Shown in pieces: positions 1-64,000 of a DNA stretch of 64,000 bases; the stretch's first letter is position 1; each line of letters opens with the position of its first letter. Under the pieces are notes generated by a model. It searched no databases. It saw nothing but the letters and a program-made list of their open reading frames with translations, and was not told where the DNA came from. This DNA comes from Limosilactobacillus coleohominis 101-4-CHN (GTDB lineage: Bacteria > Bacillota > Bacilli > Lactobacillales > Lactobacillaceae): the NCBI RefSeq assembly GCF_000161935.1, contig NZ_GG698802.1:139320-203319 (forward strand). The letters run 5' to 3'. The position numbers were made by a program, and so were the translations under genes.

Positions 1-2
1 AC

Positions 3-458
3 CTAGCCTTAGATGAGTATGAAAAAGTAATGGATACAAATCTTAAAGGTGTTTTTCTTTGTATGAAATATGAATTACGACAAATGGCAAAGCAAAATGA
101 AGGTGGCAAGATCGTTAACTGTTCATCAATGGGCGGCCTGGTTGGATTACCAGGACGGAGTGCTTACCACGCTTCTAAGCATGGGGTGCTTGGGATGACT
201 AAGAGTACGGCCCTTGAATATGCAGATCAGGGAATTAACGTCAATGCGGTTTGCCCAGGAGTGATTCATACACCAATGGTTGATCGAATGATGAAGACTG
301 AAAAACACGCAATGGATGAATATATCCGAGATATTCCAGAAGGCCGATTAGCTGAACCAGATGAGATTGCGGATGCAGTGCTTTTCTTATGTTCTAATTC
401 CGCAAGTTATATTGTTGGACAAGCACTGGCTGTCGATGGTGGCTATACTATCCACTAG
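3..458 (+). CDS. SDR family oxidoreductase, C-terminal part (5' end outside window)
   Basis: NAD(P)-dependent short-chain dehydrogenase/reductase; the substrate cannot be told from sequence. The reading frame is open from base 3, so the Rossmann glycine motif lies to the left of the window. Visible family marks are the NLKGVF helix-4 Asn segment, the catalytic Ser in CSSMGG, Tyr and Lys in YHASK, and the usual C-terminal IVGQALAVDGGY tail. An internal Met at base 30 is not the true start, because SDR residues continue upstream of it. A second, different SDR follows 150 bases downstream, so the two may have been recruited to one locus, but the gap argues against tight co-translation. Family certain, function unknown. 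Confidence 0.9.
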   Translation, partial: LALDEYEKVMDTNLKGVFLCMKYELRQMAKQNEGGKIVNCSSMGGLVGLPGRSAYHASKHGVLGMTKSTALEYADQGINVNAVCPGVIHTPMVDRMMKTEKHAMDEYIRDIPEGRLAEPDEIADAVLFLCSNSASYIVGQALAVDGGYTIH

Positions 459-607
459 TCGATCTGCTAATGATATGTCGATGAGTATCAACCAATAGTT
501 AATATAATATTAAATCATCGGCGATTCTATTAATCTTGCTAAGGATTTAAGATGAATAGTGTTGAAAGAGATAATACAAAGTAATCATTTTAAGGAGGAA
601 TTTAATT

Positions 608-1351
608 ATGGCGGTTAAAGGAAAAGTAGTAGTAATTACAGGTGCATCTTCAGGAATTGGCGAAGCCACAGCTAAGTTATTAGCTGCTAACGGAGCAATG
701 GTAATGCTTGGCGCCCGTCGTGAAGACCGACTTTACAAGATTGCCAACGAAATCAACGTCAATGGAGGACGAGCAGACTATCGAACCGTGGATGTGACAA
801 AGCCAGAAGAAGTTGAAGCGTTAGTAAAGGCAGCCCAAGATAGTTTCGGTCAGGTTGACGTTATCTTTAATAATGCCGGAATCATGCCAAATTCACCAAT
901 GAGTGCAGTACGGACTGATGAATGGAATAAGATGATTGACGTTAATATCAAAGGGGTTCTGAACGGAATTGCTGCGGTAATGCCAATCTTTACTGCCCAA
1001 AAGCATGGTCACATTATTACGACCTCATCAGTTGCTGGCCTTAAGAATTACGTTGGCTCTGGTGTTTACGGTGCTACTAAGTTTGCCGTTAAGAACGCGA
1101 TGGAAGTTACGCGGATGGAAAGTGCTAACGAAGGGACGAATATCCGGACAACCACCCTTTACCCAGCTGCAATTAATACTGAATTGCTTGACCACATCGG
1201 TGATGAACAGACTGCTTCTAACATGAAGAACTTTTACAAGCAACATGGGATTTCACCAGATGCCATTGCACGGGTTGTTAACTTCGCAATTGATCAACCG
1301 GAAGATGTTGATATTTCTGAATTTACAATTTACCCAACTAACCAAGCATAA
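608..1351 (+). CDS. SDR family NAD(P)-dependent oxidoreductase
   Basis: Cytosolic short-chain dehydrogenase of 247 residues, a standard length for classical SDRs. The cofactor motif TGASSGIG is at residues 11-18, NNAG at 88-91, and the catalytic Ser/Tyr/Lys at about Ser140, Tyr154 and Lys158 (YGATK). A strong AAGGAGG ribosome-binding site lies just before the ATG. The pattern resembles the clavaldehyde/serine-dehydrogenase-like SDRs of lactobacilli (VEVTRMES-type C-terminal half), but the substrate is not recognisable. It stands alone between a partial SDR and a weak terminator-like hairpin. Confidence 0.92.
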   Translation: MAVKGKVVVITGASSGIGEATAKLLAANGAMVMLGARREDRLYKIANEINVNGGRADYRTVDVTKPEEVEALVKAAQDSFGQVDVIFNNAGIMPNSPMSAVRTDEWNKMIDVNIKGVLNGIAAVMPIFTAQKHGHIITTSSVAGLKNYVGSGVYGATKFAVKNAMEVTRMESANEGTNIRTTTLYPAAINTELLDHIGDEQTASNMKNFYKQHGISPDAIARVVNFAIDQPEDVDISEFTIYPTNQA

Positions 1352-1360
1352 TGATTTATG

Positions 1361-1390
1361 AGGCTGAGTGAGAAGCTCAACCTTATTTTT
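1361..1390 (+). terminator. possible intrinsic terminator after the second SDR gene
   Basis: Arms 1361-1368 and 1376-1383 pair at 7 of 8 positions around a 7-base loop and are followed by TATTTTT. It sits between the SDR stop and the next ribosome-binding site. Weak but well placed. Confidence 0.5.
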
Positions 1391-1408
1391 CTACAAGGAG
1401 AGAAAATA

Positions 1409-1837
1409 ATGATTAAAAACCATCACACTTCAGCAATAGATAACCGGATCATAGCTGTTGAAAAGCCAACGGCAGTAAATTTGATTATAAACGGTCAAAC
1501 GTTTCCAGCGGTGCTCAACGATTCTCAAGCCGCACAAGCGTTGATTAAGAAGCTTCCCTATACAATTACGGTAAACCAAGGAATGCATGATTACTGTGGT
1601 ATCATGGATCATTTACCATATCGTGAAGACGATGTTCAAAGTGGTTGGTTTGATGGCGATCTTGCTTTTGACATTAGTGGCGACTGGTTTGCCCTGTTTT
1701 TACGTGGCGCTAATAATGAAGACCGCTACCAGGAAGTTAATTTAGGACAATTAGTAAATAAAGAAGACATTGATAAAATTGCGCAATTACCTTTAACGGT
1801 TAACATCACAATTGAATTGTCGGAGGAATCAAAATGA
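1409..1837 (+). CDS. cyclophilin-like fold protein
   Basis: A 142-residue cytosolic protein resembling the small cyclophilin-like domain family of bacteria. The typical opening pattern is an N-terminal strand with LIINGQTFPAVLNDSQAAQAL, followed by a helix and LPYTITV. No enzymatic activity is established for the family. The start is set at the ATG at 1409, behind a clear ACAAGGAG site. An upstream in-frame ATG at 1358 would add 17 residues read through the terminator-like hairpin and has no ribosome-binding site. The stop codon overlaps the start of the next gene (ATGA), so the two are translationally coupled. Confidence 0.75.
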   Translation: MIKNHHTSAIDNRIIAVEKPTAVNLIINGQTFPAVLNDSQAAQALIKKLPYTITVNQGMHDYCGIMDHLPYREDDVQSGWFDGDLAFDISGDWFALFLRGANNEDRYQEVNLGQLVNKEDIDKIAQLPLTVNITIELSEESK

Positions 1838-2673
1838 AAAAGTTACGAATCACAGGAATTGTTATTCTTGGTTTAGCAATTATCTTAGGGATTTGTTATG
1901 AACAAGGAATGATTCATTCAAATAGTGGTAAATATATTAAGTCCTCAACTCCAACGATCTTCTTTCATGGTTGGGGGAGTAGCGCGCATGCAGAACAACA
2001 TATGGTTAATGCGGCTAAACGGGCAGGAGTTACTAACACCGTGATCCACGCTAATGTTAATCAGAAAGGTCAAGTAACTTTGGTCGGAAAGATTCCGCAC
2101 CACGCCAATAATCAAATCGTTATGGTTAATTATGCAGATAACAAAAATAGTGATTATCACCAAGATGGTAAGTATGCATTCAACGTAATTGAAAAACTTC
2201 AAAATACTTACCATTTTAAACAAATTAACTTGGTTGGTCATTCGATGGGTAACATGTCGATTAGTTTCTACTTATTAGATCATACTCATAATCAAAAATT
2301 GCCACAGCTAAATAAACAGGTGGCAATTGCCGGCCATTTTGATGGGATCAAGGGCCGTGATTTACCAAGTGGTCTAGAGATAGATTCTCATACTGGTCAA
2401 CCTAATAAGATGAGCCCTGCTTATCGACAGTTACTAGGATTGCGTAGCATTTATCCAAAGTCAGCCAAGGTATTAAATATGTATGGTGATATCGGCGATG
2501 GTTCAGATGGCCAAGTAACGAATGAATCGTCAAAGACAATGCGCTATTTAGTTGCTGGACGGGCTGCATCTTATCAAGAAAAGAAATTTGCTGGTAAGCA
2601 AGCGCAACACAGTAAATTACATAGTAATCGACAAGTTGATCAAGCATTAATTAACTTTTTATGGTCAAAGTAG
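1834..2673 (+). CDS. alpha/beta hydrolase, DUF915 family, membrane-anchored or secreted
   Basis: A 279-residue extracytoplasmic serine hydrolase of the DUF915 type common in lactobacilli. Residues 5-22 form an uncleaved anchor or signal segment. FFHGWGSS near residues 43-50 fits the oxyanion-loop region. GHSMG at 135-139 carries the nucleophile Ser137. GDIGDGSDG (near 215) and the late QHSKLH supply plausible acid and base residues. The substrate is unknown. The ATG overlaps the upstream TGA by four bases and a GGAGG site lies just before it. It ends 13 bases before the PEBP gene, so 1409-4577 looks like one transcription unit. Confidence 0.85.
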   Translation: MKKLRITGIVILGLAIILGICYEQGMIHSNSGKYIKSSTPTIFFHGWGSSAHAEQHMVNAAKRAGVTNTVIHANVNQKGQVTLVGKIPHHANNQIVMVNYADNKNSDYHQDGKYAFNVIEKLQNTYHFKQINLVGHSMGNMSISFYLLDHTHNQKLPQLNKQVAIAGHFDGIKGRDLPSGLEIDSHTGQPNKMSPAYRQLLGLRSIYPKSAKVLNMYGDIGDGSDGQVTNESSKTMRYLVAGRAASYQEKKFAGKQAQHSKLHSNRQVDQALINFLWSK

Positions 2674-2686
2674 GAGGGATTCATCA

Positions 2687-3181
2687 ATGAAAATAAGTGT
2701 GCCACTAACTACAGATGGGTATTTACCAGATAAGTATTCTAAATATTCGGCTATAAAAAGAGCCGGCCAACCAGTCGTATCATTTCCTATTAAAATAACG
2801 GATGTACCTGAAAGAACTGAGTGCTTAGCATTATCGCTAATTGACTATGATGCAGTTCCACGAACGGGCTTTCCGTTTATCCATTGGTTAGCGACAAACC
2901 TGCCTGTTCAAAGTATTACGGAAGATTTTAGTAGTGTTTTTGAAGGCCCACAAGGAATGAATACGTGGGCTTCACGATTTTACGGTGTAGATGATGAATA
3001 CGTTATTAGTCACTATACTGGTCCCATGCCGCCTGAAAAGCCGCACCGCTATACTCTAACAATTTATGCATTAAGTCAGGTGGTGAATGTAAAGGATAAA
3101 TTTTTCTATAATGATTTCCGGGATGAACTGGCCGGGAAGATATTAACTAAAACAGAATTAATAGTAAATGCGCGCGATTAA
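2687..3181 (+). CDS. YbhB/YbcL family (PEBP, Raf-kinase-inhibitor-like) protein
   Basis: A 164-residue phosphatidylethanolamine-binding-protein-like fold. The family signature is visible as LALSLIDYDAVPRTGFPFIHWLATNLP, the ligand-pocket strand that ends in the HW motif, and as the late GPMPPEKPHRYTLTIYAL strand. The biological ligand of bacterial members is not known. The AGGAGG site at 2671-2677 precedes the ATG. The end overlaps one possible upstream start of the next gene, which supports co-transcription with it. Confidence 0.88.
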   Translation: MKISVPLTTDGYLPDKYSKYSAIKRAGQPVVSFPIKITDVPERTECLALSLIDYDAVPRTGFPFIHWLATNLPVQSITEDFSSVFEGPQGMNTWASRFYGVDDEYVISHYTGPMPPEKPHRYTLTIYALSQVVNVKDKFFYNDFRDELAGKILTKTELIVNARD

Positions 3182-3197
3182 AAGGGGAAACATCAAA

Positions 3198-4577
3198 GTG
3201 ACAGTTAAAAATTGTGAAAGAATTTTATTAATTCTTTTGGTAATTATAAGTATTCTCAATTTGATTTTTGCTAACCGGTTTGCAGTGGCATTAGCAATTG
3301 TTTCACTATTGGTGCTGATTTGTGGCTTTCACCATTTAGGCAGTGCTTTTAAATGGGCAACCGGCATTTTTTTGCTACTTGGATTGATAATTGCTCGGTA
3401 TGATCACTTTACCTTAGTTAGAGTAATTAATGCTGTGAATTCAATGGATAATCTGATAGTGTTGTTAATCGTCATGCAATTGTTTACTATTCCAATTACG
3501 GTGGGGCGTTATCAAAGCTCAATTGTGACACTTATTAATGGAAAATTACCAACGAACCGCAGTTTATTTGGTTTTACAATGCTAATTACATTTTTACTTT
3601 CAAGTATTCTTTCAATGGGAACCGTGCCAATTGTTTATTCGATTTTAGGCCCAACGATAAAGCAACGGCTTGGAGATCAATATTATCATTTTTCGTCAGT
3701 TGCCATTAGTCGTTCCTTTACCTTGGGAACGTTGTGGGCACCTGGGGCAGCGACGATTTTTCTGATTAGTACCATTACACATGTATCGCTCCAAAAGCTG
3801 TTTGGCCCCAGTTTTGTTATAGGATTATTGGGTCTCTTGATGGCTTGGGTGTTTGAACTACATGTGCTTTCAGCCAAAAAAGAACATCAGGATATTAAAA
3901 GCCCAGCCGACACAAAGCAAGCAACGTTAAAGGTCTTTCAAATTGGATTAGCAGTAGTGGCATTGTTGCTGATTGCTTTTACTTTGATTCATCTTAAAAT
4001 TGGTGAGGCCATGACAGACGTAGCATTAGCTGGACTAGTTGTTATTTTGCTTTGGTTACTAGTTTTACAGGCGAGCGATCGTGATCATCAGCAAACTATT
4101 AAGGCTGGCAAAAAATACTTGCAAAGTGGGCTATTACGTGGTGGTAGCCTAGCACCGTTTTTCGTGGCAATTGGTTTATTTTCAAATGTCTTTGAACATT
4201 CGCAGGTATCTAAAACAATCGGTCAAGGATTGGCCCCGGCCATCGGGTATTTATCATGGGGAGCGTTAGCCTCAATTCCACTCTTAGTTGTTGGTTTATC
4301 CCTAGTTGGTGTGCATCCGCTCGCTTCAGTAACGTTATTGGGCCAGATAATGATGGGAATTAGTTTGCCATTTAATGCTTTGGCAATTGCTTTAGCTCTC
4401 AATATTGGTAGTGTATTAGCGTACATGATGTCACCATTTGCTGGAATTGTGGTCGTGATTGCAAATATTCTGGGCATTAGTTCAACCACCATTTCTTTAA
4501 AATGGAATGGAAAATACTGTCTGCTTCTTTTAGTGGTTAGCTTGATTTTTATTGCTGGATATTCAATTTTGATTTAA
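3198..4577 (+). CDS. multi-pass membrane protein, transporter-like (ion-transporter superfamily type)
   Basis: About 459 residues with ten or more hydrophobic segments. The arrangement of two halves separated by a charged loop (AKKEHQDIKSPADTKQ), with a re-entrant-like LLSSILSMGTVPIVYSILG in the first half and SLVGVHPLASVTLLGQIM in the second, resembles DctM/CitM-type ion transporters. I cannot name the substrate. GTG at 3198 is preferred because AAAGGGGA lies 10 bases before it. The upstream ATG at 3168 sits inside the PEBP gene and has no site. It is probably the last gene of the 1409-4577 operon. Confidence 0.65.
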   Translation: MTVKNCERILLILLVIISILNLIFANRFAVALAIVSLLVLICGFHHLGSAFKWATGIFLLLGLIIARYDHFTLVRVINAVNSMDNLIVLLIVMQLFTIPITVGRYQSSIVTLINGKLPTNRSLFGFTMLITFLLSSILSMGTVPIVYSILGPTIKQRLGDQYYHFSSVAISRSFTLGTLWAPGAATIFLISTITHVSLQKLFGPSFVIGLLGLLMAWVFELHVLSAKKEHQDIKSPADTKQATLKVFQIGLAVVALLLIAFTLIHLKIGEAMTDVALAGLVVILLWLLVLQASDRDHQQTIKAGKKYLQSGLLRGGSLAPFFVAIGLFSNVFEHSQVSKTIGQGLAPAIGYLSWGALASIPLLVVGLSLVGVHPLASVTLLGQIMMGISLPFNALAIALALNIGSVLAYMMSPFAGIVVVIANILGISSTTISLKWNGKYCLLLLVVSLIFIAGYSILI

Positions 4578-4583
4578 AAATGA

Positions 4584-4606
4584 CCCAAAGTTCACCGAAC
4601 TTTGGG
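4584..4606. terminator. shared intrinsic terminator between the transporter gene and mscL
   Basis: A perfect 10-bp stem (4584-4593 with 4597-4606) with a 3-base loop lies between two convergent genes. Read leftward it is followed by TCATTTTT, so it suits mscL best; read rightward the T-run is poor. Confidence 0.78.
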
Positions 4607-4621
4607 CCTAATTTGATCTTA

Positions 4622-4993
4622 CTATTGTTTTTCTTCAAGCATTTTGACGATCTTCGCAAGTGATTCTTCAGCACTGGGCTGGGCTGGTTCTGGATCTGCT
4701 AGTTTTTTAGGAAATAACTTGTTAACCATTTTAACCAACAAGAAAACCACAAAGGCGATGATCAAAAAGTTAATTACGGCATTAATAAAAACACCAAATT
4801 TGAACGTGGCCCCGCCAACTTTCCAAGTGAGGTTGGACAGGTCAATTTTTCCCACAAAGATCCCGATAAACGGGTTAATAATATTGTTCACGAGCGAATT
4901 AACGATGGAGGTAAAAGCCGCCCCAATAATTACCCCGACGGCCATGTCCATGACATTACCCCGACTAATAAACTCTTTAAATTCTTTAATCAT
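4622..4993 (-). CDS. mscL: large-conductance mechanosensitive channel MscL
   Basis: Pentameric inner-membrane channel that opens under membrane tension and releases solutes during hypo-osmotic shock. The 123-residue length is normal. It has the amphipathic N-terminus [27 protein letters not shown], the conserved TM1 run through [14 protein letters not shown], a TM2 at about 64-90, and the C-terminal helical bundle ending [13 protein letters not shown] 61-residue gene lies 15 bases upstream on the same strand, so the two are likely co-transcribed. Confidence 0.97.
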
Positions 4994-5008
4994 GATGAGA
5001 CTCCTTAA

Positions 5009-5194
5009 CTACTTTTGGAAGGGGTCGATATCGTTATTTAAAACTCCAAGTAAGTACTTATAATTTTGACCAACCGCCACTGCATTGGTTAGCTTTTTGG
5101 CTTCTGGATCGTCCATACTAGTCTTAACGGTTGCATTGTGTTGAAGCATGGCAATGGTTAATTCAACCGCTAGCTCTTGATTTGATTTACTCAT
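5009..5194 (-). CDS. small conserved-looking hypothetical protein (61 aa)
   Basis: A short, soluble, helical protein with no membrane segment and no recognisable motif (opens MSKSNQELAVELTIAMLQ). A clear AAGGAAG ribosome-binding site and spacing support translation. It is transcribed ahead of mscL with a 15-base gap. The function is unknown. Confidence 0.75.
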   Translation of the reverse strand: MSKSNQELAVELTIAMLQHNATVKTSMDDPEAKKLTNAVAVGQNYKYLLGVLNNDIDPFQK

Positions 5195-5270
5195 AATAAA
5201 ACTTCCTTTCTGAATGTTTTGTTTGTATTAATATGCTACCATTAAATTATTAATTTAGGGAAGTGAATTT

Positions 5271-6212
5271 ATGAATTATCGGCAATGGTTAACTAAAATT
5301 AGTGTTGGAATCTTAGCGCTTGGGATTGGTATTCAAGCACCAATTGCTACTCAGCTTGAACCATCATCACAGGTCACGGCTTTGGCAGCCAAAAAACACC
5401 ATTTAACGGTGGATGAAAAGCAATTGGCCAATCTTGATTATCAAGGACAGCAGGTGATTGTGTTAAATAATAATCAACCAACTTTTACCAGTGATGATCT
5501 TGACACGAGCAAGGGGAGTTGGCAAAAGTATGCATCCTTGGATCAATACAACCGCGCGACAGGAGCAGACGGATTACTAAATAAGTCCATGATGCCAACT
5601 GCAAAGCGCGAGCCACTCCATGTTAACCCGAGTGGCTGGCATAATAAGAAAGTGAATGGTAAATACCTTTACAATCGGTCGCATTTGATTGGTTATCAGC
5701 TTAGTGGTCAGAATAACAACTGGAAAAATCTAATTACTGGTACCCGCTCATTAAATGATCCGGCGATGCTGAAGTATGAAGATCAGGTGGCCAGCTTCTT
5801 AAAGAGTCATCCAAATCAGTATGTCCGTTATCAGGTTACACCAGTTTATCGGGGCTCAGAAAAGGTGGCCCGTGGCGTTCACATGCAAGGACAGTCAGTG
5901 GGTAGTGATGCGGTCAGCTTTAATGTCTACATTTTCAATGTTCAAGATGGTGTCAATATTAATTATGATGATGGAACCAGCCAGGTAATTAATGGTCAGC
6001 AAGAAAGTGCAACTACTACGGTGTCCAGTAATTCAGTTTCCGTCAATTCAGGATCTGATGATAACCAAAATCAAACGGTGTATGTAACACCAAGTGGTCA
6101 CAAATACCATTATGATCCTAATTGTCGGGCATTGCGGCGGTCGCATAGTGTTAGTCAGATGACGGTGAGTCAGGCTCGTAATGCAGGTTATACACCATGT
6201 GGTTTAGAGTAA
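5271..6212 (+). CDS. secreted DNA/RNA non-specific endonuclease (EndA-like) with C-terminal Cys/His motif
   Basis: A 313-residue exported nuclease. An N-terminal signal peptide ends near residue 40 (LAA-KK). The beta-beta-alpha-metal core is recognisable by NRSHLIGYQLSGQNNNWKNLITGTRSLN. His138 is the predicted general base, in the position of the DRGH motif of streptococcal EndA, and downstream Asn residues bind the metal. A Ser/Asn-rich linker (about 245-270) leads to a 37-residue tail with HYDPNCRAL and GYTPC, the pattern of a small Cys/His metal-binding motif found at the end of some secreted nucleases. Likely roles are DNA scavenging or processing of extracellular DNA; a link to competence is not shown here. 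Confidence 0.88.
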   Translation: MNYRQWLTKISVGILALGIGIQAPIATQLEPSSQVTALAAKKHHLTVDEKQLANLDYQGQQVIVLNNNQPTFTSDDLDTSKGSWQKYASLDQYNRATGADGLLNKSMMPTAKREPLHVNPSGWHNKKVNGKYLYNRSHLIGYQLSGQNNNWKNLITGTRSLNDPAMLKYEDQVASFLKSHPNQYVRYQVTPVYRGSEKVARGVHMQGQSVGSDAVSFNVYIFNVQDGVNINYDDGTSQVINGQQESATTTVSSNSVSVNSGSDDNQNQTVYVTPSGHKYHYDPNCRALRRSHSVSQMTVSQARNAGYTPCGLE

Positions 6213-6214
6213 AC

Positions 6215-6247
6215 AAAAAGATCTCAACAAAATTTTGAGATCTTTTT
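6215..6247. terminator. bidirectional intrinsic terminator between the nuclease gene and ldh
   Basis: Stem 6215-6227 with 6235-6247 is 13 bp and reads A5 on one side and T5 on the other. It can therefore end both convergent transcripts. Confidence 0.88.
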
Positions 6248-6263
6248 ACTATATTTGAAACTC

Positions 6264-7241
<978 letters not shown>

Positions 7242-7290
7242 TCAAAAAATTAAGCTGATCAAATATCGATCAACCGTTTTACAACATTGA

Positions 7291-7320
7291 ATTATAACAT
7301 CAAATACTAATTAACGTCAT
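7291..7320 (-). promoter_or_regulatory. sigma-A promoter of ldh
   Basis: On the minus strand, ATGACG (7315-7320) and a perfect TATAAT (7291-7296) are separated by 18 bases. An imperfect dyad with TGATC/GATCA arms at about 7256-7272 lies between the promoter and the start and could be an operator, which is unproven. Confidence 0.75.
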
Positions 7321-7334
7321 CTTTGATTTGTAAT

Positions 7335-7520
7335 TTAATTAAAAAATGACCCAAACCCATATAGTAATCCACCTGCAATAAGAATGATGGCGGGAATCAG
7401 GAGGGCTTTAACGAAAAAGCCGATCAAGGCAACGATGATTAAGACCCCTAAGAGCCAAAAGGAAAACTTTAGCAATTTCCAAAGGAGCCAAATGACCAAA
7501 AGGCCGATTAATAAACTCAT
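7335..7520 (-). CDS. small membrane protein (61 aa)
   Basis: Almost entirely hydrophobic, with two predicted membrane segments (about residues 3-30 and 32-58) joined by a short turn. An AAAGGATGG ribosome-binding site precedes the ATG. It has no recognisable functional motif and resembles the many short hydrophobic orphan proteins of lactobacilli. It lies upstream of ldh in the same direction but ahead of the ldh promoter, so it may be a separate unit. Confidence 0.7.
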   Translation of the reverse strand: MSLLIGLLVIWLLWKLLKFSFWLLGVLIIVALIGFFVKALLIPAIILIAGGLLYGFGSFFN

Positions 7521-7697
7521 GTGGTTACCATCCTTTCTGAATGTGGAATCTATTATAGCGTTTTTGTAAAGTAACGGATCATTTTAGTTAATAGATTTAA
7601 GAGATCTTTATTTTCTGTACCTTTTGTAGAACAGGTCCTTGTGGTAAAATATAGTTTAACAAATTTTGTCCAATAAGGAATCTGGGAGGTGATTACC

Positions 7698-8021
7698 ATT
7701 TTAAATCGGATCAAGCAGTTTATGCGTGATAATGATTTAACATATAAGAAGGAATATATTCGGCCGATGATGACCCCAGAGCATGTATATGTCTTTCGGT
7801 TTGGCAAGCATAAGCTAAATAATCGGGTGATCATTCGTTACTCTCACACGTGGACGGGCCGTTTGAAGATTAATGAAATTGATGTTCGATTGCACCACCA
7901 GCACCATCCGCGCATTTTTAAGACTGAGAAAGATTTGCTCCTATACTTAACGGAACATCTCGAAAAGAAGCGGGCGCGTAAGCGTGAAGGCAAGCAGGCC
8001 AAAAATACTGAAAAAGAATAA
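7698..8021 (+). CDS. hypothetical basic protein (about 108 aa), start codon uncertain
   Basis: A soluble, strongly basic protein ending in a Lys/Arg-rich tail (KKRARKREGKQAKN). No family is recognised. The start is unusual. An ideal GGAGGTGAT site (7685-7693) is followed at normal spacing by an in-frame ATT at 7698, so initiation at ATT is plausible. The alternatives are GTG at 7689, which overlaps that site and relies on AAGGAA 8 bases upstream, or the ATG at 7722. It precedes prmA, from which a terminator separates it. Confidence 0.65.
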   Translation: MLNRIKQFMRDNDLTYKKEYIRPMMTPEHVYVFRFGKHKLNNRVIIRYSHTWTGRLKINEIDVRLHHQHHPRIFKTEKDLLLYLTEHLEKKRARKREGKQAKNTEKE

Positions 8022-8036
8022 CTGGGGTGGAAAAGG

Positions 8037-8060
8037 GCGACGATAGTAGTCGCTTTTTTT
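8037..8060 (+). terminator. intrinsic terminator upstream of prmA
   Basis: GCGAC (8037-8041) pairs with GTCGC (8049-8053) around a 7-base loop, followed by seven T residues. Confidence 0.82.
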
Positions 8061-8082
8061 GTCATTTAAAGGAGTGTGAATT

Positions 8083-9042
8083 ATGGACTGGACAGCCATT
8101 ACTGTTGAAACCACGAATGAAGCTGTGGAAGCAGTTAGTTATATTCTAAGCGATGCTGGTTCCACAGGCGTTAAGATTGACGATGCAGCTGATTTTGCAA
8201 AGCTAAAGCGAGGAAAGTATGGGCCATATGGTGAGATTATTGATCCGGGTGAATTACCTCATCGTGAAACCGGTGCAGCGGTTACTGGTTATTTTCCACC
8301 AAAAATATTTGTTCCCGAATTAGTAACTGAAATTAAACAACGGGTGGAGCAACTGAGACAGTTTGACTTGAACCCGGCTCCAGCGACGGTTACTTCTTCA
8401 GCAATCGATAATCAAGATTGGGCGACAGAATGGCAAAAGTACTATCATCCGGTTCGAGTTACCAGTCAACTAACAGTGGTGCCAGAATGGGAAGACTATC
8501 AGTTAGTGAATCCCAATGAAAAAACAATTATTTTAGATCCAGGGATGGCCTTTGGTACCGGAACTCATCCAACAACGCAGTTAATGCTTCAGGCTTTAGG
8601 AACAGTTGTAATGGGTGGTGAATCTGTAATTGACGTTGGAACTGGTTCGGGAGTTCTCGCAATTGCTGCTAAATTGCTGGGTGCTGGCAATGTCACGGCT
8701 TATGATGTTGATGAAGTGGCAGTTGAATCAGCTAAGCGTAACGTGGCGTTAAATCAGCAAGCAGCTGATATTCAACTCGGGGTTAACAGTTTACTTGATG
8801 GGATCGAAACTCAAACTGATGTGATTGTTGCTAATATTTTAGCCGAGATTATTTTGCCACTCATCCCGCAAGCCTTTGCTAATTTGTGGCCAGGAGGTAA
8901 ATTTTTGACTTCTGGGATCATTAAGGACAAGTTTGCAACGGTTCGTGACGCAGAGCTGAAACAGGGATTTGTGATTGATGAAACGCTCCGCATGAAGGAT
9001 TGGTATGGCATTATTGCACATAAACCAACGGAGGACGAATAA
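8083..9042 (+). CDS. prmA: ribosomal protein L11 methyltransferase PrmA
   Basis: SAM-dependent methylation of Lys residues and the N-terminus of ribosomal protein L11. 319 residues. An N-terminal substrate-binding domain (about 1-130) precedes the Rossmann methyltransferase domain. Family marks are [10 protein letters not shown] at 156-165, SAM motif [16 protein letters not shown] at about 182-196, and motif IV in VANILAEII. An AAAGGAG site precedes the ATG. It shares a TAATG junction with rsmE (last base of the stop is the first base of the start), so the two ribosome-modification genes are coupled. Confidence 0.97.
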
Positions 9043-9788
9043 TGCAGCGATACTTTATTCACCAAGCGCAACCGCATATTAATGAAAAATTATCTTTGCC
9101 ATCATCGGTTGCTCATCATTTTATTACCGTCCTTCGTGCTGAGCCCGGAACGCAGTGTGAATTGGTCTTTGATAACGAACATGTTTATCGAGCATCACTA
9201 ATTGACTCCAAAATAGCACAAGTTGAGGTACTTGAAGATCTTCAGCAAAATGCTGAATTACCGGTTCACCCAATCTTGGCCTGTGGCTTACCCAAAACGA
9301 AAGGTAAGCCGGAATTAATTGTGCAAAAGGCAACAGAACTTGGGGCTGATGAGGTCATCTTCTTTGAGGCCGCGCGCTCGGTTAGCCATTGGGCGACTAA
9401 TAAACAAACTAAAAAAATTGCTCGTTTGCAAAAAATCGCGAATGGGGCGGCTGAACAATCACATCGAAATCGGCTACCGCAAATTTCGTACTTGCCCGAC
9501 CTCGCGACGGTTTTACAGCAAACTTCAGCAGAACAAAAAGTGGTTGCCTGGGAAGAATCAGCAAAACAGGGTGAAACGAGTGCACTTGCCACGGTTTTAC
9601 AACAAACAAAATCAGATGATCGAATGCTAGCTATTTTTGGTCCTGAGGGTGGACTAACCGAAGATGAAATTACACAAATGCAAGCAGCTGGCGTGGTCCC
9701 AGTTGGTTTAGGGCCGCGAATTTTGCGGACAGAAACAGCGCCTTTGTATCTGCTAAGTGCAATTTCTTTTGCCACGGAGTTAAGTTGA
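9042..9788 (+). CDS. rsmE: 16S rRNA (uracil(1498)-N(3))-methyltransferase RsmE
   Basis: SPOUT-class methyltransferase that modifies U1498 of 16S rRNA at N3. 248 residues, the usual length. A PUA-like N-terminal domain (HHFITVLRAEPG) is followed by the trefoil-knot domain with LAIFGPEGGLTEDEI and LGPRILRTETAPLYLLSAI, the SAM-binding knot signature. It is coupled to prmA by a one-base overlap. No terminator is evident directly after it. Confidence 0.96.
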   Translation: MQRYFIHQAQPHINEKLSLPSSVAHHFITVLRAEPGTQCELVFDNEHVYRASLIDSKIAQVEVLEDLQQNAELPVHPILACGLPKTKGKPELIVQKATELGADEVIFFEAARSVSHWATNKQTKKIARLQKIANGAAEQSHRNRLPQISYLPDLATVLQQTSAEQKVVAWEESAKQGETSALATVLQQTKSDDRMLAIFGPEGGLTEDEITQMQAAGVVPVGLGPRILRTETAPLYLLSAISFATELS

Positions 9789-9855
9789 AACTCTATCAAT
9801 AGCAAAGATGTGCTAAAATTAATCCATTAAATCAGTAAGGAATGAAGAGAGAAGT

Positions 9856-10185
9856 ATGAAAGTACTGCAAAAGAAAATTGATTGGCGCGTTGTAATTAGT
9901 AGTGTCGTTTTCGGAATTATTTTAACCGCGGGTTTTGCTAAATTATCGTTTATCTCACGGGTCACGATGATGTGGTTAGACTTGATTGTGATTAATGGTG
10001 GTTATTGCTTATGGTTAGGTCATCATTATGTACAACATTCCCGGCCTTGGGGATTATTATGCTTTCCGATCATGTATTTAATTGGCAGTTACTTTTTTGC
10101 TCCCCATTACATGTGGTACTTCGTAGTTATTTATCTTGGAGTTGCCTATCTTGCGTGGTCAATGGGACGCAGCAATAATAATTAA
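9856..10185 (+). CDS. small membrane protein, probably four spans (109 aa)
   Basis: Four hydrophobic stretches (about 12-30, 38-56, 64-82 and 84-101) with short polar loops. No family is recognised. An extended -10-like TGCTAAAAT lies at 9812-9820, and the start follows AATGAAGAGAG. It ends 23 bases before the Rsh gene, so it may be transcribed with it. Confidence 0.7.
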   Translation: MKVLQKKIDWRVVISSVVFGIILTAGFAKLSFISRVTMMWLDLIVINGGYCLWLGHHYVQHSRPWGLLCFPIMYLIGSYFFAPHYMWYFVVIYLGVAYLAWSMGRSNNN

Positions 10186-10208
10186 TCGTCAAGTCAGGAG
10201 GGGTGAGA

Positions 10209-12440
10209 ATGTCAAAAGTTAAAGAATTAACGCATGAAGATGTTAAAAAGATGATTTCTTCTTATATGAATGAGGAGCATGTCGCGTTATGTGAACGTGC
10301 CTATCATTTTGCTGAAGTGGCTCACCATGATCAAGTCAGAAAGTCTGGTGAACCGTACATTATTCACCCCATTCAGGTAGCCGGAATTCTTGCTGAATTA
10401 AGAATGGATCCAGAAACGGTTTGTGCGGGATATATGCACGATATTGTGGAAGATACTGGAGCCACACTTGATGATATTAAAGAAATCTTTGGCCCAACGA
10501 TTGCGATGATTGTTGATGGTGATACCAAGATTAGTAAAATTCATTACAAGTCGAATAAGGAGCAAATGGCTGAAACTCACCGTAAATTATTGTTGGCGAT
10601 GAGTAAGGATATCCGGGTGATGATTGTAAAGCTCGCTGATCGGCTTCATAATATGCGAACGCTTAACCATCTTCGTCCTGATAAGCAACGACGGATTTCT
10701 AACGAAACGCTGGAAATTTATGCTCCAATTGCTGACCGTTTGGGGATTAGTACGATTAAGTGGGAGCTGGAAGATCTCTCTTTGCGCTACCTCAATCCCC
10801 AGCAATACTACCGGATTGTTCATTTAATGCACTCTCGTCGTGATCAACGAGTTGCATACATTGACGAGGCAATTAAAGAAGTGAAAAAAGCCACGGCTGA
10901 CCTTAACTTAGGCTCAAATGTTGAAATTTATGGACGACCAAAGCACATCTATTCTGTCTATCGGAAAATGGTAACCCAGCATAAACAGTTCAGTGAAATT
11001 TATGACCTGTTAGCAGTCCGGGTGGTTGTTGACTCCATTCGAGATTGCTATGCCGTTTTGGGAGCAATTCATACCACGTGGACGCCGATGCCCGGACGGT
11101 TTAAGGATTATATTGCGATGCCGAAAGCCAATGGTTATCAATCTTTGCATACGACAGTGATTGGTCCAGAAGGGCGGCCACTAGAAATCCAAATTCGAAC
11201 TCATCACATGCATGAAGTGGCAGAATTCGGGGTTGCTGCTCACTGGGCTTATAAAGAAGGTAAGACGGACGGAGTTCAAGCAACGCTGGATAGTCGTAAG
11301 CTAAACGTTGTCAAAGAAATTTTAGAAATGCGGAGCGAGAGTCACGGTACCGATGAATTCATGCAAGGGGTCCAAAGTGATGTCTTTACGGATAAGGTCT
11401 ACGCTTTTACCCCAAAAGGTGACGTGATTGAAATGCCAAAGGGCGCAGGTCCGCTGGACATGGCATATCAAATTCATACCGAAGTCGGAAACCACACGAC
11501 AGGAGCCAAGGTCAATGGCCGGATTGTGCCCCTTGATTATGAAATCAAAAATGGTGATATTGTTGATATTCTAACGTCCACATCGTCTGCGGGACCAAGT
11601 CGGGATTGGGTTGATTTAGTATCGACCCGCCGGGCTAGAAATAAAATTCGCCAATTTTTCCGGGCCCATGATCGCGAAAAGAACATTGTTGAAGGACAAC
11701 GAATTATTGAGGAACAGCTGCGGAATGATGGTCTAGAACCATCAGAATTTATTACAGCTGACCAAACCTTAAAGGTTGCCAATGAAATGCACTTTAAGGA
11801 TGCGGATGACCTTTTTGCGGCAGTCGGCTTTGGTGATGTACCGCCGGTTGGTGTTAAAAACCGGTTTACAGCCGATCTACGCCAAAAGGCCAAAGATGAT
11901 AAGCAGCGTGAGGAAGAACGGGCATTACTAGAAGAACATAAAACCTTGGAAAGTTCCGCTAGCGATAAGAAAAAGATTGCAAAGGGCAATGGCGGTGTGG
12001 TTGTAGAAGGAGTTGATAATCTCTTGACCCGTCTTAGCCATTGTTGCAGCCCGATTCCGGGTGATGAAATTGTTGGCTACATTACAAAGGGGCGGGGAGT
12101 TTCCGTTCACCGGGTGGATTGTCCAAATATTAAATCTGCTGAGCAAAGTGGCCAGCGGATTGTCCAGGTTTATTGGAGTAATCCAGAAGGCGATAAAACC
12201 AACTATAATGCGGATATTGAAGTTCAAGGATATAACCGTAATGGGATGCTGAATGATGTACTGCATTCTATCAACAACAACACTCGGTTCCTAACTTCAG
12301 TTAATGGAAAAGTTGATAATAACCGGTTAGCAACGATTTCGGCGTCGGTTGGCGTGCGTAATTTGGCGCAACTGCGGATCATTATGGATGCTCTCAAGAA
12401 TATTCCGGATGTTTATGTTGTTAAACGAGTAATTCATTAG
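10209..12440 (+). CDS. rsh: bifunctional (p)ppGpp synthetase/hydrolase (RelA/SpoT homologue)
   Basis: Makes and degrades the stringent-response alarmone (p)ppGpp. 743 residues in the full long-RSH layout. The HD hydrolase domain has HP at 53-54 and HDIVEDT at 77-83 intact, so hydrolysis is expected. The synthetase domain near residue 300 has the RFKD motif of Gram-positive enzymes and GYQSLHTTV. TGS (about 390-450), a zinc-finger-like region with LSHCCSPIPGD, and a C-terminal ACT domain follow. ATG 10209 is chosen over the GTG at 10203, which overlaps the AGGAGGGG site. dtd follows after 12 bases, the standard Firmicute pairing. Confidence 0.97.
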   Translation: MSKVKELTHEDVKKMISSYMNEEHVALCERAYHFAEVAHHDQVRKSGEPYIIHPIQVAGILAELRMDPETVCAGYMHDIVEDTGATLDDIKEIFGPTIAMIVDGDTKISKIHYKSNKEQMAETHRKLLLAMSKDIRVMIVKLADRLHNMRTLNHLRPDKQRRISNETLEIYAPIADRLGISTIKWELEDLSLRYLNPQQYYRIVHLMHSRRDQRVAYIDEAIKEVKKATADLNLGSNVEIYGRPKHIYSVYRKMVTQHKQFSEIYDLLAVRVVVDSIRDCYAVLGAIHTTWTPMPGRFKDYIAMPKANGYQSLHTTVIGPEGRPLEIQIRTHHMHEVAEFGVAAHWAYKEGKTDGVQATLDSRKLNVVKEILEMRSESHGTDEFMQGVQSDVFTDKVYAFTPKGDVIEMPKGAGPLDMAYQIHTEVGNHTTGAKVNGRIVPLDYEIKNGDIVDILTSTSSAGPSRDWVDLVSTRRARNKIRQFFRAHDREKNIVEGQRIIEEQLRNDGLEPSEFITADQTLKVANEMHFKDADDLFAAVGFGDVPPVGVKNRFTADLRQKAKDDKQREEERALLEEHKTLESSASDKKKIAKGNGGVVVEGVDNLLTRLSHCCSPIPGDEIVGYITKGRGVSVHRVDCPNIKSAEQSGQRIVQVYWSNPEGDKTNYNADIEVQGYNRNGMLNDVLHSINNNTRFLTSVNGKVDNNRLATISASVGVRNLAQLRIIMDALKNIPDVYVVKRVIH

Positions 12441-12452
12441 GAGTGAAAAAGG

Positions 12453-12890
12453 ATGCGAGTTGTATTACAGCGGGTCAATCATGCCCAAGTAAGTGTTGAT
12501 GGCGAAGTAATCGGAAAAATAGGTAAGGGTTACATGCTGTTAGTCGGTTTTGGTCCTGATGATACCGAAGAAACCCTTGACTACATGGTCCACAAGATTA
12601 CAAACTTGCGGGTTTTTGAAAGTGAACCAGGTAAAATGAATCTAGGACTACGTGATGTCGATGGGGCGATTTTATCAATCTCTCAATTCACGCTGTATGC
12701 GGATGTGAAGCACGGTAATCGTCCGGGATTTTCAAAAGCTGCTAAACCAAGCTTGGCAGAACCGCTCTACGATCAATTTAATCGGAAACTAGCGGCGACC
12801 GGAATTCCTGTTGCAACGGGACAATTTGGCGCAGACATGAAAGTTGATTTAGAAAATGACGGTCCGGTCACAATCTGGTACGAAAAATAA
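12453..12890 (+). CDS. dtd: D-aminoacyl-tRNA deacylase
   Basis: Removes D-amino acids, and also Gly from tRNA-Ala, mischarged on tRNA. 145 residues, the normal length. It has the SQFTLYAD (family SQFTLY) motif and the C-terminal GPVTIW motif that form the active site at the dimer interface. It lies 12 bases after rsh behind a GGAGTG site and is surely in the same operon. Confidence 0.97.
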   Translation: MRVVLQRVNHAQVSVDGEVIGKIGKGYMLLVGFGPDDTEETLDYMVHKITNLRVFESEPGKMNLGLRDVDGAILSISQFTLYADVKHGNRPGFSKAAKPSLAEPLYDQFNRKLAATGIPVATGQFGADMKVDLENDGPVTIWYEK

Positions 12891-12914
12891 TATTAAAAAA
12901 ATCTAATTTTAGTA

Positions 12915-12943
12915 TTGACATTTAGTAAGTACGCTTTTATAGT
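12915..12943 (+). promoter_or_regulatory. strong sigma-A promoter of the Cys-leader/ABC operon
   Basis: A perfect TTGACA (12915-12920) and TATAGT (12938-12943) are separated by 17 bases. It lies upstream of the leader peptide and terminator. Confidence 0.9.
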
Positions 12944-12976
12944 ATAAGCATACTTTAAGAACGAGGAGGAATTACC

Positions 12977-13060
12977 ATGTTGGCTTTACATCAATTAGTT
13001 TGTTGTACTTGTACTCAAATGAATAGTCGAACTGACATGGTAGCAGTTGGACTCTTTTAG
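12977..13060 (+). CDS. 27-residue leader peptide with Cys-Cys-Thr-Cys
   Basis: A short reading frame behind an ideal AGGAGG (12964-12969) with 7-base spacing to the ATG. It encodes three TGT Cys codons at positions 9, 10 and 12 (VCCTCTQ) and stops at TAG 13058-13060. Its place between a strong promoter and an intrinsic terminator, ahead of an amino-acid ABC transporter, is the classical layout of a transcription-attenuation leader. The inference is that cysteine shortage stalls the ribosome at the TGT cluster. The coding role is inferred from context; the peptide itself probably has no function. Confidence 0.78.
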   Translation: MLALHQLVCCTCTQMNSRTDMVAVGLF

Positions 13061-13091
13061 GGTGCATAAAAGGTACTAAATTAAAGAGTTC
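13025..13091 (+). promoter_or_regulatory. mutually exclusive hairpins around the leader peptide stop
   Basis: Hairpin 1 pairs 13025-13034 with 13044-13053 (9 of 10 pairs, one G-G mismatch). Hairpin 2 pairs 13049-13057 with 13083-13091 (9 pairs, one G-U). They share bases 13049-13053, so only one can form, and a ribosome position on the leader would decide which. CATGGT at 13036-13041 can pair with ACCATG at 13119-13124 in the terminator arm, a candidate weak antiterminator. Confidence 0.55.
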
Positions 13092-13110
13092 TCATTTCCT
13101 AATAAATTTA

Positions 13111-13150
13111 GGTCGTTAACCATGGCAGTGGTTAGCGACCTTTTATTTTG
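13111..13150 (+). terminator. attenuator terminator upstream of the amino-acid ABC operon
   Basis: A 12-bp stem (13111-13122 with 13129-13140, one G-U) with a 6-base loop is followed by TTTTATTTTG. It lies between the leader peptide and the first permease gene, so transcription must read through it to express the transporter. Confidence 0.92.
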
Positions 13151-13172
13151 CGTTCAGAAAGGATGGAGGTTT

Positions 13173-13832
13173 ATGAATTGGGAAGTTATCCAACAAAGTA
13201 TCCCCAGTTTCGTTAAAGGATTCCAACTGACGTTATGGCTTTCCTTCGTTGGCATTGTTGGTTCATTGATTGTTGGGGTCTTGGTAAGTTTAGTTCGGTA
13301 TTTTAAAATACCAATCATCAGTAAAATTTTAGGAGCATATGTAGAAGTTGGTAGAAATACACCATTACTAATTCAGTTGTTCTTTCTTTATTATGGTTTT
13401 CCAGTTCTCGGGATGAAACTATCTGCAGAAGCGAGTGGAATTATTGGCTTAATCTTTCTGGGTGGTGCATACATGGCTGAAGGATTTACGGGTGGTTTTA
13501 ATGGTATTGGTAAATCACAAATTGATGCTGGATTAGCGTTAGGAATGAACCAGTGGGAATTAGCTCGGTATGTAGTTCTTCCCCAGGGGTTGGCGCTAAG
13601 TGTTCCAGCACTATCAGCAAATGTGATCTTCCTAATCAAGGAAACGTCAATCTTTTCTGTTATTGCCATTCCGGAATTAACCAATACAGCGCTGGATTTG
13701 ATTGGAATGTACTATCGATCAAATGAATACTTGTTAGTGTTAGTAATTGCATATGCGATTATTTTAATTCCGTTGATCCTGTTCTTAGACTGGTTAGAAA
13801 GGAGGGTTCGTTATGGCTCATTCGGGAATTAG
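13173..13832 (+). CDS. amino-acid ABC transporter permease (first subunit), probably cystine
   Basis: An inner-membrane permease of the polar-amino-acid type (HisM/TcyB class), 219 residues with about five spans. The EAA loop contacting the ATPase is visible as QIDAGLALGMNQWELARYVVLPQGL. The start is ATG 13173 behind AAAGGATGGAGG. An in-frame ATG at 13122 lies inside the terminator stem and is not credible. Its 3' end overlaps the second permease by 20 bases, which indicates coupling. Cystine as substrate is inferred from the Cys-rich leader and the BspA-like binding protein, not from the permease itself. Confidence 0.9.
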   Translation: MNWEVIQQSIPSFVKGFQLTLWLSFVGIVGSLIVGVLVSLVRYFKIPIISKILGAYVEVGRNTPLLIQLFFLYYGFPVLGMKLSAEASGIIGLIFLGGAYMAEGFTGGFNGIGKSQIDAGLALGMNQWELARYVVLPQGLALSVPALSANVIFLIKETSIFSVIAIPELTNTALDLIGMYYRSNEYLLVLVIAYAIILIPLILFLDWLERRVRYGSFGN

Positions 13833-14490
13833 CGTGCTCCTTGAAGGGAGCAATTTTTCAAGGCTGATGGGTGGCCTTTGGACTTCCGTTTGGATTGCGG
13901 TGGTTTCATTGTTAATTGGATTGGTTCTCGGGACCGTTCTTGGTTTATTACGAACGATGAAAAATCGATTAATTCGTTTCGTATTATGGCTGTATCTAGA
14001 ATTTTTCCGGATTGTACCAACAATTGTCCTTTTATTCTTGGTTTACTATATTTTGCCACGGCAGTTTAAGATTGACTTGCCGGCGACTTGGATGGCGGTA
14101 CTCGCCTTTGCGCTCTGGGTAGCTGCTGAATTTAGTGATATTGTTCGTGGAGCTTTGGAGTCAGTGCCTAAACATCAGCGAGAATCTGGATTAGCACTAG
14201 GCTTATCATCTTGCCAATTATTTCGGTATGTTTTGCTTCCTCAAGCATTTCAGTTAGAACTACCAGTAACAATTAACTTGGCAACTCGGGTAATTAAAAC
14301 CACTTCGTTATTAATGACGATTAGCATTATGGATGTGATCAATGTTGGTCAACAGATTATTGAAGCTAATAATCAGACGCATCCAACAGGAGTGTTCTGG
14401 GTTTATGGTTTGATCTTTATTCTTTACTTTGTAGTTGACTATCCGTTGTCGTTATGGGCAAAGCGACTGACTGCTAAGCAGAATTATTAA
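13813..14490 (+). CDS. amino-acid ABC transporter permease (second subunit), probably cystine
   Basis: The partner permease of 225 residues, same family. The EAA loop is seen as HQRESGLALGLSSCQLFRYVLLPQAF, and there are about five membrane segments. It overlaps the upstream permease gene and ends 17 bases before the ATPase start. Two distinct permeases imply a heterodimeric membrane channel. Confidence 0.9.
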   Translation: MAHSGISVLLEGSNFSRLMGGLWTSVWIAVVSLLIGLVLGTVLGLLRTMKNRLIRFVLWLYLEFFRIVPTIVLLFLVYYILPRQFKIDLPATWMAVLAFALWVAAEFSDIVRGALESVPKHQRESGLALGLSSCQLFRYVLLPQAFQLELPVTINLATRVIKTTSLLMTISIMDVINVGQQIIEANNQTHPTGVFWVYGLIFILYFVVDYPLSLWAKRLTAKQNY

Positions 14491-14507
14491 AAAAGGTGGG
14501 TGAAAAA

Positions 14508-15248
14508 ATGGCAGAAGAAATTTTAAAAGTTGACCATTTAAATAAGTATTACGGTGATTGGCAAGCTCTTCATGATATTAATTTTAGTCTGAATAAGGGT
14601 GAGGTTGTAACCTTATTGGGTCCGTCGGGATCAGGAAAAAGTACGTTAATACGGACTTTAAACGGTTTGGAACCGTTCCGGAGTGGTGAGATTTATTTCC
14701 ACGGCACAAAGGTAGATCTGTCACCGAAAGAATGGCAGAAATTGCGACAAAAGATTGGCATGGTTTTTCAAAGTTACGATCTTTTTCCGAATCTGACAGT
14801 TCTCGAAAATATCTTGTTAGCACCAACTAAGGTTCAAAAACGGCCGCGAGAGGAGGTGAAGAAGGAAGCTCTAGAATTGCTAGAACGGGTTCACTTAACG
14901 GAACAAGCCCATGCTTATCCGCGTGAGTTGTCTGGTGGTCAAAAGCAGCGGATCGCAATTGTTCGTGCGTTAGCGATGCATCCGGAACTAATGCTTTTTG
15001 ATGAAGTAACGGCATCGCTGGATCCAGAGATGGTTCGTGGCGTTCTTGAAATTATTAAAGAGTTAGCTGATCGTGACCACATGACAATGATCATTGTGAC
15101 TCATGAAATGAATTTTGCGGCTAAGATTGCTGATAAAGTCTTGTTTTTAGAAGACGGCCATATTCTTGAAGAAACGGCTGGTCAAGAATTTTTTGATCAT
15201 CCGCAAACCAAGCGGGCTGCTGAATTCTTATCGAGTATGGAATTTTAA
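14508..15248 (+). CDS. amino-acid ABC transporter ATP-binding protein
   Basis: ATPase subunit of 246 residues. Walker A GPSGSGKST is at 38-46, the Q-loop in VFQSYDLFPN, the signature LSGGQKQR near 140, Walker B LMLFDEVT near 160, and the switch His in VTHEM. ATG 14508 is preferred, because the upstream in-frame GTG at 14496 overlaps the AAAGGTGGGTG site. It drives the two permeases encoded immediately upstream. Confidence 0.95.
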   Translation: MAEEILKVDHLNKYYGDWQALHDINFSLNKGEVVTLLGPSGSGKSTLIRTLNGLEPFRSGEIYFHGTKVDLSPKEWQKLRQKIGMVFQSYDLFPNLTVLENILLAPTKVQKRPREEVKKEALELLERVHLTEQAHAYPRELSGGQKQRIAIVRALAMHPELMLFDEVTASLDPEMVRGVLEIIKELADRDHMTMIIVTHEMNFAAKIADKVLFLEDGHILEETAGQEFFDHPQTKRAAEFLSSMEF

Positions 15249-15260
15249 TATAAGGAGATT

Positions 15261-16121
15261 ATGAAAATGAAATTTAATTGGAAAAAGTTGATTGCGGGTG
15301 CATTAGCAACCATTAGTATCGCTGCATTAGCAGCAACTGCGGCAGTCCGGCCAACCACCGTGAATGCAGCTTCTAACCCAAGCTCCGTTAGCGCAATTAA
15401 AAAGCGTGGTGTTTTAAAGGTGGCGGTGTTTGGCGACTTGCCACCATACGGTTGGGTAAATAAGGATGGAAAACGGGTCGGCTATGATGTTGCCTTGGCT
15501 CGACAAATGGCGAAAGATCTTGGCGTAAAGGTTAAGTTTGTGCAAGTGAATGCGAATAACCGGGTGGATACCTTAAATTCGAACAAGGCCGATATTGTTT
15601 TGGCTAACTTTACGGTTACTTCCGAACGTAAGCAAGTGGTCGACTTTGCTAAACCATATATGAAGGTTTCAGTGGGCGTTGTTTCACCAAAGAAGAAGGC
15701 GATTACTAAAGTTAGTCAACTCAAGGGTAAAAAGGTGATTGTCACAAAGGGAACCACTGCTGAAAATTACTTTACTAGCAAGCAAAAAGGGGTTTCCCTT
15801 CTGAAGTTTGATTCTAAGACGCAACAATTTAATGCCCTTAAGAATAACCGTGGGGCTGCGTTAGCTGATGATAATTCCTACCTCTATGCTTGGGTAAAGA
15901 ATAATCCAAAGTATACCGTTGGTATTAAGAGCATTGGACCAAAGCAATACATTGCCCCAGCTGTCAAGAAGGGAAATAAGTCATTATTGAACTGGAGTAA
16001 CCAGGAAATTACCAAGCTGAATAAGCAAGACTTCTTTACTAAGGATTACAATAATGAGCTAAAGCCTTACTTTAGCAAGGATGTTAAGCCATCCGATATT
16101 ATCATTACTTCTAATAAGTAA
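15261..16121 (+). CDS. amino-acid ABC transporter substrate-binding protein, basic, non-lipoprotein (BspA/CyuC-like)
   Basis: Extracellular solute-binding protein, family 3 (SBP_bac_3). A signal peptide ends at VNA-AS near residue 36, with no lipobox and no cysteine anywhere in the protein. The mature part opens SAIKKRGVLKVAVFGDLPPYGWVNKDG, the standard ligand-pocket start, and continues GYDVALARQMAKDL. It is very rich in Lys. Lactobacillus BspA/CyuC cystine-binding proteins are also basic, lipobox-less and held on the envelope by charge, so cystine is the likely ligand. A second in-frame ATG at 15267 has better spacing from AAGGAG and may be the true start. Confidence 0.88.
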   Translation: MKMKFNWKKLIAGALATISIAALAATAAVRPTTVNAASNPSSVSAIKKRGVLKVAVFGDLPPYGWVNKDGKRVGYDVALARQMAKDLGVKVKFVQVNANNRVDTLNSNKADIVLANFTVTSERKQVVDFAKPYMKVSVGVVSPKKKAITKVSQLKGKKVIVTKGTTAENYFTSKQKGVSLLKFDSKTQQFNALKNNRGAALADDNSYLYAWVKNNPKYTVGIKSIGPKQYIAPAVKKGNKSLLNWSNQEITKLNKQDFFTKDYNNELKPYFSKDVKPSDIIITSNK

Positions 16122-16140
16122 TCATTACTTCTAACTAAAA

Positions 16141-16174
16141 ACATCCCATTCGGATAATGAATGGGATGTTTTTT
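16141..16174 (+). terminator. intrinsic terminator of the ABC operon
   Basis: A perfect 10-bp stem (16141-16150 with 16160-16169), 9-base loop and T-run. The convergent pseudogene starts just after it. Confidence 0.92.
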
Positions 16175-16183
16175 AGTATTGGC

Positions 16184-17023
16184 TTAATATTGGGCTAAGA
16201 TGTTATCAACTGCTGGACCATAAGTTTCGCCAAAAAGAATTAGGTGCATGCACAAATAATAGAATTGATACCAAGGCAACCGTTTTTCAAAACCGCTTCT
16301 AAGTGGTGAAACTTCATTATAGGCTTGGTAGAATGCTTGTGAAAAGCCGCCAAAGATTGTAGTCATGGCAAGATCATATTCACGATCACCATAGAGAGCA
16401 TCTGGATCAATTAAAGTTGGGGTTCCATTTTGGTCAAACATGTAGTTGCCAGACCACAAATCACCGTGAAGCAAACTCGGCATGACCAGATGTTTTGCAT
16501 AATACTGGTCAAAAGCGGTGACCATATTTTGAAAATGCTGATCACGCCAGTCGTTCCAACGACCGAGCTTTTGTGCAGTCTGAATTTAAGGTTGAAGACG
16601 TTGATTAACGTAGAAATCACGCCAATCGTTATTCCAGTGATTATCCTTTAAAAGCACCTTAGTGCGGTGATTAGTGGTGAAACCAAATTGGTCAGCATGT
16701 TGTTGATGCAGTTTGGCGACTGCCCGGCCAAGCGCTGTTTGATCTTCTGGTCCTTCATCAATCCAATTTAGAATTAAGTAGGCGTTGCCATCTAAGTCAC
16801 CCGAAGCAATCGGTGTTGGAGTGTTGATTACAGCACCTAAAGCTTTGAGACCTGCTTGTTCATGGGCAAAGTATTGAGCAGATTGATGAGGCTGGACTTT
16901 AATGAAGTATGGAATTCCGTCTGCAATAACACGATATGCTTCATTAATGTCACCGCCACTGACTGGTTCCCATGAACCAATGGGAGCAATGGGTAGAGAT
17001 TCAAACCAGGCATTTGTTTGCAT
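16184..17023 (-). pseudogene. fructosamine kinase family protein, interrupted by one in-frame stop
   Basis: An aminoglycoside-phosphotransferase-like kinase that phosphorylates ketosamines on glycated proteins, or a related small substrate. The frame runs intact from the ATG at 17023 to a TAA at plus-strand bases 16586-16588. It then continues in the same frame through LHGDLWSGNYMFD (catalytic loop HGDxxxxN) and LIDPDALYGDREYDLAM (metal Asp) to a natural stop at 16184. Only one codon breaks a gene of about 280 codons. The upstream product lacks the catalytic loop, so it should be inactive. A sequencing error or recent mutation are both possible. Confidence 0.88.
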
Positions 17024-17038
17024 AATAATCGCTTCTTT

Positions 17039-17927
17039 CTAATGATTTGCTAGGTAATGATTAATGCCATTACGAATATCAAGCGCCACTCGTTTTTGGA
17101 ATGTGGCTTTTTTGATTTCACGGAAATCTTTATGGGTATTAACGTAACCTGTTTCACAGAGGATTGACGGCAGAGAAGTATCACGAATAACTAAAAAGTC
17201 ACCAAAATCAATGCCGCGATTGGTTAATGGTAAGTTATTAAACTGATGACTAACGTTACGGGCAAGAGTTTTAGACTTGCCACGGTGGTAATAATAACTT
17301 GTTATTCCCGAACCTTCATTTTTGTCTGGTGACGAGTTTAGACGAGTTTAAGTGTAAGCTAATGAAACAATCTGCATGGGCATTTTCAGCAATTCGCACC
17401 CGTTCCCGTAAACCGACTGCCCGATCTTTTGATCTAGTCATTACTACTTGGGCTCCCGAAGATCGTAATTGTTTAGCAAGCCGTTTGGCAATTGCTAAGG
17501 TATATGTTTTTTCCATGTATTTTGCTTGTCCGGAATTATTTTTATATTCCGCACCACTATCTGAGCCACCATGCCCGGGGTCAATCGCAATGATAGCTCC
17601 AGCAAGGTGATTAGATTTTTTTAATGGCGTTTTGGAATTAATGAGCCAACTTGGCACCCACGCACTTTCGTGATCACTCAGACGAATTCGGTACCAATTA
17701 CGCTGCTCGCCAGTAATAAGGACGCGTTTTCGTTTAGTGATGCTGACGTGTCGATAGCTAATGCCCGGGCCGCTTTGAATCGGCATTGTGGCCGGATCAA
17801 TGGCAACGGTTCGTTGATAAATAAGTGCGGTAAGTAAAATAATGGCCAGCACAATAAAACTGACCCCAACGATAAAGGATTTACTAACAACTTGTTTGAT
17901 GCATTCCACCCCCAAGGTGATTGTCAT
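17039..17927 (-). pseudogene. N-acetylmuramoyl-L-alanine amidase (SH3b + amidase_3), frameshifted by a 10-bp tandem duplication
   Basis: A membrane-anchored cell-wall hydrolase. An N-terminal anchor (about 15-38) and an SH3b-like domain (WYRIRLSDHESAWVPSWL) lead to the zinc amidase domain starting AIDPGHGGSDSG, with later EKTYTLAIAKRL and SLHLNSS. The intact frame would continue SPDKNEGSG...LPSILCETGYVN to a TAG at 17039-17041, 293 codons in all. A repeated 10-mer (17331-17340 and 17341-17350) shifts the frame and ends the protein 8 codons later. The late catalytic Glu (in CETGYVN) is lost, so the product should be inactive. The start codon at 17927 lacks a good ribosome-binding site and could be a GTG further in. 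Confidence 0.88.
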
Positions 17928-17990
17928 CTAATAGTTTAAAAATCTTACAATTGAAAAGCAAGAAAATTAACTTTGATTTACTGAAAAACA

Positions 17991-18019
17991 TTGACTATTA
18001 AGATAATCGCGAGTAATCT
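17991..18019 (+). promoter_or_regulatory. promoter of hisS-aspS
   Basis: TTGACT (17991-17996), a 17-base spacer and TAATCT (18014-18019), just upstream of the T-box leader. Confidence 0.7.
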
Positions 18020-18029
18020 TAAAATCGTA

Positions 18030-18235
18030 AATAAAGAATTAATGACCGATGAAAAAAGAGTGATTAATGGATTCGCATTCAGCGAGTGGAGGATAGTGAA
18101 AGCTCCATTACCGAATTATTAAGTGACACTTTTGAGGCCCGGCAATGCCCGTCGTTAATGCGACGTTATCCATGAGTGATACCAAGGTGGTACCGTGCAT
18201 TTGCACCCTTGTTTAGCAGGGGTGCTTTTTTATTT
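18030..18235 (+). promoter_or_regulatory. T-box leader of hisS-aspS with overlapping GAC/CAC specifier
   Basis: A tRNA-sensing riboswitch. Stem I carries the conserved distal module AGCGAGTGGAGGATAGTGAA. The T-box bulge AAGGTGGTACCGTG is at 18184-18197. The intrinsic terminator is 18203-18211 paired with 18217-18225, followed by TTTTTT. The specifier loop reads GACAC at 18125-18129. Placed on the same helix as in the glyQ T-box, GAC (Asp) occupies the specifier slot with a purine after it; the His codon CAC overlaps it two bases later. Uncharged tRNA would stabilise the antiterminator and switch on the two synthetase genes. This leader fills the 337-base gap before hisS together with its promoter. 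Confidence 0.93.
18203..18231 (+). terminator. T-box terminator upstream of hisS
   Basis: Nine-pair stem 18203-18211 with 18217-18225 (one G-U) and a six-T tail. Confidence 0.9.
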
Positions 18236-18264
18236 TGTTGGTTTAAATCAGAGGAGGAAGCAAG

Positions 18265-19557
18265 ATGCGTTATCAACGACCAAAAGGAACGGCCGACATT
18301 CTACCCGGCGATTCTGCTAAGTGGGAATATGTAGAAAAGTTGGCTCGAAAGATCTTCCATCAGTATGGTTATCAGGGGATTCGCACGCCATTATTTGAAA
18401 GTTATGATATTTTTGCTCGTTCAGCCGGAGATACTTCAGACGTGGTCACCAAAGAAATGTATGATTTCCATGATAAGGGAGATCGTCACATTGCTTTGCG
18501 TCCAGAAGGAACTGCGGGGGTTGTCCGAGCTTTTAACGAAAACAAATTATACGGTCCAGAATATCCAAAGCCGTACAAGGTTTACTACGTTGGACCAATG
18601 TTCCGGTATGAACGTCCGCAATCCGGTCGCCAACGTGAATTCCACCAAATTGGGGTTGAAGCATTTGGCAGTGATAATCCGGCCACAGATGTTGAAGTAA
18701 TTGCGATGGCTCTTCAGTTATTCACGAAGTTAGGATTAACTGATTTGCGGGTCGCGGTTAATACGTTAGGTGACCAAAAGAGTCGGGATGATTATCGAAC
18801 CGCCCTTATTAACTATTTGAAACCACACTATGATGAATTGAGTGAAGATTCTCAAGAACGGTTAGAAAAAAACCCGCTTCGGGTATTGGATAGCAAAGAT
18901 CCACGTGATCAAAAATTCGTTGCCGATGCTCCATCAATTCTGGACTATTTAACCCCAGAAGCCAATGCTCGCTTTGAGCAGGTTAAGCAGATGCTGGATG
19001 TTTTAGGGATTGACTATGTAGTTGATCCAGATATGGTTCGGGGCTTGGACTACTACAACCACACCATCTTTGAAGTGATGGTTAAAGCGAAGTCATTAGG
19101 AAACGGTTACACGACCATTTGTGGTGGTGGACGTTATAGTGGCCTGGTTGAACAACTTGGTGGTCCTGATCTTTCTGGAGTTGGTTTTGGGATTGGTGAG
19201 GAACGCCTATTACTATTGTTAAATGATGAAGGTATTCAACTGCCGACTGATGATCACTTAGACGTTTACGTTGTCGGGATTGGTGATGATACGAATCTCG
19301 AAAGCTTACAATTAGTGCAAGCAGCGCGTCACGCGGGCTTGATTGCTGATCGAGATTTTATGGGACGGAAACCAAAGGCCCAGTTTAGAACTGCTGACCG
19401 GATGCATGCACGGGTTGTTTTAACGGTCGGTAAGCGTGAATTAGAAGAAGGAAATGTTCACCTTAAAGTAATGGCGACTGGTAAGGAAGTCTCCGTCAAA
19501 TTAGCTGATTTATTAAATGATTTTGCCAACGTTTTTGAAGAACATATTGAGGGGTAA
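18265..19557 (+). CDS. hisS: histidyl-tRNA synthetase
   Basis: Class II synthetase charging tRNA-His. 430 residues. The N-terminal [14 protein letters not shown] opening is typical. Motif 2 is in [20 protein letters not shown], HisA signatures are in [13 protein letters not shown] and [14 protein letters not shown], and an anticodon-binding domain follows ([11 protein letters not shown]). The AGGAGG site lies 8 bases before the ATG. aspS follows after 5 bases, forming the usual Lactobacillales pair under one T-box. Confidence 0.98.
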
Positions 19558-19562
19558 GCGAA

Positions 19563-21335
19563 ATGAAGAGAACAAATTATGCTGGACGTACAAATGAAAG
19601 CCAAATTGGTGAAGAAGTCGTTTTAAAGGGCTGGGTTGCCAAGCGCCGTAACCTTGGTGGCTTAATTTTCATCGATTTACGAGATCGGGAAGGGATTGTT
19701 CAATTAGTTTTCGATGAAAAGCAAGATCCAGCGGCTTTTAAAGTTGCCAATGAATGTCGAAGCGAATACATTCTCGAAGTCCGGGGATTAGTTCGTGAAC
19801 GGGCCGAAATCAATCCAGACTTACCAACTGGTAAGATTGAAGTGGAAGTTAAAGAAGCCAATATTCTAGCAAAGTCACAAACGCCACCATTTGAAGTTAA
19901 GGATAATGTTGATGCCAGTGAAGATTTGCGTTTGCAATACCGTTATATTGACTTACGGCGTCCGGAAATGATGAAGAATATGAAGTTACGGAGCAAGGTT
20001 GCTTCCATTATTCATAATTACTATGACAATAATGATTTTATGGATGTGGAAACACCCGACCTAACTCGTTCAACTCCTGAAGGGGCGCGTGATTTCTTAG
20101 TTCCATCACGGCTATATCCTGGTCATTTCTATGCCTTGCCACAATCCCCACAACTTTTTAAGCAATTATTAATGGCAGCCGGCGTGGATCGTTATTACCA
20201 AATGGCACGGTGTTTCCGTGACGAAGACTTACGTGGTGATCGGCAACCGGAATTTACCCAGGTGGATACCGAAATGAGTTTTGCCACCGCTGAAGATATT
20301 CAAGACATGACGGAAGGCTTAATTAAGCGGGTCATGAAAGAAGCCTTAAATGTTGACGTTAAAACGCCATTCCCCCGGATGGAATGGCAAGAAGCCATGG
20401 ATCGTTACGGTTCCGATAAACCAGATACCCGGTTTGGAATGTTAATTACTGACCTGTCAGATATCGTGAAGGACAGTAGTTTTAAGGTCTTTTCAGGGAC
20501 AGTTGCTGATGGCAAATTTGTTCGGGCAATCTGTGTCCCAGGTGGAGCTGATCATTACTCAAGAAAAGATATCACCAAAAAGGAAGACTACATTAAGCGT
20601 TATGGTGCCAAGGGACTGGCCTGGGTTAAGGTCACTGCTGATGGGTACAATGGACCAATTGCTAAGTTTATTAATGATTTAGCAGCACCAATTAATGAAC
20701 GCTTAGGCGCTAAAGAAGGGGATTTAATTCTATTCGTTGCTGATAGTTTTCACGTTGTTGCCGATTCACTAGGTTATTTACGAGAAAAAATTGCCCATGA
20801 AATGGACATGATTAAGCCTGGTCAATGGAATTATCTCTGGGTGGTTAACTGGCCAATGTTCGAATACGACGAAGGTTTTGGCAAGTGGATTGCTGCGCAC
20901 CATCCATTTACGATGTTGAATGAAGAAGATCTGCATTACTTGGAAGATGGTGAAGATCCACATAAGGCGCATGCGCAGAGTTATGATATCATCTTAAACG
21001 GGAATGAAATTGGTGGTGGTTCCATCCGGATCCATGATCCAAAAATCCAAGAAAAGGTGTTTAAGGCGTTGGGATACACCAAAGAAGAGGCCCGAGCACG
21101 TTTCAACTTCTTAATTAAGGGGTTGGAAAACGGAATGCCGCCAGAAGGTGGGTTAGCCTTTGGTTTCGACCGGTGGGTAATGTTGCTTGCTGGCGCAGAT
21201 AATATTCGTGACGTTATTCCATTCCCGAAGAACTCGAAGGGGATTGAACCAATGACCGCTGCCCCAGGGACGGTCGATCAAGAACAACTTGATGAACTAC
21301 ACATCGATGTCAAGGATGATTCAGAAAATAATTAG
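19563..21335 (+). CDS. aspS: aspartyl-tRNA synthetase
   Basis: Class IIb synthetase, 590 residues. It has an N-terminal OB-fold anticodon-binding domain ([22 protein letters not shown]), motif 2 in [22 protein letters not shown], the bacterial GAD insertion (about 290-410), and motif 3 [23 protein letters not shown]. It follows hisS closely. The Asp reading of the T-box specifier fits this gene. Confidence 0.98.
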
Positions 21336-21353
21336 AAAAAACTGACTTTTATG

Positions 21354-21382
21354 TTGACGTTGAAAGTGCGGTTGTCTATAAT
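21354..21382 (+). promoter_or_regulatory. promoter of rpsU
   Basis: TTGACG (21354-21359), 17-base spacer and a perfect TATAAT (21377-21382). Confidence 0.9.
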
Positions 21383-21460
21383 TAGTTGCGTAGTGTAAAG
21401 ACAAGTATTAATTAGTCGAAACACAGTACGATTTTAAGCTCGGAGGGAGGGGAATTTAAA

Positions 21461-21646
21461 ATGTCAAAGACAGTCGTTCGTAAGAATGAATCTTTAGATG
21501 ATGCTCTTCGGCGCTTTAAGCGTACGGTTTCACGGAACGGAACTCTTCAAGAATACCGTAAGCGTGAGTTCTATGAAAAGCCTAGCGTAAAACGTAAGTT
21601 GAAATCTGAAGCGGCACGTAAGCGTAAGAACAAGCGTCGTCACTAA
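21461..21646 (+). CDS. rpsU: 30S ribosomal protein S21
   Basis: A 61-residue basic protein of the small ribosomal subunit, with the S21 opening [19 protein letters not shown] and an Arg/Lys-rich tail ([10 protein letters not shown]). It is preceded by GGAGGGAGG and its own promoter, and followed by a terminator, so it is largely monocistronic. Confidence 0.98.
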
Positions 21647-21654
21647 AAGTGTAA

Positions 21655-21686
21655 AGCTCCCGGTCATGCGGCCAGGGAGCTTTTTG
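21655..21686 (+). terminator. intrinsic terminator after rpsU
   Basis: AGCTCCC (21655-21661) pairs with GGGAGCT (21675-21681), with a T-run. yqeY lies right behind it, so partial readthrough is likely. Confidence 0.85.
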
Positions 21687-21703
21687 TTAAAGGAGATTAT
21701 AAA

Positions 21704-22153
21704 ATGAGTTTATTGGATAATTTAAAAAAAGATATGGTTGCTGCCATGAAGGCCAAGGATAAGGATACTTTGAGCGTTGTGCGGATGCTAAAGGCCTCTG
21801 TTCAAAATGAACAGATCAATCTCGGTCATGACCTTACTCCAGATGAAGAAAATGCATTAATGGCAAAGGAATACAAGCAACGGAAAGATTCAATGGCTGA
21901 ATTCGAAAAGGGCGGCCGCCAAGATCTAGTTGATGCTACCAAGAAAGAGATGGCGGTTGTTGCTAAGTATATGCCTAAACAAATGAGTGCTGATGAAGTT
22001 GAAAAAGTTGTTGAAGAAACGATTGCTGAAGTCAATGCAACGAGCATGAAGGACTTCGGTAAGGTAATGGGCGCCATTATGCCGAAGGTTAAAGGTAAGG
22101 CTGACGGTAAGGTTGTTAACGAAACCGTTAAGAAAGTCTTACAGAGCAAGTAA
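21704..22153 (+). CDS. yqeY: GatB/YqeY domain-containing protein
   Basis: A 149-residue helical protein related to the tRNA-binding tail domain of GatB. A role in tRNA-linked amidation is suggested by homology only. The opening LLDNLKKDMVAAMKAKDKDTLSVVRMLKA and the later MKDFGKVMGAIMPKVKGKADGKVVNETVKK are typical. An AAAGGAG site precedes the ATG. The rpsU-yqeY order is standard for Firmicutes. Confidence 0.96.
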   Translation: MSLLDNLKKDMVAAMKAKDKDTLSVVRMLKASVQNEQINLGHDLTPDEENALMAKEYKQRKDSMAEFEKGGRQDLVDATKKEMAVVAKYMPKQMSADEVEKVVEETIAEVNATSMKDFGKVMGAIMPKVKGKADGKVVNETVKKVLQSK

Positions 22154-22175
22154 TTAGATCATCAGATTTATCATG

Positions 22176-22207
22176 GGGCGGGGATTTTACCCGCCCTTTA
22201 CTATTTT
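22176..22207 (+). terminator. intrinsic terminator after yqeY
   Basis: GGGCGGG (22176-22182) pairs with CCCGCCC (22190-22196), followed by TTTACTATTTTT. Confidence 0.85.
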
Positions 22208-22221
22208 TCAAATAATGATGA

Positions 22222-22227
22222 TATAAT
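22222..22227 (+). promoter_or_regulatory. -10 element for the phoH operon
   Basis: A perfect TATAAT between the yqeY terminator and the phoH start; no convincing -35 is seen (TTACTA or TACTAT at the right distance). Confidence 0.5.
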
Positions 22228-22254
22228 TAGAAAAAAAGTAAAGGAGCAATGTTT

Positions 22255-23232
22255 TTGGCAGCGGATGCAAAGAAAATTACAATGAGTTTTCAAATTGAAA
22301 ATCCTCAAGTAGAAGTAGGATTATTAGGAACTCAGGATAAGTATGTTGCCCTCTTTGAAGAAGGAATGAATGTCACCATCAATCCTTTTGGCAACGAATT
22401 AAAGATCACTGGTGAGCAGGAAGATGTTCACCTTACGATTCAGGTACTTCAAGAATTAGTTGATCTGTTAACACAAGGGATCATGATTAGTAGTGCAGAT
22501 ATCGTAAGTGCAATGAAAATGGCTCATCGCGGCACGCTTCAGTATTTTGGTGACCTTTATAATGAAAAGATTATTAATGATCGGAAAGGTCGTCCCATTC
22601 GGGTAAAAAACTTTGGCCAGCGGCAGTATGTCCATGCGATGAAGGATAACGATATTACCTTTGGAATTGGTCCTGCGGGGACGGGGAAGACCTACTTAGC
22701 AGTGGCAATGGCAATTGCAGCATTAAAACGTGGTGAGGTTGAACGGATTGTTTTGACGCGGCCCGCAGTTGAAGCTGGTGAAAGCCTAGGATTCTTACCG
22801 GGTGATTTAAAAGAAAAAGTAGATCCTTATCTCCGCCCAATTTATGATGCCTTAAATAGCATTTTTGGCGCTGACCATACTGAACGGTTAATGGAACGCG
22901 ATGTCATTGAAATTGCGCCACTTGCGTACATGCGTGGTCGGACCTTGGATAACGCTTTTGTGATCTTAGATGAAGCCCAAAATACCACCAATGCTCAAAT
23001 GAAGATGTTCCTGACACGACTTGGTTTTGGTTCCAAAATGGTCGTGAATGGTGATGTTTCGCAAATTGACTTACCACATGGATCGCGCAGTGGACTTATT
23101 AGTGCACAAAAGATTTTAGCAGATGTTCCTTCCATTGAGTTTGTTCGCTTTAGTGCGGAAGACGTTGTTCGGCATCCAGTTGTTGCCAAAATTATTACTG
23201 CATATGAAGAACACGCTGATCAGGAGAAGTAA
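22255..23232 (+). CDS. phoH: PhoH family ATPase
   Basis: A P-loop ATPase of the PhoH/YbeZ family, thought to work with YbeY in RNA metabolism. Walker A GPAGTGKTYLA lies near residues 137-147. Walker B is in VILDEAQNTTNAQM, followed by VVNGDVSQIDLP. The start is placed at TTG 22255, which lies 8 bases after AAGGAG. The in-frame ATG at 22249 is only 2 bases from the site and would add two residues. It is the first gene of the phoH-ybeY-dgkA-era-recO cluster. Confidence 0.95.
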   Translation: MAADAKKITMSFQIENPQVEVGLLGTQDKYVALFEEGMNVTINPFGNELKITGEQEDVHLTIQVLQELVDLLTQGIMISSADIVSAMKMAHRGTLQYFGDLYNEKIINDRKGRPIRVKNFGQRQYVHAMKDNDITFGIGPAGTGKTYLAVAMAIAALKRGEVERIVLTRPAVEAGESLGFLPGDLKEKVDPYLRPIYDALNSIFGADHTERLMERDVIEIAPLAYMRGRTLDNAFVILDEAQNTTNAQMKMFLTRLGFGSKMVVNGDVSQIDLPHGSRSGLISAQKILADVPSIEFVRFSAEDVVRHPVVAKIITAYEEHADQEK

Positions 23233-23234
23233 TC

Positions 23235-23708
23235 ATGGAATTAGAAATGTATGATCATACCGATGGTCAGTTGACAGATCATCAAAAACAATTGGCGGAA
23301 AAACTGTTGGCATTTGCTGCTCACCAATTAGGGCTGAAAGAAAACGACGAAATGTCATTAACGTTTGTTCGTAATCCAGAAATTAAAGCGCTCAATGCAA
23401 AATATCGGGGCGTTGACCGCGCCACTGATGTAATTTCATTTGCGATGGGCGATGGAGATGAAGAAATTGTGATGGATGACGCAATGGCTGCTGAATTACC
23501 ACATGATTTAGGTGATTTATTTATCTCTGTCGATAAGGTCAAGGAACAGGCATTGTTCTTAGGACATTCAGCAGATCGTGAACTGGGCTTTCTAGTGGTG
23601 CATGGCTTTTTGCACCTGAACGGTTATGATCACGAGCAACCTGATGATGAAAAGAAAATGTTCAGCTTACAGGAGAAGATCTTAGATGACTATGGGCTCG
23701 CCAGATAA
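23235..23708 (+). CDS. ybeY: endoribonuclease YbeY (rRNA maturation factor)
   Basis: A zinc metalloprotein of 157 residues needed for 16S rRNA 3' end maturation and ribosome quality control. The metal motif HGFLHLNGYDHEQPDD gives H-x3-H-x5-H. The start is 2 bases after the phoH stop. Its 3' end overlaps dgkA by 23 bases, so translation of the three genes is coupled. Confidence 0.97.
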   Translation: MELEMYDHTDGQLTDHQKQLAEKLLAFAAHQLGLKENDEMSLTFVRNPEIKALNAKYRGVDRATDVISFAMGDGDEEIVMDDAMAAELPHDLGDLFISVDKVKEQALFLGHSADRELGFLVVHGFLHLNGYDHEQPDDEKKMFSLQEKILDDYGLAR

Positions 23709-24087
23709 ACAGACTAGCAAAAATCATCGCCTCTGTCAGGCAATGCGTCATTCCGTTCATGGAATCTGGATGGTAGTATCCCAAGAACGTAACATGCGTT
23801 ATCATATTGCGGCAAGTGTCTTGGTTGTTATTGCAGGACTCTGGCTAGGGTTATTACCGTGGGAATGGTTATGGTTATTTTTAGCTATTTTTACGGTTTT
23901 TTCTGCTGAATTTATGAATACGGTCGCGGAAACTTTCTGTGATTTAATGGTTGGTCACCGGTTTGATTTGAATGTAAAAAAAATAAAGGATGTTTCAGCG
24001 GGGGCAGTATTAATTGCTGCGCTCTTTGCCGTTGTAGTTGGGTTAATTATCTTTGGGCCCCGTCTGCTGGCGCTGATTGGGAGGTAA
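23686..24087 (+). CDS. dgkA: diacylglycerol/undecaprenol kinase (DgkA family)
   Basis: A small integral membrane kinase, 133 residues with about three spans. In Gram-positive bacteria the family phosphorylates undecaprenol, recycling the cell-wall lipid carrier. Family marks are QERNMRYHIAAS, the catalytic SAEFMNTVAET (Glu, Asn) and KIKDVSAGAVLIAAL. The start overlaps ybeY, with AGGAGAAG 8-9 bases ahead. Era follows after 3 bases. Confidence 0.93.
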   Translation: MTMGSPDKQTSKNHRLCQAMRHSVHGIWMVVSQERNMRYHIAASVLVVIAGLWLGLLPWEWLWLFLAIFTVFSAEFMNTVAETFCDLMVGHRFDLNVKKIKDVSAGAVLIAALFAVVVGLIIFGPRLLALIGR

Positions 24088-24090
24088 AAA

Positions 24091-24996
24091 ATGGAGAATA
24101 AAGAATTTCATTCAGGATTTGTAGCATTGATTGGACGCCCGAATGTTGGTAAATCCACGCTCTTAAACTACATTGTTGGACAAAAAGTGGCCATTATGAG
24201 TAATGTGGCACAAACCACCCGCAATAAAATTCAGGGGATCTATACCACCGATGATGCACAAATTGTCTTTATTGATACGCCAGGTGTTCATAAGCCAAGA
24301 ACTAAGCTTGGTGATTTTATGGAACGCTCAACGATGTCTGCACTTGCGGAAATTGATGCGGTGCTCTACGTGGTAGCCGCGGACGAAAAGCGAGGGCCAG
24401 GTGATGATTACATCATCAATCACTTGAAAGATGTTAAACAACCAATTTATTTGGTAGTGAATAAAATTGATACGGTTCACCCAAATGAATTGCCAACAAT
24501 TGTTGGTCAATATAAGGATGCACTGCCTTTCAAGGACATTGTGCCGGTTTCTGCATTACAAGGAAACAACATCAATACCCTTATGAATGAATTGGTCCAA
24601 GAGTTGCCAGTCGGTCCACAATATTATCCTAGTGATCAGATTTCTGACCATCCGGAACGGTTTGTAATTGCGGAAATGATTCGTGAAAAAGTCTTCCAAT
24701 TGACTCGGGAGGAAGTACCACACTCAGTTGCAATTGATGTAACCTCCATTAAGCGGGAAGACAACGAAACTGTGCATATCAATGCTAATATCATTGTGGA
24801 GCGCCCTGGCCAAAAGGGAATTATTATTGGTAAAAAGGGTCAAATGCTAAAGAAAATTGGCCAAATGGCTCGCCGGGATATTGAACATTTATTAGGTGAT
24901 CATGTTTACTTGCAATTATGGGTTAAGGTGGTGCCAGGGTGGCGCGATAAATCAGCGATGCTGAAAGATTATGGTTACCGAAAGACAGATTATTAA
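24091..24996 (+). CDS. era: GTPase Era
   Basis: A 301-residue GTPase that binds the 3' end of 16S rRNA during 30S assembly. G1 [10 protein letters not shown]3 DTPG (in [10 protein letters not shown]) and G4 NKID are intact. The C-terminal KH domain shows [22 protein letters not shown]. It is preceded by GGAGG and followed by recO. Confidence 0.98.
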
Positions 24997-25015
24997 TTTA
25001 GATGGGGTGAGCTGA

Positions 25016-25795
25016 TTGGCGCGTATTAATGAACCTTTTAACGGGATTATTATGAATCGCCGTGATTATCGAGAACGTGATCAGCTTGTTAAAATTTTAA
25101 CTGATAAGCAAGGACCCTCGATGTTTTTGGTACGGGGAGCACGGCGGAAGAACTTCAAAATGGCAGCCGACATTTTACCATTTACTCATGGCCGGTATGT
25201 TAGCTGGCTTTCTTCTGACCGCTTAAATTACATCGTTGCTGCCCAAGAAACGCACCAGTTCCGTAATATTGGCGATGATATTACTGCCAATGCTTATGCC
25301 ACATTTATTTTAGAATTAGTTGACCGTGCATTTGAAGACGGCCATGATATTGGCGCTTGGTATGGACAAATTTTAGCGGCCCTGCATCTGATTAATGATG
25401 GCCAGGATCCACAGGTGATTGCTAACGTTCTCGAAGTTCAGCTGTTAGGTCGTTTTGGTGTTATGCCAGAGTGGCGGCACTGCGTAATTTGTGGTCAAAA
25501 CCAAAAGCTAATGGATTATTCTGAAGCCTATGGTGGTTTATTATGTGTTAACCATTGGGATCATGATCCACATCGCCTGCATTTAGATGCCAAAACAATT
25601 AATTATTTGCGCTTTTTTGCGACTCTAAATCTGCAAAAGGTTGATCAAGTGCAGGTTGATCAGTTAGTGAAGCGGAATTTGCGATGGGCATTAGACAAAA
25701 TTTACGGTGACCAGGTTGGCTTGCGTCTAAGGAGTAAACGATTTATTGATCAAATGAGTGATTGGACCGAGGAATTGAAGAAATGGCGCCAATAA
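25016..25795 (+). CDS. recO: DNA repair protein RecO
   Basis: A recombination mediator that loads RecA with RecR. 259 residues, with an N-terminal OB fold (GIIMNRRDYRERDQLVKILTDKQG) and a helical C-terminal domain with the Cys set CVICGQ...LLCVNH, probably a zinc site. The start is TTG 25016, behind GGGGTGAG at good spacing. It is the last gene of the cluster. Confidence 0.95.
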   Translation: MARINEPFNGIIMNRRDYRERDQLVKILTDKQGPSMFLVRGARRKNFKMAADILPFTHGRYVSWLSSDRLNYIVAAQETHQFRNIGDDITANAYATFILELVDRAFEDGHDIGAWYGQILAALHLINDGQDPQVIANVLEVQLLGRFGVMPEWRHCVICGQNQKLMDYSEAYGGLLCVNHWDHDPHRLHLDAKTINYLRFFATLNLQKVDQVQVDQLVKRNLRWALDKIYGDQVGLRLRSKRFIDQMSDWTEELKKWRQ

Positions 25796-25799
25796 ATTA

Positions 25800-25827
25800 T
25801 TGACTTTTCAAATCTTGGTTGTATCAT
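25800..25827 (+). promoter_or_regulatory. promoter of glyQ-glyS
   Basis: TTGACT (25800-25805), 16-base spacer and TATCAT (25822-25827), just before the T-box leader. Confidence 0.65.
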
Positions 25828-25839
25828 TAACAAGTGTAA

Positions 25840-26047
25840 TTAAATGAATTTAACGATGACGGAGAGACTGATAAGTGATGTTTATCCAGCGAGTGAAGAA
25901 TAGTGAAAGCTTCACAAACAACCTTGTTAAGTGGCGCTCTAGCAGTGAATTTAAATTAAGCTGTTCCGTATAAAGTACGGAAAAGCAGGGTGGAACCGCG
26001 ATTTATTTCGTCCCTGTGATGGTGTGGAGCCATTGCAGGGACTTTTT
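25840..26047 (+). promoter_or_regulatory. T-box leader of glyQ-glyS (specifier GGC, Gly)
   Basis: A tRNA-Gly-sensing riboswitch. The Stem I distal module AGCGAGTGAAGAATAGTGAA mirrors the hisS leader. The helix AGAG (25863-25866) with CTCT (25937-25940) frames the specifier GGC at 25933-25935, followed by a purine. The T-box GCAGGGTGGAACCGCG is at 25985-26000. The terminator pairs 26010-26016 with 26036-26042. Confidence 0.96.
26010..26047 (+). terminator. T-box terminator upstream of glyQ
   Basis: GTCCCTG (26010-26016) with CAGGGAC (26036-26042), further inner ATGG/CCAT pairing, and a five-T tail. Confidence 0.9.
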
Positions 26048-26068
26048 GTATTGAAAGGGGTTAGGATG

Positions 26069-27064
26069 ATGACACAAAAATTAACGGTGCAAAAGATTAT
26101 TTTTACACTGGAACAATATTGGGCAGAGCAAGGTTGTATGCTAATGCAGGCATATGACAATGAAAAGGGTGCTGGGACGATGAGCCCATATACCTTCTTG
26201 CGGGCAATTGGACCAGAACCCTGGAACGTTGCCTATGTTGAACCATCACGGCGGCCAGCAGATGGTCGCTATGGTGAGAACCCCAATCGGCTATACCAAC
26301 ACCACCAATTCCAAGTGTTGATGAAGCCATCTCCAGATAATATTCAAGAACTATATTTGGGTAGTTTAAAGAAGTTAGGAATTGAACCATTAGAACATGA
26401 TATTCGGTTTGTTGAAGATAACTGGGAGAACCCTTCGATGGGGTGTGCCGGAGTTGGTTGGGAAGTCTGGCTTGACGGAATGGAAGTTACCCAATTTACT
26501 TACTTCCAAGTCGTTGGTGAATTGACAATGAACCCCGTTGCTGCTGAAGTTACTTATGGTTTGGAACGGTTAGCTGAATACATTCAAAATGTTGATTCAG
26601 TCTATGATTTGGAATGGGCTGATGGTGTGCTTTATGGTGATATTTTCAAAGAACCAGAATATGAACACTCCAAATATTCATTTGAAGAAAGCAACCAGGA
26701 GATGCTCCTCAATGAATTTAATGATTACGAACGTGAAGCAAAACGTTTAATTAAGTTAGGACTAGTCCATCCAGCCTACGATTACGTTTTGAAGTGTAGC
26801 CATACCTTTAACTTACTTGATGCCCGGGGTGCAGTTTCGGTCACTGAACGAGCTGGTTACTTGCACCGCATTCGGATTATGGCAAAGTCAATTGCCAAGG
26901 CATTTGTTGAGGAACGACGGAAACGTGGTTTCCCATTAATTCATGATGAAAAGAAACGGCAAGCGACCGTTGCAGAATATACGAAAAAAGCAGAGAAGGC
27001 TAAAGAACGAGCAGCTAAACAAGCGGCTAAGCAAGCCAAGAAAGCAGCAAAGGGGGACAAATAA
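26069..27064 (+). CDS. glyQ: glycyl-tRNA synthetase alpha subunit
   Basis: Catalytic subunit of the heterotetrameric bacterial GlyRS. The highly conserved core [41 protein letters not shown] and [26 protein letters not shown] is complete. ATG 26069 is 8 bases after GAAAGGGG; ATG 26066 is an equal alternative. An upstream in-frame ATG at 26024 is inside the T-box terminator. A Lys/Ala-rich tail of about 30 residues after residue 300 extends beyond the usual length. glyS starts one base after the stop. Confidence 0.97.
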
Positions 27065-27065
27065 G

Positions 27066-29138
27066 ATGGCAAATTCATACTTACTTGAAGTTGGGGTTGA
27101 AGAAATGCCCGCTCACGTGGTCACGCCTAGTATCCATCAATTGCACGAACGGGTAGCCAAGTATTTAAAAGATCAACGAATTGATTTTACAGAAATTCAA
27201 GAGTACGCGACACCGCGTCGATTGGCTCTGTTGATTCATGGACTCAGCGATCAGCAGCCAGATATTGATGAATCTGTAAAGGGACCGGCTAAAAAGATTG
27301 CTCAGGACCAAGATGGTAATTGGACAAAGGCGGCGATTGGTTTTACTCGCGGTCAGGGGGCAACCGTGGATGAAATTGAATTCAAAGAAGTTAAAGGCAC
27401 TGAATATGTGTTTGTAGAAAAGCACATTGCCGGTAAACCGGTAGCAGAAGTGTTGAAGGGATTACCAGATGTAATTACTTCAATGAATTTTCCAACTTTG
27501 ATGAAGTGGGGATATCATGACCTTCAATTTATCCGGCCAATTCGCTGGTTGGTTTCATTGCTGAATGATGAAGTTGTGCCATTTAGCATTTTAGATGTGA
27601 CCGCTGGGCGTCAAACTCAGGGTCATCGTTTTCTTGGCCATCCGGTCGACATTGCTACAGCAGATGACTATGAACAAACGCTGCACGATGATTTTGTAAT
27701 TGCTGATCAGGGTAAACGAAAAGATTTAATTAAGAAGCAAATTACCGAAATTATTGACCAACATCAGTGGCAAATTGACTGGGATGCGGACCTTCTGGAA
27801 GAAGTTAATAATTTGGTGGAATGGCCAACGGCTTTTGCAGGATCCTTTGATGAAAAGTATTTGGCTCTTCCGGAACCAGTTCTTATCACTTCAATGAAAG
27901 ACAACCAACGGTTCTTCTGTTTGCGTGATCAAGATGGCAAGCTTTTACCACATTTTATCTCAGTTCGTAATGGTAATCGTGAGCATCTAGAAAACGTTAT
28001 CAAAGGAAACGAACGTGTATTAGTACCACGGCTTGAAGATGCCCAATTTTTCTATGACGAAGACCAAAAATTAACAATTGATCAATACGTCGAACGTTTA
28101 AAGAAGGTCAGCTTCCATGATCAAATCAGTTCGATGGCTGATAAAATGGCCCGGACGGCAATTATCGCTAAGTTATTAGGTGAAAAGTTGAACTTAACCG
28201 ATCAAGAACAAGCTGATTTACAACGGGCGGCACAGATTTATAAATTTGACCTAACCACTCAAATGGTCGGCGAGTTTGCTGAATTACAAGGGATTATGGG
28301 TGAAATTTATGCCAAACTATTTGGTGAAAAAGCGGATGTTGCTGCTGCGGTGCGTGAGCATTACATGCCAATTTCTGCCGAAGGTGCGCTTCCCCAAACA
28401 AAGATTGGTGCTATTTTAGCGATTGCTGATAAGCTTGATAGTATTTTTAGTTTCTTTGGTGCTGGAATGATTCCTTCAGGTTCTAACGACCCATATGCAC
28501 TACGTCGGCAGGCCTATGGAATTGTTCGAATTGTTGCAGATCGTCAATGGCACTTACCATTGCTTGCAATGCAAAAAGAGATTGCTGAACAGATTCAACA
28601 ATCAGATATGCAACTGAAGTTTGATTATTTAAAGAATGCTGATCAAGTCAACAACTTCTTTATGGACCGGCTCAAGCAATTCTTTGCGGGTGAAAATCTT
28701 CGTCATGATATTGTTGACGCGGTGACGAAAACCAACCAAGCAGATCTCGTGAATATTATTGAAGCAGCAGCTGCTATCAACGATCAAAAGAGTGATGATG
28801 AATTTAAGGATGATATTGAAGCACTCACCCGGGTGATTCGACTTGCTCAAAAGGGTCAGCCAACTTCAAGTGAAGTTAATCCAGGATTGTTTCAAAATCC
28901 ATCAGAAGCAAAATTACATGAAGCTACCAAACAGCTCCAAAGTAAGTTTGCTGAATTACCGCTGGCAGAAGCATTGCATCAACTTCGGTCACTGGCACCA
29001 ATCATTACCGAATACTTTGATGAAAATATGATTATGGATAAAGATCCACAAGTGCAAAATAATCGTTTAGCTCAATTACAGCAAATTGCACGCATGACCC
29101 AAGTATTTGGAGACCTTAACCAATTAATTGTTAAATAG
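27066..29138 (+). CDS. glyS: glycyl-tRNA synthetase beta subunit
   Basis: A 690-residue tRNA-binding subunit of GlyRS. It has the canonical opening SYLLEVGVEEMPAHVV, B3/B4-like and HD-like regions (QEQADLQRAAQIYKFDLTTQMVGEFAELQGIMG), and the C-terminal anticodon-binding segment (NPGLFQNPSEAKLHEA). The start is ATG 27066 behind AGGGGGACA. The reading frame continues upstream inside glyQ, but those codons are not part of the protein. Confidence 0.97.
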   Translation: MANSYLLEVGVEEMPAHVVTPSIHQLHERVAKYLKDQRIDFTEIQEYATPRRLALLIHGLSDQQPDIDESVKGPAKKIAQDQDGNWTKAAIGFTRGQGATVDEIEFKEVKGTEYVFVEKHIAGKPVAEVLKGLPDVITSMNFPTLMKWGYHDLQFIRPIRWLVSLLNDEVVPFSILDVTAGRQTQGHRFLGHPVDIATADDYEQTLHDDFVIADQGKRKDLIKKQITEIIDQHQWQIDWDADLLEEVNNLVEWPTAFAGSFDEKYLALPEPVLITSMKDNQRFFCLRDQDGKLLPHFISVRNGNREHLENVIKGNERVLVPRLEDAQFFYDEDQKLTIDQYVERLKKVSFHDQISSMADKMARTAIIAKLLGEKLNLTDQEQADLQRAAQIYKFDLTTQMVGEFAELQGIMGEIYAKLFGEKADVAAAVREHYMPISAEGALPQTKIGAILAIADKLDSIFSFFGAGMIPSGSNDPYALRRQAYGIVRIVADRQWHLPLLAMQKEIAEQIQQSDMQLKFDYLKNADQVNNFFMDRLKQFFAGENLRHDIVDAVTKTNQADLVNIIEAAAAINDQKSDDEFKDDIEALTRVIRLAQKGQPTSSEVNPGLFQNPSEAKLHEATKQLQSKFAELPLAEALHQLRSLAPIITEYFDENMIMDKDPQVQNNRLAQLQQIARMTQVFGDLNQLIVK

Positions 29139-29195
29139 TCACTTGGCTTTTTATCTGAAATGTGATAGCATGTTATGTAGTTGAATTAGATGTTA

Positions 29196-29242
29196 AGTTA
29201 CGAAAGGTCGCAATCCGTTTTGGAAAGCGACCTTTCGTAACT
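29196..29242 (+). repeat. perfect 16-bp inverted repeat between glyS and dnaG
   Basis: Arms 29196-29211 and 29227-29242 are exact reverse complements around a 15-base loop, with extra TCC/GGA pairing inside the loop. Only ATATCTTT follows, so it is at best a weak terminator for glyS. It may instead be a processing or attenuation structure ahead of dnaG-rpoD. Confidence 0.8.
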
Positions 29243-29268
29243 ATATCTTTGGTGACAGGGGGCACAGA

Positions 29269-31152
29269 ATGGCAAGAATTCCAAATGAATTAATTGACCA
29301 AATTCGTGACTCAGTGAATATTGTTGATGTCATCAGTCAAGATGTTCAATTAAAAAAACAAGGTAAAAATTTGATGGGTCATTGTCCATTTCATCGGGAT
29401 GATACGCCATCGTTTGCGGTAAATGAACAAAAGCAATTCTTTTATTGTTTTAGCTGTCACAGAAGTGGCAATGTCTTTGGCTTTTTACAGCAGCTTCATA
29501 ATCTGTCGTTTCCAGATGCGGTTCGTCAGGTTGCTGAGATGAGTAATATTACACTGCCAACGCAATATGTTAGCGAAAATCATCAGTCGGTTGATAATAG
29601 TCCGAAGGGACAATTGACCAAGCTCCATGATCAGGCCGCCAAATTGTATCACCATCTTTTGGTCAATACTGAAGCAGGTGAGAAAGCTCTTCACTACTTA
29701 ACTAAGCGGGGCGTTAGTCGGAAACTGATCGACCAATTTGACCTTGGATATGCCGTTGAACAATCCGATGAAGAGGTGCTATTGGAATACGCCCAAAAGC
29801 AGCAAATTGATTACCAACTACTACGTCAATCTGGCCTCTTTACAGAAGACCAGCAGGGGAATCTTCACGATCGCTTTCATGGTCGAATAATGTACCCGAT
29901 TAAAAATGAAAATGGCCATGTCATCGCTTTTTCTGGCCGAATATTAGCTCCGAAAGCGACCCAGAACGAACCCAAATATATGAATAGCCCGGAAACGCCA
30001 ATTTTTAATAAGCGGCGGACACTCTTTAATTTGGATCTTGCTAAAAAGGGTGCTCGACAATCTGGTTCACTAACTCTCTTTGAAGGGTTTATGGACGTAA
30101 TTGCTGCCTTTGGGGTTGGTGTGAAAAATGGAATTGCCTCAATGGGAACTAACCTTACTGAAGAGCAGATTCAAATTATCCAGCGGATAACCAGTCAGGT
30201 TAACATTTGCTACGATGGTGATGATCCTGGTCAAAACGCTATCAATCGGGCAGTTCAGATGTTCACAGACAATGCGCCACGATTGGGTGTTAAGATTATT
30301 CAATTGCCGGCAGGGATTGATCCGGATGAATATGTTCAGAAATACGGTGGCATTAAGTTTTCTGATTATTTAAGTCAAAATACCGAAAATTCAGTTGAAT
30401 TTCATTTAAAGTACCTTCAACGGGGACTCAATCTGAAAAATCAAGATGAACTAATGGGGTATTTGAATGCCGCTTTACAAGTGATCGCCGGAGTTAGTGA
30501 GCCAGTTGCGCAGGATTTGTATCTGCAAAAACTAGCTACTAAATTTGGACTAGATAAGACGAGCTTAGTTAATCAGCTCGCCAAGATTCAACCACCTTCA
30601 CGGCCAGCGCAGTCATATCAATTTTCAAATAGACAATCACGACCAGATCGGAATGAAGCAAGACGTTCTCAGCCATCAGTGCAAATGACAACGCAGCCGT
30701 TATTATCAAAACTTCAGAGCGCTGAGCAACGCCTCTTAAAATACTATGTTTTAGATGAAGGCGTGAGAAAAAGATTGCATGGGCAGGAGGGCTTTTCCTT
30801 TGCAGATGTTGCATATCAGCAGCTGTACCAAAAGATTACCGAATACTTTGTTGATCATACAGAGTTTTCTACGGCCGCCATGTTGGATCGAATTGATAAT
30901 CCAGAACAACAGCAAATTTTAACCCAAATGGCGGAATTATCGATTGATGATAATATTAGTGATGATGCAGTAAATGATTGTATTCGTGTTATCATTAATG
31001 AGGCGCCTTTAGATCAACAGATTGCTGCGAAGCGGGCAGCCCTTGATGAGGCGGCAATGATGAATGATCAGGAATTGACCACTAAGTTAGCAACAGAATT
31101 GGTAAACCTCTACCAGCAACAACAACAAATGAAAACGGAGGAAATTAACTAA
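29269..31152 (+). CDS. dnaG: DNA primase DnaG
   Basis: Synthesises RNA primers at the replication fork. 627 residues. The CHC2 zinc finger uses Cys39, His42, Cys60 and Cys63. The TOPRIM catalytic core has [13 protein letters not shown] and [14 protein letters not shown] Gln/Pro/Ser-rich linker (about 440-485) precedes the C-terminal helicase-binding domain. GACAGGGGGCAC carries the ribosome-binding site. rpoD starts one base after its stop, forming the macromolecular-synthesis operon. Confidence 0.98.
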
Positions 31153-31153
31153 T

Positions 31154-32299
31154 ATGGCAAAAGCAAAAAAGCAACTTGTAATTTCAAATGATGAAAACTT
31201 TGACCAAAAGAAATATGATCAAGCTGTTGGTAAACTCATTCGTCAGTACAAGAAAGCAAAGACAATCCAATATGATGAATTAAGTAAACAATTAGCTGCT
31301 CCGTTTGACTTAAATGCTGATGGTTTAGATAACTTAATGCAAAATATTGAAGATGCCGGAATCAGTGTGGTTGATGAAAATGGTGACCCAGATCCACGTG
31401 CATTGAAAGCTACCGAAAAATTGTCACAAAAGGCGGTTAATGATCGGGATACCTCCGCACCGACTGGAGTTAAAATTAATGACCCAGTACGGATGTACTT
31501 AAAGGAAATTGGTCGGGTTAACTTGCTGACGGCGGACCAAGAAGTTGAATTGGCTTTGCGGATCGAAAAGGGCGATGAAACGGCTAAGCAAGAGTTAGCA
31601 GAAGCTAACCTGCGGTTGGTGGTTTCAATTGCTAAGCGTTACGTTGGTCGGGGCATGCAATTCTTGGACCTCATTCAAGAAGGAAATATGGGGCTAATGA
31701 AAGCCGTTGAAAAATTTGATTACCGGAAGGGATTCAAGTTTTCAACTTATGCGACGTGGTGGATTCGCCAAGCGATTACACGGGCAATCGCTGATCAAGC
31801 ACGGACGATTCGGATTCCGGTGCATATGGTTGAAACCATCAATAAGTTGATTCGAATTCAACGTCAATTGCTCCAGGATTTAGGTCGGGAACCACTTCCT
31901 GAAGAAATTGGTGCGGAAATGGATATGCCAACTAAAAAGGTACGGGATATTCTTAAGATTGCTCAAGAACCAGTTTCCTTAGAAACCCCAATTGGTGAAG
32001 AAGATGATTCACACTTAGGGGACTTCATCGAAGATCATGACGCCACGAGTCCTGCGGATCACGCGGCATACGAGATGATGAAGAAGCAATTGGAAAATGT
32101 TTTAGACACATTAACTGATCGGGAAGAGAATGTGCTGCGGTTACGGTTCGGTTTAGATGATGGTCGAACCCGGACTTTGGAAGAAGTCGGTAAGGTTTTC
32201 GGTGTCACTCGTGAACGGATTCGGCAAATCGAAGCTAAGGCGTTGCGTAAGCTGCGTCACCCATCACGTTCAAAACAATTAAAAGATTTCTTAGAGTAA
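31154..32299 (+). CDS. rpoD: RNA polymerase primary sigma factor RpoD (sigma-A)
   Basis: Housekeeping sigma factor, 381 residues. Region 1.2 is [24 protein letters not shown]. Region 2 is [39 protein letters not shown], which includes the -10 recognition helix. The region 4.2 helix-turn-helix [24 protein letters not shown] reads the -35. It lies downstream of dnaG. A GGAGG site sits inside the end of dnaG. Confidence 0.99.
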
Positions 32300-32312
32300 A
32301 TCGAAGAAGCAG

Positions 32313-32355
32313 AAAAGGCGCAGGGTACGGAATTAAATCGTACCCTGCGCCTTTT
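32313..32355. terminator. bidirectional intrinsic terminator between rpoD and dapF
   Basis: A perfect 17-bp stem (32313-32329 with 32339-32355) around a 9-base loop, with A-run and T-run on opposite sides. It serves the convergent rpoD and dapF transcripts. Confidence 0.93.
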
Positions 32356-32381
32356 TCACGATCTCTAACCATTAGTGGCGG

Positions 32382-33392
32382 CTATTGTAAAACGTCAATT
32401 TGAACAGGCTTTGGCAGATTATTAACGAATTCATCATAAGCGTCCTGTTCATTAGTGTGGTGGACAGAAACGTTGGAATCCGTCACATTGGCTTCGTGGA
32501 GGACTTGCTCTGAAACGTCAATTTGCTCCGTAACGGTGGCGTTTCCAATCAACTCAATCCAGTATTGGTCATCATCATTGTGGACGATTGTTTTTACCAT
32601 TCCACCTGGATTATAAACTGTAATTGGTTGATCAAAATCAGCCATGTCAGGATGAGTCAGAGCAAAGGCTAATGTCGTTGCAGACATCCCAGTACCACAA
32701 GCATTAGTAAATCCGACTCCTCGTTCAAAGGTCCGCACAAAAAGCTGGTTATGGTCGATAATCTTGGCAAAGTTAACGTTAACCCCATCTGAGTAATAAG
32801 GGTTTTTACCATTTAAACGGCGACCTAATTTTCCGAGCAGGGGGCCAGTGATGGTCTGTTCATCCATGAATGCAATTAAATGTGGATTAGGCACAGCTAA
32901 CGAAGTGAACTTTAACTTGGGGGCAAGTTCAGGAACATAATCATCAATAATTCGCTCATGACCTAAATGGTCGAAAGGAAGGTCATGTTTATCAAAAAGT
33001 ACTGGTGAGATTTCAGCTGCATAAGCTGGTACGCCATCGGCAAATTCGTCATGTTTTGCAACCTTTAGATCTGCCTTCATGGTTTCAATTTTGAAGGAAT
33101 CTTGCCCAGTTTTTTCGGCAACGTAGCGGGCAACCGTTCGAATTCCGTTACCACACATGGACGCTTCGCTTCCGTCGGTATTGATCACACGCATTTGGGC
33201 AGTGACACCTGGATGGTTTGAATTGTTGACCACCAAGAGCCCATCAGCTCCATGCAAAATCCCGGTTTGTGGATTAGTAATTTGCTTGGTTAAAGCAACT
33301 AACTCAGAATCGGTAAGTTGTTGCTGCAATGTGGTTTGATCTAAAATAAAAAACTTATTTTGGGAACCATGAACTTTTAATAATTGGACCAT
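32382..33392 (-). CDS. dapF: diaminopimelate epimerase
   Basis: Interconverts LL- and meso-diaminopimelate, the last step before LysA and a source of cell-wall precursor. 336 residues. Both catalytic Cys are present, in MCGNGIRTVARYVAE and TNACGTGMSATT. A C-terminal extension of about 50 residues (DVSEQVLHEANV onward) goes beyond the usual two-lobe fold. It lies 17 bases downstream of the aspartate kinase gene, so the two form a leftward operon. Confidence 0.96.
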   Translation of the reverse strand: MVQLLKVHGSQNKFFILDQTTLQQQLTDSELVALTKQITNPQTGILHGADGLLVVNNSNHPGVTAQMRVINTDGSEASMCGNGIRTVARYVAEKTGQDSFKIETMKADLKVAKHDEFADGVPAYAAEISPVLFDKHDLPFDHLGHERIIDDYVPELAPKLKFTSLAVPNPHLIAFMDEQTITGPLLGKLGRRLNGKNPYYSDGVNVNFAKIIDHNQLFVRTFERGVGFTNACGTGMSATTLAFALTHPDMADFDQPITVYNPGGMVKTIVHNDDDQYWIELIGNATVTEQIDVSEQVLHEANVTDSNVSVHHTNEQDAYDEFVNNLPKPVQIDVLQ

Positions 33393-33409
33393 GGATCGCT
33401 ACCTCCTAA

Positions 33410-34771
33410 TTATTTTTCTGGAAAGAAATGCTGGTAAATTGCCCGAATGGCATTATCAGCGTCTTTTTTATAAGTCCCGATCATGATGGAAATTCTGGAT
33501 GCCCCCTGATTAATCATGGAGATTCGAATGTTATGTTCAGCTAGTTCTGTGAAAATTCCAGCAGCTACACCAACGCGGTTAAACATTCCTTCACCAACTA
33601 CCATGATCACCGCATAATCATCAATCCATTCCAGACTGTCTGGATTAACGGTTGCCCGAACTTCATCGCATAATTTTTGCACTAAATCATCAGAAATGAG
33701 CTTGCGGTCGAAGATAATGGTAATATCATCAATCCCAGATGGCATGTGTTCGTATGGCAGCCCATACTTATTCAGAATTTCGAGAATCTTTAGTGTAAAC
33801 CCGGCTTCACGATTTAGCAAGTATTTGTGCAGGTAAAGAGCCGCATAATGCTTACCACCAGCAATTCCGGTAACGATTTGTTCCGGATGAAATCCCTGAT
33901 CAGGCACAATCAACGTTCCCGGTTTTTCTGGTGCGTGGGTATTTTTAACGTTGACAATGATGTTACCTTCAATCGCCGGAATTAGAGCTTCATCATGGAA
34001 TACAGAAAAGCCAGCGTATGACAATTCCCGCATTTCGCGGTAGGTCATTCGTTTGATTGGTTGGGGATCATTAACGATTGAGGGGTTGGCAGAGAAAATA
34101 GCGTCAACGTCTGTGAAATTTTCATAGAGATCAGCATGAAAACCACGCGCTAAAATTGCACCAGTAATGTCTGAGCCCCCTCGGGAGAACGTTGCAATAT
34201 TTCCGTCAATGGTAAAACCAAAGAAACCAGGGAAGATTAGCTTTTCATCAGCTGAGTAATCGAATGCTGCTAGGTTATTATAAGTTTGTGGATCAACAAT
34301 CGCGTTATTTGGTTCACCATCCACAATTAGACCAGCTTCCTTAGGGTCGACAAAACGGGCATTAATTCCTAACTTCTGTAAGACTAATGCCATTAGACGA
34401 GCATTTAATCGCTCGCCATGGGCTTTAAAAGCGGCCATTAAGAAATTATCATCTGGGTAATCACCATTTGGTAATTCAACGATGATTTGGTGAATTACGG
34501 AAAGCTGATCGCGTTGGACACCAAAGTGAGCACCAATCTCTTCATAGCGAGAAAAAATTTCATTTTGAATGGCACTATAATCTGCATGATTAATAACAGC
34601 ATTGGCATAATTAATGAGCAGGTCGGTAACCTTGATATCATTCTTGAATCGTTTCCCCGGAGCTGATGTTACGACGATCTGCCGTGCTGAATCATCTTTA
34701 ATAATCGCGATGGCTTGTTCAAATGCATCACCGTTAGCCAGTGAGCTACCACCAAACTTTACAACTTTCAT
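33410..34771 (-). CDS. aspartate kinase
   Basis: Phosphorylates L-aspartate, the first step toward lysine, threonine and methionine. 453 residues. The N-terminal kinase motif is KFGGSSLANGDAFEQA, the substrate region is FSRGGSDITGAILARGF and FTDVDAIFSANP, and two C-terminal ACT domains bind the allosteric amino acid (MVVGEGMFNRVGVAAGIFTELAEHNIRISMINQGASRISIMIG). It is transcribed divergently from the lysA operon. No riboswitch is visible on its own side, so control is likely by feedback or promoter. Confidence 0.95.
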   Translation of the reverse strand: MKVVKFGGSSLANGDAFEQAIAIIKDDSARQIVVTSAPGKRFKNDIKVTDLLINYANAVINHADYSAIQNEIFSRYEEIGAHFGVQRDQLSVIHQIIVELPNGDYPDDNFLMAAFKAHGERLNARLMALVLQKLGINARFVDPKEAGLIVDGEPNNAIVDPQTYNNLAAFDYSADEKLIFPGFFGFTIDGNIATFSRGGSDITGAILARGFHADLYENFTDVDAIFSANPSIVNDPQPIKRMTYREMRELSYAGFSVFHDEALIPAIEGNIIVNVKNTHAPEKPGTLIVPDQGFHPEQIVTGIAGGKHYAALYLHKYLLNREAGFTLKILEILNKYGLPYEHMPSGIDDITIIFDRKLISDDLVQKLCDEVRATVNPDSLEWIDDYAVIMVVGEGMFNRVGVAAGIFTELAEHNIRISMINQGASRISIMIGTYKKDADNAIRAIYQHFFPEK

Positions 34772-34810
34772 TGATTGCTACCTTCTTTAATTAAAAGTTT
34801 ATTATCTAGG

Positions 34811-34839
34811 ATTTTACCATTAATCACGAACCTTGCAAA
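34811..34839 (-). promoter_or_regulatory. promoter of the aspartate kinase-dapF operon
   Basis: On the minus strand, TTTGCA (34834-34839) and TAAAAT (34811-34816) have a 17-base spacer. Confidence 0.6.
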
Positions 34840-34910
34840 CTAACAAAGGAACACCAATTTAGACACTTGTTGAAAAATGTGAAAATGATGAGAAAGATTT
34901 GGCTAGACTA

Positions 34911-34939
34911 TTGACGTTGACTTGTTCAAGTCTTATAGT
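34911..34939 (+). promoter_or_regulatory. promoter of the lysA-dap operon
   Basis: TTGACG (34911-34916), 17-base spacer and TATAGT (34934-34939), immediately upstream of the lysine riboswitch. Confidence 0.85.
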
Positions 34940-34944
34940 AGATA

Positions 34945-35190
34945 TCAAATCGAAGAGGAGCAACCAACATTAGTAGCGGTTAGGAGTTTTTACCGGACAG
35001 TGAATAATCGTGAAAGGGGCGGCTGCCGAAGCGGTAAGGATGGTAATAACTTGCTTGGCTGGGGCGTAACTAAAAAAGTTACGGACTGTCGCAAGACAAG
35101 AAGAGCTTGCGGTGCGCTATCGACTATCGGATATCTTATGATTAATCACCATCCCGGTACGTGCGCAGTGTACCGGGATTTTTCTCTTCG
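34945..35190 (+). promoter_or_regulatory. lysine riboswitch (L-box)
   Basis: A metabolite-sensing leader that should end transcription when lysine is high. Conserved core pieces in order are AGAGGAGC at the start, AGTAGCGG, GTGAAAGGGGCGGCTGCCGAAG, GGCTGGGGCGT, GGACTGTC and GGTGCGCTATC, matching the L-box layout of Bacillus lysC. The expression-platform terminator is the stem 35151-35160 with 35170-35179, then TTTTTCTC. It fills most of the 448-base gap between the divergent operons. Confidence 0.93.
35151..35186 (+). terminator. terminator of the lysine riboswitch
   Basis: A perfect 10-bp stem (35151-35160 with 35170-35179), 9-base loop and T-run. Confidence 0.92.
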
Positions 35191-35219
35191 AAAAGGGATA
35201 AAAAGGAGCGATGGGAACA

Positions 35220-36536
35220 ATGAATGATCAAATTAGTTCCAATGAGATCAATGCGGCTGGACATCTCCAAATCGGTGGCGTTGATACTTTGCACTTGGCA
35301 CACAAGTACGGTACACCATTGCTGGTTTATGATGTTGCCCGGATCCGTAATCAAATGCAAAGGTTTCGGGATGTTTTTAACCAGGAAGCGGTCCAGTATG
35401 AAGTGAGTTACGCTAGTAAGGCCTTTTCTTCTGTGGCCATCTATCAAGTAATGAAGCAGGAACATGCGCATATTGATGTTGTTTCTGGTGGTGAATTGGC
35501 AACTGCTATTAAAGCAAAATTTCCTCTTGCTAAGGTCAGTTTTCACGGTAATAACAAATCTCGGGATGAATTAGCGATGGCCCTTGATCATGAAGTTGGC
35601 ACGATCGTCGTTGATAATTTTCATGAAATTGAGCTATTAAAGGAATTATTAGCAAATCGGACGCAAACAGTGGATGTTCAACTGCGAATAACTCCAGGAA
35701 TTGCTGCACACACCAATTCGTATATCGCAACGGGACAAGTTGACAGTAAATTTGGTTTTGATGTTGAATCTGGCCAGGCAGATAAAGCACTCCAGCAATT
35801 ATTAGCCATTTCACAGGTTCATGTGACTGGTCTTCATGCTCATATAGGATCACAAATTTTTGATGTGCAGGGCTTTGAAGGAGTTGCAAGAAAACTAGTT
35901 GAGATTGCGGCAGATTGGCACCAAAAGTATGATTTTACCGCAGAAGTCTTGAACGTTGGTGGCGGGTTTGGTATTAAGTACTCTAGTGAAGACCATCCCA
36001 TCAATCCAGAAGATTTTGTCCGCGCCATTGTTCAGGTGGTTAAAAAATCTATTCATGAGCAAAACCTTGTCATGCCGGCGATTTGGATTGAACCAGGACG
36101 TTCAATAGTTGGACCAGCCGGTTATACGTTATATACTATAGGTTCAAGGAAAGATATTCCTGGTTTACTTTCGTACGTCAGTGTTGATGGAGGAATGGGT
36201 GATAACATCCGTCCAGCCTTGTATAATGCTAAGTATGAAAGTGTCTTGGCCCGGGATCCGCAAGCGCCGACTGTTGAAACGGTCAAAATTGCTGGTAAAT
36301 ATTGTGAATCCGGTGATATTTTGAGTGAACAACAGGATTTACCTGCTACACAGCCAGGAGATATTTTGGTTATGCTTGATACGGGGGCGTATGATTACGC
36401 AATGGCTTCCAATTATAATCGGAACCCCCGGCCAGCAGTTGTTTTTGTTGAAAATGGTCATGATCAGCTTGTAATTAAGCGCGAAACTTATGATGATCTA
36501 ACCAAGCTTGATCTTGATTATCAATTAAATGATTAA
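35220..36536 (+). CDS. lysA: diaminopimelate decarboxylase
   Basis: PLP enzyme converting meso-diaminopimelate to L-lysine. About 438 residues. The PLP Lys is in YASKAFSS. HIGSQI, GGGFGIKY and EPGRSIVGPAG are the other barrel motifs, and CESGDILSE is near the C-terminus. ATG 35220 lies 11 bases from AGGAG; an in-frame ATG at 35211 is only 2 bases from it, so either start is imperfect. First gene of the riboswitch-controlled operon. Confidence 0.96.
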   Translation: MNDQISSNEINAAGHLQIGGVDTLHLAHKYGTPLLVYDVARIRNQMQRFRDVFNQEAVQYEVSYASKAFSSVAIYQVMKQEHAHIDVVSGGELATAIKAKFPLAKVSFHGNNKSRDELAMALDHEVGTIVVDNFHEIELLKELLANRTQTVDVQLRITPGIAAHTNSYIATGQVDSKFGFDVESGQADKALQQLLAISQVHVTGLHAHIGSQIFDVQGFEGVARKLVEIAADWHQKYDFTAEVLNVGGGFGIKYSSEDHPINPEDFVRAIVQVVKKSIHEQNLVMPAIWIEPGRSIVGPAGYTLYTIGSRKDIPGLLSYVSVDGGMGDNIRPALYNAKYESVLARDPQAPTVETVKIAGKYCESGDILSEQQDLPATQPGDILVMLDTGAYDYAMASNYNRNPRPAVVFVENGHDQLVIKRETYDDLTKLDLDYQLND

Positions 36537-36551
36537 GGAAGAGGTAATAAC

Positions 36552-37265
36552 ATGGCAAAATTAGACGCACAAAGCATCATTAATTACATTGGTAATGCTC
36601 CCAAAAAGACGCCAGTAAAGGTTTACTTACGTGGTGATAATTTATCACAGCTGAAGTTTCCAGAAGGGGTGGACCCATACGTTGAAGAACATACCGCCAC
36701 GGTATTTGGTGATTGGGAAGTTCTCAGGCCATTCTTAGATGAACATCAAGCTGACTTTACTGGAATGCACGTGGAAAATGACGCACGGAATTCAGCTGTA
36801 CCGTTGTTGGATCTTAAAAATGTAAATGCACGGATTGAACCTGGTGCAACAATTCGTGATCAAGTAGTAATTGGTGATAATGCAGTTGTCATGATGGGGG
36901 CAACCATTAACATTGGAGCTGAAATTGGCGAAGGCACCATGATTGATATGGGAACAATCCTTGGTGGTCGGGCCATCGTTGGTAAGCATTGTCACATTGG
37001 AGCTGGAACTGTTTTAGCGGGTGTGATTGAACCTGCTTCAGCAGAACCAGTTCGGGTTGATGATAATGTATTAATTGGTGCCAATGCCGTTGTACTTGAA
37101 GGTGTTCACATTGGTGAAGGAGCAGTGGTTGCCGCTGGAGCAGTGGTTACTCACGATGTAGAGCCTCATACTGTTGTAGCGGGTGTCCCTGCAAAGTTTG
37201 TAAAGAAGGTTGATGCACAAACTGATAGTAAGACGGGGCTCGAGGATAATTTAAGAAAGCTTTAA
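36552..37265 (+). CDS. dapH: 2,3,4,5-tetrahydropyridine-2,6-dicarboxylate N-acetyltransferase
   Basis: Acetylates tetrahydrodipicolinate, the entry to the acetylase branch of DAP synthesis. 237 residues. The N-terminal substrate domain is followed by a left-handed beta-helix with clear hexapeptide repeats ([30 protein letters not shown]-type). The acetyl rather than succinyl branch is supported by the adjacent deacetylase gene. Often named dapD in annotations. Confidence 0.95.
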
Positions 37266-37267
37266 TC

Positions 37268-38431
37268 ATGACACAATTAAATGAAGATCAATTAATTAAA
37301 ATTCGTCGCCATTTACACCAAATTCCGGAACTAGCGCTTCAAGAAACGGAAACGCACGCCTATTTAATGCAGGTCATTAGTGAAATGAACCAGCAATATC
37401 TAGAAGTTCGTGAATTTGATGAATTACCGACCGCCATCATGGTGCTCGTCCATGGGGAAAATCCACGCCGGACGATTGGTTACCGGACGGATATTGACGC
37501 TCTTCCAGTCACAGAACAAACTGGCCTCTCATACCAATCAACTCATCCAGGTGTAATGCATGCCTGTGGACATGACATCCATATGACAGTTGCGCTTGGT
37601 GTGCTGAGCTACTTTAGTGAACATCAACCAACGGATAATCTCCTGTTCTTCTTCCAGCCGGCCGAGGAAAGCGAGGCGGGTGGTAAGCGAGCCTATGAAT
37701 TAGGACTTTTTAAGGACAAATGGTGTCCAGATGAGTTTTATGGCCTGCATGATAATCCAGAATTACCTGCTGGCGCGATTGGTTGTCGGATGGGCACGTT
37801 GTTTGCTGGAACCACCGAAGTTAACATTGATATTGAAGGAAAAGGTGGCCATGCCGCTTTCCCACAGGATGCAAAGGATGCAGTCGTTGCTGCAGCTAAT
37901 TTAATTGTCCAAGTGCAAACCATTATTTCACGAAGCATTGATCCGATTGATAGCGGAGTGATTACACTGGGGAAGATTGAAGCGGGGACTATTCGAAATG
38001 TGATTGCTGGTCACGCCCGAATTGAGGGGACCATTCGTGGATTAACCCAGGACATGATTCTCTTAATTGACCGTCGATTACAAGAAGTTTGTAACGGTAT
38101 TCAAGCCAGCTTTGGTGTAAAAGTAAAGTTGGGCTTGAATCAGGGTGGCTATTGGCCAGTTGAAAATAACCCTGAATTAACAAAACGTTTTATTAAGTAC
38201 ATGCATGATACGCCAACGGTTAACTTTGTTGAAACCAAGCCAGCCATGACGGGAGAGGATTTTGGCTATTTGCTAGCGAAGTTTCCCGGAACGATGTTTT
38301 GGCTAGGGGTTGATGATGATTCACAACTTCACTCGGCAACGTTAACGCCGAATGAGGCTGCCATCCAGCGTGGGGTGGATGCAATTACAGGTTTTCTTGA
38401 ATACCGGATGAGTGCTAAGGAGGAACAATAA
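37268..38431 (+). CDS. dapL: N-acetyldiaminopimelate deacetylase (M20 family)
   Basis: Removes the acetyl group from N-acetyl-LL-diaminopimelate. 387 residues. M20 metal motifs are [27 protein letters not shown], and [16 protein letters not shown] with the catalytic Glu. It starts 2 bases after dapH stops, and its TAA/ATG junction overlaps dapA by one base, so the genes are coupled. Confidence 0.93.
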
Positions 38432-39351
38432 TGAAATTAGCAGACGCAGATTTACTGACAGCGATTATTACACCATTTAATGACAATAATGAAATTGATT
38501 TTGCAACGCTTGAAAAGCTCACTAATTCATTAATTAATCAAGGAAGTAACGGGTTCGTAGTCGGAGGAACAACTGGTGAAACACCAGAATTGTCCCATGA
38601 TGAAAAAATCGCGTTATATACAAAATTTAGTCAAATTGTTAATGGTCGGGTGCCTGTAATCGCAGGGACGGGAAGTAACAACACTAAAGAAACAATTGCT
38701 TTTACAAATGAAGTGGCTAAAATTGATGGAATCGACTATGCCTTAGTAGTGGTACCACCTTATAATAAGCCAAATCAACGGGGAATGGTTGCGCACTTTA
38801 CAACCGTTGCGGACAACGTTAATTTGCCAATTATTATCTATAATATCCCGGGACGGACTGGCTCGAAAATGAGTCAGGAAACCATTTGTGAGTTGTCGCA
38901 ACATAAAAACATTGCCGGTGTTAAGCAATGTGCTTCACTGGAAGAAATGGAATACGTGATTGACCACAAAGCAAGTGATTTCTGTGTTTTCTCTGGAGAA
39001 GATGCTCAGGCACTGACGGCGCGGGTTCTGGGTGCTAACGGGGTTATTTCTGTAGCATCGCACAGCTACGCTCCTCAGATGCGATCAATGTATGATCACT
39101 TGTATAAGGGTGACTACCAAACTGTTGCTAAATTACAACGGTGGTTAACGCCAAAGATGGCCGCACTATTTATGTTCCCATCACCATCACCGGTTAAGGC
39201 ACTGCTAAATGCCCAAGGATTTAAAGTGGGCGGATGCCGTTTACCAATTATGACTTTAAATGATGATGAAAAATCACAATTAGCTACAGCACTAGATTTG
39301 CCAGTCGATGCTTTAAATGGCGATTTACCATTAGATTTGGGGGAAATGTAG
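38431..39351 (+). CDS. dapA: 4-hydroxy-tetrahydrodipicolinate synthase
   Basis: Condenses pyruvate with aspartate semialdehyde. 306 residues, TIM barrel. [11 protein letters not shown] holds the substrate-binding Thr pair, [10 protein letters not shown] the catalytic Tyr, and IAGVKQCA the Schiff-base Lys. A GGAGG site lies inside the end of the deacetylase gene. Confidence 0.97.
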
Positions 39352-39352
39352 A

Positions 39353-40132
39353 ATGAAACGAGTATTAGTTGCTGGAATTAATGGAGCAATGGGGCAATAT
39401 GCTACCAAAATGATTAATGATCTCGATGGGTTTGAAGTTGCCGCAGGACTTGGCCTGGGAATTAAAGATGGTGATCAAGCAAAGTATAATGTGGCTGCTG
39501 ATACTAAATTGTATGGATCATTAGATGCAATCGATGAAGATGTGGCTGATATTTGGTTAGATTTCACTGCACCAGCCGCAGTTTTTCCTGATGTTAAGTA
39601 TGCGTTAAGTCATGGAATGCGTCCTGTTGTCGGTACTACAGGCCTGACGGATGACCAAGAAGCTGACTTGAAGAAGCTAGCTCAGCAGAATGGGCTAGGT
39701 GGTTTAATCGCCCCCAACTTTGGTATGTCAGCAGTGTTATTGATGAAGTTTGCTAAAGAGGCAGCTGAATACTTCCCTGATGTGGAAATTATTGAAATGC
39801 ATCACGAAGATAAAAAGGATGCTCCTTCAGGAACGGCCCTTAGTACTGCTAAATTAATTGCTGAAAATCGCGAACCACATCAAACCGCACCAGATACGAT
39901 TGAAACACTCGCGGATGTTCGGGGTGGAGATTACCAAGGAATCAAGATTCATTCTGTTCGTTTACCGGGATACGTTGCTCATGAACAAGTCTTATTTGGC
40001 GGTAAAGGGGAAGCCCTAACGATTCGCCAAGACTCCTTTGACCGGAGTTCCTTTATGAGCGGGGTGAAGGTTGCCCTTCAAAAGGTCGACACACTCGACG
40101 AATTAGTTGTTGGATTAGAAAACATTCTTTAA
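39353..40132 (+). CDS. dapB: 4-hydroxy-tetrahydrodipicolinate reductase
   Basis: NAD(P)H-dependent step after DapA. 259 residues. The nucleotide motif is VAGINGAMGQYATKM, and the catalytic/substrate motif EMHHEDKKDAPSGTAL carries the His and Lys residues. It starts one base after the dapA stop. Confidence 0.97.
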   Translation: MKRVLVAGINGAMGQYATKMINDLDGFEVAAGLGLGIKDGDQAKYNVAADTKLYGSLDAIDEDVADIWLDFTAPAAVFPDVKYALSHGMRPVVGTTGLTDDQEADLKKLAQQNGLGGLIAPNFGMSAVLLMKFAKEAAEYFPDVEIIEMHHEDKKDAPSGTALSTAKLIAENREPHQTAPDTIETLADVRGGDYQGIKIHSVRLPGYVAHEQVLFGGKGEALTIRQDSFDRSSFMSGVKVALQKVDTLDELVVGLENIL

Positions 40133-40151
40133 AAAAGGAGCATGATGGATT

Positions 40152-41333
40152 ATGCCAGAACTTGCAAAGAGTATGGAAAACTATGTTAACAAGGATGTTA
40201 AGGAAATTCGTCCTTCTGCCATCCGGGATTTTGATATGCAGATTTCATCCATTCCGGGATTGGTTAAACTAACCCTTGGGGAACCAGATTTTAACGTTCC
40301 TGAACACGTGAAGCAGGCGGCAATTCGTGGAATTCAAGCCAATGATTCTCACTATGGACCCGCTGCTGGTAAGTTAGAATTACGGAAAGCAGTGGCTAAC
40401 TACTTAAAGGACACGCGAAATGTGGATTACAATCCAGAGGACGAAATGCTAATTACAAATGGTGGTACTGAAGCATTGACGGCCATTACTTTTAGCCTCC
40501 TTAACCCTGGTGATAAAGTTTGGGTACCAACACCGGTCTTTTCACTTTACTTCCCAATTATTACTTTAACTGGAGCGGAATGTATCCAAGTTGATACGTC
40601 GGCAGACGATTTTGTGCTGACTCCAGAAAAGCTGCAAAGTGAACTTGACCAACACGGGGACGTTAAGATGATTATCTTAAACTACCCATGTAATCCAACT
40701 GGTCGTGCTTACCCAGAAGATTTGCTCAGAAAGCTTGGCAAGATTCTGCATGATCAGAATGTTTTAATTGTGGCTGATGAGATGTACAGTGAATTAACTT
40801 ACGATCAAGAACATTTTTCTTTGGCAACGATTTATCCAGAACAAACGCTCTTAGTTTCTGGATTATCCAAGTCCCATGCAATGACTGGTTGGCGGCTTGG
40901 CTACATTGCAGGACCATCAGCACTAATTAGTCAAATCTATAAGATCCATGGCTTCTTAGTAACTTGTGTTAACGACATTGCCCAGGATGCAGCTATTGAA
41001 GCTTTAAACAATGGTCGTCAAGACCCAGATGCTTTTCGGGCAGAATATAAGAAGCGTCGTGACTATGTGGTTAGCCGGATGGAAAAGATGGGCTTCGACA
41101 TTGCTACACCAGAAGGAGCATTCTATGTCTTTGCCAAGATTCCAGCACAATTTGGTAATGATGACTTTAATTTCGCCTTAGATCTTGCCAAGAAGGCAAA
41201 AGTTGGGGTAATTCCAGGAAGTGCCTTCGGTGCCGGTGGCGAAGGATATATTCGGATTTCATATGCTGCTTCTGATGAGAAGTTAGCAAAGGCGATGGAC
41301 TACATCGAATCCTACCTTGATAATCTGGAATAG
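40152..41333 (+). CDS. patA: class I/II aminotransferase, probably N-acetyl-LL-diaminopimelate aminotransferase (PatA-type)
   Basis: A PLP aminotransferase of 393 residues. It has GEPDFNVPEHVKQAA at the start, YPCNPTGRAYPE, VADEMYSELTYD, and the PLP Lys in SGLSKSHAMTGWRLG. It closes the lysine operon and supplies the transamination step between the acetyltransferase and the deacetylase, so the pathway role is inferred from context. The AAAAAAGGAG site lies 11 bases ahead; two nearer ATGs (40142 and 40145) are in another frame and open only a 15-codon frame. Confidence 0.9.
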   Translation: MPELAKSMENYVNKDVKEIRPSAIRDFDMQISSIPGLVKLTLGEPDFNVPEHVKQAAIRGIQANDSHYGPAAGKLELRKAVANYLKDTRNVDYNPEDEMLITNGGTEALTAITFSLLNPGDKVWVPTPVFSLYFPIITLTGAECIQVDTSADDFVLTPEKLQSELDQHGDVKMIILNYPCNPTGRAYPEDLLRKLGKILHDQNVLIVADEMYSELTYDQEHFSLATIYPEQTLLVSGLSKSHAMTGWRLGYIAGPSALISQIYKIHGFLVTCVNDIAQDAAIEALNNGRQDPDAFRAEYKKRRDYVVSRMEKMGFDIATPEGAFYVFAKIPAQFGNDDFNFALDLAKKAKVGVIPGSAFGAGGEGYIRISYAASDEKLAKAMDYIESYLDNLE

Positions 41334-41340
41334 AAAACAA

Positions 41341-41369
41341 AGAGGCTGGGAAGTTCCCCGGTCTTTTTT
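41341..41369 (+). terminator. probable terminator after the lysine operon
   Basis: GGGAA/TTCCC pairing with imperfect flanking GAGGCT/GGTCTT arms, followed by six T residues. The stem is imperfect. Confidence 0.45.
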
Positions 41370-41417
41370 GTTATAATAAAATTTGAAAAGAATTTGATTT
41401 AAGAAGGGATGATCGAG

Positions 41418-42128
41418 GTGGATGCAAACCATCTTTCTAAACGACTTGCGACGGTAGCCCAGTACGTTCCTGATGGAGCTCGTCTGGCAGATATTGGTTC
41501 TGATCATGCATACTTACCAGCCGCATTATTAATCCAAAAACGGATTCGCTATGCGGTTGCCGGAGAGGTAGCAAAAGGGCCGTTTGAAAATGAGCAAAAA
41601 GAAATTCAGCGGTTAGGATTTCAAAAACAACTAATTCCCCGGCTAGCGGACGGTATGGCGGCCGTTCACCCTGATGACCAAATTAACGTAGTGACGATTG
41701 CGGGGATGGGTGGTTCATTAATTGCCCGTATTTTAGACGAAGGACAAGCACAACTGGCTGGAGTGCAGCGTTTGATTTTACAACCTAATGTTGGTGAACA
41801 TCAGGTTCGGAAATGGTTAATGAATCATCAGTACCAAATTATGGCTGAGCAAATGTTGGCAGAAGATGGGCACGTTTATGAAGTGATTGTGGCTGAGCCA
41901 ACCGTGTGTCCAGTACGTTATGGAGCCAAAGAATTACTTTTTGGTCCGTTTCTTTTGGAAAAGCCGACGCCAATCTTTATTACCAAATGGCAACAGGAAC
42001 TTGAACGGTGTCAAAATGCAGTGAATCAAATGCATCAAGCGGCGACTGTTCCTGTGGAGCGATTGCAGCGAATGCAACAAAAGATAAATTTAATCAAAGA
42101 GGTGTTAAGTCATGATGACGGGAACTGA
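41418..42128 (+). CDS. trmK: tRNA (adenine(22)-N(1))-methyltransferase TrmK
   Basis: SAM-dependent methylation of A22 in tRNA. About 236 residues. The SAM motif is GARLADIGSDHAYLP, then VTIAGMGGSLIARIL and LILQPNVGEHQVRKWL. The GTG at 41418 gives the family-typical start (MDANHLSKRLATVA) and lies 9 bases from AGAAGGG. The in-frame ATG at 41409 abuts the site directly. Its 3' end overlaps the next gene by 17 bases, the usual TrmK-Nif3 coupling. Confidence 0.95.
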   Translation: MDANHLSKRLATVAQYVPDGARLADIGSDHAYLPAALLIQKRIRYAVAGEVAKGPFENEQKEIQRLGFQKQLIPRLADGMAAVHPDDQINVVTIAGMGGSLIARILDEGQAQLAGVQRLILQPNVGEHQVRKWLMNHQYQIMAEQMLAEDGHVYEVIVAEPTVCPVRYGAKELLFGPFLLEKPTPIFITKWQQELERCQNAVNQMHQAATVPVERLQRMQQKINLIKEVLSHDDGN

Positions 42129-42936
42129 GATAATCAACCAATTTGAACGATTTTGCCCACCAGAATTGGCGGAATCTTGGGATCATGTTGGATTACAGAT
42201 TGGTGACCCTGATAAACCTGTTCAACGAATTATGACAACCTTGGATGTGCGGCCGGAAGTTGTCGATGAAGCAATTGAAAGGCAAGCAGATTTTATTTTT
42301 GCTCACCATCCGGTCATGTTTCATCCGGCCAAGGATCTAGACATTCGTAATCCCCAAAATGCGATGTACGCAAAGATTTTGAATAGCGGAATCACGGTTT
42401 ATGCGGCACATACGAATTTAGATAGTGTGAATGGTGGTATGAATGATTGGCTGGCTGATCAATTGCAACTTCAAAATGCAGTACCGCTGGTTGATAAGGA
42501 TATTTATCCGATTACTGGAATGCCTCGCGGAATGGGGAGAATCGGTGAGTTGTCTACAGCAATGTCCGTCACCCAATTTGCTGAGTACTGTCTAAAGGTC
42601 TTTTCAATTCCTGGTTTACGGTTGATTGCTCCCGCTGATGATCCACGGAAAATAAAACGGGTCGCCGTTTTAGGTGGTGCTGGTTCAGAATTTTATCATG
42701 AGGCAATTGCTAAGGGAGCAGATGCATACGTTACTGGTGACGTTAGCTACCATGTTGCGCATGATATGAAAGCGGCTGGGCTGGTCGTTGTTGATCCAGG
42801 ACACCACATTGAAGCAGTGGCGATCAAAGGGTTGAGTGACCTCCTAAATCAATGGAAGCAAAAAAAGAACTGGTCAGTGGAAGTAATTCAGTCTAGAATA
42901 AACACAGAGCCATTCGAGTTCGTAACGAAAAAATGA
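42112..42936 (+). CDS. Nif3-like dinuclear metal centre hexameric protein (YqfO/DUF34)
   Basis: A 274-residue metal-binding protein of uncertain function, proposed to act on nucleotide-related compounds; the short form without the inserted PII-like domain. The metal-ligand motifs are complete: WDHVGLQIGD, FAHHPVMFHP, YAAHTNLDSVNGGMND, VTGDVSYHVAHD and VVDPGHHIEAVA. It overlaps trmK. pepT follows after 12 bases. Confidence 0.94.
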   Translation: MMTGTEIINQFERFCPPELAESWDHVGLQIGDPDKPVQRIMTTLDVRPEVVDEAIERQADFIFAHHPVMFHPAKDLDIRNPQNAMYAKILNSGITVYAAHTNLDSVNGGMNDWLADQLQLQNAVPLVDKDIYPITGMPRGMGRIGELSTAMSVTQFAEYCLKVFSIPGLRLIAPADDPRKIKRVAVLGGAGSEFYHEAIAKGADAYVTGDVSYHVAHDMKAAGLVVVDPGHHIEAVAIKGLSDLLNQWKQKKNWSVEVIQSRINTEPFEFVTKK

Positions 42937-42948
42937 GGTGTTAAACAA

Positions 42949-44199
42949 ATGGCAAGTTTAAAGTATGAAAATCTATTACCACGGTTTTTGAAGTACGTTA
43001 AGGTTGAGACACGTTCTAATCCAAATAGTGATACATTACCTTCAGATCCAAAAGAAATGGCGTTTTTGAAGGATTTGGAGAAGGAATTAAAGCAAATTGG
43101 TTTATCCAATATTCGCTTTAACAAGGCTAATACCTACTTGTTAGCAACCTTACCAAGTAATTTAGATTATGATGTACCAGCGATGGGGTTGATTGCACAC
43201 GTTGATACGGCAGATTTCAATGCGCATAATGTTAATCCTCAAGTGGTTGAAGATTATGATGGCAAGTCTGATATTAAATTAGATGCGAATGGAAAATATG
43301 TTTTGACTCAAAAGGAATTTCCATCATTAAAGAAGTACAAAGGTGATACATTAATTACTACTGATGGTTCAACTCTGTTAGGAGCTGACGATAAGTCTGG
43401 TGTTGCTGAAATCATCACTTTCTGTGAATATTTACTTCAGCATCCTGAAATTAAGCACGGTACGATTCAAATCGGCTTGGGAACTGATGAAGAAATTGGC
43501 ATTGGGGCTGATCACTTTGAACCGGATGAATTTGGTGCGGATTTTGCATACACGGTTGATGGTGGACCGCTTGGTGAATTGGAATATGAAACGTTCAATG
43601 CAGCCCATGCGGTAATTGATATTTCTGGTAAGAATGTTCACACTGGGGTTGCCAAGGGAACAATGATTAATGCGCTCCAATTAGGAATTGACTTACATAA
43701 TAGTCTTCCTGACCACGACCGCGCAGAACGAACTGAAGGTCGGGAAGGTTTCTTCCACCTTTACAAGTTTAGCGGTACGGTTGACAGTGCCCAAATGGAA
43801 TACCTGATTCGTGACCATGACAAGGATATCTTTAATGAACGCAAGCACGCGCTTCAAGCAGCTGCCGATGATATCAATGCTCAACTAGGTGAAGACCGGG
43901 TAAAGGTAACGATGAATGATCAGTATTACAACCTTCGTGATGCCCTTAAGGATCATATGGAAGTTGTCGATTTGGCCAAGCAGGCAATGGAAAACTTAGA
44001 CATCAAGCCTGATATTTACCCTGTCCGGGGTGGTACTGATGGTTCAACCATTTCTTATAAAGGTTTGCCAACGCCAAACCTCTTTGCTGGTGGTGAAAAC
44101 ATGCATAGTCGGTTTGAATACGTTTCAGCTCAAACTATGGATCGGGTAATTGACGTCTTACTTGAAATGAACAAGTTAAACGTTGCTAATAATAAATAA
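42949..44199 (+). CDS. pepT: peptidase T (tripeptidase)
   Basis: Cytosolic zinc aminotripeptidase of the M20 family, used for peptide nutrition. 416 residues. MGLIAHVDTADF, TLLGADDKSGVAEI, GTDEEIGIGADHF and DGGPLGELEYE are the metal and catalytic motifs; PVRGGTDGSTISYKGLPTPNLFAGG is typical of the C-terminal part. An AGGTG site precedes the ATG. Confidence 0.97.
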   Translation: MASLKYENLLPRFLKYVKVETRSNPNSDTLPSDPKEMAFLKDLEKELKQIGLSNIRFNKANTYLLATLPSNLDYDVPAMGLIAHVDTADFNAHNVNPQVVEDYDGKSDIKLDANGKYVLTQKEFPSLKKYKGDTLITTDGSTLLGADDKSGVAEIITFCEYLLQHPEIKHGTIQIGLGTDEEIGIGADHFEPDEFGADFAYTVDGGPLGELEYETFNAAHAVIDISGKNVHTGVAKGTMINALQLGIDLHNSLPDHDRAERTEGREGFFHLYKFSGTVDSAQMEYLIRDHDKDIFNERKHALQAAADDINAQLGEDRVKVTMNDQYYNLRDALKDHMEVVDLAKQAMENLDIKPDIYPVRGGTDGSTISYKGLPTPNLFAGGENMHSRFEYVSAQTMDRVIDVLLEMNKLNVANNK

Positions 44200-44213
44200 C
44201 TAAGCGACAAAAT

Positions 44214-44256
44214 AAAAAGTTCGCGAAACGAGATATAAACGTTTCGCGAACTTTTT
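44214..44256. terminator. strong intrinsic terminator after pepT
   Basis: A perfect 17-bp stem (44214-44230 with 44240-44256), 9-base loop, A5 and T5 flanks. It can serve both convergent genes. Confidence 0.94.
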
Positions 44257-44272
44257 GAGTTAAAATATTTTA

Positions 44273-44473
44273 TTATTTTTGTCGTGCGGGGTTGGCCTTG
44301 GTGGTAATCGCGTAAACACAATTGGTTGCAATTACTGCAAAAACTGCTCCTGTGATTGCAGCATGTAAAAAGTTAATGGAAGTTGCTTCCAATTGACTAC
44401 CGATATAGCCGAGGAGCATTCCTAAAATACCACCCCAAATAATTGCCATGATGCTACCCATAAGTTTTTTCAT
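44273..44473 (-). CDS. small two-span membrane protein, DUF2929/YjzD-like
   Basis: 66 residues with two hydrophobic segments (about 5-25 and 35-56) and a short basic tail (KANPARQK). The pattern IIWGGILGMLLGYIGSQLEATSINFLHA resembles the short DUF2929 membrane proteins of lactobacilli; the function is unknown. An AAAGGGGTG site precedes the ATG. It is transcribed away from dnaE. Confidence 0.68.
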   Translation of the reverse strand: MKKLMGSIMAIIWGGILGMLLGYIGSQLEATSINFLHAAITGAVFAVIATNCVYAITTKANPARQK

Positions 44474-44549
44474 TTATTATCACCCCTTTAAAATCACAAG
44501 CTTATTTTAGCATAATTCACAATTGATCGCGACCACAATTAAAATCCTC

Positions 44550-44578
44550 GGAACACAGGAACCCAGATTTGGTATAAT
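44550..44578 (+). promoter_or_regulatory. promoter of dnaE
   Basis: An extended -10, TGGTATAAT (TATAAT at 44573-44578), with a weak -35 GGAACA (44550-44555) 17 bases upstream. Confidence 0.65.
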
Positions 44579-44604
44579 TTGAACGAGAAGGATGGGTGAG
44601 AAAA

Positions 44605-47600
44605 ATGTCAGTAACGCCATTAGACGTCACAAGTACATATTCATTATTACAAAGCACAATTCGACCGCGTGATTTGGTGAAAGCTGCTCGTGAACAAGGG
44701 TATTCAGCAATTGCTTTAACTGACGAGAATGTTTTGTATGGTGCGGTAGATTTTTATAATGCTGCTCAACAGGCTGGAATCCGTCCAATTATTGGTTTGA
44801 AATTACAGCTAACCTTTGCAGAATTGGATGAACGAAAAACAACCGTCACCGTCATTGAAAAAAATCAGCAAGGATACACGGAGTTAATGCAGTTATCTAC
44901 CCAACAAATGACATCAAAAGCAGAGCTGACGGTTCAGGATGTAGTAAAGCAAATTGATAATTGTGCAATAATTATTAAACCGACGATGGCAATTTTAACT
45001 GCTCATCGGGATCCAACCATTCAAAAATTATTATCTTGGTTTGGAAATCAACCAGGAGACATTTTTATGGGGATTAATCTAGTACTAGACCCGACCGAAC
45101 GGCAAGTTTTAAAAGATCTCAGCTTGCAAAATGGTCTGAAGTTAATTGCGGATGAACCTGTTGAATATTTAGAAGCTAATCAATATTTCCCAACCCAAGT
45201 GTTGAGAGCAATTGGCGATGGTCGCCAAATTGAGTCACCATTAAGTACCGCCCATAATACTGGTCAGCATTATTTAAGAAATGCCCAAAACCTTACAGTT
45301 GCCTATGAACGAGCGGGCTTAGCGGATGCCGTAGAAAACAATGAGGTGTTAGTACAAAAGAGTTCATTTAAAATTAATTTTCAAAAGCCAGTTTTACCGG
45401 AATTTGCGGTTCCAGAAGGGGTGAATACAGCGCAATACCTCCGTCAACTGTGTATTATCGGCTTAAAAAAGCGTCACTTGGCGCCAAACACCACGATTAA
45501 GCAATACCGGGATCGACTAGAGCGTGAGCTGACAGTTATTCATCAGATGGGTTTTGATGATTACTTTTTAATTGTTTGGGATATCATGGCGTTTGCCCAC
45601 CGCAAACAAATTACTACTGGTCCTGGCCGGGGTTCTGCAGCGGGTTCGCTAGTTGCCTATGCGTTAGCCATTACCGATGTGGATCCACTTGAATATGGCT
45701 TATTATTTGAACGTTTTCTAAATCCGGAACGTGCACAAATGCCAGATATTGATTTAGATATTCCGGATAATCGGCGGCAGGAGGTTCTGGAATACGTTCA
45801 TCAACGATATGGTCACGAACGGGTGGCGCAAATCATTACTTTTGGGACGTTAGCGGCGCGTCAGGTTGTCCGTGATGTTGGCCGAGTGTTTGGTGTACCT
45901 AAGTACCAGGTTGAACAGATCATTGATACTTTACGAGTGCTTAGTCGTCATCGATCAGTTACCTTGGCAGAGGCAATTCAGCAGTCGCAGCCACTTCGCA
46001 ACTTGATGACGGATGACCCAATTAATAAATTAGTGATTGAAGTGGCCCGAAAATTAGAAGGATTGCCAAGGCACTATTCTACCCATGCCGCAGGGGTGGT
46101 GTTATCTGCAACACCTTTAAAAGAGATTGTCCCTTTGCAACCGGGAAATGATGAAGCGGGTTTACTGATGACCCAGTTTCCAAAAGAAATCGTGGAATCA
46201 GTCGGTCTGTTAAAGATGGACTTTTTGGGATTGCGGAACCTTTCCATTATGGATCGTGCGTTAGCGATCATTCACCAGACTACGCCAGGATTTGATATTA
46301 CCAAAGTGCCGCTGAATGATCATAAAACCATTCAGTTATTTAAGCAAGGGTTAACAGACGGCATTTTTCAGTTTGAATCGACTGGGATTCGTCAAACACT
46401 CCAACAATTAGCTCCAGACAATTTTGAAGATATAGTTGCGGTGAATGCACTGTATCGACCGGGACCAATGCAAAATATTCCGCATTTTATTGCCCGAAAA
46501 CATGGTCAGGAGCCAATCCAATTACCAGATCAAAGTTTACAGCCTATTTTAGGTCCAACTTATGGGATCTTAGTTTATCAGGAACAGGTAATGCAGGTGG
46601 CCTCGAAAATGGCCGGCTTTTCACTTGGCCAGGCCGATTTACTGCGACGAGCAATGAGTAAGAAGAAACAAGCGACAATGGAAAGTATGCGACAACGATT
46701 TATTAGCGGAGCGGTTAAGAACGGTTATAACCAACCCATCGCAGAGCAAGTTTTTAACTATATTGATCAATTTGCTAACTATGGTTTTAACCGGTCACAC
46801 GCGGTTGCATATTCGAAAATGGCGTATGAGATGGCATACTTAAAATGTCACTTCACCACGGCCTTTTTTACGGCACTGTTAGCAATCGAACCAAACATGG
46901 ATAAAGTTCGTCTTCATTTGGCGGATGCTCAACGATTCGGAGTTCGGATTATTGGTCCCAATATTAATCAGAGTCAAATGGAATACTCACTGCAAAATGG
47001 GCAAATTGTGATGGGCTTTTCGATGATTAAGGGAATGCGCCGTGATTTCATCCAAGCAATTATTGAAGAACGCAAAGCGGGACAGTTCAAAAACCTACCA
47101 GATTTTGTACAGCGACTGGGTGAGAAATGGCAAAAAGCGGCGTTGATTGAACCCCTGATTTATGCTGGCGCTTTTGATCAGCTTGGCTATAATCGGGCGG
47201 AAATGATTGAAGGATTGTCAGGAGTCTTTGCGGGGAACGAATTTAGTTTTCAGAGTGCAGATTTACAGCCAATTATGAAACGTCGCCAAGAGTACCCCTT
47301 AACTTATCGCCTTCAAAAGGAGCAGGAGTATTTGGGAATGTATTTATCCGGCCACCCAGTTACGCAGTATCAACGAGTTCGTCAACAACAGCATACCCAG
47401 CGGATTATGGATCTCAAACCAGGATCTTCAGTTAAACTCTTAGTATTACTCAACCAAATTCGTCAAATTAATACCAAAAAGACGCATCAACCGATGGCGT
47501 TTGCGACTGCTTCTGATGAAACCGGTAGTATGGATATTACTATTTTTCCTCGTCAGTACCAGCGTTTTGTGGATGCTTTAAAGCCGACCACAATTGTAAT

Positions 47601-47940
47601 GATTGAGGGATCAGTTGAGCAGCGCAATGAGCGGTTACAGGTTATCGCAAACCAAATTATCCCTGTCGAAAGATTATTGAATAATCAACGTCAGGTCAGC
47701 CATCAACGGTGGGTTATTCGGGTCAGTGATAATTCGTCAGTTGATGAGTTGTTGCCTAAGATGCTCGCTTTAACTAAGAGTATGCATGGCAATACGCCGG
47801 TGGTAATTTATAACGTGGCCGCCCAGCAAGCAACGACATTACCTCGTCAACAGTGGGTTGGTCAGCAAGATAAAGTTCGTGATGCATTGAACAAAGTATT
47901 CGGCAGCAACAACGTTGTTCTACAAGCGTTTGACAAGTAA
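44605..47940 (+). CDS. dnaE: DNA polymerase III alpha subunit DnaE
   Basis: Replicative polymerase, 1111 residues, working beside PolC in Firmicutes. The N-terminal PHP domain lacks the HxH metal pair (the strand reads VTPLDVTSTYSLL), so no PHP exonuclease activity is expected. The polymerase core is intact: TGPGRGSAAGSLVAYAL, MPDIDLDIPD with the catalytic Asp residues, and NYGFNRSHAVAYSKMAYEMAYL. A C-terminal OB domain follows (KPGSSVKLLVLL). ATG 44605 follows AAGGATGGG; the in-frame GTG 44596 overlaps that site. Confidence 0.97.
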   Translation: MSVTPLDVTSTYSLLQSTIRPRDLVKAAREQGYSAIALTDENVLYGAVDFYNAAQQAGIRPIIGLKLQLTFAELDERKTTVTVIEKNQQGYTELMQLSTQQMTSKAELTVQDVVKQIDNCAIIIKPTMAILTAHRDPTIQKLLSWFGNQPGDIFMGINLVLDPTERQVLKDLSLQNGLKLIADEPVEYLEANQYFPTQVLRAIGDGRQIESPLSTAHNTGQHYLRNAQNLTVAYERAGLADAVENNEVLVQKSSFKINFQKPVLPEFAVPEGVNTAQYLRQLCIIGLKKRHLAPNTTIKQYRDRLERELTVIHQMGFDDYFLIVWDIMAFAHRKQITTGPGRGSAAGSLVAYALAITDVDPLEYGLLFERFLNPERAQMPDIDLDIPDNRRQEVLEYVHQRYGHERVAQIITFGTLAARQVVRDVGRVFGVPKYQVEQIIDTLRVLSRHRSVTLAEAIQQSQPLRNLMTDDPINKLVIEVARKLEGLPRHYSTHAAGVVLSATPLKEIVPLQPGNDEAGLLMTQFPKEIVESVGLLKMDFLGLRNLSIMDRALAIIHQTTPGFDITKVPLNDHKTIQLFKQGLTDGIFQFESTGIRQTLQQLAPDNFEDIVAVNALYRPGPMQNIPHFIARKHGQEPIQLPDQSLQPILGPTYGILVYQEQVMQVASKMAGFSLGQADLLRRAMSKKKQATMESMRQRFISGAVKNGYNQPIAEQVFNYIDQFANYGFNRSHAVAYSKMAYEMAYLKCHFTTAFFTALLAIEPNMDKVRLHLADAQRFGVRIIGPNINQSQMEYSLQNGQIVMGFSMIKGMRRDFIQAIIEERKAGQFKNLPDFVQRLGEKWQKAALIEPLIYAGAFDQLGYNRAEMIEGLSGVFAGNEFSFQSADLQPIMKRRQEYPLTYRLQKEQEYLGMYLSGHPVTQYQRVRQQQHTQRIMDLKPGSSVKLLVLLNQIRQINTKKTHQPMAFATASDETGSMDITIFPRQYQRFVDALKPTTIVMIEGSVEQRNERLQVIANQIIPVERLLNNQRQVSHQRWVIRVSDNSSVDELLPKMLALTKSMHGNTPVVIYNVAAQQATTLPRQQWVGQQDKVRDALNKVFGSNNVVLQAFDK

Positions 47941-48000
47941 GCGCTATCACAAAGACGTTCGAAAAATGATGATTTTCACGAGAAAATTAACGTAATTTTA

Positions 48001-48029
48001 CAGACACTTAAATTAAAACGTGTTATTAT
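48001..48029 (+). promoter_or_regulatory. promoter of pyk
   Basis: CAGACA (48001-48006), 17-base spacer and TATTAT (48024-48029) in the 159-base dnaE-pyk gap. Confidence 0.65.
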
Positions 48030-48099
48030 AGCACTGTACTATCAAAGCTGCTAAATCAAGATTGATTGAGGTAGTATTGCAAAAGGAGAGAATTCTGTT

Positions 48100-49521
48100 A
48101 TGAAGAAAACCAAGATTGTTAGTACCTTGGGTCCGGCAAGTACGGACGTAGATACGATTGTTAAGTTAATTAACGCGGGTGCAAATATTTTCCGTTTTAA
48201 CTTTTCACATGGTGATCATCCAGAACACCTGGGTCGTTTGAACAACGTCCACAAGGCCGAAGAAATCACTGGTAAAAAAGTTGGGATTATGCTTGATACC
48301 AAGGGTGCTGAAATTCGGACGACCGTTCAAAAGGATGGTAAGATCGAATACAACATCGGTGACGAAGTACGGATCTCAATGGATGACAGTATCGAAGGTA
48401 CTCACGATAAGATCGCGGTTACTTACGAAGGCCTTTATGATGACGTTCACGAAGGTGGACACGTTCTGTTTGACGATGGTTTGATTGACATGGTCGTTGA
48501 AAAGAAGGACGAAGCTAATAAGGAATTAGTATGTAAGGTTCTTAACCACGGTGTTCTTGGCTCCCGGAAGGGTGTAAATGCTCCTGGGGTTTCCATTAAT
48601 TTACCAGGAATTACTGAAAAGGACTCCAGTGATATTCGTTTCGGTTTGGAAAATGGAATTAACTACATTTCCGCTTCCTTTGTTCGGAAGGCTCAAGACG
48701 TTCTTGATATTCGGGAACTTTTGAAGGAAAAGGACATGGAAGATGTCCAAATCTTCCCAAAGATTGAATCACAAGAAGGAATTGACAACTTCGAAGAAAT
48801 CATTGCGGTTGCTGACGGTTTGATGGTTCCGCGTGGTGACATGGGGGTTGAAATTCCAGCTGAAAATGTTCCGTTGGTTCAAAAGCGGATGATTCGTCGT
48901 TGCAACGTTTTAGGAAAGCCAGTTATTACTGCTACCCAGATGCTGGATTCTATGCAAGAAAACCCACGGCCAACACGTGCCGAAGTTTCTGACGTTGCTA
49001 ATGCCGTCTTTGACGGAACGGACGCAACGATGCTTTCTGGTGAAAGTGCTAATGGTGACTACCCAGTTGAATCTGTTGCTACAATGGCTCGGATTGATGT
49101 TAAGGCTGAAAATAACCTTGATCAATTTGGTACTGAAACGTTCAATTTTGACAAGTCAGATGTTACTGAAACTATCGGTTCAGCAGTTTCTAACGCGGCA
49201 CGTGATCTTGGCATCAAGACGATTGTTGCGGCTACTGCTTCTGGTTACACTGCCCGGATGATTTCAAAGTACCGTCCAAATGCTGACATTGTGGCTTTGA
49301 CGTTTGATGAACGGACTCAAAAGGGTCTGATGATTAACTGGGGTGTTCAACCATACGTTGTTGAAAAACCAGCTAATACTGATGAAATGTTTAAATTAGC
49401 TAATGATGAAGTTAAGAAGTTAGGCTTTGCTAACGAAGGAGATCAAATTATTGTGATTGCTGGTTTGCCTGTTGGTAAGAAGGGAACCACTAACATGATG
49501 CGGATCCAAACTGTTAAGTAA
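48100..49521 (+). CDS. pyk: pyruvate kinase
   Basis: Final ATP-forming step of glycolysis: PEP + ADP to pyruvate + ATP. 473 residues. KIVSTLGPAS opens the barrel, MLDTKGAEIRTT is the active-site segment, FPKIESQEG holds the catalytic Lys, and VPRGDMGVEIPAENVPLVQK and ITATQMLDSM are conserved. It ends at the A/C domains and lacks the extra C-terminal PEP-utiliser-like domain (about 110 residues) of many other Bacillota enzymes. The expected upstream neighbour pfkA is absent. Confidence 0.98.
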   Translation: MKKTKIVSTLGPASTDVDTIVKLINAGANIFRFNFSHGDHPEHLGRLNNVHKAEEITGKKVGIMLDTKGAEIRTTVQKDGKIEYNIGDEVRISMDDSIEGTHDKIAVTYEGLYDDVHEGGHVLFDDGLIDMVVEKKDEANKELVCKVLNHGVLGSRKGVNAPGVSINLPGITEKDSSDIRFGLENGINYISASFVRKAQDVLDIRELLKEKDMEDVQIFPKIESQEGIDNFEEIIAVADGLMVPRGDMGVEIPAENVPLVQKRMIRRCNVLGKPVITATQMLDSMQENPRPTRAEVSDVANAVFDGTDATMLSGESANGDYPVESVATMARIDVKAENNLDQFGTETFNFDKSDVTETIGSAVSNAARDLGIKTIVAATASGYTARMISKYRPNADIVALTFDERTQKGLMINWGVQPYVVEKPANTDEMFKLANDEVKKLGFANEGDQIIVIAGLPVGKKGTTNMMRIQTVK

Positions 49522-49538
49522 TGTTCTTAGCTAATCTT

Positions 49539-49570
49539 AAAAGAGGTTGGAATTAGTTCCAACCTCTTTT
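49539..49570 (+). terminator. intrinsic terminator after pyk
   Basis: A perfect 14-bp stem (49539-49552 with 49557-49570), 4-base loop, A4/T4 ends. Confidence 0.92.
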
Positions 49571-49572
49571 AC

Positions 49573-49600
49573 TTTACATAAAATCCATGTAAAATAGAAT
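49573..49600 (+). promoter_or_regulatory. promoter of the cvfB-xerD operon
   Basis: TTTACA (49573-49578), 16-base spacer and TAGAAT (49595-49600). Confidence 0.55.
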
Positions 49601-49635
49601 GGTTATGATGCTGAGCAAAAAGTGAGGAACAAAAG

Positions 49636-50523
49636 ATGAACCAAGACCTGGGAAAAGTTGTTAGTGCAGTAATGATTGATGAAAATGATCAATATTATTT
49701 TGTCCAGCCGGCACGGAATGGTCAAACCTATCGTTTACCAAAGGATGAATCACCACAAGTATTGCATATTGGTGGTTCAGTGCAGGGTTTTGTATATGAA
49801 AATGAAGACCACCAATTACAGATGACGTGTCAGCACATTCCAACCGTCCAGGTGGACCACTATGACTTTGGCGAGGTTGTGAGTGTTCGGCGTGATTTAG
49901 GGGTCTTTGTTGACATCGGTCTGCCCAATAAAGACATCGCAGTTTCTTTAGATGATTTACCAACGCTCAAGAATCTTTGGCCCCAAAAAGGGGATCGTTT
50001 ATTAATTTCGCTTCGGGTTGATGACCATGATCGAATTTGGGGGCAGCTTGCCGATGAGCAAATTTTCCAAACGATGGCGGTCAAACCATCCAAAAAAATG
50101 TTAAATTGGAATGTCAACGCTACTGTTTACCGCCTGAAATTATCTGGTACGTTAGTGTTAACGGACAATTTTCAACTCGGGTTCATTCATCCTTCAGAAC
50201 GGGATCGTGAACCACGTCTAGGAGAACGGGTTCATGCACGGGTGATTGGCTTATCTAGTCATGGTAGTTTGAATTTATCTTTGAAGCCGCGAGCTTTTGA
50301 AGCCATTGACGATGATGCCACCCAAATTTATGAATTATTAAAACACGCACCAAATAAGCAATTACCGTATACGGATAAAAGTTCACCGGCCATTATTAAG
50401 GAAGTTTTTGGCATGAGTAAGGGACAATTTAAACGGGCAATTGGTCATTTATTGAAGGAGCGCTTAGTTAGCCAGGTAAATGGTCAGCTTATTCTGCTGA
50501 AGGAAGTTGCCCTTGATGATTAA
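49636..50523 (+). CDS. cvfB: S1 RNA-binding domain protein, CvfB family
   Basis: A 295-residue RNA-binding protein. Tandem S1-like domains (VVSVRRDLGVFVDIGLPNKDIAV and the LVLTDNFQLGFIHPSE segment) are followed by a winged-helix C-terminal domain (IIKEVFGMSKGQFKRAIGHLLKE). The Staphylococcus homologue affects virulence-gene expression; the target here is unknown. The xerD start lies inside its last codons. Confidence 0.92.
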   Translation: MNQDLGKVVSAVMIDENDQYYFVQPARNGQTYRLPKDESPQVLHIGGSVQGFVYENEDHQLQMTCQHIPTVQVDHYDFGEVVSVRRDLGVFVDIGLPNKDIAVSLDDLPTLKNLWPQKGDRLLISLRVDDHDRIWGQLADEQIFQTMAVKPSKKMLNWNVNATVYRLKLSGTLVLTDNFQLGFIHPSERDREPRLGERVHARVIGLSSHGSLNLSLKPRAFEAIDDDATQIYELLKHAPNKQLPYTDKSSPAIIKEVFGMSKGQFKRAIGHLLKERLVSQVNGQLILLKEVALDD

Positions 50524-51421
50524 TCGACAAATGCAGCAAGATGTTCAAGATTTTAGCCAATTTCTTTTAGTGGAACGGGGCTTGAGCAATAATACAATTC
50601 AAAGCTATCAAAATGATTTGAAAAAGGCAGCGGAGTATTTTACTAGCCAAAATTTATCATCATGGGGTGATATTGATCGATATGCGGTGTTAAATTTATT
50701 GGCGCACTTAACTAATTTAGGACAAAGTCGGACAACAATTGGCCGTCAAGTTTCTAGTTTGCGCCAATTCTATCAATATTTATTACGTCAGCATCGAGTA
50801 ATGAATGATCCGATGGCGCTTGTAACAATTCCCAAAGGGCAGCGGCATTTACCAACGGTTTTAACCCAGGATGAAGTGCGGCGAATGTTGGCAGTTCCTG
50901 ATACCGGTAAAAAAATGGGAATTCGGGATCGGGCCATTTTAGAAGTAATGTATGCCACTGGAATGCGGGTTAGCGAATTAACCAATCTACGTTTGAATGA
51001 CCTCCACTTGGATGTTCATCTGGTTCAGCCTCGTGGAAAGGGCGATAAGGAACGGATTATTCCGATCGGCGAAGTAGCTGAAAGCTGGCTTAACCGCTAT
51101 TTACATTCAGTTAGAGCACCCCAGTTAGCGAATAAGCCAGCTAGTGACTTCGTATTTTTAAATGCCCGGGCGAAACAATTAACGCGCCAAGCGATTTGGC
51201 AATTGATTAAAAAAACTGCCCAAGCAGCCAAGATTGATAAAGATGTGACACCCCATACTATGCGCCATAGTTTTGCTACTCATTTATTAGAAAATGGCGC
51301 TGACTTACGGGTAGTTCAGGAACTTCTTGGTCATAGTGATATTACGACAACCCAAATCTATACGCATGTTTCTCAGAAACGACTTTTAACGGTTTACAAA
51401 AATACCCATCCGCGGGCATAG
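50516..51421 (+). CDS. xerD: site-specific tyrosine recombinase XerD
   Basis: Resolves chromosome dimers at dif. 301 residues. The SAM-like N-terminal core-binding domain (LSNNTIQSYQNDLKKA) is followed by the catalytic domain with Arg in GMRVSELTNL, Lys in RGKGDKERIIPI, HTMRHSFATHLLENGADLRVVQELLGH and the nucleophile Tyr in TQIYTHVS. ATG 50516 lies 9 bases from AGGAAG and overlaps cvfB. Confidence 0.95.
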   Translation: MINRQMQQDVQDFSQFLLVERGLSNNTIQSYQNDLKKAAEYFTSQNLSSWGDIDRYAVLNLLAHLTNLGQSRTTIGRQVSSLRQFYQYLLRQHRVMNDPMALVTIPKGQRHLPTVLTQDEVRRMLAVPDTGKKMGIRDRAILEVMYATGMRVSELTNLRLNDLHLDVHLVQPRGKGDKERIIPIGEVAESWLNRYLHSVRAPQLANKPASDFVFLNARAKQLTRQAIWQLIKKTAQAAKIDKDVTPHTMRHSFATHLLENGADLRVVQELLGHSDITTTQIYTHVSQKRLLTVYKNTHPRA

Positions 51422-51435
51422 AAGGGAAGATAACA

Positions 51436-51804
51436 ATGCTAGTAAATTATCGGAAGGATTATGAAAAGATTGTGATGGGCCTTCTTTCGTTTATTCCTGA
51501 TTTGCGTGAGTATAATCGCTTAGATGATGAGATTAGTTGGGGAAATGAACGGCCGCGGCAGATTTTTTTATGGAAAAATACGAATATTGATCAATTTAGT
51601 GGCGTCGCCATTGTCGAACATGGTGATGATTACATTTTGTTGCGACGAATGTCGTTTACGCCCAGTGAACGTTCAGGACGAAATATGTACTTATTTTTAA
51701 CGGCAATTGCCAATCAAGCACCGGAAAAACAAGTGGTGGGAACCCTTAAGACCCAATCATTAGTTACTAACTGGCAGCGGAGTAATCAATATAGCAGAGC
51801 GTGA
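51436..51804 (+). CDS. RibT-like GNAT-fold protein
   Basis: A 122-residue protein in the position where Firmicutes carry the acetyltransferase-like RibT between xerD and scpA. MLVNYRKDYEKIVMGLLSFIPD and IFLWKNTNIDQFSGVAIVEHGDDYILLRRMSFTP fit a GNAT core. The acetyl-CoA loop is poorly conserved (SERSGRNMYLFL), so activity is doubtful. Identity rests on position and overall pattern. Confidence 0.7.
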   Translation: MLVNYRKDYEKIVMGLLSFIPDLREYNRLDDEISWGNERPRQIFLWKNTNIDQFSGVAIVEHGDDYILLRRMSFTPSERSGRNMYLFLTAIANQAPEKQVVGTLKTQSLVTNWQRSNQYSRA

Positions 51805-51823
51805 GGAGGATTGAACTGATCGA

Positions 51824-52606
51824 ATGGCGGAAGCAGAATTAGTAAATTTACCATATCAACCAACCCTAAAATTAAATGAATTTGAGGGACCATTAGATCT
51901 ACTCCTTCACTTAATTCGACAATCTAAAATGGATATTTATGATATCAAGATTGCCGAAATTACTGATCAGTATATGAAGTACCTTGCTGAAAACCAACGG
52001 TACCGGCTGGAAATTGCTGGTGATTATTTTGTGATGGCAGCCACATTGATGGCAATTAAGAGTCAAATGTTACTTCCATCACCCCCAGCTGATGAAGAAG
52101 AAAATTCTGAACCAGAAGAAGATCCCCGAGCAGAATTAGTTGAGCAGCTCCTGGAATACCAACGATATAAAAAAGCAGCGGAAAATTTGAAGGACAAAGA
52201 GGAACAGCGCCAGATGGAATATACACGTGAAGCAGCTGGGGTTCCAGACGGTTTTGTGCAAGAACAAGTTGCTCCTGGAGTAACGATTGATCAGCTCCAA
52301 GCTGCATTTGCCAAAATATTAGCTCGGTACAATTTTAAAGAACCAGAAATCAAAAATGTGCGACCGGAGCGGATTACGGTTGCTGAACGAATTCAAGCTG
52401 TTGTTCATCAGGTAACTAAGCCGGTCCGCTTTGTTGACCTTTTCCAAGATGATGTGAGTCGGGATAATTTGATTACTACTTTTATGGCTGTTCTGGAATT
52501 AACCCGTCACGAGATAGTAAAAATTAGCCAAACAACGATGTTTGGCCCGTTGATTGTCATCCCGGGACCGAGAAATGAGGAATATCGAAATGAACAATCT
52601 AGCTAA
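51824..52606 (+). CDS. scpA: segregation and condensation protein A
   Basis: The kleisin subunit of the SMC-ScpAB condensin. 260 residues. The N-terminal FEGPLDLLLHLIRQSKMDIYDIKIAEITDQY is diagnostic. An acidic middle (EEENSEPEEDPRAELVEQLLEYQRYK) leads to a winged-helix C-terminus. The AGGAGGA site ends 13 bases before the ATG, which is unusually far, but no other in-frame start exists. It overlaps scpB by 17 bases. Confidence 0.96.
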   Translation: MAEAELVNLPYQPTLKLNEFEGPLDLLLHLIRQSKMDIYDIKIAEITDQYMKYLAENQRYRLEIAGDYFVMAATLMAIKSQMLLPSPPADEEENSEPEEDPRAELVEQLLEYQRYKKAAENLKDKEEQRQMEYTREAAGVPDGFVQEQVAPGVTIDQLQAAFAKILARYNFKEPEIKNVRPERITVAERIQAVVHQVTKPVRFVDLFQDDVSRDNLITTFMAVLELTRHEIVKISQTTMFGPLIVIPGPRNEEYRNEQSS

Positions 52607-53180
52607 AATTGAAGGACTTCTTTTTATTAGTGGTGATGAGGGAATTAGTCTAGGTGACCTGAGTAGTATTACTGGTTTTATGAAACCGGCAGTTTTGGGG
52701 ATGCTTGAGAAACTACAAAAACATTACGCAGAGGATGATTCTTGTGCGCTCACGCTTCTCCAAAGTGGGGAAACCTATCGATTAGCCACTAAAGCGGCAT
52801 TAGCACCGGTCATGAAAGCGTACTTTGAAAAACCATTGACTTCGCCACTAACTCAGGCGCTGTTAGAAGTACTAGCAATTATTGCTTATCGTCAACCAAT
52901 TACGCGGATTGAAATCGATGATTTGCGTGGTGTGCAAAGCTCAGGCTCGATCCAAAAACTAGTTGCCCGTGGTTTAATTGAGACTCATGGTCGGTTAGAT
53001 GTGCCAGGACGGCCCTTTAAATATGTTACGACGGATGCCTTTTTAGATTATTTTGGTTTGCAAACTATCAAAGATTTACCACCGTTAACCGAGCAAATGT
53101 CTTTAGAAGATATGGATAGCGATATTTTTCTGCGTGCCCTTCAATCACGACAGAAAAAAGCAGAAAAGAAAGGAAAGTAA
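52590..53180 (+). CDS. scpB: segregation and condensation protein B
   Basis: A 196-residue dimeric winged-helix partner of ScpA. AKIEGLLFISGDEGISLGDLSSITG and the segment ALLEVLAIIAYRQPITRIEIDDLRGVQSSGSIQKLVARGLIE are typical. ATG 52590 follows GAGG by 9 bases. An in-frame ATG at 52554 lies deeper in scpA with no site. Confidence 0.96.
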   Translation: MNNLAKIEGLLFISGDEGISLGDLSSITGFMKPAVLGMLEKLQKHYAEDDSCALTLLQSGETYRLATKAALAPVMKAYFEKPLTSPLTQALLEVLAIIAYRQPITRIEIDDLRGVQSSGSIQKLVARGLIETHGRLDVPGRPFKYVTTDAFLDYFGLQTIKDLPPLTEQMSLEDMDSDIFLRALQSRQKKAEKKGK

Positions 53181-53184
53181 ATTT

Positions 53185-53907
53185 ATGGAACGTCTGCAAA
53201 AAGTTATGGCAGAGGCGGGGGTGGCATCCCGTCGTGCTTCAGAAAAATTAATTGCTGCAGGTCACGTGGCGGTGAATGGTCAAGTAGTTACGGAACTAGG
53301 GACAAAAGTAACCAAGAGCGACCAAGTCACGGTTGATGGTGTGCCAATTAAGCGGGAACCTCTTAAATACTATTTGTTAAATAAACCGCGGGGTGTGGTT
53401 TCCACCGCCCATGATGATAAAGGACGGCGCACGGTAGTTGATATTTTAAAAGATGACGATGTTGAAGAACGAGTCTATCCTGTTGGCAGACTTGATTATG
53501 ACACTACGGGGATTTTGTTGCTGACGAATGATGGAGCGTTGGCAAATAAACTAATGCACCCTAAATTTGAAGTGGAGAAGACCTATATTGCAAAAGTTAA
53601 AGGGGTCCTTAGCAACCATGATTTACAGAAGCTGCGCCAGGGTGTGATCGTAGATGGACGTAAGACACGGGAAGCAAAAAGCAAGCTATTGGAAGTTGCT
53701 GATAACCGACAATCTTCGCGAGTTCGTTTAACCATTCATGAAGGTCATTATCATCAAGTTAAGCGAATGCTGAAAGCAGTTGGTCACCCTGTCATTAAAT
53801 TGCATCGGGAAAGTTATGGCCCATTGAATTTATATGGTTTGGCTAGTGGCGGTCAATGGCGTGAATTAAAACCAAATGAAGTAAAGCAGTTAAAAAATCT
53901 TAACTAA
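53185..53907 (+). CDS. rluB: 23S rRNA pseudouridine synthase RluB family
   Basis: Forms pseudouridine near position 2605 of 23S rRNA. 240 residues. The N-terminal S4 domain is MERLQKVMAEAGVASRRASEKLI, and the catalytic Asp is in PVGRLDYDTTGILLLTNDG. HEGHYHQVKRMLKAVGHPV is the later conserved segment. AAGGAAAG gives the start at 53185. Confidence 0.96.
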   Translation: MERLQKVMAEAGVASRRASEKLIAAGHVAVNGQVVTELGTKVTKSDQVTVDGVPIKREPLKYYLLNKPRGVVSTAHDDKGRRTVVDILKDDDVEERVYPVGRLDYDTTGILLLTNDGALANKLMHPKFEVEKTYIAKVKGVLSNHDLQKLRQGVIVDGRKTREAKSKLLEVADNRQSSRVRLTIHEGHYHQVKRMLKAVGHPVIKLHRESYGPLNLYGLASGGQWRELKPNEVKQLKNLN

Positions 53908-53933
53908 CTCTATACGTTAGAAAAAAGATTGGT

Positions 53934-53939
53934 TATAAT
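53934..53939 (+). promoter_or_regulatory. -10 element of ribU
   Basis: A perfect TATAAT ahead of the FMN riboswitch; no clear -35. Confidence 0.5.
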
Positions 53940-53964
53940 ATGGTTGGTACAAAATTTAATAGTG

Positions 53965-54138
53965 GTTTGTCTTCAAGGCAGGGTGCAATTCCCGACCGGC
54001 GGTATAGCCCGCAACCCGTGAAAACGGTGGAATCCAGTGTAATTCTGGGTGCCGACAGTAAAGTCTGGTAGATAGAAGATTCGCCTCGTCATTTTGATGG
54101 GGTAAATGGGGACAAATAATCTTTGTTCCCATTTTTTT
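53965..54138 (+). promoter_or_regulatory. FMN riboswitch (RFN element)
   Basis: It controls the riboflavin transporter gene by binding FMN. The conserved core is seen in order: CTTCAAGGCAGGGTGCAATTC, CCGACCGGCGGTAT, AGCCCGCAACCCG, GGTGGAATCCAGTG, GGGTGCCGACAGT and GTCTGGTAGATAGAAG. The expression platform is a terminator, 54107-54116 with 54123-54132, then seven T residues. Confidence 0.97.
54107..54138 (+). terminator. terminator of the FMN riboswitch
   Basis: 10-bp stem with one G-U (54107-54116 with 54123-54132), 6-base loop, T7 tail. Confidence 0.9.
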
Positions 54139-54184
54139 ATCACAATTACTCGAAGATGACCTCGAATAATGGAGGTTGATTTTT

Positions 54185-54760
54185 ATGTACAAAACATATT
54201 CACGTACCAAGCGCTTCACAATGACTGCTTGTTTGGCAGCAGTTGCTTTTTTACTCATGTTTATTGAGTTTCCGATTATTCCAGTAGTTTCGTATCTTAA
54301 ATTGGATTTTTCAGATGTTCCGGTATTGTTAGGAGCCTTTATTTATGGACCATGGACGGGGGTTCTGATTGCATTATTAAAATGTTTGCTACACGGTTTA
54401 ACCCGTGGCTTTTCACCTGTTGAAATGCTGGGGTTGTTTGCTAATTTATGCACGTCGATTGCATTAATTATTCCATTTAATATTATCTGGCACCGATCTA
54501 AGTGGTCTTTGAGAAGACGGTTGTTGGTTGGGACTGGATTAGCAACCATTGTGATGACCATTGTAATGACGATTTTTAATTATTATGTTTTGACCCCAGC
54601 TTATATGAAGATGTTTAACTGGCATCCAACGTTGCCGATTGATAAGATGATGTTAATTGGGGTCTTACCATTTAACTTAATTAAAGGGGTTGCGGTTGGG
54701 ATTATCTTTAGCCTTGTCTTAATTCATTTACGGACTTGGCTTCAATCACAAACCCAGTGA
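54185..54760 (+). CDS. ribU: ECF riboflavin transporter substrate-binding subunit RibU
   Basis: S-component of an energy-coupling-factor transporter for riboflavin. 191 residues, about six spans. RibU-type segments are FIEFPIIPVVSYLKLDFSDVPVLLGAFIYGPWTGVLIALLK and MTIFNYYVLTPAYMKMF. ATG 54185 is 9 bases from GGAGG; an in-frame TTG at 54176 is too close. The upstream FMN riboswitch confirms the ligand. Confidence 0.95.
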   Translation: MYKTYSRTKRFTMTACLAAVAFLLMFIEFPIIPVVSYLKLDFSDVPVLLGAFIYGPWTGVLIALLKCLLHGLTRGFSPVEMLGLFANLCTSIALIIPFNIIWHRSKWSLRRRLLVGTGLATIVMTIVMTIFNYYVLTPAYMKMFNWHPTLPIDKMMLIGVLPFNLIKGVAVGIIFSLVLIHLRTWLQSQTQ

Positions 54761-54777
54761 TGAAATATTTCCAAAAG

Positions 54778-54808
54778 AAGAGGCCCAATTTTTAGCGGCC
54801 TCTTTTTT
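54778..54808 (+). terminator. intrinsic terminator after ribU
   Basis: AAGAGGCC (54778-54785) pairs with GGCCTCTT (54797-54804), then a T-run. Confidence 0.9.
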
Positions 54809-54826
54809 ATTGAGGACGGTGAAAGA

Positions 54827-55861
54827 ATGGATCGATATTTGTTGACAATGTTTACAGACCAGCCGCGACGGTTTCGAGTAATTGAAAATATTGTGCGAAA
54901 TAAGAGAACCCAGGCTAATTTGTTTTGGGGGTTAAACTATCAACTATTGAACTGGTCAGGAAGTAATAATCAGCTTTCGCGTCAGGAATTTGACCAGTGG
55001 TTGGGTAGCCAACAACGAGCTGGCTCACTCATGATTAAAGGTAATTACGCGTGGTTGACCAATGTTGGAATGCAGCTGAAACAGTCCTGCTTGCAGTCAA
55101 TGTATCAACCACATAATAGTCAATGGTCATGGCTAATTAATCAGCAGAAATTTGCTGACCGTTTTTTACTGGGGGTTCAAGCAGCCTCTGAGTTAGCTCA
55201 TCGACATCGTCATTATGTGCCATTAAATATTTCGCCCACTGAAATGGTCACGGTGCGGAAATGGCTAGCCAATCCACAGATAACAAATCAGCTTGAAATA
55301 GAACTCCAAATGATCGGCCAAAATCTTGCACGGCAGGATAATCGTTTAGCAGAATTTTTTGCTCACCGTCTGATTGGCTACCGGACAACAGGATGGACTA
55401 ATCAGCAGGCGCAGTTGACGTTAAAACTTTCTGCAGAGGAAATTCAAATTCTAAATTGGGATGTTTGGCTGGGGGTTGCCGGCTATCTTAAGATGCATTC
55501 CCAATGTAATCTTTACCGATTGATGGAAAGCTTAATCTCACAAGTCCCAATTAGTAATAGTGCCTGGCAAACTTTACAGGATTTTCAAGAAGAAGTAACA
55601 ATTCAAGCAATCGCGCGACGTCGCCATCTGAAAGTTAGTACTGTTCGGGAGCATTTATTGGAGGCGGCGATAATTGTTCCCCAGGCAATTGACTGGGACC
55701 GTTTGTTACCATGGGCCATTGAGCAGCAGTTACGTGATCGTTATTCAGGCCCGGTAGCAGAATGGCATTTTAAGTCCGTTACTACGGATTCGGCAGCAGA
55801 ATTTTTTTCTTTTCGTCTGTATCAAATTAAGGAGCTACAGCAAATTCATGGAGCAATCTGA
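54827..55861 (+). CDS. YpbB-like helix-turn-helix protein
   Basis: A 344-residue protein always found just before the short RecQ gene in Firmicutes. The C-terminal helicase-associated HTH (QAIARRRHLKVSTVREHLLEAAII, about 288-311) is the recognisable part; the N-terminal 280 residues have no motif I can name. It overlaps recQ by 14 bases. A role in helping the helicase bind DNA is plausible but inferred from linkage. Confidence 0.82.
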   Translation: MDRYLLTMFTDQPRRFRVIENIVRNKRTQANLFWGLNYQLLNWSGSNNQLSRQEFDQWLGSQQRAGSLMIKGNYAWLTNVGMQLKQSCLQSMYQPHNSQWSWLINQQKFADRFLLGVQAASELAHRHRHYVPLNISPTEMVTVRKWLANPQITNQLEIELQMIGQNLARQDNRLAEFFAHRLIGYRTTGWTNQQAQLTLKLSAEEIQILNWDVWLGVAGYLKMHSQCNLYRLMESLISQVPISNSAWQTLQDFQEEVTIQAIARRRHLKVSTVREHLLEAAIIVPQAIDWDRLLPWAIEQQLRDRYSGPVAEWHFKSVTTDSAAEFFSFRLYQIKELQQIHGAI

Positions 55862-57290
55862 AATAACTTTACATAACATTTTACTATCAAAGTACCATTT
55901 CAAAGCGTTCCGTCCTGGACAAAAAGAAGCTTTAGTCAGTACTCTAAAGGGCATCCCCACATTGGCAATTCTTCCGACTGGTGCAGGGAAGAGTTTGCTT
56001 TACCAGTTACCAGCCTACGTTACCCAGGGGCTGATTGTCGTAATTTCGCCGTTAATTTCATTAATGCAGGATCAAGTTGATCGGATTCGCCAACAGGGTG
56101 ATTTTAAAGTTGCAATGTTAAATTCTCGTTTAGATTATCAGGAACAACGGGCAATTTTACAATCGTTAAATGATTACCGGTTTCTTTTTACTTCACCAGA
56201 AACATTAGTGAAGCCGGCTGTGTTATCTCGTTTGCGTCAGGTAACGTTGAGCATGATGGTAGTTGATGAAGCGCACTGTATTTCTCAGTGGGGTCCCAAC
56301 TTTCGACCGGAATATCTTCTTTTAAAGAACGTGGTTGCGGATGTTCAACCGCCGCGATTGCTACTTTTGACTGCCACGGCGCCTGCCACCGTTGCGAATG
56401 ATATTATTCAAAAACTCGGTCTTGATCGAAACGGGGTTAAAACGATTCGTCAGTCTGTCGACCGGCCCAATATTTTTTTAGCTGTCAAACAACTAATGGA
56501 TGACCAAGCTAAGCAGCGGTATTTGATCGAAACCATTCATCGACTTGGGTCAAGCGGGGTGGTCTATTTTTCTAGCAAGAAAGTTGCTAATCAAGTTAGT
56601 CAATTAATTAGTAAAAAGTGTGGATTACGGGTGGGTGTTTATCATGCAGGTCTGAATAATTTGGAACGCTTTCAAATCCAACAGCAATTTATGAATAACC
56701 AGTTAGACCTTATCTGTGCCACTAGTGCTTTTGGTATGGGAATCAACAAGAATGATTTGCGCTATGTTATTCATTATCACTTACCAGGGAGTTTAGAAAG
56801 TTATGTTCAGGAATTCGTTCGGGCTGGCCGTGACGGGCAACCAGCGTTAGCGCTATTATTGTATTGCCCGGGAGATGAATATCTGCAGCAAGTGTTGGGA
56901 CAAATTGAACTACCGGGTAGCAGTGTTTTACAACGAATTCATGATGGAGAATTATCCTCGGCTTCATTAGGTGATCAAAAAGAGTTATTCGAATTTTATT
57001 TTAATCATCACTATTCCGTTCATGATGTTCAAACGATTATGCGAGAACAAAACCGATTAAGTAAACAACGATTACAGATAATGATGAATTACATTAATGC
57101 AGACAGATGTTTGCGGCAAATAATTACTGAATATTTTGGTGAGCAAATGGTTAAGCAACCTCGGATGTGTTGTTCTATTGACAAGCCAGATTGGCAAGTT
57201 CAGGATTTAGGACTACCCGCTGTTGAATTATTAAAAGAGGAAGCTCATCAGCAGGATTGGCAACAGGTAATTAAACAGTTATTTCATTAA
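55848..57290 (+). CDS. recQ: RecQ-family ATP-dependent DNA helicase (short RecS type)
   Basis: A 480-residue 3'-5' helicase. Motif I LPTGAGKSLLYQLPAYV, motif Ia ISPLISLMQDQVDRI, DEAH box VDEAHCISQWG, motif III LLLTATAP, motif V ATSAFGMGINKNDLRYVIHYHLPGS and motif VI FVRAGRDGQ are all present. The aromatic-rich loop reads QWGPNFRPEY, where RecQ proteins usually have HD instead of PN. There is only a short zinc-binding C-terminal region and no HRDC domain. Confidence 0.93.
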   Translation: MEQSEITLHNILLSKYHFKAFRPGQKEALVSTLKGIPTLAILPTGAGKSLLYQLPAYVTQGLIVVISPLISLMQDQVDRIRQQGDFKVAMLNSRLDYQEQRAILQSLNDYRFLFTSPETLVKPAVLSRLRQVTLSMMVVDEAHCISQWGPNFRPEYLLLKNVVADVQPPRLLLLTATAPATVANDIIQKLGLDRNGVKTIRQSVDRPNIFLAVKQLMDDQAKQRYLIETIHRLGSSGVVYFSSKKVANQVSQLISKKCGLRVGVYHAGLNNLERFQIQQQFMNNQLDLICATSAFGMGINKNDLRYVIHYHLPGSLESYVQEFVRAGRDGQPALALLLYCPGDEYLQQVLGQIELPGSSVLQRIHDGELSSASLGDQKELFEFYFNHHYSVHDVQTIMREQNRLSKQRLQIMMNYINADRCLRQIITEYFGEQMVKQPRMCCSIDKPDWQVQDLGLPAVELLKEEAHQQDWQQVIKQLFH

Positions 57291-57303
57291 CTGGACTAAT
57301 ATG

Positions 57304-57333
57304 TAGACAGTTAATATAGAAATGCGCTACAAT
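57304..57333 (+). promoter_or_regulatory. promoter of the LysM gene-cmk unit
   Basis: TAGACA (57304-57309), 18-base spacer and TACAAT (57328-57333). Confidence 0.65.
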
Positions 57334-57364
57334 TTTATGTATGTAATTTAAGGAGGGTTAGTAC

Positions 57365-57937
57365 ATGAGTGAAAGACGTGAAGACCAACGGCCAGAAAAT
57401 GAAAAATTGTGGGATAAAACCTTTGAAGATGATGAAGAAACTGATTCAAAAGGTAACCTTTCCCGTGTTAAACGCCGGAAGAAGGATTCACAAAATTCGC
57501 GAATTACGACAATTCTCGTCGTGTTAATTATTATTTTAGCGGCTGCACCAATTTTCTTTTGGGTGCGGCATGAACAGTCTTTTGATCATCCAGTCCGTGA
57601 GCAACGGGTCGCCCAAACACATACTAAAAAAGTGGCGAGTAAGAGTAAAACACATTCAAAAGACCATCACGCCAAAACAGTTCGTCGGCAATCAAGTTCT
57701 ATCAGTAATAAAACTGTAGATCGCGAATCAACGACAGCCAGTTCGGTAACTAGTAGTGCTCCTTCATCTGCTTCTAGTATGAGCAGCAGTGATAATAAGT
57801 ACGCAACAGTTCAAGCTGGCCAGGGAATATATCGGGTAGCAGCTAACAATGGATTAACGGTTAGTGAATTGGCGCGGTTAAATAATATTTCACCTAATAC
57901 GGCCTTACAGCCAGGACAACGGCTGCGAGTTAAGTAA
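57365..57937 (+). CDS. LysM-domain membrane protein (YpbE-like)
   Basis: A 190-residue type II membrane protein. An acidic cytosolic start is followed by one membrane span (about 47-67), a basic and Ser-rich extracellular linker (about 75-140), and a C-terminal LysM peptidoglycan-binding domain (YATVQAGQGIYRVAANNGLTVSELARLNNISPNTALQPGQRL). Its place after recQ matches ypbE in Bacillus. No catalytic domain, so a structural or scaffolding wall role is likely. Confidence 0.88.
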   Translation: MSERREDQRPENEKLWDKTFEDDEETDSKGNLSRVKRRKKDSQNSRITTILVVLIIILAAAPIFFWVRHEQSFDHPVREQRVAQTHTKKVASKSKTHSKDHHAKTVRRQSSSISNKTVDRESTTASSVTSSAPSSASSMSSSDNKYATVQAGQGIYRVAANNGLTVSELARLNNISPNTALQPGQRLRVK

Positions 57938-57957
57938 TTAAAAGGAGCGAAAAAAGA

Positions 57958-58638
57958 ATGACAAAGGCACTTCAAGTGGCAATGGATGGACCAGCTTCCG
58001 CTGGTAAAAGTACCGTAGCTAAACTCGTTGCAAAACGGTTTGGCTATATCTATTGTGATACTGGGGCAATGTATCGGTCAGTGACGTGGGCAGCATTAGA
58101 TAGGAATATTACACTAGATAACATTGCGGCAATTATTAAATTGGCTCAAGAAATCACGATTAGTTTTGAACCTGGTGCTGAAGAACAACGGGTGTTTGTC
58201 GATGGCCATGAAGTTACCAAGGTAATCCGTTCGAATGAAGTCGCGGAAAATGTTTCCGCAGTTGCAGCGATTCCTGAAGTACGGAGTGAAATGGTGAAAG
58301 AACAACGAAAAATTGCCACGCAAGGTGGAATTGTGATGGATGGTCGTGATATTGGAACCACCGTTTTGCCAAATGCACCGGTAAAAATTTTTCTAGTGGC
58401 CAGTGCGCATGAAAGAGCACGTCGTCGTTTTGAAGAAAACCAGGCCAAGGGAATTGCAACTAGTACTTTAGAAGAGTTACAAAAAGCAATTGAACTGCGC
58501 GACCAAAAGGACTCGACTAGAAAGGTATCACCGCTTACCAAAGCTAAGGATGCCATTGAAATTGACAGTACTCACCTGACTATCGATCAAGTGGTTTCGG
58601 AAATTTCGAAAATAATTGAAAAAAAGTGCAACAATTAA
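57958..58638 (+). CDS. cmk: cytidylate kinase
   Basis: Phosphorylates CMP and dCMP. 226 residues. Walker A GPASAGKSTVAK is at about 11-22, the NMP-binding CDTGAMYRSVTWAA follows, and MDGRDIGTTVLPNAPVKIFLVASAHERARRR is conserved. AAAGGAG precedes the ATG. It lies before rpsA as in many Firmicutes. Confidence 0.97.
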   Translation: MTKALQVAMDGPASAGKSTVAKLVAKRFGYIYCDTGAMYRSVTWAALDRNITLDNIAAIIKLAQEITISFEPGAEEQRVFVDGHEVTKVIRSNEVAENVSAVAAIPEVRSEMVKEQRKIATQGGIVMDGRDIGTTVLPNAPVKIFLVASAHERARRRFEENQAKGIATSTLEELQKAIELRDQKDSTRKVSPLTKAKDAIEIDSTHLTIDQVVSEISKIIEKKCNN

Positions 58639-58670
58639 AGTTAATGCTGGTAAATTCGGTTGAAATCTAG

Positions 58671-58676
58671 TAGAAT
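58671..58676 (+). promoter_or_regulatory. possible -10 of rpsA
   Basis: TAGAAT in the cmk-rpsA gap, with a poor -35 (TGGTAA, 17 bases upstream). Confidence 0.4.
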
Positions 58677-58715
58677 AGTAGCCAGAGTTGATTGTTGCAA
58701 GGAGGATTTTTTTAG

Positions 58716-59945
58716 ATGGCTGAAAATGAAAACAATAACGCTATGTTAGAAGCGCTCGACAGCATCAAGACAGTTAACGTTGGGGATGTTGTTAAGGGTA
58801 AAGTACTGCAAATCGACGACGATCGTCAAGCAATCGTTGGAATCGAAGACGCTGGTGTAGAAGGGGTGGTTCCTGCAAACCAACTTACTACTAAGCCAGT
58901 TGAAGACATCAATGATGTTGTTAAGGTTGGAGATGTTCTTGATTTAGTAGTTATTTCAAAGATCGGATCTGACAAGGAAAACGGCAGTTACTTACTTTCA
59001 CATCGGCGTTTAGAAGCCATGAAGGTATGGGACGATATTCAAAAGAAGTTCGATGCCGGTGAAACAATTACTGCTAAGGTTACCCAATCTGTTAAGGGTG
59101 GTTTGGTAGTAGACGCTGGTGTTCGTGGATTCGTTCCAGCATCAATGATTACTGATCATTATGTTGAAGACTTGAACCAATTTAAGGGTCAAGAATTAGA
59201 ATTTAAGATTATCGAAATTGAACCAAGCGAAAACCGTTTGATTCTTTCTCACAAGGAAATTGTGAAGAAGGAACACGAAGAAGCTGCCAAGAAGATCTTC
59301 TCTGAATTGGCTGCTGGTGATGTTGTTGAAGGTAAGGTTGCACGGATGACAAACTTCGGTGCCTTCATCGACCTTGGTGGTGTTGATGGTCTTGTTCACG
59401 TTTCTGAAATTTCATACGATCACGTTGACAAGCCTTCTGATGTTTTGGAAGTTGGTCAAGACGTGAAAGTTAAGGTTCTTAACGTAGATCCTGAACGTGA
59501 ACGGATTTCATTATCCATTAAGCAAACCTTGCCAGGACCATGGGATGATATTGAAGAAAAGGCTGCTGTTGACACCGTCTTAACTGGTACAGTTAAGCGT
59601 TTGACTAGCTTTGGTGCTTTTGTTGAAGTCTTCCCAGGTGTTGAAGGTTTAGTTCACATTTCACAAATTTCTCATAAGCACATTGCTACACCAGCTGATG
59701 TTTTGAAGCCTGGCCAAGAGGTTAAGGTTAAGGTCATCAATGTTGACCCAGAACGTCAACGGTTAGGTCTTTCAATCAAGGCATTGGAAGAAAAGCCTGC
59801 TGATAGTGATGATAACCACAAGCGTAATAACCGTAACAACCGTCGCCCTCGGCGGAATAACTTCGCTGCTGATGCACCAGAAGAAGAAAACGGCTTTACT
59901 CTTGGTGATTTAATCGGTGATGAACTGAAGAACGCTGGTAAATAA
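58716..59945 (+). CDS. rpsA: 30S ribosomal protein S1 homologue
   Basis: RNA-binding protein, 409 residues with four S1 domains (starting near residues 18, 104, 189 and 274), the Firmicute form rather than the six-domain Gram-negative form. The third and fourth repeats read GKVARMTNFGAFIDLGGVDGLVHVSEIS and GTVKRLTSFGAFVEVFPGVEGLVHISQIS. A basic Asn/Arg-rich segment (KRNNRNNRRPRRN) lies near the end. A strong GGAGG precedes the ATG. Confidence 0.97.
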   Translation: MAENENNNAMLEALDSIKTVNVGDVVKGKVLQIDDDRQAIVGIEDAGVEGVVPANQLTTKPVEDINDVVKVGDVLDLVVISKIGSDKENGSYLLSHRRLEAMKVWDDIQKKFDAGETITAKVTQSVKGGLVVDAGVRGFVPASMITDHYVEDLNQFKGQELEFKIIEIEPSENRLILSHKEIVKKEHEEAAKKIFSELAAGDVVEGKVARMTNFGAFIDLGGVDGLVHVSEISYDHVDKPSDVLEVGQDVKVKVLNVDPERERISLSIKQTLPGPWDDIEEKAAVDTVLTGTVKRLTSFGAFVEVFPGVEGLVHISQISHKHIATPADVLKPGQEVKVKVINVDPERQRLGLSIKALEEKPADSDDNHKRNNRNNRRPRRNNFAADAPEEENGFTLGDLIGDELKNAGK

Positions 59946-59961
59946 GCTTTTCATTTAGATT

Positions 59962-60007
59962 AATAAGGCTGAGAAGAGGTAAGTTCTTCGCAGCCTTATT
60001 TTTTTTA
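59962..60007 (+). terminator. intrinsic terminator after rpsA
   Basis: Long stem: 59962-59971 with 59991-60000 plus inner GAAGA/TCTTC, then a T-run. Confidence 0.92.
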
Positions 60008-60029
60008 AATCAATAAAGGAGGGATTATG

Positions 60030-61340
60030 ATGGCAAACCCGATTGTTGCAATTGTAGGTCGACCAAACGTGGGTAAATCGACGCTGTTTAACCGAATTGC
60101 AGGTGAACGAATCTCAATTGTTGAGGATACTCCGGGGGTTACTCGTGACCGGATTTATACCCATGCAGAATGGCTTGGCAAAAACTTTAATTTGATTGAC
60201 ACCGGAGGAATTGATATGTCTGACCAGCCTCTTACGACGCAGATTCGTGAGCAGGCAGAGGTTGCAATTGATGAGGCGGACGTAATTGTCTTGGTGGTTG
60301 ATGTGCAAAATGGGATTACTGATGCAGACGAAAAAGTCGCTCAATTGTTGTACCGGTCAAATAAACCAGTCGTGCTAGCGGTTAATAAAGTGGATAACCC
60401 TGAACGGCGGAGTGACATTTACGACTTTTACTCGTTGGGGCTTGGCGAACCATATCCAGTCTCTAGTGTTCATGGAATTGGGCTTGGTGATTTGCTGGAT
60501 GCAGTTATCAAAAATTTCCCTGATACCGCTGATAATCAAAAAGATGATAGTATTCGGTTTAGCTTGATTGGCCGGCCAAATGTTGGGAAATCCTCTCTAG
60601 TAAATGCAATTTTAGGACAGCAGCGAGTAATTGTTTCCGATATTGCTGGGACTACTCGTGACGCCATTAATACCCAGTTTGTGGCGGATCATCGAAAGTT
60701 CACGATGGTGGACACTGCCGGAATCAAAAAGAAGGGGAAACTATACGAAAATACGGAGCGCTACGCATTAATGCGCTCAATGAAAGCAATTGATGACAGT
60801 GATGTTGTATTAGTGGTATTAAATGCCGATGAGGGTATTCGTGATTTGGATAAACATATTGCGGGATATGCTCATGAAGCTGGTAAGGGTGTAATTATTG
60901 TCGTTAATAAGTGGGATTTAATTAAGAATCGTGATCATCGGACAATGACAGATTTCACAACCTTGATTCGAAATGAATTTCAGTATCTGAGTTACGCCCC
61001 AATTATTTTTGTTTCAGCTGTTACAAAGCAACGGTTGATTAAGATTCCTCAACTCATTGAAGAAGTTTACGATCATGCCCGGCGCCGGATTAAATCATCA
61101 ACCTTAAATGATGTCTTGATGGATGCAATTGCTGCCAATCCAACCCCAAGTACAAATGGAAAACGCCTGCGGGTTTATTATGGGACTCAAGTAGCGGTGG
61201 AACCACCAACGTTCGTTATTTTTGTTAATGATCCAGATTTGATGCATTTTTCATATGAACGTTATTTAGAAAACCGGATTCGGGAGGCATTTGATTTTTC
61301 TGGAACGCCAATTCACTTGATAAAGCGAGCACGGAAGTAA
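60030..61340 (+). CDS. der: ribosome biogenesis GTPase Der (EngA)
   Basis: Double-GTPase needed for 50S assembly. About 436 residues. The first G domain is [20 protein letters not shown]; the second is [20 protein letters not shown]; the C-terminal KH-like domain is [17 protein letters not shown]-type. ATG 60030 is 7 bases from GGAGG; ATG 60027, one codon earlier, is an alternative. Confidence 0.98.
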
Positions 61341-61442
61341 AATCCAAAAGAAAATCACCGAATTTATTAAATAATCGCAACATAATCTGATTTTATCGTC
61401 AAAACGCCTTGCCAATGCGGTTTCTCTATGCTAATCTTAATT

Positions 61443-61470
61443 TTGAAATGATACGTTGTTGCGTTATTAT
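61443..61470 (+). promoter_or_regulatory. promoter of hup
   Basis: TTGAAA (61443-61448), 16-base spacer and TATTAT (61465-61470) in the 209-base der-hup gap. Confidence 0.6.
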
Positions 61471-61473
61471 TTC

Positions 61474-61500
61474 GTTAATTTTGGACCACTCAAAATTAAC
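61474..61500 (+). repeat. perfect 10-bp inverted repeat in the hup 5' leader
   Basis: 61474-61483 pairs exactly with 61491-61500 around a 7-base loop, just after the -10. No T-run follows, so it is not a terminator; it may stabilise the hup mRNA or be an operator. Confidence 0.7.
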
Positions 61501-61549
61501 AACGCTTGGTGTGACGTGATTGTCTCACTAATGTGGGAGGTGAAAATAC

Positions 61550-61825
61550 ATGGCAAACAAAGCTGAATTAGTAAGCAATGTTGCTAGCGCAACTGGCTTA
61601 ACCAAGAAAGACGCTACTGCTGCTGTTGATGCAGTATTTAGTTCAATCCAAGCATCTTTAGCTAAGGGTGAAAAGGTTCAATTGATTGGTTTTGGTAACT
61701 TCGAAGTACGTCAACGTGCTGCCCGTAAGGGTCGTAACCCACAAACTGGTCAAGAAATCCAAATTCCTGCAAGCAAAGTACCTGCATTCAAACCAGGTAA
61801 GGCTTTAAAGGACGCTGTTAAGTAA
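61550..61825 (+). CDS. hup: HU family DNA-binding protein
   Basis: Nucleoid-associated histone-like protein, 91 residues. The helical dimer part ([28 protein letters not shown]) is followed by [52 protein letters not shown], the DNA-binding arms and family signature. A GGGAGGTG site precedes the ATG. Monocistronic, with its own promoter and terminator. Confidence 0.98.
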
Positions 61826-61853
61826 TTAATAATTACTTTAATAACGCAAGAAG

Positions 61854-61883
61854 AGGCTTGAGTATTACTCAGCCTTTTTTTAT
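61854..61883 (+). terminator. intrinsic terminator after hup
   Basis: AGGCT-GAG / CTC-AGCCT stem with a single bulged T (61854-61876), then seven T residues. Confidence 0.85.
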
Positions 61884-61927
61884 TACTTTGTTTTTCATGT
61901 AACGCAACAATCATCGGGAGGCAACGA

Positions 61928-63190
61928 ATGAGCTATTCAGAAAGAATGCTAGATCAATTAAATAGTGGTCAGCTGGAGGAAGCAAAAAAGTCTTTTGCGT
62001 GGGCACTACGAAAAGACGATGATGATACTTTGTTTAATTTGGCAGAGCAATTATATGGTTTAGGCTTTTTACACCAGTCCCAACGGATCTATCTCAAGCT
62101 CCTTGATAAATATCCAGATGAAGATGAAATCAAAGCTTCCTTAGCTGAAATTGCAATTGATGGTGGTCACAATGATGAAGCGCTAGCATACTTATCACAG
62201 ATTGCTCCATCGTCACCGGCCTATGTTCAATCGTTGCTCGTAGCAGCGGATCTATATCAAACTGAGGAACAATTTGAAGTTACCGAAGAGAAGCTCCGTG
62301 AAGCCTTTCGCTTAGCTCCTCAAGAACCCGCAGTTTTGTTTGCTTTGAGCGAATATTATTATCTGGTTGGTAAGTTTGATCAGGCAATTCCTTTATATAT
62401 TTCACTAATTAAACAAGGGTACCTAGAATTTGCTAAGGTTGACATTGCTGGGCGTTTGGGTATGTCATATGCACAGAGTGGTAGGTTTGATCAGGCTTTA
62501 GGCTATCTAGACCAGGTTGATCCCCGTTATCAAACTTCAGATATTCGTTTTCAAACTGGTATGACTCAGTTGCATTTGGGAAAGGTCAAAGAAGCGATCA
62601 GTACTCTGCAGGAATTAATTGATTACGATAATCAGTATGCATCCGCCTACCCAGCGCTTGCGAGTGCCTATTTAAAAGAGAATCAGTATCAAAAGGCCCT
62701 AAAGGCAGCTCAAGAAGGGCTTGGAGTTGATCAGTATAATGAACAACTTTATACATTGGCCGCGGAAATTGCTAGTCATCTCGGTGACTATTCATTGATG
62801 GGGAAGTATCTATCGACGGCACATCAATTGGCACCTGATAATTTAACGATTGCTTTGCAATACAGTAATTATTTGCTGCAGCAACATCGTTATCAGGACA
62901 ACATTGACTTATTAAAGCCAATTGAAGAAGAACATGAAGTTGACCCACAAGTGGAGTGGAATTTAGCGCAATCATATTTGGCATTGGAAAAGTTTGATCA
63001 AGCAGGACAGGCGTTTGAAACCGCACTGCCGGCCTATCAAGATAACCCGACCTTTTTGCGGCAGTTAATTGATTACTATCAACAGAGTGGCCAACGCGAT
63101 CAATTAATTGATGAATTAGAACGGTATGTTGAATTAGTACCAACAGATACAGAAATGGTTGATTTACTAGATTCATACCGTGATTTCTAA
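61928..63190 (+). CDS. tetratricopeptide repeat protein (YpiA-like)
   Basis: A 420-residue soluble protein built of about ten TPR units (for example ALAYLSQIAPSSPAYVQSLLVAADLY and ASAYPALASAYLKENQYQKALKAAQEGL). It has no catalytic domain and probably acts as a protein-interaction scaffold. The position between hup and cca matches YpiA in related species. GGGAGG lies before the ATG. Confidence 0.9.
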   Translation: MSYSERMLDQLNSGQLEEAKKSFAWALRKDDDDTLFNLAEQLYGLGFLHQSQRIYLKLLDKYPDEDEIKASLAEIAIDGGHNDEALAYLSQIAPSSPAYVQSLLVAADLYQTEEQFEVTEEKLREAFRLAPQEPAVLFALSEYYYLVGKFDQAIPLYISLIKQGYLEFAKVDIAGRLGMSYAQSGRFDQALGYLDQVDPRYQTSDIRFQTGMTQLHLGKVKEAISTLQELIDYDNQYASAYPALASAYLKENQYQKALKAAQEGLGVDQYNEQLYTLAAEIASHLGDYSLMGKYLSTAHQLAPDNLTIALQYSNYLLQQHRYQDNIDLLKPIEEEHEVDPQVEWNLAQSYLALEKFDQAGQAFETALPAYQDNPTFLRQLIDYYQQSGQRDQLIDELERYVELVPTDTEMVDLLDSYRDF

Positions 63191-63223
63191 AATGCTGATT
63201 AGGTGTCATATCTATAATATAAG

Positions 63224-63264
63224 TGAGATTCAGAACAGACTTTGATGTTCTGAATCTCATTTTT
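63224..63264 (+). terminator. intrinsic terminator after the TPR gene
   Basis: A perfect 14-bp stem (63224-63237 with 63246-63259), 8-base loop, T6 tail. Confidence 0.93.
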
Positions 63265-63346
63265 TGTTGCTAATTATAAAAAGTAACCAGTAAGCTAGAA
63301 AATTTGTTAAAATTAGTGCAGTAATTCTAAAATGAAGAGTGATAAA

Positions 63347-64000
63347 ATGCAGATTAAAAAGTTACCATCATTATTCGAACCCGCTCGACCAGTTTTGCAA
63401 AAAATTGAACAGGCTGGCTTTGAAGCATACTTTGTGGGCGGTAGTGTGCGTGATACCATCCTTGGTGATGCAATTCATGATATTGACATTGCCACCTCTG
63501 CCTATCCCAGTGAGATTAAAGCAATTTTTAAAAAGACAGTTGATACAGGGATTCAGCATGGAACAGTGATGATTCTGGATCACGGAACTGGTTATGAGAC
63601 CACCACATTTCGAACCGAAAGTGGCTATCAGGACTACCGCCGTCCTGACCAGGTAACGTTTGTGCGGTCCTTAAAAGATGACCTGAAACGTCGAGATTTT
63701 ACAATTAACGCCTTAGCAATGAAGGAGGATGGCACAATTATCGACCTTTTTGATGGCCTTGGCGACCTTCAGAGGCATTTAATTCGGGCCGTTGGCGATC
63801 CTGAAGAGCGTTTCCATGAAGATGCTTTGCGAATGATGCGGGCGGTCCGTTTTGCGGCTAAACTGGATTTTGCGATTGATCCGGCAACGCAACGGGGAAT
63901 TGAAGATCATGGTGAACTGCTAACCAAGATTGCGGTAGAAAGAATTGAAGTAGAATTTTCCAAATTGTTGCTGGGAATCAATCCCAAACGAGGGTTAGAC
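63347..64000 (+). CDS. cca: CCA tRNA nucleotidyltransferase, N-terminal part (3' end outside window)
   Basis: Adds or repairs the 3' CCA of tRNA without a nucleic-acid template. The first 218 codons are in the window and the frame is open at its edge. Nucleotidyltransferase motifs are [21 protein letters not shown] (catalytic DxD), [11 protein letters not shown] and [10 protein letters not shown], followed by the neck region with [18 protein letters not shown]. This is the class II (eubacterial) enzyme. The ATG at 63347 follows AGAGTGATAAA, a weak ribosome-binding site. Confidence 0.96.

Follow-up and report, generated by a model that had tools for sequence, protein, structure and literature searches.

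How is the amino-acid importer operon of this Limosilactobacillus coleohominis locus controlled, whose first gene is preceded by a promoter, a short reading frame rich in cysteine codons and a terminator-like hairpin? The first-pass annotation of the window (the whole stretch of 64,000 nucleotides analysed here) had interpreted the arrangement as cysteine-codon attenuation of an importer operon, and the comparison of related leader sequences supports that interpretation. In our judgement, with a probability of about 0.9, the element works as a ribosome-mediated transcription attenuator governed by the supply of cysteinyl-tRNA. In fact, several features that characterize an attenuator are present here: a leader ORF with a predicted ribosome-binding site, conserved and clustered Cys codons, and an intrinsic terminator before the first gene. 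The elements of the leader region are the following:

12915 to 12943, forward strand: sigma-70-type promoter, TTGACA-17-TATAGT, 11/12 consensus matches
12964 to 12969, forward strand: Shine-Dalgarno sequence AGGAGG of the leader, 6/6 matches
12977 to 13060, forward strand: leader ORF MLALHQLVCCTCTQMNSRTDMVAVGLF, 27 codons plus TAG
13001 to 13012, forward strand: leader Cys codons 9, 10 and 12 (TGT TGT ACT TGT), the proposed stall site, marked by Cys enrichment
13049 to 13092, forward strand: alternative hairpin 3' of the RNA core described below; it folds
13110 to 13149, forward strand: intrinsic terminator, 12-bp stem 13110-13121/13130-13141 plus T-rich tail TTTATTTT, based on folding and covariation

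The observed parts (promoter, leader, Cys codons and terminator) are real and had been placed within one or two bases by the first-pass annotation. The near-consensus promoter, the 27-codon frame with its strong ribosome-binding site and Cys at 9, 10 and 12, and the 12-bp terminator with a T-rich tail were all recovered, and the alternative hairpin 13049-13092 does fold. The terminator is also in its proposed place; the distances, given as 50 and 33 bases, are 49 bases from the leader stop to the stem and 31 bases from the stem to the permease ATG at 13173. Two of the Cys codons lie at 13001-13006 and the third at 13010-13012, and at least three Cys within 26 codons have P = 0.00019 at the window Cys background of 0.43%. 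The terminator hairpin folds at -21.5 kcal/mol. This kilobase has 2 promoter-like sites against a shuffle mean of 2.6 and 1 terminator-like site against a mean of 0.7; as these numbers are not above shuffles, the case for the element rests on conservation. TTGAC was found at most 110 bases upstream in 53/56 leaders examined, and GTAAGT is repeated ten bases past the TTGAC start in 15/56 leader promoters. An inverted repeat, AAGTACGCTT / AAGCATACTT, flanks the -10 region of the window promoter (12927-12936 and 12946-12955); judging from its sequence it is a possible repressor site, such that double control of the operon may exist.

Behind the leader lies the operon itself:

13173 to 13832, forward strand: amino-acid ABC permease 1
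13813 to 14490, forward strand: amino-acid ABC permease 2
14508 to 15248, forward strand: amino-acid ABC ATPase
15261 to 16121, forward strand: solute-binding protein, best solved relatives 2yjp and 1xt8

These genes had been read as a cystine importer; the amino-acid importer stands, with cysteine to be set beside cystine as its candidate substrate. Compared with solved structures, the binding protein is closest to 2yjp (E 4.5e-77) and 1xt8 (E 4.6e-74), with a third relative far behind (E 5.8e-39). Both are annotated merely as putative amino-acid binding proteins, and we take them to be the cysteine receptors of Neisseria and Campylobacter. Going by these relatives, cysteine appears as likely a substrate as cystine; no substrate-specific NCBIfam model at its curated cut-off was among the matches listed for the four operon proteins.

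As a check of its reading, the first-pass annotation had proposed aligning the leader across Limosilactobacillus for conserved Cys codons and covarying stems. Fifty genomes of the genus were searched, and the permease was found at E up to 1e-60 in 24 of them, the same 24 that carry the binding protein; together with locus L169, taken from among the matches listed, they give 25 loci. All 25 have a Shine-Dalgarno-preceded ORF with clustered Cys codons whose start is at most 230 bases from the permease. The Cys codons are thus kept throughout while the remainder of the leader is rebuilt, and the motifs themselves vary (CCTC, CCCC, CFACCSAC, CCSCCSSC, MCAMPCCTMMC, ACC-stop). Cys accounts for 97 of the 703 residues in these leaders, 32 times the window background, with Met 2.8-fold and Phe 2.1-fold above background. 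As controls, the strict leader detector was positive in 9% of dinucleotide shuffles and on 5/181 reverse strands. Four of the Limosilactobacillus leaders (L017, L021, L023 and L024) terminate in Cys-Cys-stop, and by eye the Cys-codon stretch of L017, L021 and L023 looks complementary to the segment preceding the U run, a second layout. Met codons adjoin the Cys codons in leaders L027, L028, L029, L063, L065, L067 and L072; perhaps both sulfur amino acids are sensed by such Met-containing leaders.

Leaders of the window type carry a conserved RNA core, and the pairings of the window around it are these:

13010 to 13016, forward strand: 5' strand of helix P1, TGTACTC, which includes the last Cys codon (permutation test)
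13028 to 13050, forward strand: conserved RNA core CGAACTGACATGG-NNN-CAGTTGG
within the core, forward strand: hairpin P2, 13030-13034 with 13044-13048, exposing ACATGG in its loop
13031 to 13041, forward strand: 5' strand of the candidate antiterminator, ACTG-A-CATGGT
13060 to 13066, forward strand: 3' strand of helix P1, GGGTGCA, starting at the last base of the stop codon (permutation test)
13119 to 13129, forward strand: 3' strand of the candidate antiterminator, ACCATG-G-CAGT, in the terminator 5' arm and loop

The best antiterminator seen at first pass was a pairing of six base pairs, CATGGT at 13036-13041 with ACCATG at 13119-13124, which was taken to be weak. The complementarity is there; far from being weak, the candidate is the conserved core, and it is extended by ACTG 13031-13034 with CAGT 13126-13129. 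Across 11 window-type sequences, 95.9% of the terminator cells are paired against 18-51% when the strands are slid, 8/11 pairs are doubly changed (9/500 shuffles as high) and the covariation score is 0.818 (0/500). In the same 11 sequences the antiterminator core is 92.2% paired against 17-45% slid, and 97.2% of its cells are paired in the four cysteine-operon sequences alone. Covariation was sought there and not found, the single double change being matched by 132/500 shuffles, as the two strands are nearly invariant. For P1, with partners picked as best fit in both arms of the test, the own-partner score in 11 non-redundant copies was 152 against a permuted mean of 128, and 10/5000 permutations were as high. 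In copy L265, ATGTGG takes the place of ACATGG, and by eye pairing with GACCATGG is still possible via G-U.

A different, sister type of leader was aligned from 14 loci (alignment A2: L010-L016, L018-L020, L022, L025, L026 and L169). Its terminator has 6/13 pairs doubly changed (2/500 shuffles as high) with a covariation score reached by 0/500, and a hairpin that contains the Cys codons has 3/9 pairs doubly changed (107/500), again with a score reached by 0/500. In most of these leaders a T run follows the latter hairpin while still within the ORF, an arrangement resembling a pause hairpin or early terminator. The sister-type antiterminator, AAATTCAG/TTGTA/CTAG, is 89.8% paired (37/500) against 16.5-50% slid; it has 1 doubly changed pair against a shuffle mean of 1.9 (485/500 as high), and 97/500 shuffles attain its score. 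That one pair marks a single clade of six related sequences and may be one event; column 138, its member in the terminator, changes along with the other partner, column 155, too, as expected of mutually exclusive helices. With respect to covarying stems, then, the proposed check bore out the terminator and the Cys-codon helices, and the signal of the antiterminator is weak or absent. The sister-type RNA model, R2, found 13 strong places, all at known cysteine operons, and two weak ones besides.

From these elements, a course of events can be proposed. RNA polymerase would start a few bases past 12943 and a ribosome would translate the leader. When cysteine is plentiful, the ribosome would pass the Cys codons and move across or occupy 13028-13066 up to the stop, such that the antiterminator strand 13031-13041 is covered, the terminator at 13110-13149 forms and the operon is off. 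When cysteine is short, the ribosome would stall once a Cys codon (13001-13012) has entered the A site, and, given the size of the ribosome footprint, its downstream edge would lie near 13024. The stalled ribosome would prevent P1 and leave hairpin P2 free with its ACATGG loop, which could pair with the nascent 5' arm of the terminator (13119-13129), so that the terminator would fail and the importer be transcribed. The parts of this model that we infer are the stalling, the timing, which way the response goes and whether P1 serves as a protector or as a pause hairpin.

The two states were compared in a fold simulation in which a stalled ribosome hid the RNA as far as 12 bases beyond the last Cys codon and a ribosome at the stop hid it as far as 9 bases beyond the stop, the measure being the fraction of the terminator 5' arm and loop paired upstream. 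In the window, this fraction was 0.69 with the ribosome stalled at the last Cys and 0.21 at the stop, a difference that is in part a product of the setup, since pairing always falls when more of the spacer is hidden; shuffled spacers gave 0.43, and 10/100 of them reached 0.69. Without a ribosome the fraction was 0.45, such that this state is not clearly terminating in the simulation. We simulated 46/51 leaders, leaving out L017, L021, L023 and L024, with their Cys-Cys-stop layout, and L191, whose hairpin was not below the cut. Medians for stall, stop and shuffle were 0.70, 0.17 and 0.44 in 21 Limosilactobacillus leaders, 0.66, 0.23 and 0.40 in 12 of Lactobacillus, 0.57, 0.22 and 0.47 in 5 of Companilactobacillus, and 0.77, 0.35 and 0.58 in 8 clostridial or related ones. 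Leaders at or under 5 shuffles of 100 numbered 12/21, 4/12, 1/5 and 4/8, respectively, counts that are not independent as many of the sequences are related. The poorest cases were L182, L174, L028 and L008, with 91, 69, 62 and 54 shuffles per 100 as high. Lactobacillus leaders stayed outside the antiterminator pair counts, their antiterminator having been misaligned by MAFFT.

Four other explanations have to be weighed against attenuation. The nascent peptide could itself stall the ribosome, upon cysteine or another signal, and the core does encode RTDMVSVG or close variants in 12/13 window-type leaders. However, L245 retains the RNA core and reads it in another frame (SELTWFQLG), L265 has V for M, and the peptide was not found in the sister-type leaders; we hold an arrest peptide to be highly unlikely. 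The core of L245, kept in a different reading frame, shows that selection acts on the RNA and not on the peptide. The step governed by leader translation might also be something other than intrinsic termination, be it Rho action, RNA decay or permease translation, as could be thought from mycobacterial Cys leaders, which have no obvious terminators (PMC1262725). Nevertheless, a hairpin with a T run at -9.0 kcal/mol or below stands behind 51/51 folded leaders (a count without a chance control) and the terminator stems covary where tested, which makes this a very unlikely account.

It would be harder still to believe that the terminator merely ends transcription of the upstream rel/dtd genes and that the leader ORF arose by chance after a promoter of its own. 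Leader and terminator-like hairpin co-occur at 25/25 Limosilactobacillus loci, TTGAC lies upstream in 24/25, and the same elements are found before other operons, with a chance rate of such leaders of about 9%; on the other side stand the upstream neighbour, a D-aminoacyl-tRNA deacylase gene that ends at 12890, and the site numbers, which alone do not beat shuffles. Just as improbable, in our view, is control of the operon by a T-box or a metabolite riboswitch with an accidental ORF. The orthologous place does hold a T-box in some related genera and the source genome has 24 T-box matches, none of them at the cysteine operon. Yet neither RF00230 nor any other Rfam family matched one of 17 leader loci, even at E up to 1, no family was found at gathering scores in the leader part of the window, and the Cys codons are conserved.

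BLASTN with the window leader gave matches in genomes that lack this permease, and an RNA model of the window-type 5' domain, R1, for which 11 copies were used, located 16 places in 13/50 Limosilactobacillus genomes. In the family set, R1 was positive in 7/396 genomes, all of them Limosilactobacillus (E up to 1e-4, strict filters). Thirteen of the 16 places were read, and each of their leaders contains two or more Cys codons; four of these copies were known via the leader, seven via BLASTN, and two (L265 and L271) are new from R1. What they precede is listed here:

L006-L009: cysteine operon
L244: MetA-like protein and CysK
L245, L271: cystine-like binding protein/permease operons, sharing one genome with L244
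L246: MetQ/NlpA lipoprotein
L247: M20 amidohydrolase and MetQ-like protein
L242: close copy of L247 with a different ORF behind
L241: URO-D-like protein and an ABC transporter, its ATPase closest to TcyN
L243: looks like L241 (by eye)
L265: URO-D-like gene alone visible

For L241, L244-L247 and L271 the downstream proteins were scanned, and the best matches of the genes behind the copies are to cysteine, cystine and methionine families. CysK and the amidohydrolase passed NCBIfam cut-offs, the remaining proteins being best matches below cut-off; URO-D, HTS (MetA) and Lipoprotein_9 passed those of Pfam. For the URO-D-like gene we infer a role in sulfur metabolism. In L242, other DNA is inserted right behind the attenuator terminator, with an intron reverse transcriptase ORF by eye. 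Left uncounted were L266 and L267 (about 50 bits) and L268 (28 bits, unmatched by the reading pattern). L266 and L267 have P1-like and core-like DNA in which a Cys-rich leader was not seen, and are perhaps decayed or differently tuned copies.

The distribution of sensors in other genera was followed in 396 Lactobacillaceae genomes, sampled from a larger group; the permease was detected in 89 of them with an E-value of 1e-50 or lower. A partial permease match (G416) was left out of the loci, and the resulting state table holds 137 loci, rows under 57.9% identity being left out; genera were assigned through contig matches. A Cys-rich leader is present at 25/25 loci of Limosilactobacillus, 23/45 of Lactobacillus (two of them, L109 and L220, doubtful) and 5/6 of Companilactobacillus. 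By a motif rule, T-boxes occupy 18/18 loci of Lentilactobacillus, 9/9 of Secundilactobacillus, 6/7 of genus g33 and 3/4 of Lactiplantibacillus. Neither was recorded at 48/137 loci, a label that overcounts, as at least three of them have T-boxes overlooked by the motif rule and detected by Rfam (L054, L057 and L088). In 15 further loci so labelled Rfam detected a single T-box, that of L100, which lies on the far side from the permease start. At the Rfam gathering score no T-box was found in 20 loci, though eight of them later matched with permissive filters. All ten loci picked for T-box-like motifs matched (E below 1e-9, permissive filters), L057 at gathering score; since motif-picked loci matched below it, the gathering score of 93 bits sets too high a bar for these loci. 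A simple pattern, without structural reading, gave the specifier as TGC (Cys) in 17/18 Lentilactobacillus and 8/9 Secundilactobacillus T-boxes, and as ATG (Met) in 3/3 of Lactiplantibacillus. Before the permease of L088, a Cys-rich short ORF (MLNQDCCCQ..., -403 to -337) accompanies the T-box, with a high shuffle rate there (0.3).

On a quick permease tree, from which L109, L145 and L170 are omitted, the leader label requires 7 changes, at least 6 of them by well-supported branches, and Companilactobacillus is placed among T-box rows with moderate branch support. From these changes and this placement, leader and T-box seem to have replaced each other more than once in the family. Farther away, 44 distant permease loci (L170-L213) were examined; the strict detector was positive in 18, of which nine with an ATG start and at least three Cys were kept. 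The other nine positives were set aside, namely seven streptococcal TTG-start ORFs, L203 and L206. The permeases behind the leaders kept are 50-53% identical and belong to Clostridia and other Bacillota, namely Anaerocolumna (L174, L182), Herbinix MAGs (L175, L209), Clostridiales MAGs (L186, L191), Lacrimispora (L195) and other MAGs (L197, L205), and each of the nine leaders has a hairpin and a T run, at -9.0 to -19.5 kcal/mol.

Classical ribosome-mediated amino-acid attenuators are those of the trp/his type, and Staphylococcus aureus reportedly has a leucine-rich attenuator peptide. With the classical systems the present element shares a leader ORF with regulatory codons, a terminator, an exclusive antiterminator (here a candidate) and genes for the same amino acid; unlike them, it has Cys codons and a different RNA core, stands before an importer and several sulfur operons, and is known from sequence. 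Mycobacterial polycysteine ORFs, said to be leaderless in the work of Canestrari in 2020, follow a pattern that is not matched here, as the leader has its own AGGAGG (12964-12969), its Cys codons fall within 9-12 of the 27 and a terminator is present. That the mechanism works in Firmicutes is shown by Listeria Rli60, a branched-chain amino-acid attenuator (PMC5864092). The uORFC-8-2 leader before cysS of Rhodobacterales has tandem Cys codons (PMC8632094); it also shares Cys codons within a stem and a terminator-like U run, and differs in belonging to Alphaproteobacteria and to an aminoacyl-tRNA synthetase gene. Short Cys-codon ORFs precede cysteine genes in actinobacteria, where the Cys runs lie near the stop and there is no conserved terminator, whereas here a Shine-Dalgarno sequence and a terminator are found (PMC1262725). 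In Bacillus hisS paralogs, a His leader replaces a T-box (PMC2965389), again a peptide attenuator swapped for a T-box in Firmicutes, with another amino acid, other genes and another lineage. The T-boxes of Lentilactobacillus and Secundilactobacillus serve the same operon, with a specifier mostly read as Cys by the simple pattern and an intrinsic terminator expected; they differ in sensing tRNA directly and have no Cys-rich leader by the rule used.

No earlier report of a cysteine attenuator in lactobacilli was among the matches listed, which covered few subscription papers. Peptide attenuators and Cys-codon leaders are already published, as is a case in Firmicutes where a peptide leader took the place of a T-box; the mechanism is known, and the lineage, the RNA core and the use before several operons look new. 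Lactobacilli are thought to sense amino-acid supply mainly via T-boxes and repressors. We put at even odds the wider proposal that a genus-restricted RNA module (Cys codons, P1, P2, and an ACATGG loop invading the terminator, perhaps as a loop-arm pseudoknot), copied before six kinds of sulfur-related operon in Limosilactobacillus, forms a cysteine regulon of peptide attenuators, with some relatives using T-boxes for the same operon and the sensors apparently swapped more than once. The data point to a cysteine regulon that has its own, defined RNA signature. In sister genera, two unrelated RNA devices seem to link one importer operon to charged tRNA-Cys, so that the exchange of sensors can be studied on a single gene.

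Elsewhere in the window, two T-box matches lie below the gathering score, at 18040-18213 (54.3 bits) and 25847-26018 (53.2 bits), and a lysine riboswitch and an FMN riboswitch are found at 34945-35128 and 53965-54084, respectively.
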